From positions 1 through 64,000 of the forward strand of contig NZ_JAUIRR010000004.1 of assembly GCF_030577135.1 (NCBI RefSeq): DNA of 64,000 nucleotides. Direction: 5' to 3'. Position numbers and translations under genes: made by a program. Positions 1 through 64,000 of the stretch are shown here, one piece after another. Numbering within the stretch: the stretch's first letter is position 1; the number at the start of each line of letters is the position of its first letter. This DNA is from Sulfurimonas sp. hsl 1-7 (GTDB taxonomy: Bacteria; Campylobacterota; Campylobacteria; Campylobacterales; Sulfurimonadaceae). The notes beneath the pieces were generated by a model. That model was not told the DNA's origin. It saw nothing but the letters and a program-made list of their open reading frames with translations, and did not search any database.

Positions 1-164
1 CTTCTTGTCATACCTGCATAAAAAAGCGCCAACCCTGCCGGTGTCATTAGTAATACTAATGCAGCTGATACCATCATCCACGCTGTATCACCTGTATCTA
101 ACTTGTCTTCAGCTAATGCTAAAGTCGGTAACGCGAGTAACATCGCAACTATCCATCTCTTCAT
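1..164 (-). CDS. amt: Ammonium transporter Amt, N-terminal part (cut by window edge)
   Basis: Only the first 54 codons are inside the window, read leftward from ATG at 164. The peptide starts with a signal peptide (MKRWIVAMLLALPTLALA) followed by DTGDTAWMMVSAALVLLMT and PAGLALFYAG. This is the characteristic first transmembrane helix of Amt/MEP/Rh ammonium channels. The family conducts ammonium across the inner membrane for nitrogen assimilation. A ribosome site (AAAAAAGGA) lies 5-6 bases before the ATG. A glnK partner and the rest of the protein would lie to the left, outside the window. Confidence 0.9.
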   Translation of the reverse strand, partial: MKRWIVAMLLALPTLALAEDKLDTGDTAWMMVSAALVLLMTPAGLALFYAGMTR

Positions 165-194
165 GTTAATCCTTTTTTGAATATTTCTGCTCAA

Positions 195-200
195 ATTATA
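195..200 (-). promoter_or_regulatory. -10 box of the amt promoter
   Basis: A perfect TATAAT on the minus strand lies about 30 bases upstream of the amt start codon. No convincing -35 hexamer is visible, which is common for sigma70 promoters of this lineage. The remaining space to gyrA (about 165 bases) is AT-rich, and I could not place the gyrA promoter with confidence. Confidence 0.55.
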
Positions 201-365
201 ATATAAACTTTTCATCAGTTGTTCAACTAATTGCCTAATTTTTAATCAATCAGAACATTGCCATATACATAGTGTAAATTAGATAGTTTTTTTATGGTTT
301 AAACATTATCTTAAGAGATATTTAGGTATCATCTACCAAATTTAATTTTTATATTAGGGTGTTAT

Positions 366-2852
366 ATGGGTGATTTGCTAAATAATGAAGAGATACAAAC
401 TATAAATATTGAAGAGACACTTCAAAATAGTTATCTTGACTATTCGATGAGTGTTATCGTCGGTCGTGCGTTACCAGATGTAAGAGATGGTTTAAAACCG
501 GTTCATAGACGTATACTATATGCGATGGACAAACTAAACCTCTCTTTTGGTTCAAAGTATAAAAAATCTGCACGTATCGTCGGGGATGTTATCGGTCAGT
601 ACCACCCGCATGGTGATACAGCAGTTTACGATGCTCTTGTTCGTATGGCTCAAGACTTCTCAATGAGAATGGAACTTGTTGACGGACAAGGTAACTTCGG
701 TTCAGTTGACGGTGATAGTGCGGCAGCAATGCGTTATACGGAAGCACGTATGACAAAGTATGCAGGAGAGCTGTTAAAAGATCTTGATAAAAACACTGTA
801 AATATGATCGATAACTACGATGCTACAACAAAAGAACCAGATGTAATGCCTACTCGTGTACCAAACTTACTTATTAACGGTTCGAGCGGTATCGCAGTTG
901 GTATGGCTACAAACATACCTCCACATAACCCAACTGAAGTGATGAATGCACTCAAAGCCGTTTTAGCAAATCCAAAAATTTCATTAAACGAATTAATGGA
1001 ATATATCCCGGCACCAGACTTTCCAACGGGTGGTATCATTTTCGGTAAAAAAGGTATTGTAGAAGCATACGAAAGTGGTCGTGGCCGTATCAAGATTCGT
1101 GCGAAAACACATATCGAGCAAAAAGGTAAAAAAGAGATCATCATTATTGATGAACTTCCTTACCAAGTAAATAAAGCACGTTTAATCGAAAATGTTGCAA
1201 ACTTAGTAAAAGACAAACTAATCGACGGTGTAAGTGAGATTCGTGATGAATCAGACCGTGATGGTATGCGTGTCGTAATCGAGCTGAAAAAAGATGCAAT
1301 GAGCGAGATCGTTCTTAACAACCTTTTCAAACAAACTGCTATGCAAGTAACGTTTGGTATCATTATGCTATCTATATTAAATCAAGAACCTCGTATCTTT
1401 GGTTTAATTGATATCTTAAAACACTTTATCAATCACCGTAAAACAATTATTATTCGTCGTACAATCTTTGATCTTGAAAAAGCAAAAGCACGTGCACACA
1501 TCTTAGAGGGTCTCAAAAAAGCGATCGACATCATTGATGATGTTATCCGTGTTATTCGTGCATCAAATACGGAAGAGTTAGCAAAAGAGAATCTTGTAAG
1601 CGAATTTGACTTCTCTGAAATTCAAGCAGCAAGTATCGTTGCTATGAGACTTGGTCGTCTAACTGGTTTAGAGATCGAGAAAATTGAGAATGAACTTCAA
1701 GAGTTAATGAAACTGATCGAATACCTAGAATCAATCTTAAAAAGCGAAGAGGTTCTTCACGGTATTATCGATGAAGAGTTTGATGAAATTTTAGAAACAT
1801 ACTCTGGAAAAAGAAAAACAGATATTGAAGATGATTATGATGATATCGATATCGAAGACTTAATTCCAAATGAGCCTATGGTTGTAACTATTACACACAG
1901 AGGTTATATTAAACGTGTACCTTTAGCGAACTATGAGAAACAAAAACGCGGCGGTAAAGGAAAAACTGCTGTAACTACATACGAAGATGACTTTATTGAA
2001 AGATTCTTTACATGTAATACACACGATACATTATTATTTGTAACTGACCGCGGTCAACTTCACTGGTTAAAAGTGTATAAAATTCCAGAAGGTACAAGAA
2101 CAGCTAAAGGTAAAGCAGTTGTTAACCTTCTTCAATTAGTTGCAGACGAGAAGATTCAGTCTATCATCCCTACAACAGACTTTAGCGAAGAGAAATCTTT
2201 AGTATTCTTTACTCAAAACGGTATTGTAAAACGTACAAATTTAAGTGAATACAGCAATATTAGAAGTAACGGTGTTAGAGCGATTGTACTTGATGATGAC
2301 GATTCTCTAATTACTGCAAAAATTGCAGAGCCTGAAACTAAATACCTCTTCATTGTTACAAAACTTGCACAGTGTATCAAGTTTGAGATCGAGAAAACTC
2401 GTGAACAAGGTAGAAGTACACGTGGTGTTAGAGGTATCAAGTTTAAACATGCGGGTGATGAAGTTGTAGATGCAAACATCATCTCAAGTGATGAACAAGA
2501 GATCCTGATTGTAAGTGAAAAAGGTATCGGTAAACGTACTGATGCCGGTGAATATCGTCTGACTAACCGTGGCGGTTCAGGTGTAATTGCTATGAAAATG
2601 ACGGCAAAAACAGGTAAAAATGTTGTCGGTATTCTAATGGTTGATGAGAGCATGGATATGATGGCACTTACAAAAGCCGGAAAAATGATCCGTGTAGATA
2701 TGCAAACTATCTCAAAATCAAGCCGTAACACTTCAGGTGTATATATAGTAAAAGGGGATGATGTAGCAAGTATTTCTCGTTGTCCTAAAAAAGAAGAAGA
2801 TGAAGATGAAGAAGGTACAGAGGAAGAAAACCCAAGTTTAGACTTGGAATAG
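366..2852 (+). CDS. gyrA: DNA gyrase subunit A
   Basis: This is the breakage-reunion subunit of the topoisomerase that introduces negative supercoils using ATP hydrolysed by GyrB. The 828-residue protein is full length. The N-terminal winged-helix region holds the catalytic tyrosine Tyr124 in [11 protein letters not shown]. The quinolone-determining region reads [13 protein letters not shown], with Thr85 and Asp89 at the two classic resistance positions, which is the susceptible-type pattern of Campylobacterota. The GyrA box QKRGGKGK is present near residue 530, followed by the six-bladed C-terminal DNA-wrapping domain and a very acidic tail ([12 protein letters not shown]). The start ATG is preceded by a weak AGGG site. 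It is followed after about 60 bases by the LPP20-like gene on the same strand. Confidence 0.98.
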
Positions 2853-2911
2853 TTCTTGCTTAAACCTTTACAATAACTCTGAAGAGCATGTCTCTTCAAT
2901 AAGGATATTTT

Positions 2912-3475
2912 ATGAAATACTCTTTAGTATTACTTGCTTTATTAAGTTTAAATGTTTATGCCGGCTATACACCAAACAGTGTATCTTCTGAGCAACAAGA
3001 ACCTGTTAAAGTTATTACTACACCTAACGAAACTGTGATTAATGTGAACTACCCGACGGTAGAACAACAACCTGCACCTGTTCAAGAGGCTAGTAAAACT
3101 TCAGATAATAAAGAAGAGATGGCAACTGCCGATACTGCAGATAACGAACCTGTTTTAGAAGCTGACAAAGAACTTATTATCAGTGTTGTAGGTCAAGGTG
3201 TAGCACCAATAAACACAGTTTCACCTGCACAAGCTTATGCACTTGCAAAACGTGCAGCTGTTGCTGATGCTTACAGACTTATTGCTGAAAAAGTAAAAGG
3301 TGTTCGTGTTGATGGTCAAGACTTAATCAAAAACATGATGGTAAAACGTTCAACTGTTAGAACATCAGTTCAAGCAATGGTTAAAAATGCAAATATCGTT
3401 GAAACAAATTTTAAAGAGGGTCTATGCGAAGTAGAGATGGAGATCGCTCTATCTTATTCTCAATTTGCGCACTAA
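2912..3475 (+). CDS. LPP20-family exported protein
   Basis: A 187-residue exported protein. Residues 1-17 form a signal peptide ending VYA|GY. There is no lipobox cysteine, so it is probably periplasmic rather than lipidated, unlike Helicobacter Lpp20 itself. Residues about 25-85 are a low-complexity Pro/Gln/Glu linker. Residues about 88-185 match the LPP20 fold (GQGVAPINTVSPAQAYALAKRA, then VADAYRLIAEKVKGV), a domain found in many Campylobacterota envelope proteins of unknown function. The ribosome site AAGGA lies 6 bases before the ATG. Its 3' end overlaps the next secreted-protein gene by 52 bases, which suggests coupled translation and a related envelope role. Confidence 0.8.
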   Translation: MKYSLVLLALLSLNVYAGYTPNSVSSEQQEPVKVITTPNETVINVNYPTVEQQPAPVQEASKTSDNKEEMATADTADNEPVLEADKELIISVVGQGVAPINTVSPAQAYALAKRAAVADAYRLIAEKVKGVRVDGQDLIKNMMVKRSTVRTSVQAMVKNANIVETNFKEGLCEVEMEIALSYSQFAH

Positions 3476-3834
3476 TTATCTTTAGTTCACTTGCTATTAA
3501 TGCAAGTGAATATCTTATCTCTTACAGATATGTTGTTAAAGATGCGCTTTTATATAATGAGCATCTTGACGTATCTCCTGCTATGCAAGCGTGCACAGGT
3601 CTTCCTCAAAAAAGTATCTTTTTAGACCCACACAATTCAGAAGAACTCAAAACTGTCATTGAAAAAAACAAACAAGAGTTTATAAGTTATCTTCACCAGC
3701 TCGGTTTACAAGTACAACACAATGAGAAAACTGCAAACTTTCAAAACTCTTCAACAACAGTACTTACACTAAAAACAACATGCTTCAAAGTCGATTTTAA
3801 TGATACATTTGTTAGAATTACGCCTTTAAAATAG
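3424..3834 (+). CDS. Small exported protein of unknown function
   Basis: A 136-residue protein with no family I recognise. The N terminus (basic start, then ILFSICALIIFSSLAINA before SEYL) reads as a cleavable signal peptide. The mature part has two cysteines (in QACTG and TTCFKV) that could form a disulfide in the periplasm. The only in-frame start that keeps the signal peptide is ATG 3424, which lies inside the LPP20-like gene, so the 52-base overlap looks real and not a start-calling error. The two genes are probably co-translated. The stop is 20 bases before the flgR start. Confidence 0.65.
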   Translation: MRSRDGDRSILFSICALIIFSSLAINASEYLISYRYVVKDALLYNEHLDVSPAMQACTGLPQKSIFLDPHNSEELKTVIEKNKQEFISYLHQLGLQVQHNEKTANFQNSSTTVLTLKTTCFKVDFNDTFVRITPLK

Positions 3835-3854
3835 CTCGTAAAATAGGACCTTTT

Positions 3855-4997
3855 GTGAAGATAGCAATAGTTGAAGATGATATCAATATGCGTAAATCGT
3901 TAGAGATTGCTATGGGTGACTTTAAAGAGTTTGAGATAAAAACCTTTAAAAATGCCAAAGATGCACTCAAAGGCTTAGATGATAGCTTCGATCTCGTTAT
4001 AACAGATATCAATATGCCGGGTATGGACGGTATAGAGTTTGTTAAAGAACTTGGCGGGAAATTTGAAGTTATTATTATGACCGGTAATGCGACCTTATCT
4101 CGTGCTATTGAATCTATTCAGTTAGGTGTAAAGGACTTTTTACTCAAGCCGTTTGATGTAGATACGTTAATTGAAGCTATTAAACGGGAAGAGAAAGTAC
4201 AAAATGTTAAAAAAACTGTTTCTAAAAAAACTAAAAATGACACAAGCGATTTTTTAGGAGAATCAGAAGCACTTAAAAATATTTTGAAACTTGCCGATAA
4301 AGCGAGTAAAACAGATGCCAGTATTTTACTCTTAGGAGAAAGCGGTGTCGGGAAAGAGGTTTTTGCTTCTTATGTGCATAAAAATTCACTAAGAGCAAAG
4401 AAACCTTTTGTAGCTATCAATATGGCTGCTATTCCTGAAAACCTTATAGAGAGTGAACTATTCGGCTTCGAAAAAGGTGCTTTTACGGATGCTGTTGAAG
4501 CAAAAGCGGGACAATTTGAACTTGCAAACGGCGGGACACTCTTTTTAGATGAGATTGGTGAGATGCCTTACGGAGTTCAAGCAAAACTGCTTCGTGCTCT
4601 ACAAGAGAAAGAGGTACGTCGTCTTGGTTCATCAAAACCGATCAAGATAGATATTAGAGTCGTTTCTGCGACGAATGCAAACCTAGATGAAAAGATCAAG
4701 GGTGGAGAGTTTAGAGAAGATTTATATTATAGATTAAATACAATTCCACTTAATATTCCACCTTTACGAGAGCGTAAAGATGAGATATTAAGCATTGCAG
4801 AGATTACATGTGAAAAAAACTGTAAAAAGTATGGGTTTGAAAATAAAACATTTTCAGATGAGGCAAAAAATGAGTTGTTAGAGTATAATTGGCCAGGAAA
4901 TATTCGTGAGCTTATCTCTGTAATTGAGAGAGCGGTTATACTTAGCGAAACTGATAAAATTCAAAAAGAAGATTTATATTTAGATACAAGAAAGTAG
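3855..4997 (+). CDS. flgR: Sigma54-dependent response regulator FlgR (no DNA-binding domain)
   Basis: An NtrC-family activator of 380 residues. It has a receiver domain (residues 1-115, phospho-acceptor Asp51 in LVITDINMP), then an AAA+ domain with Walker A GESGVGKE near residue 160, the sigma54-contact loop GAFTDA near 215 and the Walker B region GTLFLDEIGE. It ends directly after the AAA+ domain with no C-terminal Fis-type helix-turn-helix. Length and N terminus (KIAIVEDDINMRKSLE) match Helicobacter FlgR, which lacks that domain. FlgR works with kinase FlgS to switch on RpoN-dependent rod and hook genes. The start is GTG 3855 with TAGGA upstream. asd follows 8 bases later. Confidence 0.88.
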   Translation: MKIAIVEDDINMRKSLEIAMGDFKEFEIKTFKNAKDALKGLDDSFDLVITDINMPGMDGIEFVKELGGKFEVIIMTGNATLSRAIESIQLGVKDFLLKPFDVDTLIEAIKREEKVQNVKKTVSKKTKNDTSDFLGESEALKNILKLADKASKTDASILLLGESGVGKEVFASYVHKNSLRAKKPFVAINMAAIPENLIESELFGFEKGAFTDAVEAKAGQFELANGGTLFLDEIGEMPYGVQAKLLRALQEKEVRRLGSSKPIKIDIRVVSATNANLDEKIKGGEFREDLYYRLNTIPLNIPPLRERKDEILSIAEITCEKNCKKYGFENKTFSDEAKNELLEYNWPGNIRELISVIERAVILSETDKIQKEDLYLDTRK

Positions 4998-5005
4998 GAG
5001 ACTTT

Positions 5006-6034
5006 ATGAAAAAATACAATTTAGCGGTAGTTGGTGCAAATGGTGCTGTTGGTGAAGAGGTATTAAGAATCTTAGAAGAGATCGATTTTCCTTTAAATAA
5101 ACTTGTTCCACTAGCAAGTAGTAGAAGTGCAGGTAATACTGTTGATTTTAACGGTGAAGATTTAGTAATCAAAGAGTTAACGCACGATATCTTTGAACAA
5201 GAGGATGTTGAGATCGCTATCTTTAGTGCAGGTGGAGGCGTAAGTGCCGAGTATGCACCATCAGCTGTAAAAGCAGGTGCTGTAGTGATCGACAATACAT
5301 CTCACTTTAGAATGGATCCAAATGTTCCTTTAGTTGTGCCAGAGGTAAACCCTGAAGATATCGCTAAATGGAAAAAAACAGGAATTATTGCTAACCCTAA
5401 CTGTTCAACTATTCAGATGGTTCAAGCACTTAAACCACTTGATGAAGCTTATGATCTTGTACGTGTTGATGTATCAACTTACCAAGCGACAAGCGGTGCA
5501 GGTAAATCTGCTATGGAAGAGCTAGTACAACAGATGCAAGACTTCTTTGCTTTTAAACTTAGTGAGAGTGAGCATAAAGCATTTAACCAGCAAATCGCTT
5601 TAAACGTAATCCCGCAAATTGATAAATTTATGGAGAACGGTTACACAAAAGAAGAGATGAAAATGGTTAATGAAACAACTAAAATCATGCATAAAGAGAT
5701 AGCGCTGAGTGCTACTTGTGTTCGTGTACCTGTTCTTCGTGGACACTCTGAGACATTAACACTTACATTTGACAGCGAAGTAAACGCTAATGAAGCTAGA
5801 GATATCCTTTCTAAAGCTCCAAACATCGTTATCTTAGATGATCCAAGTGCAGCTGTATATCCAATGCCGAAAGATTGTGTTGATCGTAATGAAACTTTTG
5901 TTGGGCGTATCAGAGAAGATGTATACTCAAACAATATGTTACATATGTTTGTTGTTGCTGATAACTTAAGAGTTGGTGCTGCGACAAATGCAGTAAGAAT
6001 TGCTCAAAAATTTATAGAGATGCAAGAGGCTTAA
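5006..6034 (+). CDS. asd: Aspartate-semialdehyde dehydrogenase
   Basis: Reduces beta-aspartyl phosphate to aspartate semialdehyde with NADPH, the branch point to lysine/diaminopimelate, threonine and methionine. The 342-residue length is normal. The NADP-binding loop VVGANGAVGEEVL lies at residues 8-20 and the catalytic cysteine is Cys133 in ANPNCSTIQMV. The downstream histidine region RVPVLRGHSETL is intact. The ribosome site TAGGAG precedes the ATG. It sits 8 bases after flgR and one base before the YqhA-like gene, so it is co-transcribed with unrelated neighbours. Confidence 0.97.
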   Translation: MKKYNLAVVGANGAVGEEVLRILEEIDFPLNKLVPLASSRSAGNTVDFNGEDLVIKELTHDIFEQEDVEIAIFSAGGGVSAEYAPSAVKAGAVVIDNTSHFRMDPNVPLVVPEVNPEDIAKWKKTGIIANPNCSTIQMVQALKPLDEAYDLVRVDVSTYQATSGAGKSAMEELVQQMQDFFAFKLSESEHKAFNQQIALNVIPQIDKFMENGYTKEEMKMVNETTKIMHKEIALSATCVRVPVLRGHSETLTLTFDSEVNANEARDILSKAPNIVILDDPSAAVYPMPKDCVDRNETFVGRIREDVYSNNMLHMFVVADNLRVGAATNAVRIAQKFIEMQEA

Positions 6035-6035
6035 A

Positions 6036-6551
6036 ATGTTTGAAAAAATATTTGAAAACGGACTTTGGGGTTCAAGATTTATCGTTTTACTTGCGGTAAT
6101 CTTTGGTCTACTTGGTGCTATAGCTCTATTTGCTGTTGCATCATTTGATATTTATGAAACTGTTAAACTGGTTATAAATACATATATAAACCACCTTCAC
6201 CCTGAACATTTCCACGATTTAGTAGTGGGTGGCATTATCGGTGCAGTTGATCTTTACCTAATCGGTATAGTAATGCTACTGTTCTCTTTTGGTTTATATG
6301 AGCTGTTTATCTCAGATATTGACATTGCCAGAGAGGATGACGAAGAGAATAAAATTCTTTCAATCCACTCTCTTGATCAACTAAAAGATAAAATTTCTAA
6401 AGTTATTGTTATGGTTTTAGTAGTTGGTTTTTTCCAAAAAGTTGGGCTTACAAGTTACACTTCACCATTAGAACTTTTATATTTAGCCCTTTCTATTACT
6501 GCTGTTGCTGTTGGTTTATACTTTTTAAGTAAAGTTGGGCATCATCATTAG
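6036..6551 (+). CDS. YqhA-like (UPF0114) inner-membrane protein
   Basis: A 171-residue membrane protein of the YqhA/UPF0114 family, whose biochemical role is not established. The opening MFEKIFENGLWGSRFIVLLAV is typical. There are about four transmembrane helices (near residues 15-38, 60-95, 125-145 and 150-165) and a cytoplasmic acidic loop DIDIAREDDEENK. It begins one base after the asd stop and is followed by a 50-base gap to hemE. The C terminus ends in a short His-rich tail (GHHH). Confidence 0.8.
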   Translation: MFEKIFENGLWGSRFIVLLAVIFGLLGAIALFAVASFDIYETVKLVINTYINHLHPEHFHDLVVGGIIGAVDLYLIGIVMLLFSFGLYELFISDIDIAREDDEENKILSIHSLDQLKDKISKVIVMVLVVGFFQKVGLTSYTSPLELLYLALSITAVAVGLYFLSKVGHHH

Positions 6552-6601
6552 TATTAAAAGTACTAATAGACAATTAATTTGATTTATACACAAGGAAAAA
6601 A

Positions 6602-7636
6602 ATGAGTAAGATATTTGTAGATGCATGTTTTGGAAAAGAAACACCTTATACACCGGTTTGGATGATGAGACAAGCTGGTCGTTATCTACCGGAATATATG
6701 GAAGTAAGAGCAAAAGCCGGAAATTTCTTAAACCTTTGCCACAATCCTGAGATGGCATGTGAAGTTACACTACAACCAGTTGACATCCTAGATGTAGATG
6801 CTGCTATTTTATTTAGCGATATCTTAGTTATTCCGGATGAGATGGGGATGGATTTATCATTTGTAAAAGGTGAAGGTCCTAAGTTTTCTGATCCTATTAC
6901 TTGTGAAGCTGATCTAGACAGACTTATCGGCGGTGAAGAAGCTGCATCAAAACTTACTTATGTGTATGAAACAATTGAGCTAATTAAAACAAAACTAGCT
7001 GACGATAAAGCACTAATCGGTTTTACAGGTGCACCTTGGACACTTGCTACGTATATGATCGAAGGACAAGGGACAAAAACATACAACATCTGTAAAAAAA
7101 TGATGTACTCTAACCCTGATCTATTACACAAAATCCTTAGAAAAGTTACAGACGTTGTAAAAATCTACATGGAAAAACAGATTGAAGCTGGTGTTGACGT
7201 TGTTCAAGTATTTGATTCTTGGGCTGCTGCAATTGAGCCGGGTATGTACGATGAATTCTCTTGGAAATATATGGTTGAAATTTCAGAATATTTAAAAGAG
7301 AAATACCCACACATTCCAGTAATTTTATTCCCTAAAGGGATTCCTGCATTCTTAGATAAAGTGTACGGAAACTTTGATGTATTCGGTGTAGACTGGTCAA
7401 CACCAATGAAATTTGCAAAAGAGCGTTTAGGTGATAAATATGTTCTTCAAGGAAATATGGAACCGTGTCGTCTTTACTCAAAAGAAGCAACAACAAAATG
7501 TGTAGAAGTTATTCAAGAAACTATGCAGGGAAAACGCCATATCTTCAACTTAGGGCATGGTATCCTTCCTGATGTTCCTGTAGAGAATGCTAAACACTTC
7601 ATCAATGAGTGTCACAGAGTCAGTGGAAAAAAATAA
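6602..7636 (+). CDS. hemE: Uroporphyrinogen decarboxylase
   Basis: Decarboxylates the four acetate side chains of uroporphyrinogen III to give coproporphyrinogen III in heme synthesis. The 344-residue protein carries both family signatures: [15 protein letters not shown] at residues 18-32, which includes substrate-binding Arg residues, and [13 protein letters not shown] near 140-152. The catalytic Asp region ([12 protein letters not shown]) and the C-terminal [11 protein letters not shown] loop are also present. The ribosome site AAGGA lies 5-6 bases from the ATG. Its last bases overlap the start of the radical SAM gene, so the two are translationally linked. Confidence 0.97.
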
Positions 7637-8564
7637 TATAATCTTCGGTCCAATCAACTCACGCCGTTTCGGCATGAGTTTGGGCATCGATCTCTCCCCT
7701 TCCCATAAACAATGTAATTTTGACTGTTTATATTGTGAACTTGCACCTGCGGCAACCGTTGATCACCAATCGAAAACTATTTCAGTAGATGAAATTATTT
7801 CACAACTAAAACAACATCTTAACGATAAAATAGATGTGATCACACTTACTGCAAACGGAGAGCCGACACTCTACCCTTACCTCGATCAGCTCATCGATGA
7901 GATAAATAAGATCAAAGGTTCTACACAAACCCTTATACTTACAAACAGTGCGATGCTTACAGATGAAAAAGTGTATGCCTCACTGCTAAAACTTGACCAG
8001 GTAAAACTCTCTTTAGATGCGATTACACCTGAAGTATTTAAAAAGATAGACAGACCGCACCACAATATAAACATTGATGCACTTGTCTCAAAGGTACAAC
8101 AGTTTTCAAAAGAGTACACAGGCAAGCTTTTTATTGAGATTCTCTTTGTACATGGTTTAAATGACTCAAAAGAGGAAGTCGCTAAACTTAACGATGTTCT
8201 TTTGTCTATAGATGCTTTTAGAATAGACCTTGGCACAATTGACAGACCACCGGCCTACCCTGTAATGGGAATTAGTTATAAAGAGCTTTATGAGCTTTCT
8301 CATCTTTTTGACAGCTCATTGCCTATCCATATAGCTTCACGTGTACATGCAGAAGCAAACAATAGTCACTATAGTGATGATGAGATCATAAATACCTTAG
8401 ATAAACGCCCGCTCACTATGAGTGATATTGAACTACTATTTGATGAAGATTCTAGAAAAAGACTTGAAAAACTTTTAGAAGAGGATAAACTTTCTATTAA
8501 AAAACTAGACAATCTTGAATTTATCATCCCCTCTGAGAACAGTAAACGAAAAAGAGTTAAATAA
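7623..8564 (+). CDS. Radical SAM protein, COG0731/TYW1-like
   Basis: A radical S-adenosylmethionine enzyme of about 313 residues. The [4Fe-4S] motif CNFDCLYC follows [18 protein letters not shown], the signature of the COG0731 group that includes wyosine-synthesis-like proteins. Bacterial members have no settled substrate. In-frame starts exist at 7587, 7605 and 7623. I prefer GTG 7623 because it gives the short N terminus of homologues, has AGAG just upstream and reduces the overlap with hemE to 14 bases. The C-terminal region about 250-313 resembles a small winged-helix-like extension. The gene ends 2 bases from a convergent gene, with no terminator between. Confidence 0.8.
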
Positions 8565-8566
8565 CT

Positions 8567-9430
8567 CTATCTCGTTACTTTTCTCGTAAAGAAAATAAAT
8601 AATCCCAACGCAAGTACTAAAATAGATACACCTGCGATCAGATAGACTGCATAAAGCATTTGCGAGTAGTCGTGCAATGCGATTTTAAATACAACCATCA
8701 ATGACTCAATCAATAACGCAATAATAATCGTAATTGAGAATTTCGTAAATACTTTGTACTCCAACTTGGAGTTTTTAGAATAACTTTTAAATACAACTTC
8801 TTGCTCTAAGATCGTTTTGGAGAGGTCAAAAATAGCCAGTCCTAACGTTAAAGCGATTATTGGTTTAAAAATAGATTCTATCGATACCCCATCTTTAAAA
8901 AACAGTGAATGTCCAAGTTCGTAAATACTGTATCCAAGTGTAAATACAGCAAGGAGGATCATTAAGTTTGCCGTTACAAAATAAAAACTTTTACTTACAA
9001 AGTTAAACTCTCTATGCAGCTCGATCAACCCTAGTCTATCGAGTAAAGCAGTTAAAGTAAAGTCCATAAAATATATTTTATCCGCTTCCTCTTTTACAAC
9101 TGTGATACAAGTTTTTCCCGTAGCACTGCTAATGTAAGGTTTTGAAATTGAGATATCGCTGTTATTTAATCTTATTTTTTTCATTAAATAACTTCTATCT
9201 CTCCCTTTTGGCAAAGAGCTAGTTTTATCTCTGTAAATATTATCTGAAATTTGTACTAATGTATCATTATCGCATATATATACCAACTCTAAAGATGGGA
9301 ATACTTTAAAAAGGTTTTCAAACTTTTTTTCCTCTCTCTTTGAAAGTTCTCCTAAATTGTAGATTGTTTCTGTTAAAAATTTCTCAATATCATCTACATT
9401 AGCGTTATATGTTTCCATAAACTCTTGCAT
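8567..9430 (-). CDS. PDC-sensor-like protein with C-terminal membrane helices
   Basis: A protein of about 287 residues. The first 150 residues read as a PDC/Cache-type sensor fold (GRDRSYLMKKIRLNN, then ISISKPYISSATGKTCITVV), a fold that binds small ligands in chemoreceptors. Four predicted transmembrane helices follow (about 155-175, 190-205, 230-250 and 262-283). No transmembrane helix precedes the sensor, which is odd for an extracytoplasmic PDC domain, so its topology is uncertain. ATG 9430 is preferred over 9436 because AAAGGA then sits 5 bases away. The preceding CZB-like gene on the same strand ends 17 bases upstream, so they likely form a pair. Confidence 0.6.
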   Translation of the reverse strand: MQEFMETYNANVDDIEKFLTETIYNLGELSKREEKKFENLFKVFPSLELVYICDNDTLVQISDNIYRDKTSSLPKGRDRSYLMKKIRLNNSDISISKPYISSATGKTCITVVKEEADKIYFMDFTLTALLDRLGLIELHREFNFVSKSFYFVTANLMILLAVFTLGYSIYELGHSLFFKDGVSIESIFKPIIALTLGLAIFDLSKTILEQEVVFKSYSKNSKLEYKVFTKFSITIIIALLIESLMVVFKIALHDYSQMLYAVYLIAGVSILVLALGLFIFFTRKVTR

Positions 9431-9447
9431 GTTCATCCTTTACTTCT

Positions 9448-9981
9448 TTAATGTGAGCGTGGTCCATGATAATAATCATCACCACTTTCTTCTGGAACTG
9501 TACTTATCTCTTCTTCTTCAAATACTCGTACCATCTCATGCTTGGGATCTCCTAATGCTAACAGTTGTCTCTCTAATACTCCAAATTTGTTTTTAAATTT
9601 ATCTGACAACTCAACAAGATCTTCATAACAACGAGAAGCCAGTTCCATTTCATATTTACTGGCATTTGATTTGAATCCTAAAAAAGCTTTCAATGTACTC
9701 TGTTCTTTAGCGAAATAGATAGAATAAATTTTTGTATAAATATCATACATTTCATCTAATAATTCTTCCATCTCTTCTAAAACATTTTTGCTATTGAACT
9801 GTGCAAATTGTTTTGCTTCGTTATAAAACCATTGTCCTAAATCTGAATCTTGAGCGAGTGGTGTTAGGTATTTTTTATCTACACTAACCCCTGATACAAG
9901 CAACTTAACGCTATTTACCCATTTTAAGTGTGCAGTACGAGCTTTATAGAGTCTGCACATGTTCTTTTCTTTTGTATTCAC
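9448..9981 (-). CDS. Degenerate CZB-like cytoplasmic protein
   Basis: A soluble protein of about 177 residues. The segment ARTAHLKWVNSVKLLVSG, then SDLGQWFYNEAKQF, resembles the chemoreceptor zinc-binding (CZB) domain, whose pattern is HxxW followed by CxxGxWY and two later histidines. Here the HxxW His is kept, but the Cys position reads Ser and the later His pair is absent, so zinc binding as in DgcZ is unlikely. The rest is helical, ending in an acidic tail and YYHGPRSH. The start GTG 9981 is chosen because AAAGGA lies 6 bases upstream. The longer frame from 10017 would include the promoter -10 box. Confidence 0.55.
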   Translation of the reverse strand: MNTKEKNMCRLYKARTAHLKWVNSVKLLVSGVSVDKKYLTPLAQDSDLGQWFYNEAKQFAQFNSKNVLEEMEELLDEMYDIYTKIYSIYFAKEQSTLKAFLGFKSNASKYEMELASRCYEDLVELSDKFKNKFGVLERQLLALGDPKHEMVRVFEEEEISTVPEESGDDYYHGPRSH

Positions 9982-10008
9982 GCTAAATCCTTTATTAAGA
10001 TTTTTTGC

Positions 10009-10014
10009 ATTATA
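10009..10014 (-). promoter_or_regulatory. -10 box for the CZB-like/PDC gene pair
   Basis: A perfect minus-strand TATAAT lies 28 bases upstream of the preferred GTG start at 9981. Together with the AAAGGA site between them it argues against the upstream in-frame GTG at 10017. No strong -35 is seen. Confidence 0.55.
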
Positions 10015-10145
10015 CACCGAAAGGATTTTTTTTTGTTCTATTGATGGCTTATTTTTTAATCACTGATAGCAAGTTTATGTAGGAGTATTTCTACTAAATT
10101 TAAGTATTTATGAGAAGGCAGTAAAGGAAATATTTATCTCTTTTA

Positions 10146-10412
10146 CTAGTCTTTTTTCAGTTTAAATAGACTGGGATCTTCAACACCTATGTATATTACA
10201 TGTCCCCCGCTCGTACCTGCTGAGATATCAAAATCGGTTTTGTATTTTAGATCGATATTTTTTAAAAACTCTTCCATAGCTTCTAAGGTCTCTTTATTTC
10301 TTGTAGTTATTTTTAAAACATTATCACCTTCATATCCTAGAAAAGTTTCAAGATAATCTATATCAAGTTCAATAGCGTACTTGATAAGTTGCTTCATTTT
10401 TTTTACTATCAC
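10146..10412 (-). CDS. Small cytoplasmic protein of unknown function
   Basis: An 88-residue soluble protein, not recognised. It has no signal peptide, membrane helix or cysteine motif. The composition is Lys/Asp/Glu-rich with alternating helix and strand (MKQLIKYAIELDIDYLETFLG, then VIYIGVEDPS), suggesting a small alpha/beta fold. GTG 10412 is chosen as start because AGGGG lies 7 bases upstream; an internal ATG five codons in lacks a site. An extended -10 promoter sits about 34 bases before the start. It stands alone, divergent from the next unknown gene. Confidence 0.6.
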   Translation of the reverse strand: MIVKKMKQLIKYAIELDIDYLETFLGYEGDNVLKITTRNKETLEAMEEFLKNIDLKYKTDFDISAGTSGGHVIYIGVEDPSLFKLKKD

Positions 10413-10445
10413 TTCGATCCCCTTAACTATAAGCTGTATCTGAAA

Positions 10446-10451
10446 ATTATA
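10446..10451 (-). promoter_or_regulatory. Extended -10 promoter of the 88-residue protein gene
   Basis: The minus strand reads TGCTATAAT, an extended -10 element, with transcription expected to begin about 28 bases before the GTG start. No -35 match is seen, as is usual with extended -10 promoters. Confidence 0.55.
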
Positions 10452-10549
10452 GCATTAAATTCTCACGTTGTACTCACATTGGGAAAAAACAATCAGTTCT
10501 AAAAACATTGCTATTTGAAATATTATTAAAGGTCTATTTTTATTTTACA

Positions 10550-10555
10550 TATAAT
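10550..10555 (+). promoter_or_regulatory. -10 box of the 107-residue protein gene
   Basis: A plus-strand TATAAT lies 54 bases upstream of the ATG at 10610. The predicted leader is about 48 bases and holds AAAGG as ribosome site. With 10446-10451 it forms a divergent promoter pair in a 197-base intergenic region. Confidence 0.5.
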
Positions 10556-10609
10556 TGAGCTTATAAAAAATAAAGTATAAACGTAAGATAAGAAAGGTCA
10601 AATCAAATA

Positions 10610-10933
10610 ATGGATGGAAATATAGTGGTAAGTTACAAAGTATTATGCGAGTCAGACATCTATAAAGAGGTATCTCTTAATGAGCTCCTACAAAATGAGA
10701 AAGTTCTTAAAGTAATAAAATCGGAGTATGTAAAAGGCGGTAGAAATCTAGATGTTCTTGCAAAAGACGATGCAACGATTAAAATAGAAACACAAAGAGC
10801 TGTTCACACATTTGAAGTATCTAAAAACGACTTTGCAGATCTACTGATCTTAGCCGAAGAGGATGCTAAAAATAGAAAACTGTTTAAAAAAGAGTGCGAG
10901 CGGGTTGAACTCGTGGATATTCAAACAGTATAA
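10610..10933 (+). CDS. Small cytoplasmic protein of unknown function
   Basis: A 107-residue soluble protein that I do not recognise. It has no signal peptide or membrane segment. The sequence has strand-rich stretches (NIVVSYKVLCES, then DDATIKIETQRAVHTFEVS) followed by a charged helix (LLILAEEDAKNRKLFKKECERVEL), consistent with a small alpha/beta domain. AAAGG lies upstream of the ATG, and a -10 box lies 54 bases before it. It converges on the heme-barrel gene with a shared hairpin between them. Confidence 0.6.
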   Translation: MDGNIVVSYKVLCESDIYKEVSLNELLQNEKVLKVIKSEYVKGGRNLDVLAKDDATIKIETQRAVHTFEVSKNDFADLLILAEEDAKNRKLFKKECERVELVDIQTV

Positions 10934-10949
10934 AATAAATATATATGTT

Positions 10950-10970
10950 CCAAAGAGGAATACTCTTTGG
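10950..10970. terminator. Bidirectional hairpin between convergent genes
   Basis: CCAAAGAG, a GAATA loop and CTCTTTGG form a perfect 8-bp stem (9 bp with the flanking T-A pair) exactly in the gap between the two convergent genes. Neither side has a long T tract, so termination efficiency is uncertain. Confidence 0.5.
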
Positions 10971-10971
10971 A

Positions 10972-12177
10972 TTAAAAGGCAATCATTGCCATAAAAAGCA
11001 GATCTTTATTTAGGTCTTTAACTGAATCATCTGGATAATCAGTTAGAGAATATTCTAACATGAAACGGATATTTTGTGCATAATTATATTCTGCACCTAG
11101 AGTAATACCCCTTTCATCATTCACTGCATTATTATTATCATTTAATGACAGGTAAGCCAGTTTAGCACCAAAACGTTCTATTGGATTGAGCTGTGCCCCT
11201 ATAGAAAAGCCTGTTTTATCTTGTTTTAGAAGATCTTTATCTGTATACGTATTTTTTAATACGATTCCACCAGTAACCATCAAAGAGATTCCCGAGACTG
11301 TTCCGTCAAGTTGCAAGTCTAAACCACTCGATACACGGTCTAGAGCATCTACATCATCAGCTTTTTCTTTACCCGTAGCAGTACGGTTTACATCAGAAAC
11401 ATCACCACCTATATAGTAGCCACCAATTGCTGCATCAAACGCTCCTATATTCATATTATAAGCTGCACGAGCAAGAAGTTTATAATGTCCATTTGTTTTA
11501 ATACTATTTCCCATAACCGGTACATAGCCTCCTATGGTGGCATAAATTCCATTTCCATAATAATAAACTTGTCCACCAGTAGCTGCACCATCACCTATAC
11601 CAAGTAATTGAAAGATATTTGCTTTTTTTCTATTTTCAAATTGTCGAATTGGACGGTATAAGCCTGTAGTGTAAATTTCAGTACCAGAAAAAGCTCCCAG
11701 TGCATCAGTCATATAAATAGTAGCACCCAGACGACCGACAGAAAATTCATCAGTAAATGCGATTTTTCCTCCTAAAAGTCCTTCGCCAAATTCCATAGAA
11801 GTACCAACATGTTCAGCAATTTTTCCACCTAAAACAATTGCTGATTCATCAAAAACCTCTGTAAATGAACTAGTAGTAGAAGCTGTTTTTTGATGATGGA
11901 ATCTTGCTTTAATGATAAATCCCATATTAAGCGTAGCTGGAATATTCAATCCACCACGACTACTTCCGGTAACTTCTTTCACGCCTCCTATCATAGTAAA
12001 ACCGGACATTTTAAACTCGCGTCCAAATCTATTTAATTTTGGAATGTTTTGAGAATGACATGTTACACAATTAGTATCCATTTGTCTTGCAAATGCTGGT
12101 GTGGCTTCTGCATTTGTAACACAAATTAAAAAAGGTAACGAAGTTAGTAAGATACGTTTAATGTATTGAACTATCAT
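10972..12177 (-). CDS. Monoheme cytochrome c fused to an outer-membrane beta-barrel (Cyc2-like architecture)
   Basis: A 401-residue exported protein. A signal peptide (residues 1-25) is followed by one heme c site, CVTCH at residues 37-41, inside TPAFARQMDTN and PKLNRFGREFKMSG. The rest is a run of amphipathic beta strands rich in Gly/Tyr and ends in a terminal Phe (LLFMAMIAF), the outer-membrane barrel signature. One heme followed by a porin-like barrel is the layout of Cyc2, which moves electrons across the outer membrane in iron oxidisers. ATG 12177 is chosen because AGAGGAG lies 6-7 bases upstream. The gene is monocistronic with its own -10. Architecture is fairly sure; the Cyc2 relation is inferred from pattern only. 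Confidence 0.75.
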   Translation of the reverse strand: MIVQYIKRILLTSLPFLICVTNAEATPAFARQMDTNCVTCHSQNIPKLNRFGREFKMSGFTMIGGVKEVTGSSRGGLNIPATLNMGFIIKARFHHQKTASTTSSFTEVFDESAIVLGGKIAEHVGTSMEFGEGLLGGKIAFTDEFSVGRLGATIYMTDALGAFSGTEIYTTGLYRPIRQFENRKKANIFQLLGIGDGAATGGQVYYYGNGIYATIGGYVPVMGNSIKTNGHYKLLARAAYNMNIGAFDAAIGGYYIGGDVSDVNRTATGKEKADDVDALDRVSSGLDLQLDGTVSGISLMVTGGIVLKNTYTDKDLLKQDKTGFSIGAQLNPIERFGAKLAYLSLNDNNNAVNDERGITLGAEYNYAQNIRFMLEYSLTDYPDDSVKDLNKDLLFMAMIAF

Positions 12178-12249
12178 AATATACTCCTCTTTACTCATAG
12201 CAAATCCATCGAATGTATTTCTCTTTGAATTTGTATTTGTATTTCATAT

Positions 12250-12255
12250 ATTATA
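12250..12255 (-). promoter_or_regulatory. -10 box of the heme-barrel gene
   Basis: A minus-strand TATAAT lies about 73 bases upstream of the ATG at 12177, giving a leader of roughly 65 bases. The stretch between here and the tRNA genes (12256-12393) shows no ORF or clear hairpin. Confidence 0.45.
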
Positions 12256-12393
12256 AATAGATTATGTGTAAAGAGTGTGTAGCAAAATATAGCTGTGAAG
12301 ATAAGTGATATTCATCGAAAAAAGGGCACTATATTGACACTATTAAAAATTAAATAAATTGATTGTTCGTATTTTAGGGATTTATAAAAGAAG

Positions 12394-12468
12394 TGGCTCC
12401 GGATACTGGATTCGAACCAGTGGCCAAGTGATTAACAGTCACCTACTCTACCGCTGAGCTAATCCGGA
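12394..12468 (-). tRNA. tRNA-Asn (GTT)
   Basis: A 75-base cloverleaf including an encoded CCA. The acceptor arms TCCGGAT and ATCCGGA pair fully, the discriminator base is G, and the anticodon loop CTGTTAA places GTT as anticodon. The T arm ACTGG-TTCGAAT-CCAGT is perfect. It lies 25 bases downstream of the CAU tRNA and is probably co-transcribed with it. Confidence 0.95.
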
Positions 12469-12493
12469 ATGTAAAAAATATTCTTAAGAAAGA

Positions 12494-12570
12494 TGGTGTC
12501 AAAGGGGGGACTTGAACCCCCGACCCCCGGCTTATGAGACCAGTGCTCTAACCAGCTGAGCTACCTTGAC
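12494..12570 (-). tRNA. tRNA with CAT anticodon (elongator Met, or Ile2)
   Basis: A 77-base cloverleaf with encoded CCA. The acceptor arms GTCAAGG and CTTTGAC pair with one G-T wobble, the discriminator base is A, and the anticodon loop CTCATAA gives CAT. The T arm is GGGGG-TTCAAGT-CCCCC. It is not an initiator: position 1 is paired with 72 and the anticodon stem lacks three G-C pairs. From sequence alone I cannot exclude a lysidine-modified tRNA-Ile; elongator Met is the default. Confidence 0.9.
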
Positions 12571-12588
12571 ATCTCTTAAGAGGCCGAA

Positions 12589-12594
12589 ATTATA
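12589..12594 (-). promoter_or_regulatory. -10 box of the tRNA pair
   Basis: A minus-strand TATAAT lies 18 bases upstream of the CAT tRNA, so transcription would start about 12 bases before the mature tRNA. A palindrome CTCTTAAGAG (12572-12581) lies in the short leader. Confidence 0.5.
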
Positions 12595-12686
12595 TACAAG
12601 CACTCCTTAGAGTTTTATAAAATAGAAAAAAAACTTTTATATTTTATAAAAATGCAAACTTATTACAATTCATAGCTAAACAAACT

Positions 12687-12703
12687 TTAGTCATAGTGAC
12701 TAA
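12687..12703. promoter_or_regulatory. Palindrome upstream of the groES promoter, candidate heat-shock operator
   Basis: TTAGTCA-TAG-TGACTAA is a perfect 7-bp inverted repeat ending 5 bases before the -35 hexamer. It is not the CIRCE consensus bound by HrcA, though a CIRCE-like half (GAGTG) follows at 12704-12708. Its position suits a repressor or HspR-like site; the binding protein is unknown. Confidence 0.5.
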
Positions 12704-12708
12704 GAGTG

Positions 12709-12737
12709 TTGACATTGTTACGTTTTTAATGTAATAT
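12709..12737 (+). promoter_or_regulatory. groES-groEL promoter
   Basis: A perfect -35 TTGACA (12709-12714), exactly 17 bases, then TAATAT (12732-12737). The leader is about 35 bases and holds the strong site GAGGAGG before the groES ATG. This is the best sigma70 promoter in the window. Confidence 0.8.
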
Positions 12738-12777
12738 TTTAACCCTATTTATATACTATTAATATTGAGGAGGATAT

Positions 12778-13038
12778 ATGAATTTTAAACCACTAGGTGA
12801 AAGAATACTTGTAAAAAGTGTAGCAGAGTCAAACACAACTGCAAGCGGTATTATTATCCCAGACAATGCAAAAGAGAAACCAAACCGTGCGGAAGTTATG
12901 GCTATTGGTAGTGAAGTAAAAGAAGTAAACGTAGGTAATACAGTTGTATTTGGTAAATATGCAGGTACTGAGTTAGCTCTAGAGGGGCAAGACTACATCG
13001 TATTAGAACTTTCAGATGTTCTAGGTGTAATTTCATAA
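12778..13038 (+). CDS. groES: Co-chaperonin GroES
   Basis: The 86-residue lid of the chaperonin. A heptameric GroES ring caps GroEL and encloses folding substrate in the cytoplasm. It opens with the usual NFKPLGERILVK. The mobile loop that contacts GroEL reads ESNTTASGIIIPDNAKEK, and the C terminus is the expected beta strand. It is about 10 residues shorter than E. coli GroES, within the bacterial range. A GAGGAGG ribosome site and a clear promoter precede it. groEL follows after 36 bases. Confidence 0.97.
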   Translation: MNFKPLGERILVKSVAESNTTASGIIIPDNAKEKPNRAEVMAIGSEVKEVNVGNTVVFGKYAGTELALEGQDYIVLELSDVLGVIS

Positions 13039-13074
13039 TTTATTAAAATCTTACAAATATAACAAGGAATAAAA

Positions 13075-14712
13075 ATGTCAAAAGAGATAATTTTTTCAGA
13101 TAATGCAAGAAATGCTTTAGCTCGCGGTGTTGAGAAATTAACAGACGCAGTAAAAGTAACTATGGGACCACGTGGTCGTAACGTACTTATTCAAAAGTCT
13201 TACGGTAGCCCGGTTATCACAAAAGACGGTGTATCTGTAGCTCGTGAAATTGAATTAAGCGACAAACTAGAAGATATGGGTGCACAACTTGTTAAAGAGG
13301 TATCTAGTAACACTGCTGATGAAGCTGGTGACGGTACAACTACTGCAACAGTTTTAGCAAACTCTATCTTTAAAGAGGGTCTTAGAAATATCACGGCAGG
13401 TGCAAACCCTGTTGAAGTAAAACGTGGTATGGATAAAGCGTGTGAAGCGATTTTAGAAAAGCTAAAAGAGAGTTCTAAAACTATTAAAGACAAAAGCGAG
13501 ATCGCACAAGTTGCAACTATCTCTGCTAATTCTGATCATGAGATCGGTGATATGATCGCTGAAGCTATGGAAAAAGTTGGTCAAGACGGTGTTATCACTG
13601 TTGAAGAAGCAAAAGGTATCGTTGATGAGTTAGATGTTGTTGAGGGTATGCAGTTTGACCGTGGTTACCTTTCACCATATTTCATCACAAATACTGAAAA
13701 AATGACTGCAGAGATTGAAAATCCTTGGATCTTACTAGTTGACAGCAAGATCACATCTTTAAAAGATCTTTTACCGGTACTAGAGCAAGTGCAAAAAACT
13801 TCTCGTCCACTTCTTATTATCGCTGAAGATGTAGAGGGTGAAGCACTTTCAACGTTAGTTGTAAACAAACTTCGCGGCGTACTTAACATCTCTGCAGTAA
13901 AAGCTCCGGGATTCGGTGACAGAAGAAAAGCGATGCTTCAAGATATCGCAATTTTAACTGCGGGAACAGTTATCTCTGAAGAGACTGGTCTTACTCTAGA
14001 AGGTACTAACATTCAAATGCTTGGTCAAGCTGCTCGTGTAGTAATTGACAAAGACAATACTGTAATCGTAAACGGTGCTGGAACTGAAGATATGGTACAA
14101 GCAAGAATTACTGAGATCAGAACACTTATTGAAAACACAACAAGTGAATATGATAAAGAGAAACTTCAAGAAAGACTTGCAAAACTTGCAGGCGGTGTAG
14201 CAGTTATCAAAGTTGGTGCTGCAACTGAAACTGAAATGAAAGAGAAAAAAGACAGAGTTGACGATGCACTTTCAGCTACAAAAGCTGCTGTTGAAGAGGG
14301 TATCGTTATCGGTGGTGGTGCTGCATTAGTACGTGCTGCTGCTAAAGTTAACCTTGATCTAACAGGCGATCAGAAGATCGGTGCAGAGATCATCTTAAGA
14401 GCTGTAAAAGCTCCTGTAAAACAGATCTCAATCAATGCCGGTTATGATGCAGGTGTAGTTGTAAACACTATTGAAAACTCTGACAACGAGAACCTAGGTT
14501 TCAATGCTGCAACTGGTGAATATGTAGATATGTTTGAAGCGGGAATCATCGATCCGTTAAAAGTTGAAAGAGTTGCTTTAACAAATGCAACTTCTGCAGC
14601 TTCACTTTTACTAACTACAGAAGCGGCAATCTTTGAAATTCCAAAAGATGAGCCTGCTGCTGATATGAGCGGTGGAATGCCTCCACAAATGGGTATGCCG
14701 GGAATGATGTAA
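13075..14712 (+). CDS. groEL: Chaperonin GroEL
   Basis: The 545-residue ATP-driven folding chaperone, forming two stacked heptameric rings. The ATP-binding segment [19 protein letters not shown] and [10 protein letters not shown] with its catalytic Asp are intact, and the apical domain (about 190-375) is complete. The C terminus ends in the flexible [13 protein letters not shown] tail. AAGGA precedes the ATG. It is co-transcribed with groES and closed by a strong intrinsic terminator 25 bases after the stop. Confidence 0.98.
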
Positions 14713-14736
14713 TCATTCTGCAACAACCCCTACTTA

Positions 14737-14765
14737 CCGTATCTCATTAGGAGATACGGTTTTTT
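14737..14765 (+). terminator. Rho-independent terminator of groES-groEL
   Basis: CCGTATCTC, an ATTAG loop and GAGATACGG form a perfect 9-bp stem, followed at once by six T residues. This is the clearest intrinsic terminator in the window. Confidence 0.92.
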
Positions 14766-14802
14766 CCCTCCTAATTTTTTACTCACCTTAAACCTTTATG
14801 CT

Positions 14803-14831
14803 TTGTTTATGCTATATCAATCTTATATAAT
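14803..14831 (+). promoter_or_regulatory. Promoter of the nitroreductase gene
   Basis: TTGTTT (14803-14808), 17 bases, then TATAAT (14826-14831). Transcription would start about 20 bases before the TTG start codon, leaving room for the AAAGGA ribosome site. Confidence 0.65.
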
Positions 14832-14858
14832 ATTACAACTACTGTTAAAGGAAATATT

Positions 14859-15524
14859 TTGAGTGTAATAGATATTTTAAAACAAAGAAAATCGGTTAGA
14901 GCATTTTTAAATAAAGATGTTGAAAAAGAAAAAATTATTAAAATTTTAGAATCTGCCAAAATGTCACCATCGGGTGTAAACATGCAACCTTTTAATGTGT
15001 GCGTAGTAAGCGGAGAAAAAAAAGTTGCCCTAGAAAACAAAATGTTAGAAGCATTTGATAATAATCATAAAGAGGATATGGATTATCAATACTATCCTTT
15101 AGAGTGGAGAGAACCCTATAAAAGCAGACGTAAAGATATGGGGCTGCTGATGTATAAAACTCTAGGCATAAAAAGAGAAGATAAAGAAAAACAACTTCAA
15201 CAGTGGAGAGAAAACTACAAAGCTTTTGGAGCGCCAACTGTTCTTTACTTTTTCATTGACTCTGTTTTGGAAAAAGGTTCTTATTTAGACTATGGGATGT
15301 TTTTACAATCCGTCATGTTAGCAGCGACCGAATTAGGTTTAGGGAGCTGTCCTATGGCTTCCCTAGCGGAATACCCTTCTATTGTAAAAAAAGAGCTAGA
15401 TATTGATAAAGACAAAGTTTTACTATGTGGAATCGCCTTAGGATATGAAGATAAAAATGCGCCGGTTAATAGTTTTAAAACGCAAAGAGTACCATTAGAA
15501 GAGTTTGCTACATTTTATGAATAA
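14859..15524 (+). CDS. Nitroreductase-family flavoprotein
   Basis: A 221-residue FMN-dependent oxidoreductase of the nitroreductase family. The N-terminal motif RKSVRAF and the FMN-contact SPSGVNMQPFNVCVV are typical. The C-terminal LGLGSCPMASL, then LLCGIALGYED, complete the fold. The family reduces nitroaromatics, quinones or related acceptors with NAD(P)H; the true substrate cannot be read from sequence. The start is TTG 14859, supported by AAAGGA 6-7 bases upstream and a promoter 28 bases before. A hairpin 45 bases after the stop ends the unit. Confidence 0.85.
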   Translation: MSVIDILKQRKSVRAFLNKDVEKEKIIKILESAKMSPSGVNMQPFNVCVVSGEKKVALENKMLEAFDNNHKEDMDYQYYPLEWREPYKSRRKDMGLLMYKTLGIKREDKEKQLQQWRENYKAFGAPTVLYFFIDSVLEKGSYLDYGMFLQSVMLAATELGLGSCPMASLAEYPSIVKKELDIDKDKVLLCGIALGYEDKNAPVNSFKTQRVPLEEFATFYE

Positions 15525-15568
15525 GGACTAAAACAGTTTAATTGCATTGGTTAAAAAAGGTACAAAAA

Positions 15569-15594
15569 ATAGAGTTATAAAACTCTATGTTTTT
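15569..15594 (+). terminator. Terminator hairpin after the nitroreductase gene
   Basis: ATAGAGTT, an ATAA loop and AACTCTAT form a perfect 8-bp stem, followed by GTTTTT. An A-run on the left side would let it work in the other direction too. It covers the ATG at 15587, which argues against that codon as the start of the next gene. Confidence 0.65.
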
Positions 15595-15607
15595 ATATAA
15601 TAATCCA

Positions 15608-16333
15608 ATGAAATATCTATACATTTTAAAAGTGGGAGAAACTTTTCCACAAACAAAACAAAAATATAATGATTTTGATACATGGATATCAAGATTTTTA
15701 AAAAAGTCAAAAAACAGAATAAAGACCATAAATATTCTAGAAAATGAAAAACTGCCAAATTTAAAGAGTGCAAGAGGATTTATTATCACAGGTTCACACT
15801 CTATGGTAACTCAAGAACTCCCTTGGAGTATAAAGCTTGAAAAATATATAAAAAGTATTTCAAAAAGAGAGATACCTCTTTTAGGAATTTGCTATGGACA
15901 TCAACTTATAGCAAAAGCATTAGGAGGGAAAAGTGATTTTAACAAGAATGGCAAGGAGATCGGGGTTGTAAAAATAAATACCCTTCAAAAAAATTATAAT
16001 GATCCAATTCTAAAAGCTCTTCCAAAAAAATTCTATGCATATGAAACACACTATCAAACTGTAGTAAAGCTTCCCTATAATGCGAAGGTATTGGGAAAAA
16101 ATAAAAAAGAAAACCATCAAATAGTAAGGTTTCACACGAACGTTTGGGGTGTACAGTTTCATCCTGAATTCGATAAAAACATTATGAAAGAGTATATTCT
16201 TAACCAAAAAGATGACCTAAAAAAACTAGGGTTCAATATAAACAAATTATTAAACGATTTACGTAGTTGTGATGTTAGTAGCAGGATTTTAAAGAACTTC
16301 GAGAAGATTACTCAAAATTCTTTAAAACAGTAG
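15608..16333 (+). CDS. Class I glutamine amidotransferase-like protein
   Basis: A 241-residue protein of the GATase1 family. The nucleophile elbow GICYGHQL carries the catalytic Cys, and the His-Glu pair appears as VQFHPEF. The oxyanion region FIITGSHSMV precedes it. Stand-alone members include GMP-synthase-like amidotransferases of uncertain acceptor, and gamma-glutamyl hydrolases. ATG 15608 is preferred over 15587 because the latter lies inside a terminator hairpin and homologues start MKxLYILKVG. No clear ribosome site is seen. The C-terminal 40 residues are extra helical sequence. It ends 5 bases from the convergent diguanylate cyclase. Confidence 0.75.
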   Translation: MKYLYILKVGETFPQTKQKYNDFDTWISRFLKKSKNRIKTINILENEKLPNLKSARGFIITGSHSMVTQELPWSIKLEKYIKSISKREIPLLGICYGHQLIAKALGGKSDFNKNGKEIGVVKINTLQKNYNDPILKALPKKFYAYETHYQTVVKLPYNAKVLGKNKKENHQIVRFHTNVWGVQFHPEFDKNIMKEYILNQKDDLKKLGFNINKLLNDLRSCDVSSRILKNFEKITQNSLKQ

Positions 16334-16338
16334 AGTAT

Positions 16339-17628
16339 CTAGATACAGATTTGATTTTTCCCTTTATTCTTTGCAGCATAGAGTTTACTGTCGACACTGT
16401 TTAAAAGCATTTCTAAACTTTCTTCTTTAGTGTTCTTTAGTTGGCTAATTCCGATACTGACACTTACACTAAATGAGACCTCATCATTAAAAATAAATTG
16501 ATAAGAGGAGAAATCTGCTTTAATCTTTTCACAGACGTTTTTCGATGCTTCTTTTGTAGCGTCCTTCAATATGATCGCAAATTCATCTCCACCTATCCTA
16601 AACCCCATGTCTGAAGCACGTATATTGTTCCTAATACATTCACCCATCTTTTCTATAACTTTGTCACCGCTATAATGACCAAAAGAGTCATTTACCAGTT
16701 TAAAATTATCTAAGTCAATAAATGCAATACTCACCTTCATATCTGTATTTCTTTCTACTAATGCCTTTTCTTTTTTTAGCAATTCATGAAAGATATCTTT
16801 TCTAAAAAGTTGTGTTAAAGAATCAAGTTGCATATCTTCTATTACTTGATTTGCATACTCTATCGTTATGGCATTATTCATCATTAACGTTAATTTATAT
16901 ACATTTAACAGTGAAGTGTATAAAGGTAAGATCTCTAAATACTCTTCACGATGTAAAAAATAAAAAAGGTTTTGTGTATTAAGATAGATCCTTTGCTCAA
17001 GCTCTTCAAAGAACTTTCTTTTCTCTAAAGTCAAAAACTCTAATTCATCTAACCATTGTTTTATAATAAAGCCATCTTTACTATCAAGCTCAAAATCTAC
17101 ATTTGTTTCAATACTTTCTAATAACTCTTTCAACCATTGAATTTTTCTTAATATTAATTTTTTCGGAAGATAAGTGTTTGTATCTACTATTACCTGTTCA
17201 AAGAATGTTTCCAAATCTCGCTTATCTTCATTTAACATTTTATTGAGGTAACCTTTGGCTGTAAAAGCCTTCATCACTTTAAAATACTCAAAGATCTCAC
17301 GCATTAACTTTTTAGTATTTTTACACCGTTGGGCATTTAATAGGAAGTGTTCCTCTAAAATATCAGTCCCTTTCATAAAGTCTATGTACGGGATACGTAG
17401 ATCGTAATGGAACTCTCCCAGTTTCACATAGTTTTGTTTTAAGATCTCAACATCTAAAGACAAAGAAGCTAAAAAATGTTTTTTCTGTTTCTCGATTAAT
17501 GCTAATACCTGCTCATCATTTTCAAAAAAAACTCCCAATCTTACATCATTTAACATGGTGTTATAAAAATCTTCAAATGCCTCGTCTACATAGACTGTTA
17601 ATTCTTTTAGTAATTGAAATTTACCCAT
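16339..17628 (-). CDS. Diguanylate cyclase with N-terminal globin-like sensor
   Basis: A 429-residue cytoplasmic protein that should make c-di-GMP. Residues about 8-150 resemble a globin-coupled sensor: a pattern of helices with FF at 34-35, QKKHF at 48-52 and GEFHYDLRIP, where His74 is the candidate proximal heme ligand. A helical linker follows. The GGDEF domain covers about 255-429 with active site FRIGGDEFAI and an intact inhibitory site RASD five residues before it. If heme is bound, oxygen or NO would control the enzyme, as in DosC. AAGGGAG precedes the ATG. The globin call rests on pattern only. Confidence 0.8.
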   Translation of the reverse strand: MGKFQLLKELTVYVDEAFEDFYNTMLNDVRLGVFFENDEQVLALIEKQKKHFLASLSLDVEILKQNYVKLGEFHYDLRIPYIDFMKGTDILEEHFLLNAQRCKNTKKLMREIFEYFKVMKAFTAKGYLNKMLNEDKRDLETFFEQVIVDTNTYLPKKLILRKIQWLKELLESIETNVDFELDSKDGFIIKQWLDELEFLTLEKRKFFEELEQRIYLNTQNLFYFLHREEYLEILPLYTSLLNVYKLTLMMNNAITIEYANQVIEDMQLDSLTQLFRKDIFHELLKKEKALVERNTDMKVSIAFIDLDNFKLVNDSFGHYSGDKVIEKMGECIRNNIRASDMGFRIGGDEFAIILKDATKEASKNVCEKIKADFSSYQFIFNDEVSFSVSVSIGISQLKNTKEESLEMLLNSVDSKLYAAKNKGKNQICI

Positions 17629-17707
17629 TTATCTCCCTTATACTTACTACTTTATCAAAAGTTTTTTTAATTAAAAATTATACGTTTTGGTTTAAATAAT
17701 TTTTAGT

Positions 17708-17713
17708 TATAAT
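17708..17713 (+). promoter_or_regulatory. -10 box close to the diguanylate cyclase start codon
   Basis: A plus-strand TATAAT ends only 8 bases before the ATG at 17722, with TTTTGG 17 bases upstream of it. If used, transcription would start 1-2 bases before the ATG, giving a leaderless message. No ribosome site is visible before this gene. Confidence 0.45.
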
Positions 17714-17721
17714 CATCCATT

Positions 17722-19449
17722 ATGAAAGTATCTATTTTATTATTAATTTTTTTTACTTCCTTATCAGCACAAATCTCTTTAATCAATGAAAAAGATTGTT
17801 ATAAAGATTTTCAAATTGAATACTTTTACGATCAGTCAAATACTCTGCAAGTTACAGATCTACAGACTAAACAGTTTAAAAAAACAACAAACAACTTTAC
17901 ATTTGGGTACTTAGACGGTACTACTTGGTTTAAAATTGTTCTTGACAACAACTCTACTCAAGAAGATTTTCTTTTAACTTTTAGTGAAGTTTTATGGAAG
18001 TCGTTTAATCTGTACCAATACAAAAACAATAAATGGCAGCTGGATAAAAACGGTTTAGATATTCCACTCGATCAACGTAGTTTCAAGTCCGTATACCCCA
18101 CTTTTAGATTCCATATCCCTTCAGGTACGAAACAAACCATATATATTCAGGGGCAGACCATTGCCGGACAACTCGGAGAGTTTCAGCTCTGCTCTCAGGA
18201 ACATTACTTTAGCGAATCAACTTTTGAAACTCTCGATATCTATCTGATCTTTGCATTTAGTTTACTCAGTATCTTTATACTGAACCTTTATAGCTATTTT
18301 CTCACTAAAGAGAAAGTATATCTTTACTATGTAGCTTATACATTTGTATTTATTATTTTTAGTGCTATGCAAAGCGGTTTTTATCTTCTTTTGGGATTTA
18401 ACGGCTGGAACGAAGGGCTTCATGTTGTTGGAACATTTGTCTTAGTTACCCTTATCCTTTTTTCAGATACTTTTTTACACCTCAAAGAACATCTACAGCT
18501 TATCCATAAGTTTTTTCAACTATGTATAGGCTTGTTTTTACTGTTTGCTCTGCTTATTTGGAATGATGTACCCTATACAACTTTATCTTTTAACATCTTC
18601 TCTATCTTCTTTTTCTCTGCCTTATTCTATGCTACTATTCAGACATACAGAAGAGGTTACGTAGGAGCCAAATACTATCTGATCGCACTCATTATCTACT
18701 CGGCGATGATGACACTTATGGTCCTTACTTTCAATGCCTTTTTAGAGTATAATTTTTTAAACCGCCACCTTTTCGTACTCGGTTCATTTATAGAGATTAT
18801 CTTTTTTACTCTTATCCTAGCCACTAAATATAGAACAATGAGCCAAGAGAAGATTAAAATTCAAGAGGAACTCCTACAGGAAAAAAACAGAAATGAAGAG
18901 GAGCTAAAACTAGCAGTTGCAGAGCGTACAACAGAGCTCGAAGATGCAAAAAAAGAGCTGGAGAAACTGGTTGTCACCGACTACCTGACAAAAGCCAAAA
19001 ATATTAGAGCTTACAGAGAAAAGATAGCCGAGCTTCTTTCACTTTACGATCGACATCAGACACCTTTTTGTATGATTATTTTTGACATAGATAACTTTAA
19101 AGTGATAAATGACACATACGGTCATAGAATGGGTGATATCGTCCTAATGGAGTTATCAAGACTTGTAAAAAGCAATATTCGAAAAAATGATTATTTCTAT
19201 AGAATAGGCGGAGAGGAGTTTGTTTTACTGCTGGATAATACAGCCTTAGATAAAGCAGAAAAGTTTGCACAAAATCTTTTAGATATGGTTGCAACGAAGC
19301 TCTCTATCATTAAAGATCAGAAAATAACCATCAGTATCGGTTTAACTGAGGTAAAAGCAAATGATACCGAAGATTCGATCTATAAACGTGCGGATACTTT
19401 TCTTTACAAATCAAAGAATAATGGGAAAAATCAAGTTTCATTTGGATGA
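17722..19449 (+). CDS. Membrane diguanylate cyclase (7TMR-DISMED2 sensor, 7TM, GGDEF)
   Basis: A 575-residue sensor enzyme. A signal peptide (1-16) leads to a periplasmic 7TMR-DISMED2 domain (about 25-155; FGYLDGTTWFKIVLDN is typical), which binds carbohydrate-like or unknown ligands. Seven transmembrane helices follow (about 170-375), then a coiled coil (LEDAKKELEKL), then GGDEF (about 425-575). The active site reads GGEEF and the inhibitory site RKND lies five residues upstream, so it should be catalytic and product-inhibited. It is divergent from the globin-type cyclase, with 93 bases between. The YceI gene follows on the same strand. Confidence 0.88.
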   Translation: MKVSILLLIFFTSLSAQISLINEKDCYKDFQIEYFYDQSNTLQVTDLQTKQFKKTTNNFTFGYLDGTTWFKIVLDNNSTQEDFLLTFSEVLWKSFNLYQYKNNKWQLDKNGLDIPLDQRSFKSVYPTFRFHIPSGTKQTIYIQGQTIAGQLGEFQLCSQEHYFSESTFETLDIYLIFAFSLLSIFILNLYSYFLTKEKVYLYYVAYTFVFIIFSAMQSGFYLLLGFNGWNEGLHVVGTFVLVTLILFSDTFLHLKEHLQLIHKFFQLCIGLFLLFALLIWNDVPYTTLSFNIFSIFFFSALFYATIQTYRRGYVGAKYYLIALIIYSAMMTLMVLTFNAFLEYNFLNRHLFVLGSFIEIIFFTLILATKYRTMSQEKIKIQEELLQEKNRNEEELKLAVAERTTELEDAKKELEKLVVTDYLTKAKNIRAYREKIAELLSLYDRHQTPFCMIIFDIDNFKVINDTYGHRMGDIVLMELSRLVKSNIRKNDYFYRIGGEEFVLLLDNTALDKAEKFAQNLLDMVATKLSIIKDQKITISIGLTEVKANDTEDSIYKRADTFLYKSKNNGKNQVSFG

Positions 19450-19486
19450 ATATGATACAATACATCAAAAAAATTTGGAGAAATTC

Positions 19487-20035
19487 ATGAAAAAAAATTT
19501 ACTGCTAGTGGCACTACTGGGGTTATCAACTTCTATCTTTGCTTCTACATGTAAAGTAGACTCTAACTCTTTACAATGGACAGCATTTAAGACACCTGCT
19601 AAGGTTGGTGTAAAAGGAACATTTGATAACATCAAACTAAACTATGAAGCATCTACTTCACAGATAGAACTACTTCAATCTAGTAACGTTACTATTGTTA
19701 CATCAGATGTAAATTCAAACAATCAAGGGCGTGATGCAAAACTTGTAAACAACTTTTTTAACGTTCAAGGGGTAAAAGCTATTGATGCAAAAGTTTTAAA
19801 AGTTCATAAAGAAACTGCAGATGTAGAGATATCTATGAACGGTGTTAAAAAAGTTATCTCTATGACGTTAACATCTACTCCTCAGAGTATGAAACTAAAC
19901 GGTAGTATCGATCTTGCCGACTTTAAAATGCTGCCGTCACTTGAAGCGATTACAAAAGCATGTTATGCACTTCACCAAGGAAAAACTTGGCAGGATGTTA
20001 CATTAGAATTCACGATCAATACAAGTTGTAAATGA
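19487..20035 (+). CDS. YceI-family periplasmic protein
   Basis: A 182-residue exported protein. The signal peptide MKKNLLLVALLGLSTSIFA precedes STCKVDS. The body has the YceI lipocalin-like pattern (LQWTAFKTPAKVGVKGTFD, then VTIVTSDVNSNNQGRDAKL and NNFF). YceI proteins bind long isoprenoid-type lipids such as polyprenols; some are linked to acid or osmotic stress. ATG 19487 is chosen because the signal peptide begins there and TTTGGAG lies upstream; the longer frame overlaps the cyclase. Its stop overlaps the next small gene by 4 bases (ATGA). Confidence 0.85.
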   Translation: MKKNLLLVALLGLSTSIFASTCKVDSNSLQWTAFKTPAKVGVKGTFDNIKLNYEASTSQIELLQSSNVTIVTSDVNSNNQGRDAKLVNNFFNVQGVKAIDAKVLKVHKETADVEISMNGVKKVISMTLTSTPQSMKLNGSIDLADFKMLPSLEAITKACYALHQGKTWQDVTLEFTINTSCK

Positions 20036-20283
20036 TAGAGTTTAAAACAAATCCCTTTGATAGCGGACATATAAAAAACTACATACTGCTTTATGTCAGT
20101 ATCGTAGTTATTATGGTTTTATTTTTTATTGCCGGTGAACTTTTTATGGAACAAACGACAATAGAAAAAAAAGTTTTTGATTACAATCAGAGTGCTGCGC
20201 AGAGTACAACAGCACTTGATCAACAAGAAGAGACAAAAGAGGAGTTTAAACCGAAGTTTAAGCTTTTAGAGAAAGCATTTTAA
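20032..20283 (+). CDS. Small single-span membrane protein of unknown function
   Basis: An 83-residue protein. Residues about 16-38 (NYILLYVSIVVIMVLFFIAG) form one transmembrane helix, and the rest is a charged, Gln-rich tail ending KPKFKLLEKAF, so it is probably anchored in the inner membrane. Not recognised. It starts within the YceI stop codon (ATGA), which implies translational coupling. Its last 26 bases overlap the convergent PilZ-protein gene. Confidence 0.6.
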   Translation: MIEFKTNPFDSGHIKNYILLYVSIVVIMVLFFIAGELFMEQTTIEKKVFDYNQSAAQSTTALDQQEETKEEFKPKFKLLEKAF

Positions 20284-21769
20284 TCTCTTTCACAATACTC
20301 TTTTGTCTTTGAAAAATATATTCTGAGATGAGATGCTCATTATTATGGTCTTCATGAAAGTCGCAAATTAGTTTTGCCACCTTCTGCTGACCATCTACAA
20401 AGATCCTTTGCACGGATCCTTTTCTTACAATAGTATTTATTATCTTATTCTTTTGCAAGCTCAATTCAAATGTTAAAACTACATCTTTATCATATAACTT
20501 ATCAAGCGTCTTAGTATACGGAAGTTTGATGGCGACAGAAACTAAGGACAAATCTAGAATAACACCCTTTAATGATGTACCGTCTGCCGATATGTTGATA
20601 TTTGTCGTTCTCTCACAAATAACACGACCGTGCTTACGTGCATTTACACTTGTTTTCATCAATGTAAAGTGCTCAAACGTAGCTATCCCCTTTTGAATAT
20701 TGATATGTTTCAATGAAGCTTCTATGGTTTGAGAATAACCTGCGATCTCTATAGTAGTCTGTTTTTGTATAGAGGCAGCTTCTATTTGAAGTTTTTGCAA
20801 TGATAATTGTATAAACCTGTCATCAACTTTGACAACCGAAGCTTTCGAGTTTATCACAAGCCCTTTGTAGATATTTAACAGCTTTACATCTACTTTATTA
20901 AACTTCATAGTATTGAGCATCTGTCGTAAGATATACTCGTCACTTTGATGTTCTGCCAGGTTTTCAATAAAACATATTTGGCTATTTAGCTTGAGATCAT
21001 TAGAGAGTTGGTTTTTTTCAAGATCTTGCAACATCTCTAAAATGAATTCAAACTCCATCCCTTCAAGGTCAATAGCATACACTTCATGTGAAAGCACTAT
21101 ATTGTGTAATGATGCAAGTTGATTGAGATGGATATTGAGCTCTTTTGCTTTTTGCTTCAGCGTTTCAAACTCTAAACCTTCGTGCATAGCAAGATAAAAA
21201 TGACCGTTATATTGTGCTAGCTGCAGGCTCTCCTTGAGTATGCTATTTATCTCATTTATGACTACTTTGAGCTGTTTCTCATCAACACTCTTTAATGCTA
21301 TTGTTATTAAGCCCAATCGCTTAGTTTTAGCAAGAAATTTGTCTTTAAGAAGTTCGATAAATCCAAGTCTTGTTTCTAAAGACTGATCACACTCATCTTG
21401 CGATTGATTGTTCTGTTTGGCAATATACTCATAATACTCATCTTTTATTCTATGAATAATTTTTTGAGTATCTTGTTTTTCAGTTATAAGAGACTTACAT
21501 TGTAACAACAGAGCAAGTTGAAAATGAAGCAGTGTATACTCTTTAGGTACATTAAAATAGACAAGCTTGTGCAGCTCTTTTTCTAGAGTATTTTTGAGTA
21601 GAAGAGACAACTCTTTAGTTATATGCTTTAGATCGAGAATATATATCTCTGCAGAGGGGATCTCTTTTGTCGTATCTAGATCGACACTTAGTATTTCAAA
21701 GTTTTCCAGCAAATGCTGATAATGCTTTGATGAAATATCTTCATTGTAAATATAACATAACTTCAACAT
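20258..21769 (-). CDS. PilZ-domain protein, possible c-di-GMP effector
   Basis: A 503-residue cytoplasmic protein. The N-terminal 110 residues look like a degenerate receiver fold (KLCYIYNEDIS, then AEIYILDLKHI). A middle region follows (about 130-270) resembling an inactive signalling domain, and a PilZ domain lies near residues 375-490. The PilZ arginine motif may be RKHGRVICERT, and the second motif appears as DLSLVSVAIKLP, not the canonical D/NxSxxG. c-di-GMP binding is therefore uncertain. It is the last gene of the exbB-exbD operon, starting 7 bases after exbD. Three diguanylate cyclases lie in the same window. Confidence 0.65.
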   Translation of the reverse strand: MLKLCYIYNEDISSKHYQHLLENFEILSVDLDTTKEIPSAEIYILDLKHITKELSLLLKNTLEKELHKLVYFNVPKEYTLLHFQLALLLQCKSLITEKQDTQKIIHRIKDEYYEYIAKQNNQSQDECDQSLETRLGFIELLKDKFLAKTKRLGLITIALKSVDEKQLKVVINEINSILKESLQLAQYNGHFYLAMHEGLEFETLKQKAKELNIHLNQLASLHNIVLSHEVYAIDLEGMEFEFILEMLQDLEKNQLSNDLKLNSQICFIENLAEHQSDEYILRQMLNTMKFNKVDVKLLNIYKGLVINSKASVVKVDDRFIQLSLQKLQIEAASIQKQTTIEIAGYSQTIEASLKHINIQKGIATFEHFTLMKTSVNARKHGRVICERTTNINISADGTSLKGVILDLSLVSVAIKLPYTKTLDKLYDKDVVLTFELSLQKNKIINTIVRKGSVQRIFVDGQQKVAKLICDFHEDHNNEHLISEYIFQRQKSIVKEIKMLSLKA

Positions 21770-21776
21770 ATCTCTT

Positions 21777-22172
21777 TTAGTCGTTTTTTGTCACTATATA
21801 CAATTGCTCGTGTCCCAGCTTTTTTAAAATATCCATTACACTCACAAAATCCTGAAACTTAGACTCTTTATCACTTCTTAGTATTACCGTTTGCTCTTTT
21901 GAGATAGCTGCTATTTTTTGCTCTAACGTGCCAAGATCAACCTTCTCTTTTTCAAAGAACATTTCACCTTTGTCGTTCACATATACAGTAACCTCTTTTT
22001 TCTCCTCTTTTTTCTCAGATGAAGAAGCTTCGGGAAGATTAACAGGGATAACGCCCTGCTTGATAAAAGTAGCAGTTGTTAAAACCATTACCAAAAGAAC
22101 AAGCATAATATCGATAAATGGGATAACGTTTATCTGATCAAACCTCTTCTGTGTTTTTCTGCACTTAGACAT
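21777..22172 (-). CDS. exbD: ExbD/TolR-type biopolymer transport protein
   Basis: A 131-residue inner-membrane protein. One transmembrane helix (about 18-40; NVIPFIDIMLVLLVMVLTTA) carries the essential Asp of the proton channel. A periplasmic domain follows (EVTVYVNDKGEMFFE, then EQTVILRSDKE). With ExbB it turns the proton-motive force into work, usually for TonB. ATG 22172 is chosen because AGAGG lies 6-7 bases upstream and it starts just after the exbB stop; the longer frame would overlap exbB. No tonB gene is seen in this operon. Confidence 0.92.
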   Translation of the reverse strand: MSKCRKTQKRFDQINVIPFIDIMLVLLVMVLTTATFIKQGVIPVNLPEASSSEKKEEKKEVTVYVNDKGEMFFEKEKVDLGTLEQKIAAISKEQTVILRSDKESKFQDFVSVMDILKKLGHEQLYIVTKND

Positions 22173-22173
22173 C

Positions 22174-22626
22174 TTACGCCTCTTGTTGCTCAGTGGCAAT
22201 GTCGTATCTTGTTAATATCTTTTCAACTTTTCTCAAAGCAATAGTATATGTCACAATAGCCGGAATTGCTACAATAAGTCCCATAGCCGTTGCTTTAAGT
22301 GCAAGTGCAAGTCCTGTCATAATTTTCTTTGCATCTACCGCACCTACATCACCCAAAGTATAAAATGTCAGCATAATTCCAAGAACTGTTCCAAGAAGAC
22401 CGATATACGGAGCATTTGCGCCAATAGCACTTATAACATTGATATTATTCGTCAGATCCATCTCCAACTCATCTCTGTGCTTGTACTCTTCAACTCTTAC
22501 TGTTTTGTAAAACATCATTCTTTCTATAAACAACCAAAGCGTCACAACACTCATCAGTATTAAAGTACCCATTACCCCGTAATCTATTGCTTGTTCGGCA
22601 TATGCCATTAAATTTGTTGTTTCCAT
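22174..22626 (-). CDS. exbB: ExbB/TolQ/MotA-family proton channel protein
   Basis: A 150-residue member of the MotA/TolQ/ExbB family with three transmembrane helices. The conserved NAPYIGLLGTVLGIMLTF and the glycine/threonine-rich third helix (LALALKATAMGLIVAIPAIV) line the proton path. It forms a pentamer around the ExbD dimer. It is short, like other Campylobacterota ExbB proteins that lack the long N-terminal periplasmic part. It lies 15 bases after the histidine kinase gene and is co-transcribed with exbD. Confidence 0.92.
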   Translation of the reverse strand: METTNLMAYAEQAIDYGVMGTLILMSVVTLWLFIERMMFYKTVRVEEYKHRDELEMDLTNNINVISAIGANAPYIGLLGTVLGIMLTFYTLGDVGAVDAKKIMTGLALALKATAMGLIVAIPAIVTYTIALRKVEKILTRYDIATEQQEA

Positions 22627-22641
22627 AATATTCCTAAATTT

Positions 22642-23463
22642 TTAAAATTTTAAAGATACTTTCGTACCTTGATTCAGTTTTGATGTCACACTCAATTCTA
22701 TCTTATTTTCATCACAAAACCGCTTCACCATCGAAAGCCCTATACCAAAACCCTGCATATGTTTATTGGATTGATAGAAATTATCATAAATCTGAAGTAG
22801 TTCAACCTCATCCATTCCAATACCGTAGTCTTGAATTGTGAGTGTTTTTTTTTGTAGATTTATATCTATATTTTGTGATTTAGGTGAGTATTTTACCCCA
22901 TTATCGATTAAATTGTCAATTACCTTGGAAAGCCCTACTCTGTCTATCTCCAGAGAAAAATTTTCCAGATTTAAATTAAAGTTTTTATTTGGATAGATCC
23001 TTTGTAAAAATGTGATTCTCTCTTGAACAAGAGCACTAAGGTCTACCATCTCCTTGATGTTTTGTTTTGACTGCATCTTAATAAGGTAATCAAGCTCATC
23101 GTATCTTTGTTTTAACATATCACATGCCGACTCGATTCTCGCAACCCTTTTAAGTGCTTTCTCATCTTCAAGATTCTTCTTGATCATTTGCGTATTTGTC
23201 GTGATCGTACTTATAGGGAGATTGAGTTCATGCAATGTTTCTTTTGAAAGATTTTGAAGGTTTGTTACATATTCTGCTAACGGGTCGATAGCAAGTTTAG
23301 AGATAAAAATACCCGACAAAATAATGATACAGAGTAAAACTACACTATAGATATAAAAGTTGCTCACGCCAAGTACATCTAAAAAATAGTATGAAATTGC
23401 CAGAAATGCGATCACTGTTAAAAAGTAAAATACAAAGATACTAATTCTTAAGTTAACAAACAA
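22642..23463 (-). CDS. Sensor histidine kinase
   Basis: A 273-residue kinase. Two transmembrane helices (about 5-28 and 35-56) are joined by a very short periplasmic loop, so it probably senses the membrane or a partner, not a bulky ligand. The phospho-acceptor is His78 in ETLHELNLPIST. The ATP-binding domain has the N box DNLIDNGVKYSP, the G1 box DYGIGMD and the G2 box GFGIGLSMVKRF. Its start overlaps the response regulator gene by 11 bases, so the two are cognate partners. What it controls is not visible from the sequence; exbB-exbD directly downstream is a reasonable guess. Confidence 0.9.
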   Translation of the reverse strand: MFVNLRISIFVFYFLTVIAFLAISYYFLDVLGVSNFYIYSVVLLCIIILSGIFISKLAIDPLAEYVTNLQNLSKETLHELNLPISTITTNTQMIKKNLEDEKALKRVARIESACDMLKQRYDELDYLIKMQSKQNIKEMVDLSALVQERITFLQRIYPNKNFNLNLENFSLEIDRVGLSKVIDNLIDNGVKYSPKSQNIDINLQKKTLTIQDYGIGMDEVELLQIYDNFYQSNKHMQGFGIGLSMVKRFCDENKIELSVTSKLNQGTKVSLKF

Positions 23464-24109
23464 GCTTGTACCCTATTCCCCTGACGTTTTCTAAATTATG
23501 TTCAGGAAGTAACTGTTTTATACGGTTTATATAAACCCTGATTGCACCTTCACTACCACTTTCACTCAGATTATATAACTCATCAAGTATCATCTCTTTT
23601 GAAACTACACTGTTGGCATTTTCAATTAATAAAGACAACACTTCAAACTCACGCTTTGAGAGTTCTAACTCCTCAGAGTTATAGCTGATCACTTTTCGTG
23701 TATTGTCTATGCAAAGTCCACATTTACACACTTTATCTTTTTGTTTAAATCGTCTTAGAAGTGCATTTATGCGTAGGATCAATTCATCATTGTCAAACGG
23801 TTTTACAATATAATCATCACCACCGGTTAAAAAACCTTTTTGCATCATCTCTTTCTCTTTGTGAGATGTAACAAAAATAGCAGGTGTTTCATCCTCTGCA
23901 TCACGAAGCTCTTTGAGTAATGTCACACCGTCAATCAAAGGTACGTTTATATCTAATACATAGAGATCGAATCTATTTTCGAAAGTGGCATCGAGTGCTG
24001 CTTGACCATTTGGATATAAACTAACGTTAAAATCCTCATCCTCAAGCATATCTACAAGAGTCTCCCCAAAAAGAGGATCATCTTCTAGAAGTAATATATT
24101 ACTCGACAT
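23453..24109 (-). CDS. OmpR/PhoB-family response regulator
   Basis: A 218-residue DNA-binding response regulator. The receiver domain (1-115) has acidic pocket ED at 9-10, phospho-acceptor Asp53 (YVLDINVP), Thr in FVTSHKE and Lys in DYIVKPFD. A winged-helix effector domain follows (about 125-218; ELSKREFEVLSLLIE, then GAIRVYINRIKQLL). A linker carries an unusual CKCGLC cysteine cluster near residue 125 that could bind metal or respond to redox. It overlaps pyrC by 11 bases and the kinase gene by 11 bases. Confidence 0.93.
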   Translation of the reverse strand: MSSNILLLEDDPLFGETLVDMLEDEDFNVSLYPNGQAALDATFENRFDLYVLDINVPLIDGVTLLKELRDAEDETPAIFVTSHKEKEMMQKGFLTGGDDYIVKPFDNDELILRINALLRRFKQKDKVCKCGLCIDNTRKVISYNSEELELSKREFEVLSLLIENANSVVSKEMILDELYNLSESGSEGAIRVYINRIKQLLPEHNLENVRGIGYKLVC

Positions 24110-25106
24110 TCTCGATAGCCCAGTTTAGAGTCTCTCCCGCATACATCGGAACAACTCCTGAGTAATCATTAGGTACTGTAAAAGGTCTGTTTTCTAAAGT
24201 AACCTCTTTAAATTCAGGACAAATACCGTAAATGCTTTGTGCATTGTCACTTACAAAAGCTTGTAAGTTAGAAAGTTTTCCGTACTGATCGAAGATCTCA
24301 CATAAAAGCTGTAATGCAATTGGTGCCGTAAATACACCTGCTGCACACCCGCAAGACTCTTTTTTATGTTGTGGATGCGGTGCAGAATCACTACCGAACA
24401 TCACTTTTGGATGCGCTTCTAATGCTACGTTTAAAAGTGCGTCTAAATCTTCAGGACGTTTTGCAATCGGTTTACAAAAAAGGTGTGGCTGCATCATACC
24501 GCCAACTACATCATCTAAAGTGATTAAAAGGTGGTGTACAGTGATCGTTGCATAAAGATTCGGATATTTATCAAGCATATCAACAGCAGCTTTTGTCGTA
24601 ATGTGTTCCATAATGATCTTTAGATCTGGAAAGTTTTGTGCTAAAAGCTCATAAATAGACATAAATTCAGCTTCTCTATCCATTACAAAACCGTCAGTCT
24701 CACCGTGGACACATAAAGGGATACCCATTGAACTCATAGCCTCTAAAGTTTCTCTCATCTCCTCGATATCGAATGAACTCACACCACCTTCAGAGTTTGT
24801 TGTAATTCCGGCTGGATACAATTTAACCGCTGTAATCTCCTCCGCAACATCTTCTAAAAACTCTCTAGAGTAGTTTTGATAGAAAAGTGTCATGTATGGT
24901 TCAAAAAAATCATTTGGAACTGCAGCCATTATACGCTCTTTATAAGCGATAACTTCCTCTTTTGTAGTAACTGGTGGAACGAGGTTTGGCATCACGATAG
25001 CACCACTAAAACTATATGCTGAAAGTGGAGCAACATTTTCAAGCATAACACCATCACGAAGATGGAGATGCATATCTAGTGGCATTAAAAGTGTATGAGT
25101 TTTCAT
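24099..25106 (-). CDS. pyrC: Dihydroorotase, class II
   Basis: Catalyses ring closure of carbamoyl aspartate to dihydroorotate in pyrimidine synthesis. The 335-residue length is that of the type II enzyme. Zinc ligands appear in DMHLHLRDG near residue 12, the carboxylated lysine in AVKLYPAGITTNS, and later histidines in VHGETD, MEHITT and the DSAPHPQHKKES loop. It heads a run with a two-component system and exbB-exbD, overlapping the response regulator by 11 bases; this is a shared transcript without an obvious metabolic link. Confidence 0.95.
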   Translation of the reverse strand: MKTHTLLMPLDMHLHLRDGVMLENVAPLSAYSFSGAIVMPNLVPPVTTKEEVIAYKERIMAAVPNDFFEPYMTLFYQNYSREFLEDVAEEITAVKLYPAGITTNSEGGVSSFDIEEMRETLEAMSSMGIPLCVHGETDGFVMDREAEFMSIYELLAQNFPDLKIIMEHITTKAAVDMLDKYPNLYATITVHHLLITLDDVVGGMMQPHLFCKPIAKRPEDLDALLNVALEAHPKVMFGSDSAPHPQHKKESCGCAAGVFTAPIALQLLCEIFDQYGKLSNLQAFVSDNAQSIYGICPEFKEVTLENRPFTVPNDYSGVVPMYAGETLNWAIENVE

Positions 25107-25151
25107 TGAGATCCTTAATTTTATATATACGGGATTATAACAAATCGGTGG

Positions 25152-25490
25152 TTAAACAAGCCATAAAGATGCAGAAAGTGTTACGATAACTAACGTCAAT
25201 ATCGGTAAAAACCTATATATGCTACTAAGACCTAGTAACGATATCCCGTCAATAAATATCCCAATCATGATAGCCGTTACCAGTAACGCTGCTACGATAA
25301 AAAAGAGCCACATTGCAGGAACTATAAGATACCAAGGTTCTGTTAAAAATCCATAATAAAGTGTAGCTATGGCACTGAGTGCAATAAGTGTATGTTGTGC
25401 AACAAAAAGAGTAGTAACTTTTTCCTGTTTTGTGTGAACACGAGCTATTTTTAGATAAACGAAAAGTAAAAAGAGTGTGATATAAACCAT
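25152..25490 (-). CDS. Small four-helix membrane protein of unknown function
   Basis: A 112-residue, very hydrophobic protein with four predicted transmembrane helices (about 1-15, 27-47, 53-78 and 88-110) and a short basic loop ARVHTKQEK after the first. No family recognised. It lies 45 bases upstream of pyrC on the same strand and may share its transcript. No catalytic motif is visible. Confidence 0.6.
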   Translation of the reverse strand: MVYITLFLLFVYLKIARVHTKQEKVTTLFVAQHTLIALSAIATLYYGFLTEPWYLIVPAMWLFFIVAALLVTAIMIGIFIDGISLLGLSSIYRFLPILTLVIVTLSASLWLV

Positions 25491-25562
25491 TTAGAAGATC
25501 CTTTAATAATTTGAAGGTATTCTATCTAAATAGTTTTAAATTATGTTTATTATACTATTTGA

Positions 25563-26921
25563 TTATAATAATTCTTTTGCTTCTTTTATAAGCGCATTTA
25601 CTGATGCTTCATAGAGTGCAGCATCTTCTTTTGAAGTTGATTCAAAACGTGTTACAAGTACAGGAGTTGTGTTTGATGCACGTACAAGTCCCCAACCGTT
25701 TTCAAAGTTGATTCTTACACCGTCAACATCGATGATATCTTTGATAGCCGGAAAAGATGCCGGAGGATTTTGTAAAAGCTCTTTTACTTTTTCCATAATT
25801 TTGAACTTTTCCGCTTCCGTAGTTTCAACTTTGATCTCTTCAGTCGAATATACTTCAGGAAGCTTTGCAAGCTCAGCGTCAAGGTCTATACCGTCTTGGA
25901 TAAGCTCTAACATTCTAAGGGTTGCATAGATTGCATCATCGTAGCCGAAGTATCTGTTTTTGAAAAACACGTGCCCGCTCACTTCACATGCAAGGTCAGC
26001 ATTAACCTCTTTCATCTTTACTTTTAAGTTCGAATGTCCTGTTTTATACATAATAGTTTTCCCGCCGCGGCGTTCAAGCTCGTCATACATAACTTGTGAA
26101 CATTTCACCTCACCTACAACTGTAGGGTTCTGCATCTTCATAGAGTATAAAAGGGCCATCATATCCCCTTTTATATTGTTTTTATGAGTCAGTACCGCGA
26201 TTCTGTCTGCATCACCGTCGTATGCAAAAGCGATATCACCCTCTTTTTCTAAAAGTACCTTTACATCAGCAAGGTTTTTCTCAACTGAAGGGTCCGGATG
26301 ATGATTTGGGAATGTACCGTCCGGATCGACATATAACCCTTTTGTATTTAATTCCAAGCGCTCAAAAATCTCAGGAAGAACAATACCCGCTACACCGTTT
26401 CCACAGTCATATACGATCTTTGTATCCATCCCTTTAAGATGTTGGAACTGCTCTACAATATAGTCGATGTATCTGTTTTTCGCATCAATTTTTACAACCT
26501 GGCGATCAACTTTTTCAATATCACCCATCGCCTCACACTCACGCCCGAGTGCATAGATATCTTCACCGAAAAACGGTGCTTGAGCAATTGTAATCTTAAA
26601 ACCGTTGTATTCGCTTGGATTGTGTGAACCCGTGATCATAACAGAAGCTGAAGGTGTGATCCCGTCCCACTCTTGATAGTTTGTAAAGTAATTAACAGGA
26701 GTTGGCACAAGTCCCATGTCTAAAACTTTTTTACCGCCTGCATTGAGACCTGCTACAAGATATTCGAACAAAATCGGAGAGTGACTTCTTGCATCATAAC
26801 CGACTGCTACATATTCTCCGTCAATCTTAGAAGCCAATGCAAAACCGATTTTTGTAACACTTCCTTCATTTAGTTCTTTTTCGTAAATCCCACGTATGTC
26901 ATACTCTCTATAGATGCTCAA
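25563..26921 (-). CDS. Phosphomannomutase/phosphoglucomutase
   Basis: A 452-residue alpha-D-phosphohexomutase that interconverts hexose 1- and 6-phosphates for LPS, glycan or nucleotide-sugar synthesis. The phosphoserine loop is ITGSHNPSEYNG near residue 100, the Mg loop is DGDADRI near 240, and the sugar loop and phosphate-binding C terminus (VRASNTTPVLV) are present. TTG 26921 is chosen as start: GGAGAG lies 4 bases upstream and it gives the N terminus SIYREYDIRG seen in homologues (AlgC/ManB type). It follows the secretion operon by 39 bases. Confidence 0.92.
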   Translation of the reverse strand: MSIYREYDIRGIYEKELNEGSVTKIGFALASKIDGEYVAVGYDARSHSPILFEYLVAGLNAGGKKVLDMGLVPTPVNYFTNYQEWDGITPSASVMITGSHNPSEYNGFKITIAQAPFFGEDIYALGRECEAMGDIEKVDRQVVKIDAKNRYIDYIVEQFQHLKGMDTKIVYDCGNGVAGIVLPEIFERLELNTKGLYVDPDGTFPNHHPDPSVEKNLADVKVLLEKEGDIAFAYDGDADRIAVLTHKNNIKGDMMALLYSMKMQNPTVVGEVKCSQVMYDELERRGGKTIMYKTGHSNLKVKMKEVNADLACEVSGHVFFKNRYFGYDDAIYATLRMLELIQDGIDLDAELAKLPEVYSTEEIKVETTEAEKFKIMEKVKELLQNPPASFPAIKDIIDVDGVRINFENGWGLVRASNTTPVLVTRFESTSKEDAALYEASVNALIKEAKELL

Positions 26922-26960
26922 AACACTCTCCAAATTGTTAATTTATAATATATTATGATA

Positions 26961-27464
26961 CTAAGAAAAAGATTTTATCTTCATTAAAATCCGCTCTAAA
27001 CTCTTTAACGATATGTCTACCAGATATAAACTGTCATCTTGTTGTCCCTGATAAACTCGAAAATTTTCAACTTCACCCAAATAATCAACATCAAAATCGA
27101 CATTGCTCTCTAAAGGGTATACTTTTAAAGCCCGTAAAGACTCTATCCTGTAAAGTTTTTTATCTTGAACAATATACCCAATGTAGGGGTGTATGCGGTC
27201 ATGAATAGAATGTGAAGATTGAAAAAAGAGAATGTCTGCATTTTTATCTTGATGCAAAATCATTATTGTTTCTCTAAAACTCATAGAAAGATCTAAAAAA
27301 ACTGTTTGTTTAATCGTCTCTATTTTTTCAATTTTATCGACAGCCTCTTTATAGATTCTGTTTTGTCCGTTTAACTCTGCATAACTCTTATATAAAAACA
27401 CCATAATGATCGAGAGTATTACGATCGAGACCATTAACTCAATAAGTGTAAAACCTTTTCTCAT
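26961..27464 (-). CDS. gspJ: Type II secretion minor pseudopilin, GspJ-like
   Basis: A 167-residue class III signal protein. MRKG is the leader and FTLIELMVSIVILS is the methylation/helix motif with Glu at position 5 of the mature form, so it is cleaved by a prepilin peptidase after Gly. The globular part is about 130 residues, in the range of GspJ, which caps the pseudopilus tip with GspI and GspK. It overlaps gspI by 4 bases and is the last gene of the operon. The J assignment rests on size and position. Confidence 0.75.
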   Translation of the reverse strand: MRKGFTLIELMVSIVILSIIMVFLYKSYAELNGQNRIYKEAVDKIEKIETIKQTVFLDLSMSFRETIMILHQDKNADILFFQSSHSIHDRIHPYIGYIVQDKKLYRIESLRALKVYPLESNVDFDVDYLGEVENFRVYQGQQDDSLYLVDISLKSLERILMKIKSFS

Positions 27465-27859
27465 TGGATCTTCACCCGTAACATTGAAGTAGAAAACTTT
27501 TGTGATTCAAGTTTTGTTTTTCCGATCTCCAAAACACTTCCAGTAGGTGTTTCAAACTTATCTATTTCATCGTATGAAAGTTTCACTTTTATGGCTTTTA
27601 CTTCACGTCTGAGGTCACTCTCAAGATTAAAATCATCTACAAGTTCTTTGAGTGATACATTGCTTTTTTCAAAACCGTACTTTTGGGAAGTTCCGAGTAA
27701 AAAAGAGTTATATTGCGTCTCTTTTATCGATTGTTGCAGCCATAAGAGTTTACTGTTTGCATCCCCTCTTACTTGAAACATAGCAGCGATCACGACACTG
27801 ACAATCATCACCGCCACCATCACTTCGATCAAAGTAAAAGCGTTGCGTTGTTTAGCCAT
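27461..27859 (-). CDS. gspI: Type II secretion minor pseudopilin, GspI-like
   Basis: A 132-residue pseudopilin. The leader MAKQRNA ends in Ala at the cleavage site, before FTLIEVMVAVMIVS with Glu5. The small soluble domain suits GspI, the tip protein that nucleates the pseudopilus with J and K. It overlaps gspE by 8 bases upstream and gspJ by 4 bases downstream. The I assignment comes from size, motif and neighbours. Confidence 0.75.
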   Translation of the reverse strand: MAKQRNAFTLIEVMVAVMIVSVVIAAMFQVRGDANSKLLWLQQSIKETQYNSFLLGTSQKYGFEKSNVSLKELVDDFNLESDLRREVKAIKVKLSYDEIDKFETPTGSVLEIGKTKLESQKFSTSMLRVKIQ

Positions 27860-29372
27860 GTCCTATACCGATACGGATAGCTTCATCGAGTGAAGTCTCC
27901 CCGTTTATTAACATCATGCGAAGCTGTTTTGCAATCGTTTTAAGCCCGTCTGCTTCAAGTGCCGTTTTGATCGTATGCTCATCCGTCGTAGTTTTAAGCA
28001 GGTCTTTTACTTTATCGTTCATAATCAGAAGCTCACCGATAGAACGGCGCCCCGCGTAACCTGTATAGTTACACTCTTTACAGCCGCAAGATTTATAGAT
28101 CTTCGCATCACGAGGAAGGTCATAATCCTCGCTAAAATTCTCAGCCAGTTCATCTTCCTCTTTACAATGAGGACAAAGTACACGCACAAGTCTCTGTGCC
28201 AATATCCCTAAAAGTGAAGATGAGATTAAAAACGGTTCTATGTTCATATCGGAGAGTCTTGAGATTGTTGCTGCTGCCGAGTTTGTATGAAGCGTTGAAA
28301 AAACAAGGTGCCCCGTCAGTGCTGCACGAACTGCAATCGTAGCTGTCTCCTCGTCACGAATCTCCCCGATCATAATAACATCAGGGTCTTGACGCAGGAT
28401 AGATCGAAGTGCCGAAGCAAATGTGAGCCCCACTTTCTCGTTTACTTGAATTTGTGAGATATTGTCACTTTTATACTCTACAGGATCCTCAACCGTTATA
28501 AGGTTTTTATGCGGCTCTTCCACTTCGCGTAAAAATGAGTGCAGTGATGTTGTCTTACCACTTCCCGTCGGCCCCGTTACCAAGATGATCCCGTGCGATG
28601 AGCGAAGCAGTTTTTTTACATCATTGATCATAGAATCGTTAAATCCAAGTTCAGTAATTTCCGGGATTTGTGAGCTTTGCATCAAAAGCCTCATAACTAC
28701 ACGTTCACCGTAAAATGTAGGAAGTATCGAGACACGAATATCTAAAACTTCACCCGCAATTTTGATCTGCGTACGACCATCTTGAGGTATCCTTTTCTCC
28801 GAGATATCAAGATTTGAGATAACTTTGATACGACTCACGATAAGATTGACTATCTTTTTGTCTAGATCGGCATTTTTTGTCAACATACCGTCTATACGAA
28901 AACGAACTTCCCCTTTGTTTTCATGCACTTCAATGTGAATATCTGACGCACGTTTTTTTACCGCTTGATAAAACAGTGCATTTACAAACTTGATAATGGG
29001 TGCTGATTCTTCACTCGTTAAGATATCTGCCGAAGTTCTTAGAAAGTCGGTTAAAGAGAGTTCATCTTCATCATTACTCTCCTCTTGTCTATCCCCCTTC
29101 ATCGTCTCGATCTCTTTGTCTGTTCTGAGTTCTAAAAAACGGTTATAAAGTCTATCGAAAGAGTCCTCGTCTAAAATATATAACGGATATTCCTCATCAA
29201 GCTTTGTATAGTAATTACTCGCTTCACTGAGGTAGCGTTTTGAAGTAAACGCAGATATCTCACTCCCATATTCACTGAAAAGAAGATAATTTTTAACAGA
29301 TAAGTTTGTATTGAGCTCTTCAACTTCAATCGGCTCTAGATGAAGGTTATGGAGCGGTTCAATGTTTAACAT
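27852..29372 (-). CDS. gspE: Type II secretion ATPase GspE
   Basis: A 506-residue cytoplasmic hexameric ATPase that powers pseudopilus assembly. Walker A GPTGSGKTT lies near residue 270, the Asp box is ITVEDPVEY, Walker B is PDVIMIGEIRDEET and the His box is GHLVFSTLHTNSA. A four-cysteine zinc-binding insert (CPHC near 410 and CKEC near 435) is present, as in GspE and not PilT. The N-terminal domain that docks on GspL covers about 1-100. It overlaps gspD by 14 bases and gspI by 8 bases. Confidence 0.93.
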   Translation of the reverse strand: MLNIEPLHNLHLEPIEVEELNTNLSVKNYLLFSEYGSEISAFTSKRYLSEASNYYTKLDEEYPLYILDEDSFDRLYNRFLELRTDKEIETMKGDRQEESNDEDELSLTDFLRTSADILTSEESAPIIKFVNALFYQAVKKRASDIHIEVHENKGEVRFRIDGMLTKNADLDKKIVNLIVSRIKVISNLDISEKRIPQDGRTQIKIAGEVLDIRVSILPTFYGERVVMRLLMQSSQIPEITELGFNDSMINDVKKLLRSSHGIILVTGPTGSGKTTSLHSFLREVEEPHKNLITVEDPVEYKSDNISQIQVNEKVGLTFASALRSILRQDPDVIMIGEIRDEETATIAVRAALTGHLVFSTLHTNSAAATISRLSDMNIEPFLISSSLLGILAQRLVRVLCPHCKEEDELAENFSEDYDLPRDAKIYKSCGCKECNYTGYAGRRSIGELLIMNDKVKDLLKTTTDEHTIKTALEADGLKTIAKQLRMMLINGETSLDEAIRIGIGHG

Positions 29373-31197
29373 CTTTACCCTCTTCTACCATTTTGAAAAT
29401 ATCTTTATTATACTTCTCTTGAATCTTTGAAAGCACACCGAGGTCTTTTTGTAATTGTGACAACTCTTCACTTTTATCAATCACGTAAGGTGTGAGAATT
29501 ACAACTAAATTGTCCTCTTCTTCTGTATCAGATGTTGATGTAAAAAGTTTTCCTATAAGAGGTATATCTCCTAAAAGTGGTACTTTTGTAACTGTTTTAT
29601 CTGAATAAGTTTTTACAAGTCCTCCGATAATAATACTCTCACCGTGGCGTAAAATTGCCTGTGTCTTTACCTCTTGTTTTGAGGTTACGGGTTGTCGAAC
29701 AGTTTGACCACTTGCATCAAGTCCATCATCCAATACATTTTCCAAAACTGCTTCTACGTCAAGAGTTACTTTATCGTTTGAAGAGACACGAGGTTTAATT
29801 TTTAAAGTTAAACCGACATCCTCTCTTTTGTAACTACTTGTAGTACCGCCAATTCCTGCACTAGTTGTAACAGAACCTGTAGATATAGAGATCGTTTTAC
29901 CCACATAAATTGATGATTCTTTGTTATTTACACAAAGTATAGATGGATTAGAGATTGATTGTCCTGCACCGTTTTGTTGTAAAAAATCTAATGTAGCCCC
30001 CAATGCTAATGCTGAACGTGTTACTCCAATAACAGATGTTCCTAATGATTCTCCAACAACTGCTGTAGCTTGTGTTGTTAAATCAGCTGAACCAAAATTT
30101 GCACTCATTGCATAAAGACCAGACGATGAAATATCTCCGGCAGAAAAACCGTATTTTACACCGATATCCTGACTCTTGTTTTTATTGATCTCTACGATTT
30201 TTGCCTGTACATAGACTTGAAACTTCTCTTTATCTAGCTCTTCAATGATTTTTTGAATCCCTTTGATCACTAAAGGATCTCCGATCACAACGATCGAGTT
30301 AATCTCATCACTTGCTGAGACATTCGGCTTCATTGCAGGGTCTTTAAACGTTTGTTTTGCGATAATGTCGGTGATCGTTTTTAACACCGCCTGGGCATCT
30401 GAATTTTTAAGTGCAAAAATCTTTACGGTATTGTTAATATTTGACTCTACATCAAGTTTTGCCACAATCTCGGCAAGTTTGTTTACATTGTTTTCATCTC
30501 CGACAAGTACTAAACCGTTAACATTTTCATCAACTACTATTGTTACCTGCTCTGAAACAACCTGTTGGTTAAAGATCGATTTTTGAATCTCGGTAATTTT
30601 AGAATTGAGTTTCTTCGCTTCGGTATTTTTCAGATAGATAATTTTTACAACATTCTCGACATTGTTACTAAGGTCTTTAATAACTTTTTTAAGTGTCTCA
30701 ATATTTTTCGGATAATCTGTAACTAAAAGCGTATTTGATTCTTTCATAGTCATCAGTTTGGCAGTTTTTGAAATCAGATATCTCACTTTTGCTGCAACTA
30801 CGTCAACATTTTCACCTTTAATCTCTAGAGCCTGAGTTACCATAGTGGCACCGTAAAGCTTTTTATTCTTAGCGATTACAGGAAGATTGTTGTTTGCGGC
30901 ATCCGTAGCACGAATAACTTCGTATCTTGAACCTTTTTGTACCAGTGTAAAACCTTTTGATTCCAGAACATCAACCAGTAATTCGATCAGTTCATCATCA
31001 TAAATAGGTGTTGAACTTATAAAGTTCACTGTCCCGTTCACTTTTTGCGTTACAAGGATGTTTTTATGAGTAATCTTTGAAACAAGTTCTATAAAGTCAT
31101 CAATTTTGACATTAGAAAAGTTAACATTGACCTTCTCTCTTGCACTTAAGCTTGTAAGTAAAAATAGTGTGATTAAAAAAACTCTAACGAATTTCAT
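29359..31197 (-). CDS. gspD: Type II secretion secretin GspD
   Basis: A 612-residue outer-membrane channel subunit. A signal peptide (1-19) is followed by the N0 domain (KVNVNFSNVKIDDFIELVS) and three N1-N3 repeats (for example VKIIYLKNTEAKKL and VKIFALKNSDAQAVL). The secretin core runs from about 330, with the signature VPLLGDIPLIGKLF near 560. The C-terminal S domain is short (about 35 residues). No pilotin lipobox is seen. It overlaps gspC by 14 bases. It forms the exit pore for folded periplasmic cargo. Confidence 0.94.
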   Translation of the reverse strand: MKFVRVFLITLFLLTSLSAREKVNVNFSNVKIDDFIELVSKITHKNILVTQKVNGTVNFISSTPIYDDELIELLVDVLESKGFTLVQKGSRYEVIRATDAANNNLPVIAKNKKLYGATMVTQALEIKGENVDVVAAKVRYLISKTAKLMTMKESNTLLVTDYPKNIETLKKVIKDLSNNVENVVKIIYLKNTEAKKLNSKITEIQKSIFNQQVVSEQVTIVVDENVNGLVLVGDENNVNKLAEIVAKLDVESNINNTVKIFALKNSDAQAVLKTITDIIAKQTFKDPAMKPNVSASDEINSIVVIGDPLVIKGIQKIIEELDKEKFQVYVQAKIVEINKNKSQDIGVKYGFSAGDISSSGLYAMSANFGSADLTTQATAVVGESLGTSVIGVTRSALALGATLDFLQQNGAGQSISNPSILCVNNKESSIYVGKTISISTGSVTTSAGIGGTTSSYKREDVGLTLKIKPRVSSNDKVTLDVEAVLENVLDDGLDASGQTVRQPVTSKQEVKTQAILRHGESIIIGGLVKTYSDKTVTKVPLLGDIPLIGKLFTSTSDTEEEDNLVVILTPYVIDKSEELSQLQKDLGVLSKIQEKYNKDIFKMVEEGKDVKH

Positions 31198-31984
31198 ATA
31201 TGATTTCCTTTTCTTGATTATTTCTGAGTACTGTTAATTCTAAGATATCTATACTGTCTATCTTTTTATACAGGTCCATCGCTGCCTTATAAGAGGTAAG
31301 TTCTACGTTGTTTGCCCGAATCATTATGTCACCTTTTTGCAGTCCCAGCTTGGCTATTTTTGAGTTTGGTTTTATTTTGTCTACTCTAAAGCCGGTAATT
31401 TTTTTACCCTCAAACACTTCATTGATTGCGACATCACTCCACAATTTTCCCGGATTTTTCGAATAGTAAGTGATATCTGTTTTTTCCACTTCATATGCCT
31501 CTCCCAGAGTAGTCTCTTTTTTTACAAACTCTTTAGGTTGCAATTTTTCAGAGCTATCCATACTCACGATATACTCTTTGCCCATCTTTTCAAAAATAAC
31601 GCTAAATGCCTGAATGGTTTTTAACTTATACCCTTCATATAACTCTCCAACAGAGATAACTGAAGTTTTGTCAGGTTGTGCTTTTTTGGCAACGATCGCA
31701 AAACCTTTTTTCCCTTTTCCGTAAAGCCCCTTTAAAACAATAGTACCAATACTCGTTGAAACCGTACTTTTTTGTTCCTCGTTTACAACAACCTTTGAGC
31801 GCTCAAGCATATTTTTAAAATCGATTCGCTTATAACTTTGTGTATAAGTCTCACTCTCTTGGTTATCTATGCCGCTGCTTGGAAGATACCACCAGATAGC
31901 TAAACTAAAAAGTTTTGCAAAGAGTATGAGTATTAAAAGTTTTGTCACAACTTTAAGAAGTTTAGAGTTAGAGAGCTTTAACAT
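31184..31984 (-). CDS. gspC: Type II secretion inner-membrane protein GspC-like (PDZ)
   Basis: A 266-residue bitopic protein. One transmembrane helix (about 13-33) is followed by a periplasmic homology region (about 75-125; GTIVLKGLYGKGKKGFAIVA) that contacts the secretin N0 domain, and a C-terminal PDZ domain (about 195-265; GFRVDKIKPNSKIAKLGLQKG). GspC joins the inner platform to GspD and helps select cargo. It starts within the preceding gspN-like gene (17-base overlap) and precedes gspD. Confidence 0.88.
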   Translation of the reverse strand: MLKLSNSKLLKVVTKLLILILFAKLFSLAIWWYLPSSGIDNQESETYTQSYKRIDFKNMLERSKVVVNEEQKSTVSTSIGTIVLKGLYGKGKKGFAIVAKKAQPDKTSVISVGELYEGYKLKTIQAFSVIFEKMGKEYIVSMDSSEKLQPKEFVKKETTLGEAYEVEKTDITYYSKNPGKLWSDVAINEVFEGKKITGFRVDKIKPNSKIAKLGLQKGDIMIRANNVELTSYKAAMDLYKKIDSIDILELTVLRNNQEKEIIYEIR

Positions 31985-32501
31985 ATTTGTACTCCCCGTT
32001 TTGATCTTTTTTAAACTGTCGTAATGAGCTGCTGTATTTTGACTGCATCAGTTTTGAAGGTTTTAATACTAACGATACACTTTGGTCTAAAAGACTAAAC
32101 TCCCCTTCAAGCTCACCAAATACACCGTTTGCAGATATATTCACGTTCAAAGGGTTTAGGAGCGAATAGTTTACAGAAACATTCTCTACCTTTTGAGGAG
32201 CAAAGTTCTCCACAATAGATGCCAAACGGATACCGCTGACGTCGATCGAATTATAGACACCGAGCAAAGTTATCTTTGTTGTTGTAATTTCAGCTGCCTC
32301 AATCCCCTGAGCGAACAGGTGTGCATCATCGATCTCTAAAGTAAAAAATCTGTCTTGTACTTTTTCCCCGGAGATAATAACATCAAATGCTCCCAACTCT
32401 TGTTCTAGAAAATAGTAGACACTTTGTTTAGGGGTAAAAGCGATTAGTGCTAAAATAAATACTAGGAAATATCCAAAAAACAGTGCTATCTTTTTTACCA
32501 T
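31968..32501 (-). CDS. gspN: GspN-like type II secretion protein
   Basis: A 177-residue protein with one N-terminal transmembrane helix (about 5-23) and a strand-rich periplasmic part (ITTTKITLLGVYNSIDVSG, then LNVNISANGVFGELEGEFSL). This resembles the beta-rich GspN domain, though shorter than the usual 240-250 residues. The role of GspN is poorly defined and it is dispensable in several systems. Placement between gspM and gspC supports the call. It overlaps gspM by 7 bases. Confidence 0.6.
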   Translation of the reverse strand: MVKKIALFFGYFLVFILALIAFTPKQSVYYFLEQELGAFDVIISGEKVQDRFFTLEIDDAHLFAQGIEAAEITTTKITLLGVYNSIDVSGIRLASIVENFAPQKVENVSVNYSLLNPLNVNISANGVFGELEGEFSLLDQSVSLVLKPSKLMQSKYSSSLRQFKKDQNGEYKYVKAL

Positions 32502-32902
32502 TTTATCTCCATCTCCAAGCTTGCTTTATCATCACCCAATTTTTTGATGTTCAATGCCGAAATATTATACGAACCGTTAAGCACTTTTCCCATCAAAGAG
32601 TTTAAGGCATCGGCATTCATACTCTCTGTAGTAATTTTGATCGAATCTTTTGTTGTCTTTTGAGTCAACTCTGCAGACTTTAATGAGGGCTGTCTTAACA
32701 CTCTTTGAATAGAGCTGTTTATCTTTTTCTGATCGCCGTACACCTCTTCAAGCCCATTTAACTTAACTGCCACTTTTTTGCTCTCTTGATACTGCAGTTT
32801 TGCTTCAAGCAGTTCCTCTTTGAGTGTATTTAATTTAAAAAATAAAAAGAGTAAAACGGTTACAAGCAATGCACCGATATGTAACGGGTTTACTTGATTC
32901 AT
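32495..32902 (-). CDS. gspM: GspM-like type II secretion protein
   Basis: A 135-residue bitopic protein. A transmembrane helix at about 8-25 is followed by a coiled coil (LNTLKEELLEAKLQYQESKK) and a small ferredoxin-like periplasmic domain (SIKITTESMNADALNSLMGK, then ISALNIKKLGDDKASLEMEI). This is the GspM layout, which pairs with GspL in the inner-membrane platform. The family diverges strongly, so the assignment depends on topology and its place between gspL and gspN. Confidence 0.65.
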   Translation of the reverse strand: MNQVNPLHIGALLVTVLLFLFFKLNTLKEELLEAKLQYQESKKVAVKLNGLEEVYGDQKKINSSIQRVLRQPSLKSAELTQKTTKDSIKITTESMNADALNSLMGKVLNGSYNISALNIKKLGDDKASLEMEIKW

Positions 32903-33834
32903 AGTTTCACCTCGATCTCAAAGTTTTTCCCCTTAAATGAAGAGCTGAGAGCTGCTTTGTAGTTTTGTAAACTCTGCAGTACTTTCTTACTAGAGGCCTC
33001 ATCTAAACCTGATATATTTACACTTAGTACTTTATTTTTATATGCTATTTTCGTAATCTTTTGCTCTTTTGTGAGTTTTAATTTTAAAAAATCTGCAACT
33101 ATTTCACGTAGTTTCGTTTGTTTTTCAAAAGTTGTTTCATACTCCTGGAGTACAGAACGGTTTTGCATCATAGTAGGATAAAGTTTATACTCGTCAAACA
33201 GCTTCTCTTTTTGTATGTTTACACTCTCTATCTTTTGCATAGTTATAAAGGCTTCAACCCCTAAAAGAAGAATAAATACACCAAGTAAAGCAGCTATTTT
33301 ATACAAGCTGTTATTGTCGATAATGTGAGAAAACTGTTGCAGTTTAATTGTCTTTTTTGAAAGTTTTAAATTATCTAATGAAAGTTCTTTCGCAGTCTCG
33401 ATCCAACGGCTTGGAGCTATAAACACCAAGTCATTATCTACAATCAACACCTCTTTTTCATTAATCTTGCACGGTACTGCATCTAGAAGTTCCGTTTGTG
33501 CAAAATAGACATTCTTAATCGTAGAGACAGGAATATCTTTTTTCCCCAGCTCTTCAATAATCTTTTTATCTTCATATGCAAATGCTAAAAATTCTTCCCC
33601 CTCTTTAAAGACTACGTAACTGTAGTTCCCCTGAGGAAGGTTGTCTTCAAAAAGTGATGGCAGCAGTTTTTTAGCATCTCTTGCATATTTTACAGGCAAA
33701 CTCAGTTTTTTCACCCAATAAAGTGATGGTGAGAGGATAATATCTACTTTTGTACCAGCAGCTACCTGAGGAGTTTTCTCACTATGAGGATCTAAAAAAA
33801 CAACACTACTGGTTGTTTTAAATTTCGTAAACAA
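32899..33834 (-). CDS. gspL: GspL-like type II secretion platform protein
   Basis: A 311-residue protein. The cytoplasmic part (about 1-170) has an actin-like, strand-rich pattern as in GspL, which binds the GspE ATPase (KYARDAKKLLPSLFEDNLP). A single transmembrane helix lies near 180-200 (LYKIAALLGVFILLLGVEAF), then a periplasmic coiled coil and small domain (EQKITKIAYKNKVLSVNIS). It is shorter than the typical 380-400 residues. It overlaps gspK by 17 bases and gspM by 4 bases. Confidence 0.7.
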   Translation of the reverse strand: MFTKFKTTSSVVFLDPHSEKTPQVAAGTKVDIILSPSLYWVKKLSLPVKYARDAKKLLPSLFEDNLPQGNYSYVVFKEGEEFLAFAYEDKKIIEELGKKDIPVSTIKNVYFAQTELLDAVPCKINEKEVLIVDNDLVFIAPSRWIETAKELSLDNLKLSKKTIKLQQFSHIIDNNSLYKIAALLGVFILLLGVEAFITMQKIESVNIQKEKLFDEYKLYPTMMQNRSVLQEYETTFEKQTKLREIVADFLKLKLTKEQKITKIAYKNKVLSVNISGLDEASSKKVLQSLQNYKAALSSSFKGKNFEIEVKL

Positions 33835-34732
33835 AGTTATACCCTTTCCTGTGTTTTATATCATATTCAAAACTTATATGTGAAGTTATGTTTTCTCTTA
33901 TTATATCCATTTTTATAAACAAATACGGAACAAAGATATCCGTGGAAAATTTTCCAAGCCTATTCTGCTCATCTTCACCCAAATTAAGAGCCTTGAACAA
34001 ATCTTTCTTTGAACTGTATACAACCTCTCCTTCAGCTAAATTTTTCGCTCTTTCAGAGCTTGTTCCCGTTATGAGTTCCCACACTTCAGGTGTTGCATAA
34101 TTAAGGTCGATGGTTGTATTTGTCTCAGTTGAGAAATTAAAAAGTTGCGTAAAGTTGATCGCATCAATTGCATCATCCTGATACTCTTTTTTATAAAACC
34201 TGTTAATCTTTTTGAGGTGTTTCATTGAAGCAATAGAGCCTCGAAATAGTGTCGGATTCTCTTCAAAAATAGTCGTATTGTAATAAACACCCTCTTTAGG
34301 CTCTTTCATAACATCTTTTAAAAGCTCTATATACTCCCCTCTCACATTATATCTGCTGAGATACTCATATAAGAACTCCTCTTGTTGTTTGTCTTTGTTT
34401 ATAGAGTTTACTGCAAAAGTTGAACATGCGCTCGTAATATAAACCATCAGATTGGTACCGTCATTGGTTAACGGTATGCCACCCTCTATCCCTTGCAAAA
34501 AGAGATATAACTCCTCTACAGAATTATTTTCTCCTATACTTTTTAGTTGCGCAGAACCATTTAAAAGGGTTATTACATCATCTACAAAGATATGAGCCTG
34601 ATAGAGCATTTTCTCCTTTTCTACGTATCGTGAAGAGTCGTTAATCTGTTTTAAAGCGTAGCCGACCGCTACCGTGATTACAATCACAAACATTACGGTA
34701 ATAAGGAGTGCGATCCCTTTTTTTCTCTGCAT
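33818..34732 (-). CDS. gspK: Type II secretion minor pseudopilin GspK-like
   Basis: A 304-residue pseudopilin. The leader MQRKKG ends in Gly before IALLITVMFVIVITVAVGYA. Glu5 is missing, the known hallmark of GspK, which sits at the pseudopilus tip and so needs no Glu5-N-terminus contact. The large globular domain includes helix-hairpin-helix-like segments (IDLNYATPEVWELITG, then KDLFKALNLGEDEQNRLG), as expected for the K family. Starts one base before the gspF stop and overlaps gspL by 17 bases. Confidence 0.82.
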   Translation of the reverse strand: MQRKKGIALLITVMFVIVITVAVGYALKQINDSSRYVEKEKMLYQAHIFVDDVITLLNGSAQLKSIGENNSVEELYLFLQGIEGGIPLTNDGTNLMVYITSACSTFAVNSINKDKQQEEFLYEYLSRYNVRGEYIELLKDVMKEPKEGVYYNTTIFEENPTLFRGSIASMKHLKKINRFYKKEYQDDAIDAINFTQLFNFSTETNTTIDLNYATPEVWELITGTSSERAKNLAEGEVVYSSKKDLFKALNLGEDEQNRLGKFSTDIFVPYLFIKMDIIRENITSHISFEYDIKHRKGYNFVYEI

Positions 34733-35950
34733 CTATTGAATACTCATTGAGAAAATAGGTAAAAGCATTGCCGCTACGATAAAACCTATACTTCCGCCTA
34801 CAAAAAGCATTAAAGCCGGTTCAAGCAGAGTTAGAAGGAGTGAAATTTTATCTCTGTTCTCTTCAAAATAAAGCTCCGACACATTTGTTAAAACACTCTC
34901 TATCTCTGAAGTCTCTTCACCAAGGGCTATTGCCTGAACAAATGCATCATCAAGTTGTACATCTGAATTATAAAGTGCATGAGAGAGCAGTTTTCCTTCA
35001 ACAACTTTTTTACTTGCATCTACAAACAACTCTTTGATTACTTTGTTGCTTAAGATATTTGCACTCATATTTATTGTTTGAACGAATACAACACCTGAAC
35101 GTGTTAAAAGTGAAGCGATGTATGAGAAACGTGCTAACTCACTTTTTAGGATAATGGCACCAAAAAGAGGTACTTTAAGTAAGAGCTTATCTACAAAATA
35201 AGCAAAACTGTATATCTTTCTTTTCAAGGTTACAAAAAGTGCGCTAAAGATAAAAATCAGTGCTAAAATAGTTTGAAAATTCTCACTGAAAAAGTCTCCA
35301 AGAGCAATCACTACTTTTGTAGGAGTTGGAAGTTCTTGGTCCATACTCTCAAATATCCCCGTAATTTGCGGTACGACATAAGTAAGCATAAATGCGATCA
35401 TCACTAAAGAGATAATAACCATAAATGATGGGTAAGCAAATGCACCCTTAATCTCTTTTGCTATTTTGTCCTGCTCTTTTAAAAAGCGGGAAAGTTCCAT
35501 AAGAACTTCGTCAAGGATCCCTCCGTCTTCACTTACACGAATCGATTCTACAAAAAATTCCGGAAGTTCTACCACATCTTGAGAAGATAAAGCACTGTAG
35601 AAGTTTTCCCCCTCATCAAGATGCGTATTTACCGTTGCCAAAAAGAGTTTTATTTTTTTATTTTTAGCGTAATGGGTTTGAACCACTTTAAGTGCAGAGA
35701 CTATACTCATTCCTGAGCGGATATACATAGAGAGTTCACGAGAAAGCAGTGCTAACTCTTTTGAAGAAATTTTATAACGTTTTTTAAGTTTAAACTTCTC
35801 ATAAAACGGCAGTGAATCCTCTTTAATCTCACTATACAAGATACCGTTTGCTTTGAGTTTTGCCTTTACCTCATCTAGATTTGCAGCTTCAACTCTGTCA
35901 GTGACATTTTTTCCTGTTTTATCTATACCTTTATATTTAAAAATCATCAC
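34733..35950 (-). CDS. gspF: Type II secretion platform protein GspF
   Basis: A 405-residue inner-membrane protein of the GspF/PilC family. It has two repeated cytoplasmic helical domains (about 65-190 and 265-390), each followed by transmembrane segments, with a third helix at the C terminus (LMLFVGGSIGFIVAAMLLPIFS). The opening MIFKYKGIDKTGKNVTDRVEA is typical. It acts as the assembly platform on which GspE works. It overlaps the preceding gspH-like gene by 4 bases. Confidence 0.92.
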   Translation of the reverse strand: MMIFKYKGIDKTGKNVTDRVEAANLDEVKAKLKANGILYSEIKEDSLPFYEKFKLKKRYKISSKELALLSRELSMYIRSGMSIVSALKVVQTHYAKNKKIKLFLATVNTHLDEGENFYSALSSQDVVELPEFFVESIRVSEDGGILDEVLMELSRFLKEQDKIAKEIKGAFAYPSFMVIISLVMIAFMLTYVVPQITGIFESMDQELPTPTKVVIALGDFFSENFQTILALIFIFSALFVTLKRKIYSFAYFVDKLLLKVPLFGAIILKSELARFSYIASLLTRSGVVFVQTINMSANILSNKVIKELFVDASKKVVEGKLLSHALYNSDVQLDDAFVQAIALGEETSEIESVLTNVSELYFEENRDKISLLLTLLEPALMLFVGGSIGFIVAAMLLPIFSMSIQ

Positions 35951-36429
35951 TTCACTTCTTGTATCAATTGTTCTTTTTTATCTACAAATTCTTCTAGCGT
36001 ATCGTAAATTTTTACACCTTCAAAGTATTCACTATAATCATACACCTTATCTTTAAAGGCAACTATATACTGGTCAGAAACTCTGTCCCTTGCAACTTCA
36101 AACTCAAAACACCCGTCAAAGCGTTGCTGCACTAAACCTTCTGAATAGCTATATCTATAAACTTCTATCGAATCATCGATCAGCTCATCAATGTCCGCTC
36201 TTTTTACACCGTCTATATAGAGTGTGCAAACGCTGCAATCATCTCCACAAACAAGTTTTGAAGAGTTACCGTCTTTGATCTGTTTATACATATAACTTTT
36301 CAAGTTTTTTAAACTAAGTTTCTCTTGCTTATCTTCAACATTATGAAGTTTTGTTATCACAAGGGTATATACAACCCCGATGATAACAATCACGATCATC
36401 AACTCAATAAGGGAAAAAGCTTTTTTCAA
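35947..36429 (-). CDS. gspH: Type II secretion minor pseudopilin GspH-like
   Basis: A 160-residue pseudopilin. The very short leader MKKA ends in Ala, then FSLIELMIVIVIIG with Glu5. The soluble part has three Cys (LVCGDDCSVCTLYI) that may form a disulfide or bind metal, uncommon in GspH. Placement directly after the major pseudopilin supports H. It is 4 bases from gspG and overlaps gspF by 4 bases. Confidence 0.75.
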   Translation of the reverse strand: MKKAFSLIELMIVIVIIGVVYTLVITKLHNVEDKQEKLSLKNLKSYMYKQIKDGNSSKLVCGDDCSVCTLYIDGVKRADIDELIDDSIEVYRYSYSEGLVQQRFDGCFEFEVARDRVSDQYIVAFKDKVYDYSEYFEGVKIYDTLEEFVDKKEQLIQEVK

Positions 36430-36432
36430 AAC

Positions 36433-36822
36433 TTATTTACACTCACTTAGTTTAATATCGGCAGCTTCGTCTTTACCGCCCTCTTTTTTATCGGCACCTA
36501 GTGAGATAAGTTCCACCTTGCCATCGTTGTTAATGTAGATAAATTCTTGTCCCCAAGAATCTTTAGGCATTTTAGCGTCTTTAAAATACTTATCGTCTTT
36601 TGTAAGTAATTTTAATCCCTCTTGTGTCGAAGGGTACACACTGTTTTTAATTTTGTACATATCAAGTGCACCGTTATAGATACTTTTCATCTGTACACAC
36701 ACAAGGTCACGTTTTGCTTCTTCACCCTTACCTGTAAGACTCGGCATAACCATCGCCGCTAATAGTCCAAGGATCACGATAACGATCATAAGTTCTATTA
36801 AAGAGAACGCATTTCTTTTCAT
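36433..36822 (-). CDS. gspG: Type II secretion major pseudopilin GspG
   Basis: A 129-residue major pseudopilin, the piston subunit. The leader MKRNA ends in Ala, then FSLIELMIVIVILGLLAAMV with Glu5. The GspG core follows: ALDMYKIKNSVYPSTQEGLK, KDSWGQEFIYI, and a loop LISLGADKKEGGKDEAADI that corresponds to the calcium-binding loop of GspG. It is the first gene of the operon. AAAGG lies 6 bases before the ATG, and an unusual promoter lies just upstream. Confidence 0.93.
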   Translation of the reverse strand: MKRNAFSLIELMIVIVILGLLAAMVMPSLTGKGEEAKRDLVCVQMKSIYNGALDMYKIKNSVYPSTQEGLKLLTKDDKYFKDAKMPKDSWGQEFIYINNDGKVELISLGADKKEGGKDEAADIKLSECK

Positions 36823-36853
36823 AAAAAACCTTTTTGAAATTGTTTGGAATATT

Positions 36854-36859
36854 ATTATA
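36854..36859 (-). promoter_or_regulatory. -10 box of the type II secretion operon
   Basis: A minus-strand TATAAT lies 32 bases upstream of the gspG ATG, giving a leader of about 25 bases. Instead of a -35 hexamer, tandem 11-bp repeats end 5 bases upstream. Confidence 0.65.
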
Positions 36860-36864
36860 TAAAA

Positions 36865-36897
36865 ATTACATGAAGATTACATGAAAATTACAATCAT
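36865..36897 (-). promoter_or_regulatory. Three tandem 11-bp units next to the secretion-operon -10
   Basis: On the plus strand the units read ATTACATGAAG, ATTACATGAAA and ATTACAATCAT in exact 11-bp register; the first two differ at one base. On the transcribed strand the core is TTCATGTAAT. Helical-turn repeats that replace the -35 are the layout of OmpR/PhoB-type activator sites (TTCAT resembles the pho-box GTCAT core). The bound regulator is unknown. Confidence 0.6.
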
Positions 36898-36916
36898 TTA
36901 TAAGATTTTAGGAAGA

Positions 36917-36943
36917 TTTCGTATGCCGCTAGGGCATACGAAA
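36917..36943 (-). terminator. Hairpin after the giant lipoprotein gene
   Basis: TTTCGTATGCC and GGCATACGAAA form a perfect 11-bp stem with a 5-base loop, 12 bases after the lipoprotein stop and just upstream of the gspG promoter. There is no T tract on the leftward transcript side, so it may terminate poorly, protect the mRNA 3' end, or allow read-through into the secretion genes. Confidence 0.6.
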
Positions 36944-36955
36944 TAAAAGAAGAAT

Positions 36956-39900
36956 TTAGTGAGTAGCGTTAAAACTATTAACTATCTCTTGTGCAGCTGT
37001 ATCATTAAAGTAATACTCTACAAAACCACTATTTGCAGGAGTATAACTACCTCTAGACAAACGATCTGTAGTTGTACCATCTTCAAGTACAATACCAGGA
37101 GCTACTAAAATTGGGTTTTTATTATAAGCTCCAACTAAAGTATCATCAACTGTCATAAGGATCATATCAACTGTAGTTCCATTATTATCTGTATACGTTG
37201 TTGCCGTCCAAGTTCCTGCATTTGGATTAATAATAGTCGGTTCCATACTAAGTCCCATATAGACACTTGTCATATCAACTTCTACAACAGTTCCGCTTCC
37301 GTCACTAAACTGTTCACCCTGAGCAAACTGAAGTTCACGTTTATAGTTTTCACGATTATACACTGCTGTATAGTTGCCAAACATCTCTGATAAAGCAGTT
37401 ACAGGTGTTGCTCCACCATCTACATAAGCATTAACCTGTTCCCAGATATCATACTCTGCATTTAACATAAGTACAGCTACTTTAGAAACAACTGAACCTG
37501 TTGGTAATGTAATACCAAGTTCGCCTAATTCTGTGATCTCACTTGCAATCTCTGTTGCACTCATATTACCATTGATTACAACAGCTTTTGCGACAGGAGT
37601 ACCTTCCATGCTAACTGTCATAGTACTATTCCATTGGCTATCGTGAGTACCATTACTATCAGGATTTACAAATGTACCGTCTGTTTTAAACTCTAAATAA
37701 TCATACTCAAGTGTAGCTGTACCGTTTTCATCAGTATTAACTCCCCAAAAACTATATAGTGGAGTATCTGCAGGGAAGATTTGTGGAGCTGTAGCGTATG
37801 CATCAAATTCAGTAGAAGTTAGATTTTGAGATGCTTCACTCATCCCGTAAAGAGAATCTGTGTTCATTGAAGCTTCTACAAAAACACTGTATGTCACTGT
37901 TGAATTAACATCACCATCACTCATTGTAACTGTTATAGTTGCATTCCCCTCTTGTACTGTTTCAATCGTAAAATTACCATCAGAAGAGAGTGTTGTAGCT
38001 GTACCAAAAACTTGACTTGGATCGTTAATAGCAGAAATACTGTATGTCACAGTAGCACCTTCAGGATCAATAGCACCGATATTTCCAGAGATAGTCTCAC
38101 CTATTAACATTGTAAATGCAGCACTATTTGCAACCGGAGGATTATTTGTTGAAATGTTTACATTTACAGTCGCTGTTGCTACACTAAAACCGTCAGTTAT
38201 AGTATATGTAAAGCTATCACTTCCTGCATAACCTGCATTAGGAATATATTCTACAATATCACCTGTCCAGTTAACTGTACCATTTTGACCTTGTGTCACA
38301 CTATCTATGAATAAAGTTCCTTCACCGCCAAAATCGTTTGCCAGTACATTGTATGTTACAGTTGTATCCGGCTGAGTTGTTATACTATCATCAACTGCTG
38401 TCAGTTGTGTTGGAGTCGGTTCTGTAGTCCCTCCATCAAGAGTACCGCCGTTTGCAATAAATGTTGCAATAGCTGATTTAATATCATTCACTGCTAAATC
38501 ATTAAATTCTGCTTGTTCTGTATCTATTTTAAACTCTGTTGCAGCTGCTTGATAGTGACCTTTACGTACTGCACCGTCTGCTACACCTATTAAGTTATCT
38601 TCCCATTGAAAATAACTCTCTTTTCCAGCATCAGGTGTATATGTCACAATAAGTTGGCTATTAACAGTTTTTGCTTCCCATGTACCAACTTTTGTTTGTG
38701 GATATGGGTTTACTGAATGATCCGTAACTACTAAATTACCGCTCATTCCAGCAGATACACTAGTGAATTCTGTTCCAATAGAATCAACTACAGGACAGTT
38801 ATGGAACATATCACACTGTACTGAAGCTGTATTTCTTTCAAAATCAACACCTGTCCACATACCTGTTACCTCATCATAAGAACCAGCCGGTGAATTTACA
38901 GACTGCATATAATCATAGATAGTACTAAATGTCTGATCTGTTGAATACCAGTTAAATGTTACAGGATCTTGTTCTTGTACTGTTGGAGCATCCCATAATT
39001 CATAAAGATCTGTTGTTGGTTTAAACGCTAAAATATACGCTTTAGCGCCTGTATTAAATGTTACATTATCTTCACCAGGAACTTGAGCATTAATCTCTGC
39101 AATAAATGCAGTACCTTCAGCTGTTGGATTTGCTAAATCGTATTCTGCTGCAATTTGTACAGCCATACCATTTTCAAATGTAATCACACCATTGTTAAGC
39201 GTATAAGATTTAAATGATTCTGTTGTCCAGCCGTTTACACCAAGTACATAGTCACTGTTAGCTTTTGTACTGGCTTCAAAAACACCCGTCGTCGTATTTA
39301 ACTCATAAGCATTTTCTGTAAATGTACCGTTGTTTAAACTATGAGTTCTTAATTCAACAACCGTTTTATCATAATCTACCCATACATCAAAGTTAGAGAA
39401 CTGCATACCGTCTATAAAACTGATTGCTGGAGTTGTACTGCCACTTACAGGTGCTGCTTCTGCTGCTGCTAAGGCAGTTGCCGCTGCCGCTGCATTTTCC
39501 CCTATAACAGTTGCTTTTGCTTCAAAAGTTACTTTTGCAGCATTTGCACTTACGTTTGCATCGATTGCAGCTTGTTCAGTTACATTTGCATCATTTACAA
39601 TCACATTTGCAGCTTGTGCATCTGCTACTGCTTTTAATAGATCTGCATACGCACTTACTGTATTATCTGCAGCAACTTTAGCTTGGTCTGCATACGTTTG
39701 TGCATTAGGGTTTGAATCGGCAATAGTCTGTGCTGCACTCGCTGCCTTAACTGCACCGTCTTTTGCACTAGATAATACAGTTGCATTACCTTCAAGTGCT
39801 ACTGTAATTGCATTTACTTCCGTTTTGTTTGCAGTGATGATAGCCAATATTCTTTCAGCTTCTGCCGCTGCAGCAGCTGCGGCTTGTTCTGCTGCTAAAA

Positions 39901-41677
39901 TCAACTCTACTGAAGATTTTAAGTTAAGGTTTGAAATGTAGTTTGCATGAACCAATGCTACTTTTGTTTCAGCACTCAACTTTAGTTGTGTAGAAGTATT
40001 AACATCTGTTGAATTAGCATCAACCATAGCTTGTACTTGACTTTGTAAAGCTATCATTTCTAATAATGTTGTACTTGCAGCAGTTGCATTTGAATCAGAC
40101 TGAGATAATAATGTAACTGCCGCCGCAGATGTAGTTAAATTGTTATCATTTATAAAAGTACCGATTTTTGATGCTAGAACATTTGTTTGATTTGCATCAT
40201 TTGTCGCTTGAGAAACATAAAATGAAACAATTGTAGAATCTGCATTTACCTGTGCTTTGGCAATTGTTTCTGCTGCTAAAGCTTCTGCTGCTTCTGCTGC
40301 TGCTTGTGCTGCTGCTAAATCAGCTGCTGCCTCTGCTGCTGCTTGAGCTTCTAAAGCTGCTGCTTCACGTGCCGCTGCTGCCGCTGCTTCTGCCTCTGCT
40401 TGAAGTTGAAGAGCAATTGCTTCTTCCTCTTTTGCAGCTTGTGCTTCTAAAATTGCAGCTTCTTCTGCCGCTGCTGCTGCTTGTGCCTCTGCTGCTGCTG
40501 CTTGTGCCTCTGCTTCCGCTTTTGCTGCAGCCTCTGCTTCTGCTTTTGCGGCTAAATATGCCTTATAAGCATCTAAATCTGCTTGAGCCTGTGCTTCAGC
40601 TTCAGCTAATGCAGCTTCAGCAGCTTCTTTTGCAATTTGTGCTGCTTCTAATAGTGCAGCTTGAGCTTCTTTTTCTTGCTGAAGTGTTTCTATCGCTTGG
40701 AGATTAGCTAAACTTTGCGCTTGTGCATTTGTCAATGCTTCTAATGCTAAAGCAGCTACTTCAGTTTGTGTTGAAGTATTTACTTTTGTAATTGCTTCAT
40801 TTAACCTGCTTATTGCATCAACTGTGGATGCCAACGTAACTGATTGTTCTGCACTGCTTGCATCTTCCGCTACGCTTTGTGCAACATTCTCGGCTGACAC
40901 TTTGGCAGCTACACGTGCAGCTACAGCTTCTACTGTATCACCTGTATATACACGTTCAGCAGCTATTTTTGCAATAGATTCTATTTTCGTTGCATCAAGT
41001 GATACACTTGTTGTCGCACCGTCAAACTTTTGAGCAACTGCCGCAAAAACATCATTCATAGTATTTGCAGCGTTTTTATTACCCGCTCCCGCAACTGTAA
41101 CCGATGCAGCGTGTACTAAAACTTGAAGTTTCGTTTGTTGTGCAAGAATTTTTTGTGCATCTGCCGCAGATGCCGGGTCTTCTATTTTTTCTAAAGGATT
41201 AAAATCAGTCAATGTTGCATTAACATTCTCTAAACCCATCGCTTTTTTTACACTTGTTTCAGCCTCAGAAGCTGTCTTACCGCTATCAACAAGTGCTTGT
41301 ACTGCAGAAGTAAGAGGAGAGATTACCGAAGAACCTGCAGGAGCTTTTAGTGTTCCGCTAAATGCGTTACCCGTACCTTTATCTGTACCACCAACGACTA
41401 ATAATGGTCCCTCTTGAGTACTCTCTAAGCTGTACTTACCGTTTTGGTCAGTTGTCGTACTGTCTTCACCTGCATCACAAACATTATTTTTGTTTACATC
41501 GATACAAACTGTAGAACCTGAGAGTATCCCGTCAATTGCTGTTCCCTCACTAACCACACTTGTAGTTGTACCTGAAGGAGTGGTATCACCACCACCTCCG
41601 CCACATCCAGTTATCCCTAGTACAATTGCTGTACTGAAAGACAACATAGATGTTTTTAGAAAAAAGTGTTTCATCAT
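36956..41677 (-). CDS. Giant Ala-rich coiled-coil surface lipoprotein with Ig/cadherin-like domains
   Basis: A 1573-residue lipoprotein. The signal peptide ends in lipobox ITGC (Cys25), followed by a Gly linker. Residues about 40-75 form a carboxypeptidase-regulatory/SdrD-like repeat (STVCIDVNKNNVCDAGE). Residues about 320-480 are Ala/Glu heptad-like coiled coil, and 480-750 are Ala-rich helix. A beta module (about 755-1080) precedes a cadherin-like domain (about 1094-1176; VTYNVLANDFGGEG, DSFTYTITDG) and an Ig-like domain (1176-1269). The C-terminal module (about 1270-1573) resembles 755-1080, both ending GTWxA...RGxY. Gly at +2 fits outer-membrane sorting. AAAGGGG favours the second ATG. 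It lies directly upstream of the type II secretion operon, so it is a candidate cargo or partner. Confidence 0.8.
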   Translation of the reverse strand: MMKHFFLKTSMLSFSTAIVLGITGCGGGGGDTTPSGTTTSVVSEGTAIDGILSGSTVCIDVNKNNVCDAGEDSTTTDQNGKYSLESTQEGPLLVVGGTDKGTGNAFSGTLKAPAGSSVISPLTSAVQALVDSGKTASEAETSVKKAMGLENVNATLTDFNPLEKIEDPASAADAQKILAQQTKLQVLVHAASVTVAGAGNKNAANTMNDVFAAVAQKFDGATTSVSLDATKIESIAKIAAERVYTGDTVEAVAARVAAKVSAENVAQSVAEDASSAEQSVTLASTVDAISRLNEAITKVNTSTQTEVAALALEALTNAQAQSLANLQAIETLQQEKEAQAALLEAAQIAKEAAEAALAEAEAQAQADLDAYKAYLAAKAEAEAAAKAEAEAQAAAAEAQAAAAAEEAAILEAQAAKEEEAIALQLQAEAEAAAAAAREAAALEAQAAAEAAADLAAAQAAAEAAEALAAETIAKAQVNADSTIVSFYVSQATNDANQTNVLASKIGTFINDNNLTTSAAAVTLLSQSDSNATAASTTLLEMIALQSQVQAMVDANSTDVNTSTQLKLSAETKVALVHANYISNLNLKSSVELILAAEQAAAAAAAEAERILAIITANKTEVNAITVALEGNATVLSSAKDGAVKAASAAQTIADSNPNAQTYADQAKVAADNTVSAYADLLKAVADAQAANVIVNDANVTEQAAIDANVSANAAKVTFEAKATVIGENAAAAATALAAAEAAPVSGSTTPAISFIDGMQFSNFDVWVDYDKTVVELRTHSLNNGTFTENAYELNTTTGVFEASTKANSDYVLGVNGWTTESFKSYTLNNGVITFENGMAVQIAAEYDLANPTAEGTAFIAEINAQVPGEDNVTFNTGAKAYILAFKPTTDLYELWDAPTVQEQDPVTFNWYSTDQTFSTIYDYMQSVNSPAGSYDEVTGMWTGVDFERNTASVQCDMFHNCPVVDSIGTEFTSVSAGMSGNLVVTDHSVNPYPQTKVGTWEAKTVNSQLIVTYTPDAGKESYFQWEDNLIGVADGAVRKGHYQAAATEFKIDTEQAEFNDLAVNDIKSAIATFIANGGTLDGGTTEPTPTQLTAVDDSITTQPDTTVTYNVLANDFGGEGTLFIDSVTQGQNGTVNWTGDIVEYIPNAGYAGSDSFTYTITDGFSVATATVNVNISTNNPPVANSAAFTMLIGETISGNIGAIDPEGATVTYSISAINDPSQVFGTATTLSSDGNFTIETVQEGNATITVTMSDGDVNSTVTYSVFVEASMNTDSLYGMSEASQNLTSTEFDAYATAPQIFPADTPLYSFWGVNTDENGTATLEYDYLEFKTDGTFVNPDSNGTHDSQWNSTMTVSMEGTPVAKAVVINGNMSATEIASEITELGELGITLPTGSVVSKVAVLMLNAEYDIWEQVNAYVDGGATPVTALSEMFGNYTAVYNRENYKRELQFAQGEQFSDGSGTVVEVDMTSVYMGLSMEPTIINPNAGTWTATTYTDNNGTTVDMILMTVDDTLVGAYNKNPILVAPGIVLEDGTTTDRLSRGSYTPANSGFVEYYFNDTAAQEIVNSFNATH
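40252..40707 (-). repeat. Low-complexity Ala-codon repeat inside the lipoprotein gene
   Basis: Minus-strand runs of GCA/GCT codons alternate with GAA, encoding blocks such as AEAEAAAAAAREAAALEA. The opposite strand reads as a Leu-rich open frame, which is only a shadow. The stretch is likely prone to slippage, so repeat number may vary between strains. Confidence 0.75.
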
Positions 41678-41848
41678 TTTCCCCTTTCTATTATGAAAAA
41701 TTCTTATTATTATAATGATTTATGCTATATTTTCATCACATATTTGTTATTATTTTAAATCTATACTAATATTTGTTTATTAATGTAACGTTTATAAACT
41801 TCAATTATTAAATAGAATTAATTTTTCTATTTATAAATTTTTTATATA

Positions 41849-41876
41849 TTTAAAGGGGTGATAGACACCCTTTAAA
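41849..41876. repeat. Inverted repeat in the divergent intergenic region
   Basis: TTTAAAGGG-G-TG and CACCCTTTAAA pair over 11 bp with one bulged G and the loop ATAGA. It has no T tract on either side and lies between divergent genes, so a simple terminator role does not fit. It could be an operator or a structured RNA remnant. Confidence 0.5.
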
Positions 41877-41974
41877 CTCCATTCAGCACTCAAATATTAT
41901 ATGATTAAGATACAAAGAACATATAGAATTCGACTATCGATGTAAAATTCACCGCAAATTCCATAAAATTTAGA

Positions 41975-41980
41975 TACAAT
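41975..41980 (+). promoter_or_regulatory. Candidate -10 of the cold-shock gene
   Basis: TACAAT lies 120 bases upstream of the ATG at 42101. The implied leader of about 115 bases matches the long structured 5' leaders of cold-shock mRNAs. No -35 match is clear. Confidence 0.4.
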
Positions 41981-42100
41981 GCATTCTTAAGTGAAAGATG
42001 AGGATACATTTCATCTTTAGTGTGATTTTGCTCTACCCGTGTGAACCAACCTAAAGACTCTCCAATATTTTTACACGAAATTTTTAAACAAGGTTGCTTT

Positions 42101-42319
42101 ATGGCAGAATTAGTAAACGGATCAGTTAAATGGTTCAACGAGGAAAAAGGTTATGGTTTCATTCAACAAGATAACGGTGGAGACGATGTATTTGTACACT
42201 TCCGTCAAGTAAACAATCCAAATGGTGGTAGAGTTTCTCTTCAAGAGGGACAAAAAGTTACTTTCGAAATCGGTCAAGGACAAAAAGGTCCTCAAGCTGA
42301 GAACGTAACAGCAGTATAA
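42101..42319 (+). CDS. Cold-shock-domain protein (CspA family)
   Basis: A 72-residue OB-fold protein that binds single-stranded RNA/DNA and melts mRNA structure. RNP1 reads KGYGFIQ and RNP2 DVFVHF, with the start [13 protein letters not shown] typical of CspA. ATG 42101 is chosen: the longer frame from 42041 adds 20 residues with no family match. An AAGG site lies about 7 bases upstream. It has a long predicted leader. It converges on ackA, with a hairpin between. Confidence 0.93.
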
Positions 42320-42331
42320 TTATTATACGAA

Positions 42332-42350
42332 GTAGGGATTTTTTCCCTAC
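42332..42350. terminator. Hairpin between the cold-shock and ackA genes
   Basis: GTAGGGA, a TTTTT loop and TCCCTAC form a 7-bp stem that overlaps the ackA stop codon. It has no downstream T run on either strand, so its strength is doubtful. It may serve both convergent transcripts. Confidence 0.4.
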
Positions 42351-43387
42351 ACCTTCTTTACAACTTGATAACACTCACGTGCTATCTCCAACTCTTCATC
42401 TGTTTTTATCACAAAACTTTTCAAATTTTTCAATATTTCTTTATCTAAAATCTTTTCTCGTATAACTTGGGAGTTTTCACCTATACCACCGCTAAAAACT
42501 ATAGCGTCCACTTCTCCGTCAAGTAACATAAAATAAGCCCCTATATACTTATGGATTCTGCGAACCATCATCTTTATTGCAAGTTTTGCACGCTCATCAT
42601 TACGATCTAATATTTGGCGTATATCGTTCTCACCGCAAACTCCGATTAGTCCCGATTTTTTATTTAATATAGTATCAACTTCCTCAACACTTAAATTTAG
42701 GGATTTTTGCATATACAATACGATTTCTGCGTCAAGATCACCGCTGCGGCTCCCCATCATTAAGCCCTCTAAAGGAGTAAATCCCATAGAGATATCTAGA
42801 CTTTTTCCGTTTTTAATAGCACAAATACTCTCACCGTTTCCTAAATGGAGTGAGATAAGATTTGTCTCCTCAGGCTCTTTGTTTAAAAGCTTTGCAGCCT
42901 CTTTTAAAAGGTAACTGTGCGAAGTACCGTGAAATCCGTAACGTCTGATATGATTTTTTTCATACATCTCATACGGCAAGGCATACATATAAGCCTCTTT
43001 TTGCAAACTTGAATGAAATGCGGTATCAAACACCGCAACTTGAGGAATATTTGGAGCAAATTTTTGCATCACCTCTATCCCCTCCAAATTTGCAGGGTTA
43101 TGCAGAGGTGCCAAAGGGATAAGTTCTCTAATAGTTTCAACAACCTCATCATTAATTAAAACCGTGCTATGAAACTTCTCACCCCCGTGAACAACCCTGT
43201 GTCCAATCACATCTATCTCACTAAAATCGATCGCTAAAGCCTCTAGTGCTTGATGATGATCTTTTATCTCGGAGTGCTCCTCGCCGATATGTTCAACAAA
43301 TTTTTCCTCTAAAACAGTTCCACTCGGAAGCTCTAAGAGCTTAAACTTTAAAGAGGAACTCCCAGAGTTAACAACTGCTATTTTCAT
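42347..43387 (-). CDS. ackA: Acetate kinase (short form)
   Basis: Interconverts acetyl phosphate + ADP and acetate + ATP. The acetate-kinase motifs are present: NSGSSSLKFKLLE at the start, HRVVHGGEKF, FDTAFHSS, RRYGFHGTSH, HLGNGESI and FSGGIGENS. At 346 residues it is about 50 shorter than the usual enzyme; the loss is spread over the N-terminal variable segment and the C-terminal region before the last helix, with no frame break seen. It overlaps pta by 20 bases, so the two form the acetate/ATP module. Confidence 0.94.
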   Translation of the reverse strand: MKIAVVNSGSSSLKFKLLELPSGTVLEEKFVEHIGEEHSEIKDHHQALEALAIDFSEIDVIGHRVVHGGEKFHSTVLINDEVVETIRELIPLAPLHNPANLEGIEVMQKFAPNIPQVAVFDTAFHSSLQKEAYMYALPYEMYEKNHIRRYGFHGTSHSYLLKEAAKLLNKEPEETNLISLHLGNGESICAIKNGKSLDISMGFTPLEGLMMGSRSGDLDAEIVLYMQKSLNLSVEEVDTILNKKSGLIGVCGENDIRQILDRNDERAKLAIKMMVRRIHKYIGAYFMLLDGEVDAIVFSGGIGENSQVIREKILDKEILKNLKSFVIKTDEELEIARECYQVVKKV

Positions 43388-45464
43388 TTTGCCCCGCTTG
43401 TATCGCCGTAATTGCGATCGTGTTTACTATATCAGCTACCAGGCATCCGCGGCTTAGATCGTTTACAGGCTTTTTAAGACCTTGAATAATCGGTCCGATA
43501 GCTACCGCTCCGCTGCTTCTTTGTACAGCTTTATATGTGTTGTTTCCCGTATTTAGATCAGGAAAGATAAACACACTTGCCTCCCCTGCTACTTTGGAGT
43601 TTGGAAGTTTTTTTCGTGCAACATCTTTGTTGATTGCGGCATCATACTGGATAGGCCCTTCAACAAGCAGATCGGGCACTTTCTCTCTCACTAGTTTTGT
43701 AGCCTCTTTAACTTTCTCTACATCTTCACCCCAACCGCTATTGCCCGTAGAGTATGAGAGCATCGCCACTTTCGGTTCGATATCGAAAAGTTTTGCCGTT
43801 TTTGCCGAAGCGATTGCGATGTCTGCCAAATTTTTGCTGTCAGGTTCTTGATTGATCGCACAATCACCGTAGACTAAAACTTTTGTCTCAAAACACATAA
43901 AAAAAACCGAAGAGACTATGGAGATCTCTTTTGCCGTTTTGATGATCTGCAGTGCCGGTCGCATTGTATCTGCCGTGGAGTGGACAGCACCGCTTACCAT
44001 CCCATCGGCAATCCCGCATTCAACCATCATCGTTGCAAAATAGTTTGCATGGCTCATTGCATCTCGTGAGGCTTGAAGAGTTAAGCCTTTCTCTTTTCTC
44101 ATCTCATAAAATTTTTCCACAAAACCATCAAGAAGTTCAGAGTTTTTGTGATCGATTATCTGTGCTTTTGAAAGATCAAGTCCGAGTCTTAGATACCTGT
44201 GAGTCAACTCCTCTTTTTCCCCGAGCAAAATAATATCTGCAACATCCCGGCGCAGAATGATCTCAGCTGCACGCAGTACCCTTTCATCTTCACCCTCAGG
44301 CAGTACTATTGTTTTTTTATTTGCACGTGCCATTGCAAAAAGTTTATACTCAAACATCTGCGGAGTCATTATGTCACTAACAGTATGAGAGATCTTCTCC
44401 TCTATCAGATTAATATCTACGCTTTTATAAAACTCACCCAAAGCCAAAGCAATTTTACGCTCCGAGTTGACCCGTACACGAGGATGCAGTTTAATGATGT
44501 TTTTTGCGGTATTGTAAGTATCTGTTGCAACTGAGAGGATCGGGATTTTAAAACTCTTAAGTCCGTCGATCAGTTTCTCTATATTTCGATGTATCGACAT
44601 ATTAAAAGGAAATACTATCCCACTAATATTTGGATATGCAGAAGAGTGAAGTGCCCCTAAAAGTCCTAAAATAATGTCCGATCTGTCAGCTGGAACGATG
44701 ATGAGATCATCTTCTTGAATATGTTCTAAAAAATTATCTAATGAAAGTGCCGCAACACGCACCTCTTTAAACGTTCTATAATAATCATGTTCTGATACGA
44801 ACACCTCTTTTGCATCCAAGCCCTCTATGAGATCTTGGATAGTTGAGAGGCTTAGTTCAGAGTTCTCTTCAACTATGAAAGTGGTGTAGTCAATGTTTTG
44901 TAAAAGTGCTTTTAACTCTTGTGACTTATCTTGAGATATACGATTGACAAAAGTTGCAAAATGGTTGGAAGCCTCGGAACTGATATGCTCATTTTCTATT
45001 AAAAGGTCTTCATAAACATCTTTTACCTCTTTATCTTTTGCTCCAATGACGTTGATATATCCAGAGCCGAAGTTTTTTGCCAGCTCCATATTAAGATCAT
45101 AGGCAATTGTAGCACTGAGGGCATCTTTATTGATCCCCTCACACAAGATAAAATCATAATTTTTTTCAAGCTCTTTAAACTTTTCGATCAGTTGGTTAAT
45201 AAGCTCTTTTTCTCTCTTTTGCGAAAGCATCTCCTCCACATACGAGGTCTCAAATCCTACACACTGATCATAATTCATATCTAGTTTATAACGCTCTAAA
45301 ATAAATTCAATGTTGTAATCTTTACAGTTTTTATCGTAGATCACCGGTCTAAAAAAAGCTACTCTATGAAGTTTACGTTTGAGAAGTTCCATCATCCCCA
45401 TAGATATGAACAATGAACCTACATTTTTTTCATTTGAAGCTATATAGAGTGATTTTATTTGCAT
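43368..45464 (-). CDS. pta: Phosphate acetyltransferase (two-domain form)
   Basis: Interconverts acetyl-CoA and acetyl phosphate. About 698 residues: an N-terminal P-loop-like/DRTGG regulatory part (about 1-370; SLYIASNEKNVGSLF opens a degenerate P-loop) and a C-terminal catalytic domain (about 375-695; TIVLPEGEDERVLRAAE, then LSYSTGNSG and VEGPIQYDAAI). ATG 45464 is chosen because the conserved N terminus begins there; the longer frame runs through a structured repeat. The ribosome site is poor. Its leader region holds the 71-bp element. Confidence 0.94.
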   Translation of the reverse strand: MQIKSLYIASNEKNVGSLFISMGMMELLKRKLHRVAFFRPVIYDKNCKDYNIEFILERYKLDMNYDQCVGFETSYVEEMLSQKREKELINQLIEKFKELEKNYDFILCEGINKDALSATIAYDLNMELAKNFGSGYINVIGAKDKEVKDVYEDLLIENEHISSEASNHFATFVNRISQDKSQELKALLQNIDYTTFIVEENSELSLSTIQDLIEGLDAKEVFVSEHDYYRTFKEVRVAALSLDNFLEHIQEDDLIIVPADRSDIILGLLGALHSSAYPNISGIVFPFNMSIHRNIEKLIDGLKSFKIPILSVATDTYNTAKNIIKLHPRVRVNSERKIALALGEFYKSVDINLIEEKISHTVSDIMTPQMFEYKLFAMARANKKTIVLPEGEDERVLRAAEIILRRDVADIILLGEKEELTHRYLRLGLDLSKAQIIDHKNSELLDGFVEKFYEMRKEKGLTLQASRDAMSHANYFATMMVECGIADGMVSGAVHSTADTMRPALQIIKTAKEISIVSSVFFMCFETKVLVYGDCAINQEPDSKNLADIAIASAKTAKLFDIEPKVAMLSYSTGNSGWGEDVEKVKEATKLVREKVPDLLVEGPIQYDAAINKDVARKKLPNSKVAGEASVFIFPDLNTGNNTYKAVQRSSGAVAIGPIIQGLKKPVNDLSRGCLVADIVNTIAITAIQAGQNENSSC

Positions 45465-45507
45465 ACCTTGATACCTTCTTCCTTTCAATCCCATAAGTGC
45501 GTCGAAA

Positions 45508-45578
45508 GTCTTTGAAAGTATTTCGTGGGACTCGTGAGTCAAGGGAGGATTTGCTCCCTAAGAAATGCTTTCAAAGAC
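45508..45578. repeat. 71-bp cloverleaf-like inverted-repeat element upstream of pta
   Basis: Outer arms GTCTTTGAAAGTATTTC and GAAATGCTTTCAAAGAC pair over 17 bp with a single G-T. Inside are two small hairpins: GACT-CGTG-AGTC and AGGGAG-GATTTG-CTCCCT. The whole folds as a three-way junction on either strand. It lies 43 bases before the pta start and 19 bases before the -10 of the opposite gene. It could be a MITE/REP-type dispersed repeat, a pta leader regulator or a bidirectional insulator. Confidence 0.7.
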
Positions 45579-45597
45579 GCTCTTCAAAACGTTATTG

Positions 45598-45603
45598 TAT
45601 AAT
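45598..45603 (+). promoter_or_regulatory. -10 box of the YchJ-like gene
   Basis: A plus-strand TATAAT lies 22 bases before the ATG at 45626, giving a leader of about 16 bases. It supports the short start over the longer frame that begins at 45497. Confidence 0.6.
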
Positions 45604-45625
45604 TCTATCTAAAAACGGAAAATTT

Positions 45626-46060
45626 ATGTGTATATGTGGAAATGAAAAAGATTTTAACGAGTGTTGTGGAGCAATTATTACAAAACAAAAAGCAGCTGCA
45701 ACTGCCGAAGAACTGATGAGAAGCCGCTACTCTGCCTATGTACAGGCAAATGGTGAATACCTTGTATATTCGGCTGTAAAAGAGAACCAGTTTAATGAAG
45801 ATATTGCCTTGATCGAAGAGTTCTCAAACTCCGTAGAGTGGTTAAAACTTGATGTTTTAGATGTGACACCGACAACAGTAGAGTTTAAAGCATATTATAA
45901 AGACAAAGATTCTATTCAGGTATTACACGAAAAAAGTAACTTTATCCAAGAAGACGGGATCTGGAAATATAAAGACGGAGAACTTTATAACTCAAGTGTT
46001 CAAAGAAATGAGCAGTGCCCGTGTGGAAGCGGAAAAAAATATAAAAAGTGTTGCGCGTAG
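45626..46060 (+). CDS. YchJ-like SEC-C metal-binding protein
   Basis: A 144-residue protein with two Cys clusters of the SEC-C zinc-binding type: MCICGNEKDFNECCG at the N terminus and QCPCGSGKKYKKCCA at the extreme C terminus. The middle (ELMRSRYSAYVQANGEYLV) is the YchJ NTF2-like domain. The SEC-C motif is shared with SecA and often binds the ribosome or zinc; YchJ has no proven function. ATG 45626 fits the -10 at 45598. The upstream frame passes through the 71-bp repeat and is not coding-like. It converges on the GNAT gene. Confidence 0.85.
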   Translation: MCICGNEKDFNECCGAIITKQKAAATAEELMRSRYSAYVQANGEYLVYSAVKENQFNEDIALIEEFSNSVEWLKLDVLDVTPTTVEFKAYYKDKDSIQVLHEKSNFIQEDGIWKYKDGELYNSSVQRNEQCPCGSGKKYKKCCA

Positions 46061-46065
46061 AAAAA

Positions 46066-46482
46066 TTAAATATTTTTTACAAACACAAAACTTTTTTTCG
46101 AAAAACCGTTTTTTTCATAAAAACGGTGTGCATCTTCTCTTTCAAGTCCGCTTGAAAGTACAAGATTTTCACACGCTGCCATCTTGGCATAGTCTTTTAA
46201 ATAATCTAATATCATCACCCCATAACCCTTTGATCTAAACATCTCATCGGTTACAAGTTCATACACAAAAAGATGGCGCTTATGATAAAGGTTTGTAGTA
46301 ACAGCCACCCCCGCATAGGTAATAAGTTTATCTCTTTCAAAGATACCGATCATCGTATAGTTGATATCACGCATCTCGTAAATAAGGTCTTCAAACTCTT
46401 TATAATCCAAGGAGACTCGTAGCTGTTTGACAACTTCCCATGCCGTATCTAATTCTTTTAGTGTAAGTTCACGTATCTGCAT
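46066..46482 (-). CDS. GNAT-family N-acetyltransferase
   Basis: A 138-residue single-domain acetyltransferase. The acetyl-CoA site appears as VTDEMFRSKGYGVMILDYL (Q/RxxGxG/A form), followed by NLVLSSGLEREDAHRFYEKNGF, which is typical of the fold. Substrates range from aminoglycosides to protein N termini and cannot be told from sequence. It ends 5 bases from the convergent YchJ-like gene, and its start lies next to the promoter of a tiny lipoprotein on the other strand. Confidence 0.85.
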   Translation of the reverse strand: MQIRELTLKELDTAWEVVKQLRVSLDYKEFEDLIYEMRDINYTMIGIFERDKLITYAGVAVTTNLYHKRHLFVYELVTDEMFRSKGYGVMILDYLKDYAKMAACENLVLSSGLEREDAHRFYEKNGFSKKSFVFVKNI

Positions 46483-46504
46483 TGGGTATTTTACACTATT
46501 TTGC

Positions 46505-46510
46505 TATAAT
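46505..46510 (+). promoter_or_regulatory. -10 box of the small lipoprotein gene
   Basis: TATAAT preceded by GC lies 22 bases before the ATG at 46533. The leader is about 16 bases and contains TTAAGG as ribosome site. Confidence 0.6.
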
Positions 46511-46532
46511 TGCGAAAAATTTAAGGCAGACT

Positions 46533-46670
46533 ATGAAACAGATCATTTTTTCTATTATTACACTTTTTCTTTTAGCCGGATGTTCGGCAAAAGAGTTCAA
46601 TGAAGGTGTGAATAGTATTACAAACGATGTTAGCAATGCTTTTAATAGTTCAAAAGACAACTCAAACTAA
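46533..46670 (+). CDS. Small lipoprotein of 45 residues
   Basis: A tiny exported lipoprotein. The signal peptide MKQIIFSIITLFLLAGC ends in the lipobox LAGC (Cys17), leaving a mature part of only 29 residues (SAKEFNEGVNSITNDVSNAF, then a short polar tail). It looks like an entericidin-sized envelope lipoprotein, with no known function. The longer frame from 46482 adds residues with no signal-peptide logic, so ATG 46533 is taken. It has its own promoter and lies 25 bases before the ABC-F gene. Confidence 0.75.
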   Translation: MKQIIFSIITLFLLAGCSAKEFNEGVNSITNDVSNAFNSSKDNSN

Positions 46671-46695
46671 ACTCCAACGAATAGGCAATTAAATA

Positions 46696-48300
46696 ATGGT
46701 AACTGTACAAAATCTTACAATGAGATACGGAAATAGAGTTCTATTTCAAGACATCAATCTAAAACTGGACCGTCATAAACGTTACGGACTTATCGGTGCT
46801 AACGGTGCCGGAAAAACAACTTTTCTGAAAATTTTATCTGGTCAAATCAATGAGTATGAAGGGGAAGTAATCATCCCTAAAGCAAATAAAGTGGGCGTTC
46901 TTGGACAAAACCAGTACGCATTTGAAAACTACACTATTATGGATGCTGTTTTATACGGTAACAAAAGACTTTACGATGCGATCAAAGAAAAAGAAGAGAT
47001 CTACATGACGGGTGACTTTGAAGACGATGCTGTAAACAACCGTCTTGCAGAGTTGGAGACTATCTGTGTTGAAGAAGACCCTACTTACGAATACGATGTA
47101 AATATCGCAAAGATTCTAGAAAACGTAGGTATTCCGGCTGAGCAACATAACGAACTAATGTCTACACTTGATAATGCCGACAAGTTCAAAGTTTTACTTG
47201 CGCAGGTACTTTACCCGAAACCAGACGTTCTTTTCCTAGATGAGCCTACGAATAACCTTGATATCGAGACAATCAGCTGGTTAGAGCATGAACTGCAACG
47301 TCACGAAGGGACAATGGTAGTTATCTCTCACGATAGACACTTCCTAAATGCAGTTGTTACAAACATCTTAGATGTTGACTTCCAAAAAATTCGTGAGTTT
47401 ACTGGTAACTATGATGACTGGTATATTGCAGCAAACGTTTTAGCAAAACAGATGGAACTGGATAATGCTAAAAAGCAAAAAGAGAAAGAGCAGCTTGAAG
47501 CTTTCGTTCGCCGTTTCTCTGCAAATGCTTCAAAAGCAAAACAAGCAACATCAAGACAAAAACAACTTGAAAAACTAGAGTTCGAAGATATCAAACCATC
47601 TTCACGCCGTGACCCGTCTATTGTTTTCAAAGCGAAACGTGTAATGGGTGATGAAGCATTAAACGTGATCGATGTTTCTCACTCTTACGGAGACAATGAA
47701 GTTCTAAAAAATGTATCTTTTAAAGTAAATCCGGGTGAGAAGATTGCGCTTATCGGTGGAAACGGTGTGGGTAAAACGACACTTATGAAAATCCTTATGG
47801 AAGAGATGAAACCAAGTATTAGCGGTGAGATCCAATGGGGTGCTACAATTGAGAACTCTTACTTCCCACAAGATACTGCAGATATTATTGAGGGTGAAGG
47901 GACACTTTATGATTGGTTACGTGCGTTTGATCCAAAACGTGACATTGCAGAGATCAGAAACTGTCTTGGACGTATGCTTTTTAACGGTGAGCAGCAAGAA
48001 AAATCTGTAGTATCTATCTCAGGTGGTGAAAAACACCGTATGATGCTTTCAAAAATGATGCTAGAGGGTGGAAACTTCTTACTACTCGATGAGCCTACCA
48101 ACCACCTTGACCTTGAAGCGATCGTAGCACTTGGTGAAGCACTACACGAATTTGACGGAAACGTTATCTGTGTGTCTCACGATAGAGAGTTACTTGATGC
48201 ATTTGCTACTCGTATTATCGAGCTTCACGATGATGGTACTTATACTGACTTTGAAGGTTCTTACGAAGAGTTTGCAGAGATGAAAGAGGCAAATAAATAA
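46696..48300 (+). CDS. ybiT: ABC-F ATPase, YbiT type
   Basis: A 534-residue soluble protein with two ABC ATPase domains (about 1-240 and 318-530) and no transmembrane part. Walker A motifs are GANGAGKTT and GGNGVGKTT, and the linker before the second domain has FVRRFSANASKAKQATSRQKQLEKL, the P-site tRNA-interaction motif of ABC-F. The FSANASKxxQATSR stretch matches E. coli YbiT closely. ABC-F proteins bind the ribosomal E site and relieve stalling. It starts an operon with a DUF5718-like protein and a SUI1-domain protein; the next gene starts at its stop (TAATG). Confidence 0.9.
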   Translation: MVTVQNLTMRYGNRVLFQDINLKLDRHKRYGLIGANGAGKTTFLKILSGQINEYEGEVIIPKANKVGVLGQNQYAFENYTIMDAVLYGNKRLYDAIKEKEEIYMTGDFEDDAVNNRLAELETICVEEDPTYEYDVNIAKILENVGIPAEQHNELMSTLDNADKFKVLLAQVLYPKPDVLFLDEPTNNLDIETISWLEHELQRHEGTMVVISHDRHFLNAVVTNILDVDFQKIREFTGNYDDWYIAANVLAKQMELDNAKKQKEKEQLEAFVRRFSANASKAKQATSRQKQLEKLEFEDIKPSSRRDPSIVFKAKRVMGDEALNVIDVSHSYGDNEVLKNVSFKVNPGEKIALIGGNGVGKTTLMKILMEEMKPSISGEIQWGATIENSYFPQDTADIIEGEGTLYDWLRAFDPKRDIAEIRNCLGRMLFNGEQQEKSVVSISGGEKHRMMLSKMMLEGGNFLLLDEPTNHLDLEAIVALGEALHEFDGNVICVSHDRELLDAFATRIIELHDDGTYTDFEGSYEEFAEMKEANK

Positions 48301-49157
48301 TGGACTATAAAGAGTTTTTAGGTTTAGGAATCGCCGGAAACTTTGCACTCCATTTAGCACAAGCGGGTGAATTAGAGGACTTTAAAGACGTAATTACGGA
48401 AGATGAAGCAGCTCCAAAAGGGATGTTTCCTTTCTACCTTCCTTGTGATAAAAATGCATCTCAAAACTTAGAGTATAAACCAAAAGAGATGCTCTACACA
48501 TACCCTCTTTCAAGCTCTACAATCACACTTCCACAAGAGGATGTAAACGTTCAAGCGGAGCCTGAGGTTGGACTTGTATGTGAGTTAGAGTATGAAGCAG
48601 GTCTTATAACGAAGATCACACCGACACATTTTGGAGCATATAACGACTGTTCTATCCGCGTAGCAGGAGCTTCAAAAATCAGTGACAAAAAAAACTGGGG
48701 TGTAAATTCTAAAGGGGTGAGCTCGACACTGTTTGAAATTGACAAGTTTGCCGAGGGCGGAATCATGGACAACTTCTCAATTGCGAGTTTTTTAAGACGT
48801 GATGGTGAAGTGCATGCTTACGGTGAAGATGTAGAACTAAACGGTTACAGCTACTTTTACTCAAAGTTAACTGACTGGATCAAAAACCAGATCAATACGC
48901 AAAAAGAGTTTGGTCCTCTTGAGCCTATCAAAGAATACATCAATGCTTGTGGTAATCCTACAAAACTACTTGTAAGTATCGGTGCTACGCGTTATACAGA
49001 GTATGGCGAAACTACATTTTTAAAACCTGAGGATGAAGTTGTAGTAGTTGTATACAACAACACTAAGATTTCCGCTGTAGAAGTTGTAGAGGCTGTAAAA
49101 AACAACAAATACGATCCTGTAATTATGAGCGTATTAGCTGAAAAAGTGACAAAATAA
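48300..49157 (+). CDS. DUF5718-like protein
   Basis: A 285-residue soluble protein. The sequence EPEVGLVCELEYEAG and NDCSIRVAGASKISDKKNWG suggests a fumarylacetoacetase-like fold, as in the DUF5718 family common in Campylobacterota; I am not sure of a reaction. No signal peptide. It starts on the stop codon of the ABC-F gene (TAATG) and ends one base before the SUI1 gene, so translation coupling is likely. Its presence beside two ribosome-linked genes is suggestive only. Confidence 0.65.
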   Translation: MDYKEFLGLGIAGNFALHLAQAGELEDFKDVITEDEAAPKGMFPFYLPCDKNASQNLEYKPKEMLYTYPLSSSTITLPQEDVNVQAEPEVGLVCELEYEAGLITKITPTHFGAYNDCSIRVAGASKISDKKNWGVNSKGVSSTLFEIDKFAEGGIMDNFSIASFLRRDGEVHAYGEDVELNGYSYFYSKLTDWIKNQINTQKEFGPLEPIKEYINACGNPTKLLVSIGATRYTEYGETTFLKPEDEVVVVVYNNTKISAVEVVEAVKNNKYDPVIMSVLAEKVTK

Positions 49158-49158
49158 A

Positions 49159-49500
49159 ATGTCAAGAGGGAAAAAGTTAGACCTCTTTATCGGTGCAGAT
49201 ATCGATGATGGCTGGTCTGAGGTACAAGAGAAAAAAACTCCTGTAAAAAAGGGTGTTTTAATACCAACAAAGCACCAACTATTTTTCTCAAAAGAGAAAC
49301 GCCGAGGTAAAGTTGTTACTTTAGTCGGTGAATTTCAACTCGATAAAACTACTGCAGATGAACTGCTTAAAAAACTCAAAAAAAAGCTCGGCTGCGGCGG
49401 AGCTTATAAAGATGGTTTTATGGAATTCCAAGGGGAGTTAAAAGAGAAACTTCGTCCCCTTTTGGTAGATGAGGGATTTAACTTTAAACCAAAGCACTAA
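49159..49500 (+). CDS. SUI1/eIF1-domain translation factor (YciH-like)
   Basis: A 113-residue protein. The C-terminal 75 residues are a SUI1 domain (KRRGKVVTLVGEFQLDKTTA, KKLKKKLGCGGAYKDG, MEFQGE), as in E. coli YciH. YciH is thought to act on the 30S subunit in translation initiation fidelity. The N terminus has a short acidic segment (IGADIDDGWSEVQ) seen in YciH homologues. It closes the ABC-F operon and converges on the Na/Pi transporter gene by a 4-base overlap. Confidence 0.85.
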   Translation: MSRGKKLDLFIGADIDDGWSEVQEKKTPVKKGVLIPTKHQLFFSKEKRRGKVVTLVGEFQLDKTTADELLKKLKKKLGCGGAYKDGFMEFQGELKEKLRPLLVDEGFNFKPKH

Positions 49501-51179
49501 ATCACCTCTTTTTCCTCTTGTTCCTCCTCTATTTTATTATCGATCTCAAATACTATAGAGAGTACCTTAGCAGCATCTATAAACGAATTTATTGCTAAAA
49601 GTGCAGAACGGTTAGAGTTTAAAAACGCAACCACAATTTTCTCATCAAGCCCCTCTTTTTCAAAATTACGTGTCAGTTTATTTACAAAACTTTTATTCTC
49701 TTTGAGAATCTCCTCATGATTTTTCATAATAATTTCATTTGAGATCTCTTTATTTTCAAATAACAGAGCATTTTGAATCGCTTTAATCAGGTTTTCCCGA
49801 ATAAGATTAAAATAGTACTGTGTTTTAGGATCATCGCTTTGTGAAAACTGATCGATATTATGTTTAATATCTTTTAAAATTCTCGCACCGTATACAGATT
49901 CTCTCACCGATATATAAAGAGTATCTAAAGCTTGTGTATGCGCCTCTGTTAAAGGTAATTCACTAATTTTATTGAGATATTTAATTGTCTCAAACTCCAC
50001 ACGTTTTAGACGTTCATACCGTTTATCGTAATCAAACTCATACTCATGAGACTCATCATTGACTATCTGGTACGCTGTTTTTTCACTGTTGAGTACATCA
50101 GGCGGTTTAATGTTGATCAATAAAAAAGCGAACTTGATACTGTTGTTAAAAAGGTTTGCAATTTCATCTCTTACTGCGATCAAAGCACTATCTGCCATAG
50201 TTGGGTCAACCATATGGATATACTTAGTTGCGACCTCATGTTTTCTATGAAAAAATTTATTTAAAAACTTTGCTATCTGTGCGATAAAAGGGCTTAAAAT
50301 AATCACACCCAAAAGATTAAAGACTGTATGAAAGAGTGCCAATGCCATCACTAAATCATTTTTAAAACCTAAACTCTCTAAGAGAAAATAGCTTAACTGT
50401 GATAAAAAGATAAATGCGACAATAGCAGTAATGATATTAAAAAGAAGGTGTGCCGCAGCTACCCGTTTTTTATAAGAAACCCCACCAATAGCACCTAAAA
50501 TAGCTGTTGCCGTTGTCCCTATATTTGTCCCGATCGCCATAGCAGCTGCCATATCAAAAGTAAGAATATTGGTACTCAAAGCACTCAGTATTATAGCTGT
50601 TGCCGCCGAACTCGATTGGATGAGGGCTGTGATCACCACCCCTAATACTAAAAATGCTATAAGTGGAAAACTTTTATATGAAGCAAGATCAATCCCTACG
50701 GCAAACCCCTCTATCGCTGTTTTTAAGATATCCAGACCCATAAACAACAATCCAAATCCGACAAAGATTTTAGCAATTGCAGTAAGCTTTTTATTTTGCG
50801 AGAACATAAGTACTATTCCGCCAAGCCCTATCATCGGTAAAGCAAAAAGTTCTATCTTTACTTTAAACCCTAAAATTGCCACAAGCCAGGCAGTTGCAGT
50901 TGTTCCCATATTTGCACCAAATATGATCCCTATAGCTCCCTCTAAACTTATAAGCGACGCACTAACAAAAGAGAGTGTCATCAGTGTAACTACCGATGAA
51001 CTTTGTAAAAGTGCAGTAGCAACTCCACCCGTAAAAATAGCTTTTATATTTGTTTGCGTAGATTGTTTAAGCCATCTTTTGAACTTAATGCCTGCAAACT
51101 CTTTAAGGGCTAACTCCATATACCCCATACCAAAAAGGAACATTCCAAGTCCGCTGAGTGCTACTACAATATCATACAT
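49497..51179 (-). CDS. Na/Pi cotransporter-family protein with PhoU-like tail
   Basis: A 560-residue inner-membrane protein of the NptA/YjbB group. It has two inverted Na/Pi-cotransporter repeats: the first with ATALLQSSSVVTLMTLSFV, the second with ITALIQSSSAATAIILSAL (QSSS is the family motif). A cytoplasmic PhoU-like helical domain follows (about 345-555; YKSFPLIAF lies before it). YjbB in E. coli exports phosphate; direction here cannot be predicted. It lies 2 bases after the diguanylate cyclase gene on the same strand. The coding end overlaps the convergent SUI1 gene. Confidence 0.88.
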   Translation of the reverse strand: MYDIVVALSGLGMFLFGMGYMELALKEFAGIKFKRWLKQSTQTNIKAIFTGGVATALLQSSSVVTLMTLSFVSASLISLEGAIGIIFGANMGTTATAWLVAILGFKVKIELFALPMIGLGGIVLMFSQNKKLTAIAKIFVGFGLLFMGLDILKTAIEGFAVGIDLASYKSFPLIAFLVLGVVITALIQSSSAATAIILSALSTNILTFDMAAAMAIGTNIGTTATAILGAIGGVSYKKRVAAAHLLFNIITAIVAFIFLSQLSYFLLESLGFKNDLVMALALFHTVFNLLGVIILSPFIAQIAKFLNKFFHRKHEVATKYIHMVDPTMADSALIAVRDEIANLFNNSIKFAFLLINIKPPDVLNSEKTAYQIVNDESHEYEFDYDKRYERLKRVEFETIKYLNKISELPLTEAHTQALDTLYISVRESVYGARILKDIKHNIDQFSQSDDPKTQYYFNLIRENLIKAIQNALLFENKEISNEIIMKNHEEILKENKSFVNKLTRNFEKEGLDEKIVVAFLNSNRSALLAINSFIDAAKVLSIVFEIDNKIEEEQEEKEVI

Positions 51180-51181
51180 CT

Positions 51182-52423
51182 TTACGCGCTAATCACTTTC
51201 ATTAAACTTACATCTGTCGTGATCTGGTACCCGTCACGTCCATGCTCTTTTGCCTTGTAAAGCATCTCATCTGCACGGGAGATCAACACTTCATCATCCA
51301 ATGCTTCATCTGCTATACAACACACTACTCCGATTGAGATAGTTACAAACTCATGTGCATCCGATTCTTCATGTTTGAGTTCTCTCTCTTTTACAGCCTG
51401 ACATAAACTTCTTGCAAGGTTAGCACTGTCTGTTTCGTTTGTTTCACTAAGGAGTACACCAAACTCTTCACCGCCGAGACGAAATATGTAATCACTTGGG
51501 CGTTTGAGTGTATCTTTGAGAACTTTTGCTACGCTTTTTAGAGCAAAATCCCCTTCAACATGTCCATAAGTATCGTTATACTGCTTGAAAAAGTCAATAT
51601 CAAGCATCATAAATGTAATGTAGGTTTTACTTCTCTTTGCACGTTTGAGCTCACGCTCATAGACAAGGTTGAAATATCTTCTGTTATATAAGTTTGTCAA
51701 ACTATCGGTAAAAGATGCATTTTCAAGCTTTTTATTTACTTGTTTTAATTTTTTTGCAATGGAATGGAGTTTAGTATGATCCTCTTGTACACTTCTAAAT
51801 ACATACATTGTAATAAGCAGTACGGCGATGATCACAAAAATAAGTGTCAACCCGATATTAAATGCGATATCTTCATATTTAGTAAGAAACTTTTTACGTT
51901 CAAACTGGGCAACCTCAACCTCATAATTGATCAGTTTTTTAACAACGCTGTGGAGATGAGAGACTTTTTCTTCCACTCTGTTGAGTGCAATCTTCTCTGG
52001 ATTGCCCCCCTTTTGCAAAAAGTTCAAAGTTCTTTTGAAAGCTCTATTGGCAGATGAAAGTTCCATATCTACATACTCTATATATGCTGCCTCTTCAGTA
52101 TGCTTATAGTGTTGCGAATAACTATCCCATTTTTGATCTATGACAAGTAATGATTTTTCGAGTTCTTGTATTGTTTGTAAACGGGATATCTCGCCTCTGC
52201 TTACTTTATGAAGCGATTCTGATACTCCGCCGTAATATGTCTGTACGATCTCATGCAGTTCGGTTACCGGAACCAATGAGCCGAAATATAAGGAGTCCAC
52301 GTTTCTTTTCATGGCACTAATATAGCTAGCACCTACAATCCCGACAAAGATCAATCCAATCGTGATAAATACAAAAAGAAAAAATAGTTTACTTTTGAGT
52401 TTCAAAGCTTCTATAAACTTCAA
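51182..52423 (-). CDS. Membrane diguanylate cyclase with periplasmic helical sensor
   Basis: A 413-residue enzyme. Two transmembrane helices (about 12-32 and 190-210) flank a periplasmic four-helix-bundle sensor (about 33-188), as in chemoreceptors. A coiled coil leads to GGDEF (about 240-400). The active site reads GGEEF and the inhibitory site RPSD lies five residues before it, so the enzyme should be active and product-inhibited. The start is TTG 52423, supported by AAGGAG 6 bases upstream. The transporter gene follows 2 bases later; the two may be linked. Confidence 0.88.
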   Translation of the reverse strand: MKFIEALKLKSKLFFLFVFITIGLIFVGIVGASYISAMKRNVDSLYFGSLVPVTELHEIVQTYYGGVSESLHKVSRGEISRLQTIQELEKSLLVIDQKWDSYSQHYKHTEEAAYIEYVDMELSSANRAFKRTLNFLQKGGNPEKIALNRVEEKVSHLHSVVKKLINYEVEVAQFERKKFLTKYEDIAFNIGLTLIFVIIAVLLITMYVFRSVQEDHTKLHSIAKKLKQVNKKLENASFTDSLTNLYNRRYFNLVYERELKRAKRSKTYITFMMLDIDFFKQYNDTYGHVEGDFALKSVAKVLKDTLKRPSDYIFRLGGEEFGVLLSETNETDSANLARSLCQAVKERELKHEESDAHEFVTISIGVVCCIADEALDDEVLISRADEMLYKAKEHGRDGYQITTDVSLMKVISA

Positions 52424-52479
52424 TTATGGCTCCTTATCCTCTAGAGCTAGTATTAAGCATATTTTGTGCCATTAAATAT

Positions 52480-52485
52480 TATAAT
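52480..52485 (+). promoter_or_regulatory. -10 box of the 144-residue protein gene
   Basis: A plus-strand TATAAT lies 25 bases upstream of the ATG at 52511, leaving a leader of about 19 bases. The ribosome site is weak (AAGAAG). Confidence 0.5.
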
Positions 52486-52510
52486 TTACAAAAAATAAGA
52501 AGTTGAAACT

Positions 52511-52945
52511 ATGGAAGCAAAATCAATTAGAGCAGATAAATATTTAGATACTTTTGAGATTCAAGAACACTTAAAAAATGTAGAGTATATCATTATGGCG
52601 ACACCTGCCCCTGAGAAATACAGAGCTACACCTATTCATTTTACAATCTTTTTAAATACACCCGAAGCACTGCCGGATGAAGTAAAACAACCCGTATTAG
52701 AGAAGTTTTGCAGTGACTATAAGATCACAAATCCGACAGAAGTATTAAGCCAGTTAACGGCAGTAGGGTTTGCAATATCAAACGCACAGGATACACCGAT
52801 GCCAATGCCACTGTTTAAACAGCAAGACAGAGCAAGTGTCCCGCATGCACCTATGCATGTTATAGATTTTTTAGCAGATTCTGATGAGTTTGCCGAGGCA
52901 AAAATCAAAAACCTGACTGGATGGAGTTACTCTTATAATTCATAA
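52511..52945 (+). CDS. Soluble protein of unknown function
   Basis: A 144-residue cytoplasmic protein that I do not recognise. It has no signal or membrane segment. A central alpha/beta segment (KYRATPIHFTIFLNTPEALPDE) is followed by a Met/Pro-rich loop (DTPMPMPLFKQ, then VPHAPMHVIDFL) and a Trp/Tyr tail. It lies 30 bases upstream of the DUF4386-like gene on the same strand. Confidence 0.6.
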   Translation: MEAKSIRADKYLDTFEIQEHLKNVEYIIMATPAPEKYRATPIHFTIFLNTPEALPDEVKQPVLEKFCSDYKITNPTEVLSQLTAVGFAISNAQDTPMPMPLFKQQDRASVPHAPMHVIDFLADSDEFAEAKIKNLTGWSYSYNS

Positions 52946-52975
52946 CCCCTTTTAGTTAATTCGTGGAGGCAGTAT

Positions 52976-53674
52976 ATGACAACGACTACGGACTATATTA
53001 AACTCTCTAAAATAGCGGGAGTTTTATATATCATTATCATCATATGCGGTATCTCCAGTGAAGTTTTTATCAGAAGTTCGTTCATCGATGATGAAAACTC
53101 CGTAACTACACTCAATAATATAACGGCATCTTTAACATTCTATCGTCTGGGATTTGCTTTAGACCTTGTGATGCTAGTTAGTGACGTAGCGCTTGCCGTC
53201 ATTTTCTACAAATTGTTTCAACCCATACACAAACTCTTCTCCTTAACTGCTTTAGTATACAGAGTTGTACACGCCGTCATTGTCACCATAGCTGTTTTGT
53301 TCTCCTACTTTGCTTCACTCATAGTACTTAACAATGAGCTGACAACGACACAAACAACTTACTGTATGAAACTTTTTTTAGAGATACATACTTACGGATA
53401 TGATTTAGGTTTAATATTTTTTGCCGTCTCTAACGGCCTTATCGGAGCTATTATTATACGTTCATATAATTTACCGAAGATACTCGGCTATGGACTGGTT
53501 TTAGCCTCACTGGTATATCTTACAGGCAGTTGTATCCATTTCTTGTTACCGCAATACCTGACTTTCATTCAACCGGCATATCTCATCCCGTTTATTACAG
53601 AGACAAGTTTTGCTATCTGGCTTCTTTTTATGAACAGTAGATATCAAAAAAGTTTTAAACCTCTTAGCAGTTAA
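52976..53674 (+). CDS. DUF4386-like membrane protein
   Basis: A 232-residue protein with about six transmembrane helices. The opening KLSKIAGVLYIIIIICG, the YRLGFALDLVMLVSDVALA segment and LTALVYRVVHAVIV are typical of DUF4386, a family of unknown function found in many bacteria. A strong GGAGG site precedes the ATG. Its end overlaps the convergent aminopeptidase gene by 11 bases. Confidence 0.75.
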   Translation: MTTTTDYIKLSKIAGVLYIIIIICGISSEVFIRSSFIDDENSVTTLNNITASLTFYRLGFALDLVMLVSDVALAVIFYKLFQPIHKLFSLTALVYRVVHAVIVTIAVLFSYFASLIVLNNELTTTQTTYCMKLFLEIHTYGYDLGLIFFAVSNGLIGAIIIRSYNLPKILGYGLVLASLVYLTGSCIHFLLPQYLTFIQPAYLIPFITETSFAIWLLFMNSRYQKSFKPLSS

Positions 53675-54941
53675 GAGCTTCGATCTCTTCGATCTCTTTT
53701 TTCACATCTTTTGAAAGGTTTTCATACCCTGCTTTTGTAACTAAGATATCATCCTCAATTCTTATCCCTATTCCACGATATTTTTTCGGGATCTGTGTAT
53801 CATCTTTAGGCAGATATATACCGGGTTCTATTGTTAAAACCATTCCTGCTTTGAGCGGAATCTCTTTATTTTTTGTATCTTTATAGGGATTTTGGTCATG
53901 CACGTCAAGTCCCATGTAGTGCCCTATTCCATGTGGAAAATATTTTTTATGGGCTTTGTCTTTTAAGAGCTTTTTCACACTCCCTTTTAAAATACCGAGT
54001 TGAACCATCCCTTCACATAACATCTTTTCAGCTTCATTTTGCAATTCGCTTCTAAGAACTGTCGGTTTGATCATAGAGATGATCTTTTTCTCAACATCAA
54101 GCACCATTTGGTACAGCTCTTTTTGCGCCTTTGTAAACTTGCCGCTAACAGGGATGGTTCTCGTGATATCACTTGAGTAATATTCATATTCACACCCTGC
54201 ATCGATAAGGATTAAATCACCTTTGTTTAAAGGTTTGTCATTATCTATGTAATGCAGAGTATTTGCATTGTCACCTGAAGCTACGATCGAAGTATACGCA
54301 TCACTGTACGCACCGTTTTTTTTGAAGATATACTCCATCTCCGCTTGAAGTTCATATTCAAAAGAGCACTTTTTGCTCATCTTCATCGCTTTGTGGTGTG
54401 CTTTTTTTGTAATTGAGAGCGCTTTTTTTATAATGCTGATCTCTGCACGTGATTTAATCAGCCTCATAGCTTCTACTATTTTTGCTGCATCTTTAACATC
54501 TGCGATTGTGTTTGATAATTTTTTAAACTTTTCAATACGTTCAGCTTCAATTTTAAAATCATAATAGAGAGTATTTTTTGTAGCTGCGAACTCTTTGAGC
54601 TTTTTATCTAACTCATCGATCTCAAACACATCATCAACACTGAAAATCTCTTTAGCTTTTTTAGCCCCTAACCGTTTTCCCGTCCATAATTCAAGTGTCG
54701 GATCTTTTTTTATAACAAAAAGGTAAACCTTAACTTTCCCTTCCTCTTTCACAAACACAAGAACACTGTTATCCTCTTTGAAACCTGTTAAATAGTAAAA
54801 GTTGCTATCTTGTCTGTATGGAAATTCCGTATCGTTTGAACGTACTTTTTGTTCAGCCGACATCACAATTGCTAAAGAGTTTTTTTCTAGTTTTTTTCCA
54901 AATCTTTCTCTTCTTTTTATATACTCTTTCTCTTTAATCAT
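53664..54941 (-). CDS. pepP: Xaa-Pro aminopeptidase (M24B family)
   Basis: A 425-residue metallopeptidase that removes N-terminal residues before proline. The N-terminal creatinase-like domain covers about 1-165 and the pita-bread catalytic domain 170-420. Metal ligands are visible in DAGCEYEYYSSDITRT, in HGIGHYMGLDVHD and in the Glu residues of TIEPGIY and GIRIEDD. The length is normal for PepP. It starts on the stop of the auxiliary lipoprotein gene (4-base overlap) and is the last gene of the lipid-transport operon. Confidence 0.9.
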   Translation of the reverse strand: MIKEKEYIKRRERFGKKLEKNSLAIVMSAEQKVRSNDTEFPYRQDSNFYYLTGFKEDNSVLVFVKEEGKVKVYLFVIKKDPTLELWTGKRLGAKKAKEIFSVDDVFEIDELDKKLKEFAATKNTLYYDFKIEAERIEKFKKLSNTIADVKDAAKIVEAMRLIKSRAEISIIKKALSITKKAHHKAMKMSKKCSFEYELQAEMEYIFKKNGAYSDAYTSIVASGDNANTLHYIDNDKPLNKGDLILIDAGCEYEYYSSDITRTIPVSGKFTKAQKELYQMVLDVEKKIISMIKPTVLRSELQNEAEKMLCEGMVQLGILKGSVKKLLKDKAHKKYFPHGIGHYMGLDVHDQNPYKDTKNKEIPLKAGMVLTIEPGIYLPKDDTQIPKKYRGIGIRIEDDILVTKAGYENLSKDVKKEIEEIEALNC

Positions 54942-55531
54942 CGCTCACTTCCACTTAACCAAACAACAGTATCTTCCAAAACTTCCCCTAATAAAATATT
55001 TAGTGCTTCCACACCACCCTCGGCATCAGCCGTTTTTGTTTTCATAACTTTAAAAAAGTTTTTAGATGCTATCAATTTCCCGCTTTTTTTCTCTATAAGA
55101 TTAAAGGAGATATCTATCTTTGCATCTGATCTATCCCCTGCTTCATTAAATGACTGGATAAACTCATTAATACTCATCTCCAATACAAGATCCCCGCTTT
55201 TAGAAGACTTGTATCCATACACACCGTCAAACAGAGCTGAATCATCTAGTACGTTTACGAGTTTATTTGCAATCATCCTACTAGGACTATCTGACCAAGC
55301 CGACTGGGTAAACGAGTACTCTTTATAACGCCCTACACTATAACGCATCGCCGTAGAACTCAGAGATACGTTTGAAAATATTGGTGAAACTTTGATTGAG
55401 TGTTTTTTACATCTGTTTTGCTTTACAGGAAGTTCCACTTGAGGATCGATTCTATAATCTGTCACAGAAGGATACGTTACACTACATCCACTGAATAAAA
55501 AAACCGCTATAGCTAAAAGAACTATTTTCAT
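54938..55531 (-). CDS. ABC-type transport auxiliary lipoprotein (PqiC/YmbA-like)
   Basis: A 197-residue lipoprotein. The signal peptide MKIVLLAIAVFLFSGC ends in lipobox FSGC (Cys16). The mature part has the pattern DYRIDPQVELP, VSLSSTAMRYSVGRY and SPSRMIANKLVNVL of the PqiC/DUF330 auxiliary family. These proteins sit in the outer membrane and link MCE tunnels to it. ATG 55531 is chosen because the signal peptide begins there and GGGGGAG lies upstream; the longer frame overlaps the MCE gene. It follows the MCE-protein stop with one base between. Confidence 0.82.
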   Translation of the reverse strand: MKIVLLAIAVFLFSGCSVTYPSVTDYRIDPQVELPVKQNRCKKHSIKVSPIFSNVSLSSTAMRYSVGRYKEYSFTQSAWSDSPSRMIANKLVNVLDDSALFDGVYGYKSSKSGDLVLEMSINEFIQSFNEAGDRSDAKIDISFNLIEKKSGKLIASKNFFKVMKTKTADAEGGVEALNILLGEVLEDTVVWLSGSER

Positions 55532-55532
55532 T

Positions 55533-56474
55533 TTATCTCTCCCCCGGAGCTTTTTTAATCTCTTCATGTTTAAATATAAGATCAGACGGACTTCTATCAT
55601 ATCGTTTTAAAGAGTTGTCTAACTGCATCATCGTCTCTTGAAGTTGTAAAAGTGCATTATTCATATTTGGAAGAACTTCAGAAGAGATCTCTTTAAAATT
55701 AAACTCTCCACTTGCCAAAGCTTTTTTAAATTCTGTCATCGTACCGTCAATTTTGTTATAACTTGTCTTGATAGAGTATAACGATTTAGATACATTATCT
55801 TCCCATTTGACCGTATGATCAACAAGCCCTTCAATCTTTTGAATAGCTATATCCAAGTTTTTCACAGCACTTTGAAAATTGGCTATAGTTTTCTCATCTA
55901 AGGCATCACCTATTTTATCAAAAGTACGGGTAGTCGATGTTACCAGCTTCATGAACTTCTCTTGATTTTCATCTTTTAAAAGTTTCTCTGCTTGAAACAA
56001 GGTATCAGTCATATGTTCCGAAACACTGCCCCATGACTTTTGAAGATTTTGAAAGATTGAGGGTGCCGTAGCTATCACATGGTAATCATCACCGTCAATC
56101 TCCACTATCTTTCTCGTATATGTTTCACCGATAGTCAAGTTTACATACGTAAGCCCCGTAATCCCTTGTGCTGTAAGTACGGCAACTATATTGTCTTTGA
56201 TCGGTGTGTCTTTTAAAATAGTAACTTGAACCTCTACCTGTTCAGAATTATGCGGGTTTATTCGAAGATTGGAAACTTTACCGACATTGATACCGCGAAA
56301 TTTTACCGGAGCATCAAGATTCAAACCAAATACAGACTCATCAAAGTAGATCACATAGCGTTTGATCTCGTCTTCATGGGAAGGTTTTAACATCCAGTAC
56401 GAAAAACTCGCCAAAGTGAAAAAACCAAGTAAGACAATAGTACCAATGAGTGTGTAGTTTACTTTATTGTTCAT
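55533..56474 (-). CDS. mlaD: MCE/MlaD-family lipid-binding protein
   Basis: A 313-residue protein. One N-terminal transmembrane helix (about 8-28) anchors a single MCE domain (about 38-120; YVIYFDESVFGLNLDAPVKF and GITGLTYVNLTIG), which forms a hexameric ring for phospholipid passage. The C-terminal 190 residues are helical and coiled-coil like (FDKIGDALDEKTIANFQSAV), longer than in E. coli MlaD. It overlaps the ATPase gene by 4 bases. Direction of lipid transport cannot be inferred. Confidence 0.9.
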   Translation of the reverse strand: MNNKVNYTLIGTIVLLGFFTLASFSYWMLKPSHEDEIKRYVIYFDESVFGLNLDAPVKFRGINVGKVSNLRINPHNSEQVEVQVTILKDTPIKDNIVAVLTAQGITGLTYVNLTIGETYTRKIVEIDGDDYHVIATAPSIFQNLQKSWGSVSEHMTDTLFQAEKLLKDENQEKFMKLVTSTTRTFDKIGDALDEKTIANFQSAVKNLDIAIQKIEGLVDHTVKWEDNVSKSLYSIKTSYNKIDGTMTEFKKALASGEFNFKEISSEVLPNMNNALLQLQETMMQLDNSLKRYDRSPSDLIFKHEEIKKAPGER

Positions 56475-57205
56475 AGTTTCTCTTTAAAAAATGTTTGTAC
56501 AAACTGGTTCTCGACCGAATCCATCTCATCTAAAGAACCTTCAAAGGCAATTTTTTTATTATCAATTATAGCTATTTTATCTAAAGTATCGTAAATTGAA
56601 CGCAAATCGTGTGAAACCATTACAATAGTCAGATTTAACATTTTTCTTAAATCTAAAATCAATCTATCAAACTCCCTAGCCGAAACCGGATCAAGTCCAC
56701 TTGTAGGCTCATCTAAAAACAACAGTTTCGGATCAAGTGCCAAGGCACGTGCAAGCCCCGCTTTTTTTCTCATACCGCCACTTATTTGAGACGGATAGAG
56801 TGCTCCATCTTCGGGTTTGAGCCCAACTAGCTTTATCTTAAATCTCACTATATCATCTATCATTTTTTTAGATAAAGATGTATACTCAACAAGCGGTAAC
56901 GCTACATTTTCTGCAACGGTTAAAGAGGAAAAAAGCGCACCGAACTGAAATAAAACACCCCATTGACGCTTTAATTCAAGTATCTCTTTTGTTGAGAGCT
57001 TCTCGATCTTTTTCCCCAGTACCTCTATACTACCGTTGTGAAACTCCTGCAACATAACAATCTCACGCAATAAAGTTGTCTTACCACATCCGCTGGGACC
57101 GACTATACCGTAGATCTCCCCCTCGTTTACACTCAGGTTGATACCGTAGTGAACAATTTTATCACCGAAAACAGTTGTAAGATTTTTCACATCGATTAGC
57201 TTCAT
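56471..57205 (-). CDS. mlaF: MlaF-like ABC transporter ATPase
   Basis: A 244-residue ATPase. Walker A is GPSGCGKTT, the signature is ISGGMRKKAGLARALA and Walker B is KLLFLDEPTSGLDP. GGMRKKAGLARAL is the MlaF-type variant of the ABC signature. It powers the MCE phospholipid system with the permease encoded upstream. Its start coincides with the stop of the permease gene (1-base overlap). Confidence 0.92.
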   Translation of the reverse strand: MKLIDVKNLTTVFGDKIVHYGINLSVNEGEIYGIVGPSGCGKTTLLREIVMLQEFHNGSIEVLGKKIEKLSTKEILELKRQWGVLFQFGALFSSLTVAENVALPLVEYTSLSKKMIDDIVRFKIKLVGLKPEDGALYPSQISGGMRKKAGLARALALDPKLLFLDEPTSGLDPVSAREFDRLILDLRKMLNLTIVMVSHDLRSIYDTLDKIAIIDNKKIAFEGSLDEMDSVENQFVQTFFKEKL

Positions 57206-58326
57206 TATATCCCCAGGTTTGTAAAAGCTATAGAGAAAATAGCATCACATACAATGACGGCAAAGATTGACTCTACAACACTTTTAGTAGTGTTAAATCC
57301 TATACTCTGCGTATCATCTTTTACCATTAAACCTCTATAGATTGCTATGGTAGCTATTAAAAAGGCAAAAAACGGTCCCTTAAAAACCCCTACAAAAAAG
57401 TGTTTTGCAGCAATCACTTCATGAAATCTCTCAATAAAAAGTTCTGTTGTGATTTTCAGATCTAAACTGGCAACTAGTACACCGCCAAGCATCCCCATCA
57501 TATCTGCAACGAAAATCAATAGCGGCATGGCAACACTCAAAGCTATGATTCGAGGTAATACTAAAAATGCAAAAGGCTCAAATCCCATAGTCTTCATAGC
57601 ATCAATCTCTTGCGTTATCTTCATAGCACCTATTTGTGCAGTATATGCTGACCCACTGCGTCCTGCTATTACTATTGCCGTAATTAAAGGAGCAAGTTCT
57701 CTTAAAATAGAGATTCCCAACATATCAACTATAAATATATTTCCACCATATATCTTTAGTTGGTATGCTGCTTGATAGGCGACTACTACTCCTACAAGAA
57801 AACTGGTCAGGGCTATAATCAACACCGCTTTTACACCACTCTCATTTACCTCAAAAAATATCTCTTTATAGCGAATTGCATGAGGTTTCTTTAAGTAGAT
57901 CAAGAACGATACGAACACTTTACCTAAAAAGCTGAGAAAGCTTAAAAGGGATATATAGTAGTGATATCCTCTTCTTCCAAGTGTTTCATAAAATGTTTTT
58001 TTTGTAGAGATTATCTCTTCTTTTGCGTATACGCGTTTTGATTTAACCAAGTTAAGAGTGGATTGAACCGTATCGTTTTGAAGTACTATTTTGTAAGGGA
58101 TATTTTTATCTTCGAGTTTCTGAAAAATCTGGTCGATAAAAAGTGCGACTGCACTGTCTAGGTAATCTAACTGAAGTAAATTAAACTCTACTTGTGCAGG
58201 TTTTGAAAAATCTAACTTTGCTATCTTCTTTTCAAGATTAGCTAGGTTATAAACAGTAAGTTCTCCTAAAAATTTTAGAAGTAACTCACTGCCTCGAAGT
58301 TCAACTTGTAAAGAAGTTTCCATCAA
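57205..58326 (-). CDS. mlaE: MlaE-like permease with fused N-terminal STAS domain
   Basis: A 373-residue protein. Residues about 1-95 form a STAS domain (LLKFLGELTVYNLANLEKKI, then LQLDYLDSAVALFIDQIF), the fold of MlaB, which regulates the Mla ABC core. Residues about 110-373 are the MlaE permease: VVVAYQAAYQLKIYGG, ELAPLITAIVIAGRSGSAY and GAMKITQEIDAMKTMG are typical. In E. coli the two are separate proteins. It lies 8 bases after cheW on the same strand. Confidence 0.9.
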   Translation of the reverse strand: MMETSLQVELRGSELLLKFLGELTVYNLANLEKKIAKLDFSKPAQVEFNLLQLDYLDSAVALFIDQIFQKLEDKNIPYKIVLQNDTVQSTLNLVKSKRVYAKEEIISTKKTFYETLGRRGYHYYISLLSFLSFLGKVFVSFLIYLKKPHAIRYKEIFFEVNESGVKAVLIIALTSFLVGVVVAYQAAYQLKIYGGNIFIVDMLGISILRELAPLITAIVIAGRSGSAYTAQIGAMKITQEIDAMKTMGFEPFAFLVLPRIIALSVAMPLLIFVADMMGMLGGVLVASLDLKITTELFIERFHEVIAAKHFFVGVFKGPFFAFLIATIAIYRGLMVKDDTQSIGFNTTKSVVESIFAVIVCDAIFSIAFTNLGI

Positions 58327-58334
58327 ATATAACT

Positions 58335-58829
58335 TTAAAAATCTCTCTCTAATAGCTTGTTTACTTTTAAAAGAGTGATAATTTTATCTTCTTGTTTTCC
58401 AACACCGTCAATGATAGTCTCTTCATCATTGATCGTATCGGGTGCCGGCCCGATATTCTCTTTTTTAATGCGTATAGCCATTGTTAATCTGTCAATTACA
58501 AATCCTGCTACGTCATCACCGTAACGCATTACAATAAAACGAGTATCTTCACCGTGTTTTTTCGATGGAAGTCCAAACTTTGTACGCAGGTCTATTAAAG
58601 GGATTACCGCACCACGAAGGTTAAATACACCTAAAACGTACTTAGGCACCTGCGGTACTCTCGTCCAAGTAAACGGCTTAATAATCTCTTGGATCGATAA
58701 TATAGGCACCGCGTACTCTTCATCACCTATCATAAAGCCAACTAACTGTACTACATCATCAAGTTGCCCAACAACATTATCTTGTTGTTGAGACTGTTTA
58801 TTTAGAATATCTTTTAGTTTATCAGCCAT
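58335..58829 (-). CDS. cheW: Chemotaxis coupling protein CheW
   Basis: A 164-residue adaptor that joins chemoreceptors to CheA. The CheW fold spans about 25-160 (QLVGFMIGDEEYAVPILSIQEII, VLGVFNLRGAVIPLIDLR, FGLPSKKHGEDTRFIVM). A short Gln/Asp-rich N-terminal segment is extra. It overlaps the cheA stop by one base. Together with cheV and cheA it forms the core signalling operon. Confidence 0.95.
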   Translation of the reverse strand: MADKLKDILNKQSQQQDNVVGQLDDVVQLVGFMIGDEEYAVPILSIQEIIKPFTWTRVPQVPKYVLGVFNLRGAVIPLIDLRTKFGLPSKKHGEDTRFIVMRYGDDVAGFVIDRLTMAIRIKKENIGPAPDTINDEETIIDGVGKQEDKIITLLKVNKLLERDF

Positions 58830-61240
58830 TATAAGAACTCCGATTTAAAGTTAATGTTTCTTTGTACCACGCTTGCAAGATAGTCAGAAGAGTAAGGTTT
58901 TGTAATGTACTCAACCATTCCTGACTCAACACCGCGCATACGATCAGATTTACCAGTACGTGACGTTACTGCGATAAGTGGTAAGTTTTTATATCTGTTG
59001 TATTTTTTGATCTCACTTGCAAGAGAATAACCATCCATTCTCGGCATCTCAATATCAACAAGCATTGCATCAAAATTATGATCACCCGATTTTAAGATGT
59101 TAAGCGCTTCTTGTCCGTCAGCAGCTTCTACAATAGTGATACCCATCGGCTCTAATGCTTTTCTCATAATAGCTCTATCTGTTTTTGAATCATCTACGAT
59201 CATTACAGTATAGTCACTTGCAGAGTTTTTCTCATTTGCTGCACTTCCCGCCTGAGCCGCTTCAGTTAAAGCCGTAGCTTTTACATCTTTAGCCATCTCC
59301 ATAAGTGCTACAACGTCAACAATAAGTGTAACCCCACCGTCACCTCTGATAGTAGCACCTGCAATACCGTCAATACCTTTGAGGTACTCTCCAAGAGATT
59401 TAATAACGATCTCCTCTTGACCAACCAAAGTATCTACGATGAGTCCAAGTTTACTTGTTCCAAGACCTAAAACAACAACATAAGCATGTTCACTGCTGTC
59501 TAAAATTCTCTCAACTTCGAAAATATCGCCTATGTGAACAAGTGATAAAACATCATCACGAAGTCTCATTACACTTTTACCCTCAACAGTGTAGATCTCG
59601 TCTGTTGAAATTCTAACCGTCTCTAAAACCGATGCAAGCGGAATCGCATAATGTTCCTCTTGAACACCGACTAAAAGTGCTTGGATAATAGCAAGTGTTA
59701 AAGGGATCTTCAACTTCATAGAAGTCCCTTTTCCAATCTCACTGTCTATATCGATAATACCGTTAAGTTTTTCGATGTTTGTTTTTACAACATCCATACC
59801 AACTCCACGGCCAGATACGTTCGTTACTTGAGCAGCTGTTGAGAAGCCCGGCTTAAAGATAAGTCCGAAAGCCTCTTTATCACTCATACTCTCTGCTTCT
59901 TTTTCGGTAATAATCCCTTTTTCAAGTGATTTTGCCTTTAACATCTCAGCATCAAGACCTTTACCGTCATCATCAATTTGGATAACGATCTGATTCCCTT
60001 CATTGTACGCTTTTAACATAATCGTACCCGTTTCATCTTTCCCTTTGGCAAGACGATCTGCCGGTGATTCAACACCATGGTCACATGAGTTACGGATAAT
60101 GTGTACTAAAGGATCCCCGATCTCTTCAACGATCGATTTATCAAGCTCTGTATCTTCACCTGAAATTACAAGCTCTATCTTTTTATTGAGTTCACGAGAT
60201 AAATCACGAATCATTCTAGGGAACTTGTTAAACACTTTTCCAACAGGAAGCATACGTGTTTTCATAACAGCGATCTGTAAGTCAGTTGTTACAAGAGATA
60301 CGATAGATACTACTTGGTTAAGCTCCTCTAGGAACTCTTCACCTTCATAACGCTCTTCTACATCATCGTTGATCTTGATAAGTCTGTTTTTCGCAAGTAC
60401 AAGCTCACCGATTAAGTTCATTAGGTGATCAAGTCTTTTAACATCTACACGAATAGTTTGCTCAACTGCAGCAGGTGACTTTCTCGCAGGAGCTGCCGCT
60501 TTTGGTTCTGAGTCTCCACCGCTTGAAGCTGCTGCTTTTGGAGGTGTTGGAGCTGTTGGAGGCGGTGGCGGAGGAGGAGTTTCCTCTTTCGGTTCCGCTG
60601 CAAACTCTTCATCCGGTTGTGCATCAGGCTCTAAAGACGGTACACTTTCACCCGCTGCAATTTTTGCTTCACGTTTTTTCTTGTCCTCTTCCTGACGCTG
60701 ATTCAATAGTCTTTCAATTTCAGCCTCAACCTCTTCTGGTGACATATTCTCATAATCAAGTTCATCATCGTCAGATGCTGTTTCTACAACTTCTTCCACC
60801 TCTTTTGGCGCTTCTTGTGCAGGAGTTTCAGCTACAGGAGTATCTACTTCTCCCGTACCGCCACTTACTTTATCAAGTCTTGAAACACATGCAGAAACAT
60901 CTATACCACTGTCTGCACTTGTATCACGGATCTGTTCAAGCAGTTGTTTCATTAAATCAACCGACTCTAAAATAACATCCATAATATCAGGAGTAATGAC
61001 AAGTTCACCGTGTCTTGCTTTGTTTAATACATCTTCCATATGGTGAGTAAGATGTGTCAAAATGTCAAAATTTAAGAACGAAGATGCACCTTTTACAGTG
61101 TGTGCTACACGGAAAATTCCGTTTAAAAGCTCTAAATCTTCAGGATTAGATTCTAACTCAACCAAATCCTCATCTAACTTTTCAACAAGTTCAAACGACT
61201 CGACTAAAAAGTCTTGTAGTATCTCTTGAAATTCATCCAT
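58829..61240 (-). CDS. cheA: Chemotaxis histidine kinase CheA with C-terminal receiver domain (CheAY)
   Basis: An 803-residue kinase in the array. The P1 domain has phospho-acceptor His47 (FRVAHTVKGASSFLNF). A long linker rich in Glu/Pro (about 135-260; PPPPPPTAP) replaces the CheY-binding P2. P3 dimerisation, P4 kinase (N box HIIRNSCDHG, G box DDDGKGL, GRGVGMDVV) and P5 CheW-like domains follow. The receiver fusion (about 680-803; VMIVDDSKTDRAIM, DAMLVDIEMPRMDG) is typical of Campylobacterota and may act as a phosphate sink. It lies 11 bases after cheV. Confidence 0.96.
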   Translation of the reverse strand: MDEFQEILQDFLVESFELVEKLDEDLVELESNPEDLELLNGIFRVAHTVKGASSFLNFDILTHLTHHMEDVLNKARHGELVITPDIMDVILESVDLMKQLLEQIRDTSADSGIDVSACVSRLDKVSGGTGEVDTPVAETPAQEAPKEVEEVVETASDDDELDYENMSPEEVEAEIERLLNQRQEEDKKKREAKIAAGESVPSLEPDAQPDEEFAAEPKEETPPPPPPPTAPTPPKAAASSGGDSEPKAAAPARKSPAAVEQTIRVDVKRLDHLMNLIGELVLAKNRLIKINDDVEERYEGEEFLEELNQVVSIVSLVTTDLQIAVMKTRMLPVGKVFNKFPRMIRDLSRELNKKIELVISGEDTELDKSIVEEIGDPLVHIIRNSCDHGVESPADRLAKGKDETGTIMLKAYNEGNQIVIQIDDDGKGLDAEMLKAKSLEKGIITEKEAESMSDKEAFGLIFKPGFSTAAQVTNVSGRGVGMDVVKTNIEKLNGIIDIDSEIGKGTSMKLKIPLTLAIIQALLVGVQEEHYAIPLASVLETVRISTDEIYTVEGKSVMRLRDDVLSLVHIGDIFEVERILDSSEHAYVVVLGLGTSKLGLIVDTLVGQEEIVIKSLGEYLKGIDGIAGATIRGDGGVTLIVDVVALMEMAKDVKATALTEAAQAGSAANEKNSASDYTVMIVDDSKTDRAIMRKALEPMGITIVEAADGQEALNILKSGDHNFDAMLVDIEMPRMDGYSLASEIKKYNRYKNLPLIAVTSRTGKSDRMRGVESGMVEYITKPYSSDYLASVVQRNINFKSEFL

Positions 61241-61251
61241 ATTTTATACTC

Positions 61252-62190
61252 CTACTTCATATGTGCGTGCACGATGCGTGCAACTTGTTCATAAAATTCT
61301 CCGGCTTTAAACTTAACTAAATAAGCTTCACCACCAGCTTCTATACCACGATCTTCACTAAAGTGATCACTGATTGACGAATTAAATACAATCGGTATTT
61401 GATTAAAACGTTGATCGTCTTTCATTTGTGCGGCAAAATGGAATCCGTCCATTTTCGGCATCTCAACATCCGAGATAATAATTTTTAGATGGTCTTCTAA
61501 CTTATCACCGTAGTTTTTGTAAAGCTCTTCTAATTTATTAAGTCCCTCTTCACCGTCAACTGCACCGATAACATCAAAGCCCATTTTTTCTAAGGCGTCT
61601 GTAACAATTTTTCTAGCTGTAGAACTATCATCAAGAACCATAGCGATCCCTTTAAAGTGTTCTAAGCTTTTTACTTGAATCTCGGTATCAGGCTCATAAA
61701 GTCCTAACTCTTGTACAACACTTTCCAGGTCTAAGATAAGGAGTACATTATCATCTTCAATCTTTGTTACACCCGTAATCTTATTACCGTCTAAACCGCT
61801 AGCAGAGCTTATAAAAGTTGCCGGTTCAATATTGCTCCAAGATATTCTTCTTATTCTTTTTGCATCGTGAACTATAAAGCCGATAAGAACATTATTGAAT
61901 TCCGTAATGATTACTCTTGAACTTTGATGTATATTTGCCGGTTCATTTATACCCATCCATTTTGCTAGATTTACAACAGGTATAACAACTTCGCGAAGGT
62001 CGAAGATACCCTCGATAAATTCCGGTGTTCCAGGAAGTTCTGTTAAAGAAGGTACTTTTATAATCTCTCTTACTTTAGAGACGTTGATCCCGTATATACC
62101 TTCATAAATCTCTCCGTTGTCCTCTTTGAAGATACGGAAGTCAACAAGCTCCATCTCATTAGAGCCTATTTTTAAGGAGTTATCATCCAT
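61252..62190 (-). CDS. cheV: Chemotaxis protein CheV (CheW-receiver fusion)
   Basis: A 312-residue adaptor. A CheW-like domain (about 10-165; YGINVSKVREIIKVPSL, FDLREVVIPVVNLAKWMG) is joined to a receiver domain (about 180-312; AMVLDDSSTARKIV, IIISDVEMPKMDG). CheV couples receptors to CheA and may help adaptation when phosphorylated. It lies 3 bases after the metallophosphoesterase gene and 11 bases before cheA. Confidence 0.94.
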   Translation of the reverse strand: MDDNSLKIGSNEMELVDFRIFKEDNGEIYEGIYGINVSKVREIIKVPSLTELPGTPEFIEGIFDLREVVIPVVNLAKWMGINEPANIHQSSRVIITEFNNVLIGFIVHDAKRIRRISWSNIEPATFISSASGLDGNKITGVTKIEDDNVLLILDLESVVQELGLYEPDTEIQVKSLEHFKGIAMVLDDSSTARKIVTDALEKMGFDVIGAVDGEEGLNKLEELYKNYGDKLEDHLKIIISDVEMPKMDGFHFAAQMKDDQRFNQIPIVFNSSISDHFSEDRGIEAGGEAYLVKFKAGEFYEQVARIVHAHMK

Positions 62191-62193
62191 AAT

Positions 62194-62931
62194 TTAAATC
62201 CCTTTGGAAAATTGTTTCTCTTCCAATATTGTATTATTTTGCAAAGATCTTACTATAAAATATCTTTGATTGCAAGCAAAAGCGGCCAAATTCACGTAAC
62301 AGATTCCGTCAACTTGAAGCGTTTTATTTTGATGAAAATGCCCCTCTATAAAATAGTCACATTCAAATCGATCTTTAAAACGATTTTCTATAAACTGCTC
62401 AAACCAACCCAGCTCTTTACAGTCATCTTTTTTCATCAAATGTTGATCGACAAAGTTAAGGATAAAATGATTAAAAAGATTATCAATTGGCTTTAGTAAC
62501 TTCAGCATGAAAGGGTTTCTAATCAAGGCTGTATAGATCTTATAACCTATCTTCCCGTCAAAATCCCCGTGAGCCAGATAAACCTTTTTATCTTGGTAGT
62601 TTGCTAAGACAGGCTGTTTTTGAATCGGATATATTTTCATATTGTCAAATACCGCTTGCAAATTAAAATCGTGATTCCCCTCAAAGTAAATAACTTCGAT
62701 CTCATCAGCTATCTCTTTTAATAAAGCAATCATCTCATAGTTATCTTTATATGTATGTTCAATTGAGCCAAAAAGAGCATCAAAAATATCACCCATAAGT
62801 AAAAGTTGTGTAGGTTGAAGTTCTTTCGAATGAATAGCTTTTACAAATTCTAAAAGCTCAGGGCGTGTAGTGGAGTAGTGTGCATCTGAGATAACAAATG
62901 CACCCTCTTTGATCGTAATGTTACGGGACAT
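62194..62931 (-). CDS. Calcineurin-like metallophosphoesterase (LpxH-like)
   Basis: A 245-residue two-metal phosphoesterase. The metal motifs are SDAHYS, GDIFDALFG, GNHDFN, AHGDFDG and GHFHQNK. The order and the helical insert (IYTALIRNPFMLKLLKPIDNL) resemble UDP-2,3-diacylglucosamine pyrophosphatases of lipid A synthesis. Campylobacterota are reported to use LpxJ for that step, so this protein may be LpxJ, LpxH-like or of other function. It overlaps argC by 11 bases and lies 3 bases before cheV. Confidence 0.8.
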   Translation of the reverse strand: MSRNITIKEGAFVISDAHYSTTRPELLEFVKAIHSKELQPTQLLLMGDIFDALFGSIEHTYKDNYEMIALLKEIADEIEVIYFEGNHDFNLQAVFDNMKIYPIQKQPVLANYQDKKVYLAHGDFDGKIGYKIYTALIRNPFMLKLLKPIDNLFNHFILNFVDQHLMKKDDCKELGWFEQFIENRFKDRFECDYFIEGHFHQNKTLQVDGICYVNLAAFACNQRYFIVRSLQNNTILEEKQFSKGI

Positions 62932-63925
62932 ACGCTATATCTGGAATCCCCGCATCTTCTGCAAGACCCATCATAATATTTGCATTTACTACGGCTTGGC
63001 TTGAAGCCCCGCGCATTAAATTATCAATTGCAGAAGAGATAAAGAGGATATTCCCTTTTCTTTTTGCATAGATATCACAGAAGTTTGTACCCGCTACATC
63101 TTTCATAGTCGTAGGCTGATTTGAGATACGCACGTGAGGAGCATCTTTATAGTACTCTTCTAACACTTTTTGCTCATCAAAATCACCCTCTACTTGAATG
63201 TAGATAGAACTAATCATACCGCGAGTAAGAGGTACTAAATGGGGCACAAAATTGATCTCTTCAAAATCAACACCGAGTTTATCTGCAATCTCAGGTGCAT
63301 GACGATGCATTAAAGGGTTGTATGCAAAAAGGTTGTCGTTCACATTTACAAAGTGTGTTGTATCACTCAGTTTTTTCCCTGCCCCGCTCACACCTGTTTT
63401 GGCATCAATGATGATCGGCGTATGTTGTACACGGTAATCCATAAAAGGTAAAACTCCCAAAATTGCCGACGTTGGAAAACATCCAGGGTTTGCAACGAGT
63501 TTTGCACTCTTTAACTCTTGACGGAAAAGTTCAGGCAGACCATATACGCTGTGTTCTAAGTTTGCAACATCAGTATGTTCAGTGTAAAATGCCTCATAAG
63601 TGTATAAAGGTAAGCGATAATCAGCTGAGAGATCAACCACTTTTACACCGTTTGCGATTAAGGGTTTTACATACGCCATCGCAGTTTTATGAGGTAATGC
63701 CAAAAATACAAGTTCACAATCTATACTTGCCTGTTCAACACTTGCTTTTTGAACTTCCAAATTACACACATTTTTGAGTGAAGGATGCAGTTCATCTGCA
63801 GTAGTTCCCCCCTCTGAATTTGCAAGGTATGTAAGTTTAAAGTTTGGATGTTTTACAAGCATTTTTACAAGCTCTAAGCCTGTATAACCGCTTGCTCCAA
63901 TCACTCCGACATTAATGTGAATCAA
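62921..63925 (-). CDS. argC: N-acetyl-gamma-glutamyl-phosphate reductase
   Basis: Reduces N-acetylglutamyl phosphate to the semialdehyde with NADPH in arginine synthesis. About 334 residues. The nucleotide loop VGVIGASGYTGLEL opens the protein. The catalytic Cys149 is in ANPGCFPTSA and the family glycine region is KTGVSGAGKK. TTG 63925 is chosen because AGGAGA lies 6-7 bases upstream; the first in-frame TTG at 63931 abuts the site. It overlaps the greA-like stop by 14 bases. Confidence 0.95.
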   Translation of the reverse strand: MIHINVGVIGASGYTGLELVKMLVKHPNFKLTYLANSEGGTTADELHPSLKNVCNLEVQKASVEQASIDCELVFLALPHKTAMAYVKPLIANGVKVVDLSADYRLPLYTYEAFYTEHTDVANLEHSVYGLPELFRQELKSAKLVANPGCFPTSAILGVLPFMDYRVQHTPIIIDAKTGVSGAGKKLSDTTHFVNVNDNLFAYNPLMHRHAPEIADKLGVDFEEINFVPHLVPLTRGMISSIYIQVEGDFDEQKVLEEYYKDAPHVRISNQPTTMKDVAGTNFCDIYAKRKGNILFISSAIDNLMRGASSQAVVNANIMMGLAEDAGIPDIAYVP

Positions 63926-64000
63926 AAACAATCTCCTGATATTTTACTTCATCGATCTCAAATTCCACTTCACCGCCAGGAAGACGAACTTTTACATCAT
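63912..64000 (-). CDS. greA: Transcription elongation factor GreA, C-terminal fragment (cut by window edge)
   Basis: The last 28 codons of a leftward gene whose start lies beyond the window. The peptide DVKVRLPGGEVEFEI, then DEVKYQEIVFDSH, matches the C-terminal end of GreA (E. coli ends VVIKTPGGEVEYEVIKVEYL), with an eight-residue extension. GreA rescues backtracked RNA polymerase. Only the end is visible, so the call is provisional. Its stop overlaps the argC start by 14 bases. Confidence 0.7.
   Translation of the reverse strand, partial: DVKVRLPGGEVEFEIDEVKYQEIVFDSH

Follow-up and report, generated by a model that had tools for sequence, protein, structure and literature searches.

A Cyc2-like fused cytochrome-porin in Sulfurimonas, from a lineage sister to Cluster 1 Cyc2

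Cyc2 serves as a marker gene for iron oxidation, and redox interfaces and hydrothermal vents are places where Sulfurimonas abounds. Within the first 64,000 nucleotides of a contig from Sulfurimonas sp. hsl 1-7 (NZ_JAUIRR010000004.1; this whole stretch is called the window here), one open reading frame translates to a protein in which a single haem c motif precedes what looks like an outer-membrane barrel (Table 1). A preliminary description, made from the sequence alone, had proposed it as a candidate Cyc2-like electron conduit. The question raised by this locus is whether the protein is a relative of Cyc2, to which part of that family it belongs, and what it might do in a sulfur-oxidising genus.

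With regard to the gene itself, we preferred the ATG given in Table 1 over an in-frame ATG at 12198, because it is preceded at six bases by a GAGGAG Shine-Dalgarno sequence. Upstream of the gene we found no convincing standard two-hexamer promoter, just a TATAAT some 65-70 bases ahead of that start codon, and so the sequence does not demonstrate the own promoter claimed earlier. The translation opens with a hydrophobic signal sequence that terminates in AEA, in which the AlphaFold2 model places a low-confidence helix (residues 2-18), and then runs through TPAFARQMDTN, CVTCH, SQNI, and PKLNRFGREFK into about 320 residues of strands that end in a C-terminal Phe (...MAMIAF). Here, the last signal-peptide residue (A25) is also part of the Cyc2 motif. 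The haem site with its FARQ and PKLNRFGREFK flanks and the strands ending in Phe are thus as first described, and CVTCH does follow the signal peptide, though the distance from the presumed cleavage site to the first haem Cys is 11 residues and not 12. The FARQ-x4-CxxCH pattern has a single occurrence in the 2.28-Mb genome, at this gene, and the reversed control pattern has none. Moreover, no other listed ORF of the window contains a CXXCH, which bears out the remark that the window holds no partner cytochrome.

Table 1. Features of the cyc2-like locus, in window coordinates
Feature	Position	Strand	Remarks
Cyc2-like fused monohaem cytochrome-porin, 401 aa	10972..12177	-	ATG at 12177, stop 10974-10972; ORF translation
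Signal peptide, residues 1-25 (MIVQYIKRILLTSLPFLICVTNAEA)	12103..12177	-	cleavage site read by eye
Cytochrome core, residues 26-49, TPAFARQM-DTN-CVTCH-SQNI-PKLN	12031..12102	-	sequence and motif comparison
16-strand barrel, residues 85-400	10978..11925	-	AlphaFold2 model, VIA-align to OprO/OprP, conserved residues
Shine-Dalgarno GAGGAG, six bases 5' of ATG	12183..12190, approximate	-	sequence
tRNA-Asn, just upstream of the cyc2-like gene	12394..12468	-	bounds variable slot together with 107-aa gene
Conserved 107-aa gene	10610-10933		other boundary of variable slot

The protein was scored with a surrogate Cyc2 profile of 31 sequences, drawn only from Gallionellaceae, Chlorobiaceae, and Zetaproteobacteria and labelled as iron oxidisers by the organism names of their records, mostly MAGs, not by biochemistry. 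At full length it reached 206 bits, with 112 bits for the barrel alone and 74.5 bits for the cytochrome part alone, against a best of 4.8 bits among 200 shuffles and no more than 1.2 bits for the other window ORFs; the ORFs surrounding the Porin_O_P porin of this genome had no match to the profile. Since the barrel and the cytochrome part each match by themselves, while the shuffles and the porin ORFs do not, both halves descend from Cyc2, and we regard membership of the Cyc2 family as close to certain. The score of the barrel alone also rules out a soluble cytochrome family. With the 401-aa protein as the query, Pfam gave only a sub-threshold Porin_O_P match (E 0.021, below the cut-off), and neither NCBIfam nor a sequence search of the PDB gave any match.

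The predicted structure agrees with this assignment. The AlphaFold2 model, which covers the protein only, without haem, was built from a 60-sequence alignment and is confident (pLDDT 86, pTM 0.84), superseding a poor first model from 12 sequences (pLDDT 64). Counting residues 102-121 as one broken strand, it shows 16 strands after the haem motif, with short periplasmic turns and one long loop within the barrel (residues 158-198), in which Glu167 and Glu181 are conserved. As the best solved match, VIA-align returned OprO (PDB ID: 4rjw; Z 23.6, rmsd 3.6 for 296 residues), with OprP (PDB ID: 2o4v; Z 23.5, rmsd 3.7 for 298 residues) alongside it. These two are named as the porins nearest to Cyc2 of M. 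ferrooxydans PV-1 (PMC8406198). Both phosphate porins have a 16-strand barrel like that of the window protein, at about 12% identity, though they are without a haem domain.

As defined by Keffer et al. (2021, PMC8406198), Cyc2 has a signal peptide, one CXXCH, an upstream AXPXFAR[Q/K][T/Y], a downstream PXL, a minimum length of 365 aa, and an OprO/OprP-like porin of 16 strands. In the window protein we find a signal sequence (read directly), a lone CXXCH near the N-terminus (CVTCH, residues 37-41), PKL four residues past it, a length of 401 aa, and, by predicted structure, the fused porin. The strict upstream motif is where it departs, as A-T-P-A-F-A-R-Q-M fits all positions but the last, with Met for Thr/Tyr; the adjoining residue is Asp for the Gly usual in Cluster 1, the clade of neutrophilic iron-oxidiser Cyc2. 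This last motif letter alone is a weak boundary, because Met or Val is also found there in rows placed inside Cluster 1 (FARQM in L041 and in clade C, FARQV in L069). Cluster 1 Cyc2 (Mariprofundus, Gallionellaceae, and Chlorobium; PMC8406198) otherwise has in common with the window protein the signal peptide, single CXXCH, AxPxFARQ, PxL, the CHxQxxPxLNxFGRxFK core, and the 16-strand barrel, at about 21-30% identity in the alignment. Across the 60 aligned sequences, CXXCH is invariant and FARQ nearly so, and R31, C37, C40, H41, E129, E167, R237, D287, and Y364 are mostly common to the window protein and Cluster 1. No second haem ligand, either Met or His, is conserved in this alignment. In contrast, K339, D354, and E375 are fixed in clades A and B, described next, and are absent from Cluster 1.

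Of the 99 genomes searched, 16 gave a match, the window's own included. Besides clade A, to which the window protein belongs, the matches comprise the tandem pairs of clade B, clade C, a type resembling Cluster 2/3 (L021), and a divergent type with FARQY (L024). Among named relatives, the closest are MAGs of Sulfurimonas (L031-L034, at 51-55% identity) and CG2_30_36_10, labelled Helicobacteraceae; together with further same-genus genomes, they place the host in Sulfurimonas. Our final tree has 60 rows and is without two long-branch rows contained in the first one (L023 and the second copy of L049); it is rooted for reading on Cluster 2/3-like rows, an outgroup without the reference chromosomal sequences of Acidithiobacillus and Leptospirillum. 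Here, the protein groups with Cyc2 and not with soluble cytochromes. Clades A and B form one lineage, Campylobacterota as far as named, and its sister is Cluster 1, comprising Zetaproteobacteria, Gallionellaceae, Chlorobi, and clade C (supports 99/96 and 99/97, both starred). Because of this sister position and the Met for Thr/Tyr, we speak of a Cyc2-like fused cytochrome-porin and not of a strict Cluster 1 Cyc2. With these two qualifiers, the monohaem-porin identity first proposed stands, as the profile, barrel, and clustering checks suggested with it all came out in its favour; the observation is confirmed and its reading as a Cyc2-like protein is supported. All told, we regard the protein as an authentic Cyc2-like member in Sulfurimonas, its lineage being sister to Cluster 1.

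The AU test rejected several other groupings, namely a single Campylobacterota origin with clades A, B, and C united (p 0.015), a union of clades A and C (p 4e-5), and clades A, B, and C together with Zetaproteobacteria (p 0.010). For clades A and B with Zetaproteobacteria the rejection was only marginal (p 0.043). All of these p-values lean low, because we named the groups with the first tree already in view. Clade B (Sulfurimonas/Sulfuricurvum; L013/L038, L014, L015, L036, and L037) contains the nearest relatives outside clade A, at 32-37% identity to the window protein and with a TGLYxPxRQFEN loop in common. Clade C (L016-L020, L071-L073, and L093) resembles the window gene in being of the same genus or phylum, mostly FARQM, and single, though it is nested in Cluster 1 and of separate origin. 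A Campylobacterota Cyc2 nested in Zetaproteobacteria has been reported (PMC12442345), and this is probably clade C. The Cluster 2/3 type (Acidithiobacillus and Leptospirillum; here L021, L022, and plasmid copies L111-L115, a cluster assignment of our own for these references) has the same layout, with FARQT..CxxCH..FPELTPFGR in most, yet its scores with the Cluster 1 profile are just 54-90 bits, and it lies across a 100/100 branch from the window protein. One such sequence, L021 (FARQTGLKCSACHTIFPELTQFGR), belongs to a genome of the same genus (G007), and the genus therefore holds several independently derived Cyc2 types. We also noticed a divergent set, L024 (G031), L023 (G095), and L049 (4671-5948), with FARQY or FAREQ, CxxCH, PxLNxxG(K/R)EF, and then a likely barrel; its branches are very long, those members that were scored reach just 25-46 bits with the Cluster 1 profile, and it may be a separate fused cytochrome-barrel family.

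In the window, the cyc2-like gene lies between the conserved 107-aa gene and tRNA-Asn/tRNA-Met, in a slot (10934-12393) whose contents differ among close genomes. In G031, where the 107-aa protein is 94% identical, the slot is filled by a 272-aa secreted protein (L121, 1821-2639), and in L035 a cyc2-like gene is also found near the 107-aa gene. Elsewhere, in six relatives (L031, L032, L033/L011, L034, L010, and a broken G047 copy), the clade A gene is flanked by a divergent amtB and, on its other side, by gyrA, both names being given by sequence recognition, and in L034 extra ORFs come between it and gyrA. The amtB-gyrA gap of the window is just 150 bases and empty, with the cyc2-like gene about 8 kb off. 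The third-position GC of the gene is 0.18, versus 0.25-0.31 in five neighbours. Given the differing slot contents in G031, the varying location, and the low third-position GC, we consider it an accessory gene in a variable slot. On G047 contig 12 (L012, L029, and L030), the copy at the amtB-gyrA site is broken by in-frame stops, and thus the clade A gene is under loss in this one relative. The 107-aa protein was found in 7 of 12 tested genomes and is without a Pfam match.

A linked operon around clade A genes was sought and not found, and a secreted cytochrome c neighbour occurs at none of five clade A loci. Standing alone is the usual state for such genes, since a crude filter picked out a secreted cytochrome c less than 4 kb away at just 8 of 49 other Cluster 1 loci. 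Clade B differs from the single window gene in having two tandem copies, with a divergent secreted cytochrome c adjoining the pair (3 of 3 loci) and nearby DUF2202 genes (the protein being confirmed in two). The tandem-pair regions at L036 5439-10140, L037 5438-10490, and L038 6531-11327, where the Cyc2-like pair is accompanied by the cytochrome, by a DUF2202 protein with a Tat signal, and by a regulator (in L037 of LuxR type), represent a candidate extracellular electron-transfer locus in Sulfurimonadaceae.

The fold, the motif, and the homology of both halves to iron-oxidiser Cyc2 are computed, and the protein very probably works like Cyc2. As the best overall explanation, to which we give a probability of about 0.6, this Cyc2-like fused cytochrome-porin of Sulfurimonas would move electrons inward, most likely from Fe(II). 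Following export, haem would be attached covalently at CVTCH, the C-terminal barrel would insert in the outer membrane with both ends periplasmic, and the monohaem domain would, by homology, sit at the pore's periplasmic mouth. Some reductant in solution, with Fe(II) the most likely one, could then enter the pore from outside and pass one electron to the haem, from where a soluble periplasmic cytochrome c may relay it to a terminal oxidase, probably cbb3-type, or to another acceptor. Taken by its parts, this scheme is strongest for an electron conduit, which is highly likely; inward flow is likely, and Fe(II) as the main donor is about an even bet. Possible acceptors in the genome include several small cytochrome c genes (e.g. 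C2:222142 and C1:298823), and a COX1-family oxidase (C3:263297) has a cytochrome c gene nearby (C3:261574), as would fit a cbb3 oxidase by our own naming of the subunits. The lack of an MtrB/PioB barrel in the genome and the secreted cytochrome c at the clade B loci also speak for this scheme. Clades A and B largely have Glu129, Glu167, and Asp287 in common with Cluster 1, which would fit a metal path. Iron oxidation by this Sulfurimonas is plausible.

Against Fe(II) uptake counts that Sulfurimonas is a genus known for oxidising sulfur and hydrogen. Similarly counted against it are the features of clade A itself, which is without a cytochrome neighbour, patchy, broken in one copy, outside Cluster 1, and without a conserved second haem ligand. 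S. pluma, furthermore, was reported without Cyc2 (PMC10066037), and additional functions of Cyc2 are possible (PMC8406198). In the open-licence literature we came across neither an experiment on a Sulfurimonas homologue nor a study of the clade A lineage, although a published 1,593-sequence tree may include this lineage; that family members outside iron oxidisers are little studied, as had been remarked, agrees with PMC8406198.

The same uptake conduit might instead be fed by a reduced form of sulfur, by the surface of a metal sulfide, or by another cell, and not by dissolved Fe(II). Reduced sulfur and hydrogen are the livelihood of the host genus, a taxonomic overlap of Cyc2 and sulfur oxidisers has been noted (PMC12442345), and a role in extracellular electron transfer has been inferred for Cyc2 of the cathode organism Ca. 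Tenderia electrophaga. Nevertheless, the three biochemically tested Cyc2, one per cluster, all oxidise Fe(II), and acidic pore and loop residues are common to the window protein and Cluster 1, which leaves this donor switch unlikely. Electrons could also run outward, with Mn(IV), Fe(III), or something else outside the cell as the acceptor, as would suit a genome in which no MtrB/PioB-type barrel was found. A single haem at the periplasmic mouth can, however, neither span the membrane nor reach a solid mineral, and we know of no outward-working Cyc2 that has been described. Even with MnO2-coupled sulfide oxidation reported for a Sulfurimonas, as cited in PMC11748539, export is improbable, Cyc2 being argued to act on dissolved Fe2+ (PMC8406198). 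We consider it equally improbable that the protein is a common porin in which the haem motif either is a relic or serves a purpose outside respiration, for example detoxifying Fe(II) or gating the channel by redox state. The patchy distribution, the broken copy, and the missing linked electron-transfer genes of clade A would suit this reading, but the barrel is specifically Cyc2-type by profile and the near-complete conservation of CXXCH and FARQ places the haem site under selection.

To return to electron uptake from Fe(II), we tentatively suggest that a fourth, Campylobacterota-specific Cyc2 lineage, sister to Cluster 1, may let some Sulfurimonas use extracellular Fe(II) or mineral electrons, which would make a sulfur-oxidising genus facultatively iron-oxidising, though this wider proposal is rather less likely than not to hold. 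Should the protein oxidise iron, a single genus would join the iron cycle to that of sulfur; should it not, the Cyc2 marker needs more careful reading. Keffer et al. stressed that Cyc2 function is unverified in organisms not known to oxidise iron and called gene deletion challenging in the iron oxidisers themselves (PMC8406198). A Cyc2-like lineage in a genus with cultured sulfur oxidisers makes the question of function open to gene deletion.

Elsewhere in the window (36956-41677), we observed a gene for a 1573-aa secreted protein with a lipoprotein-like signal (GITGCGGGGG), which adjoins a cluster of type II secretion/pseudopilin-like genes located at roughly 27-37 kb.
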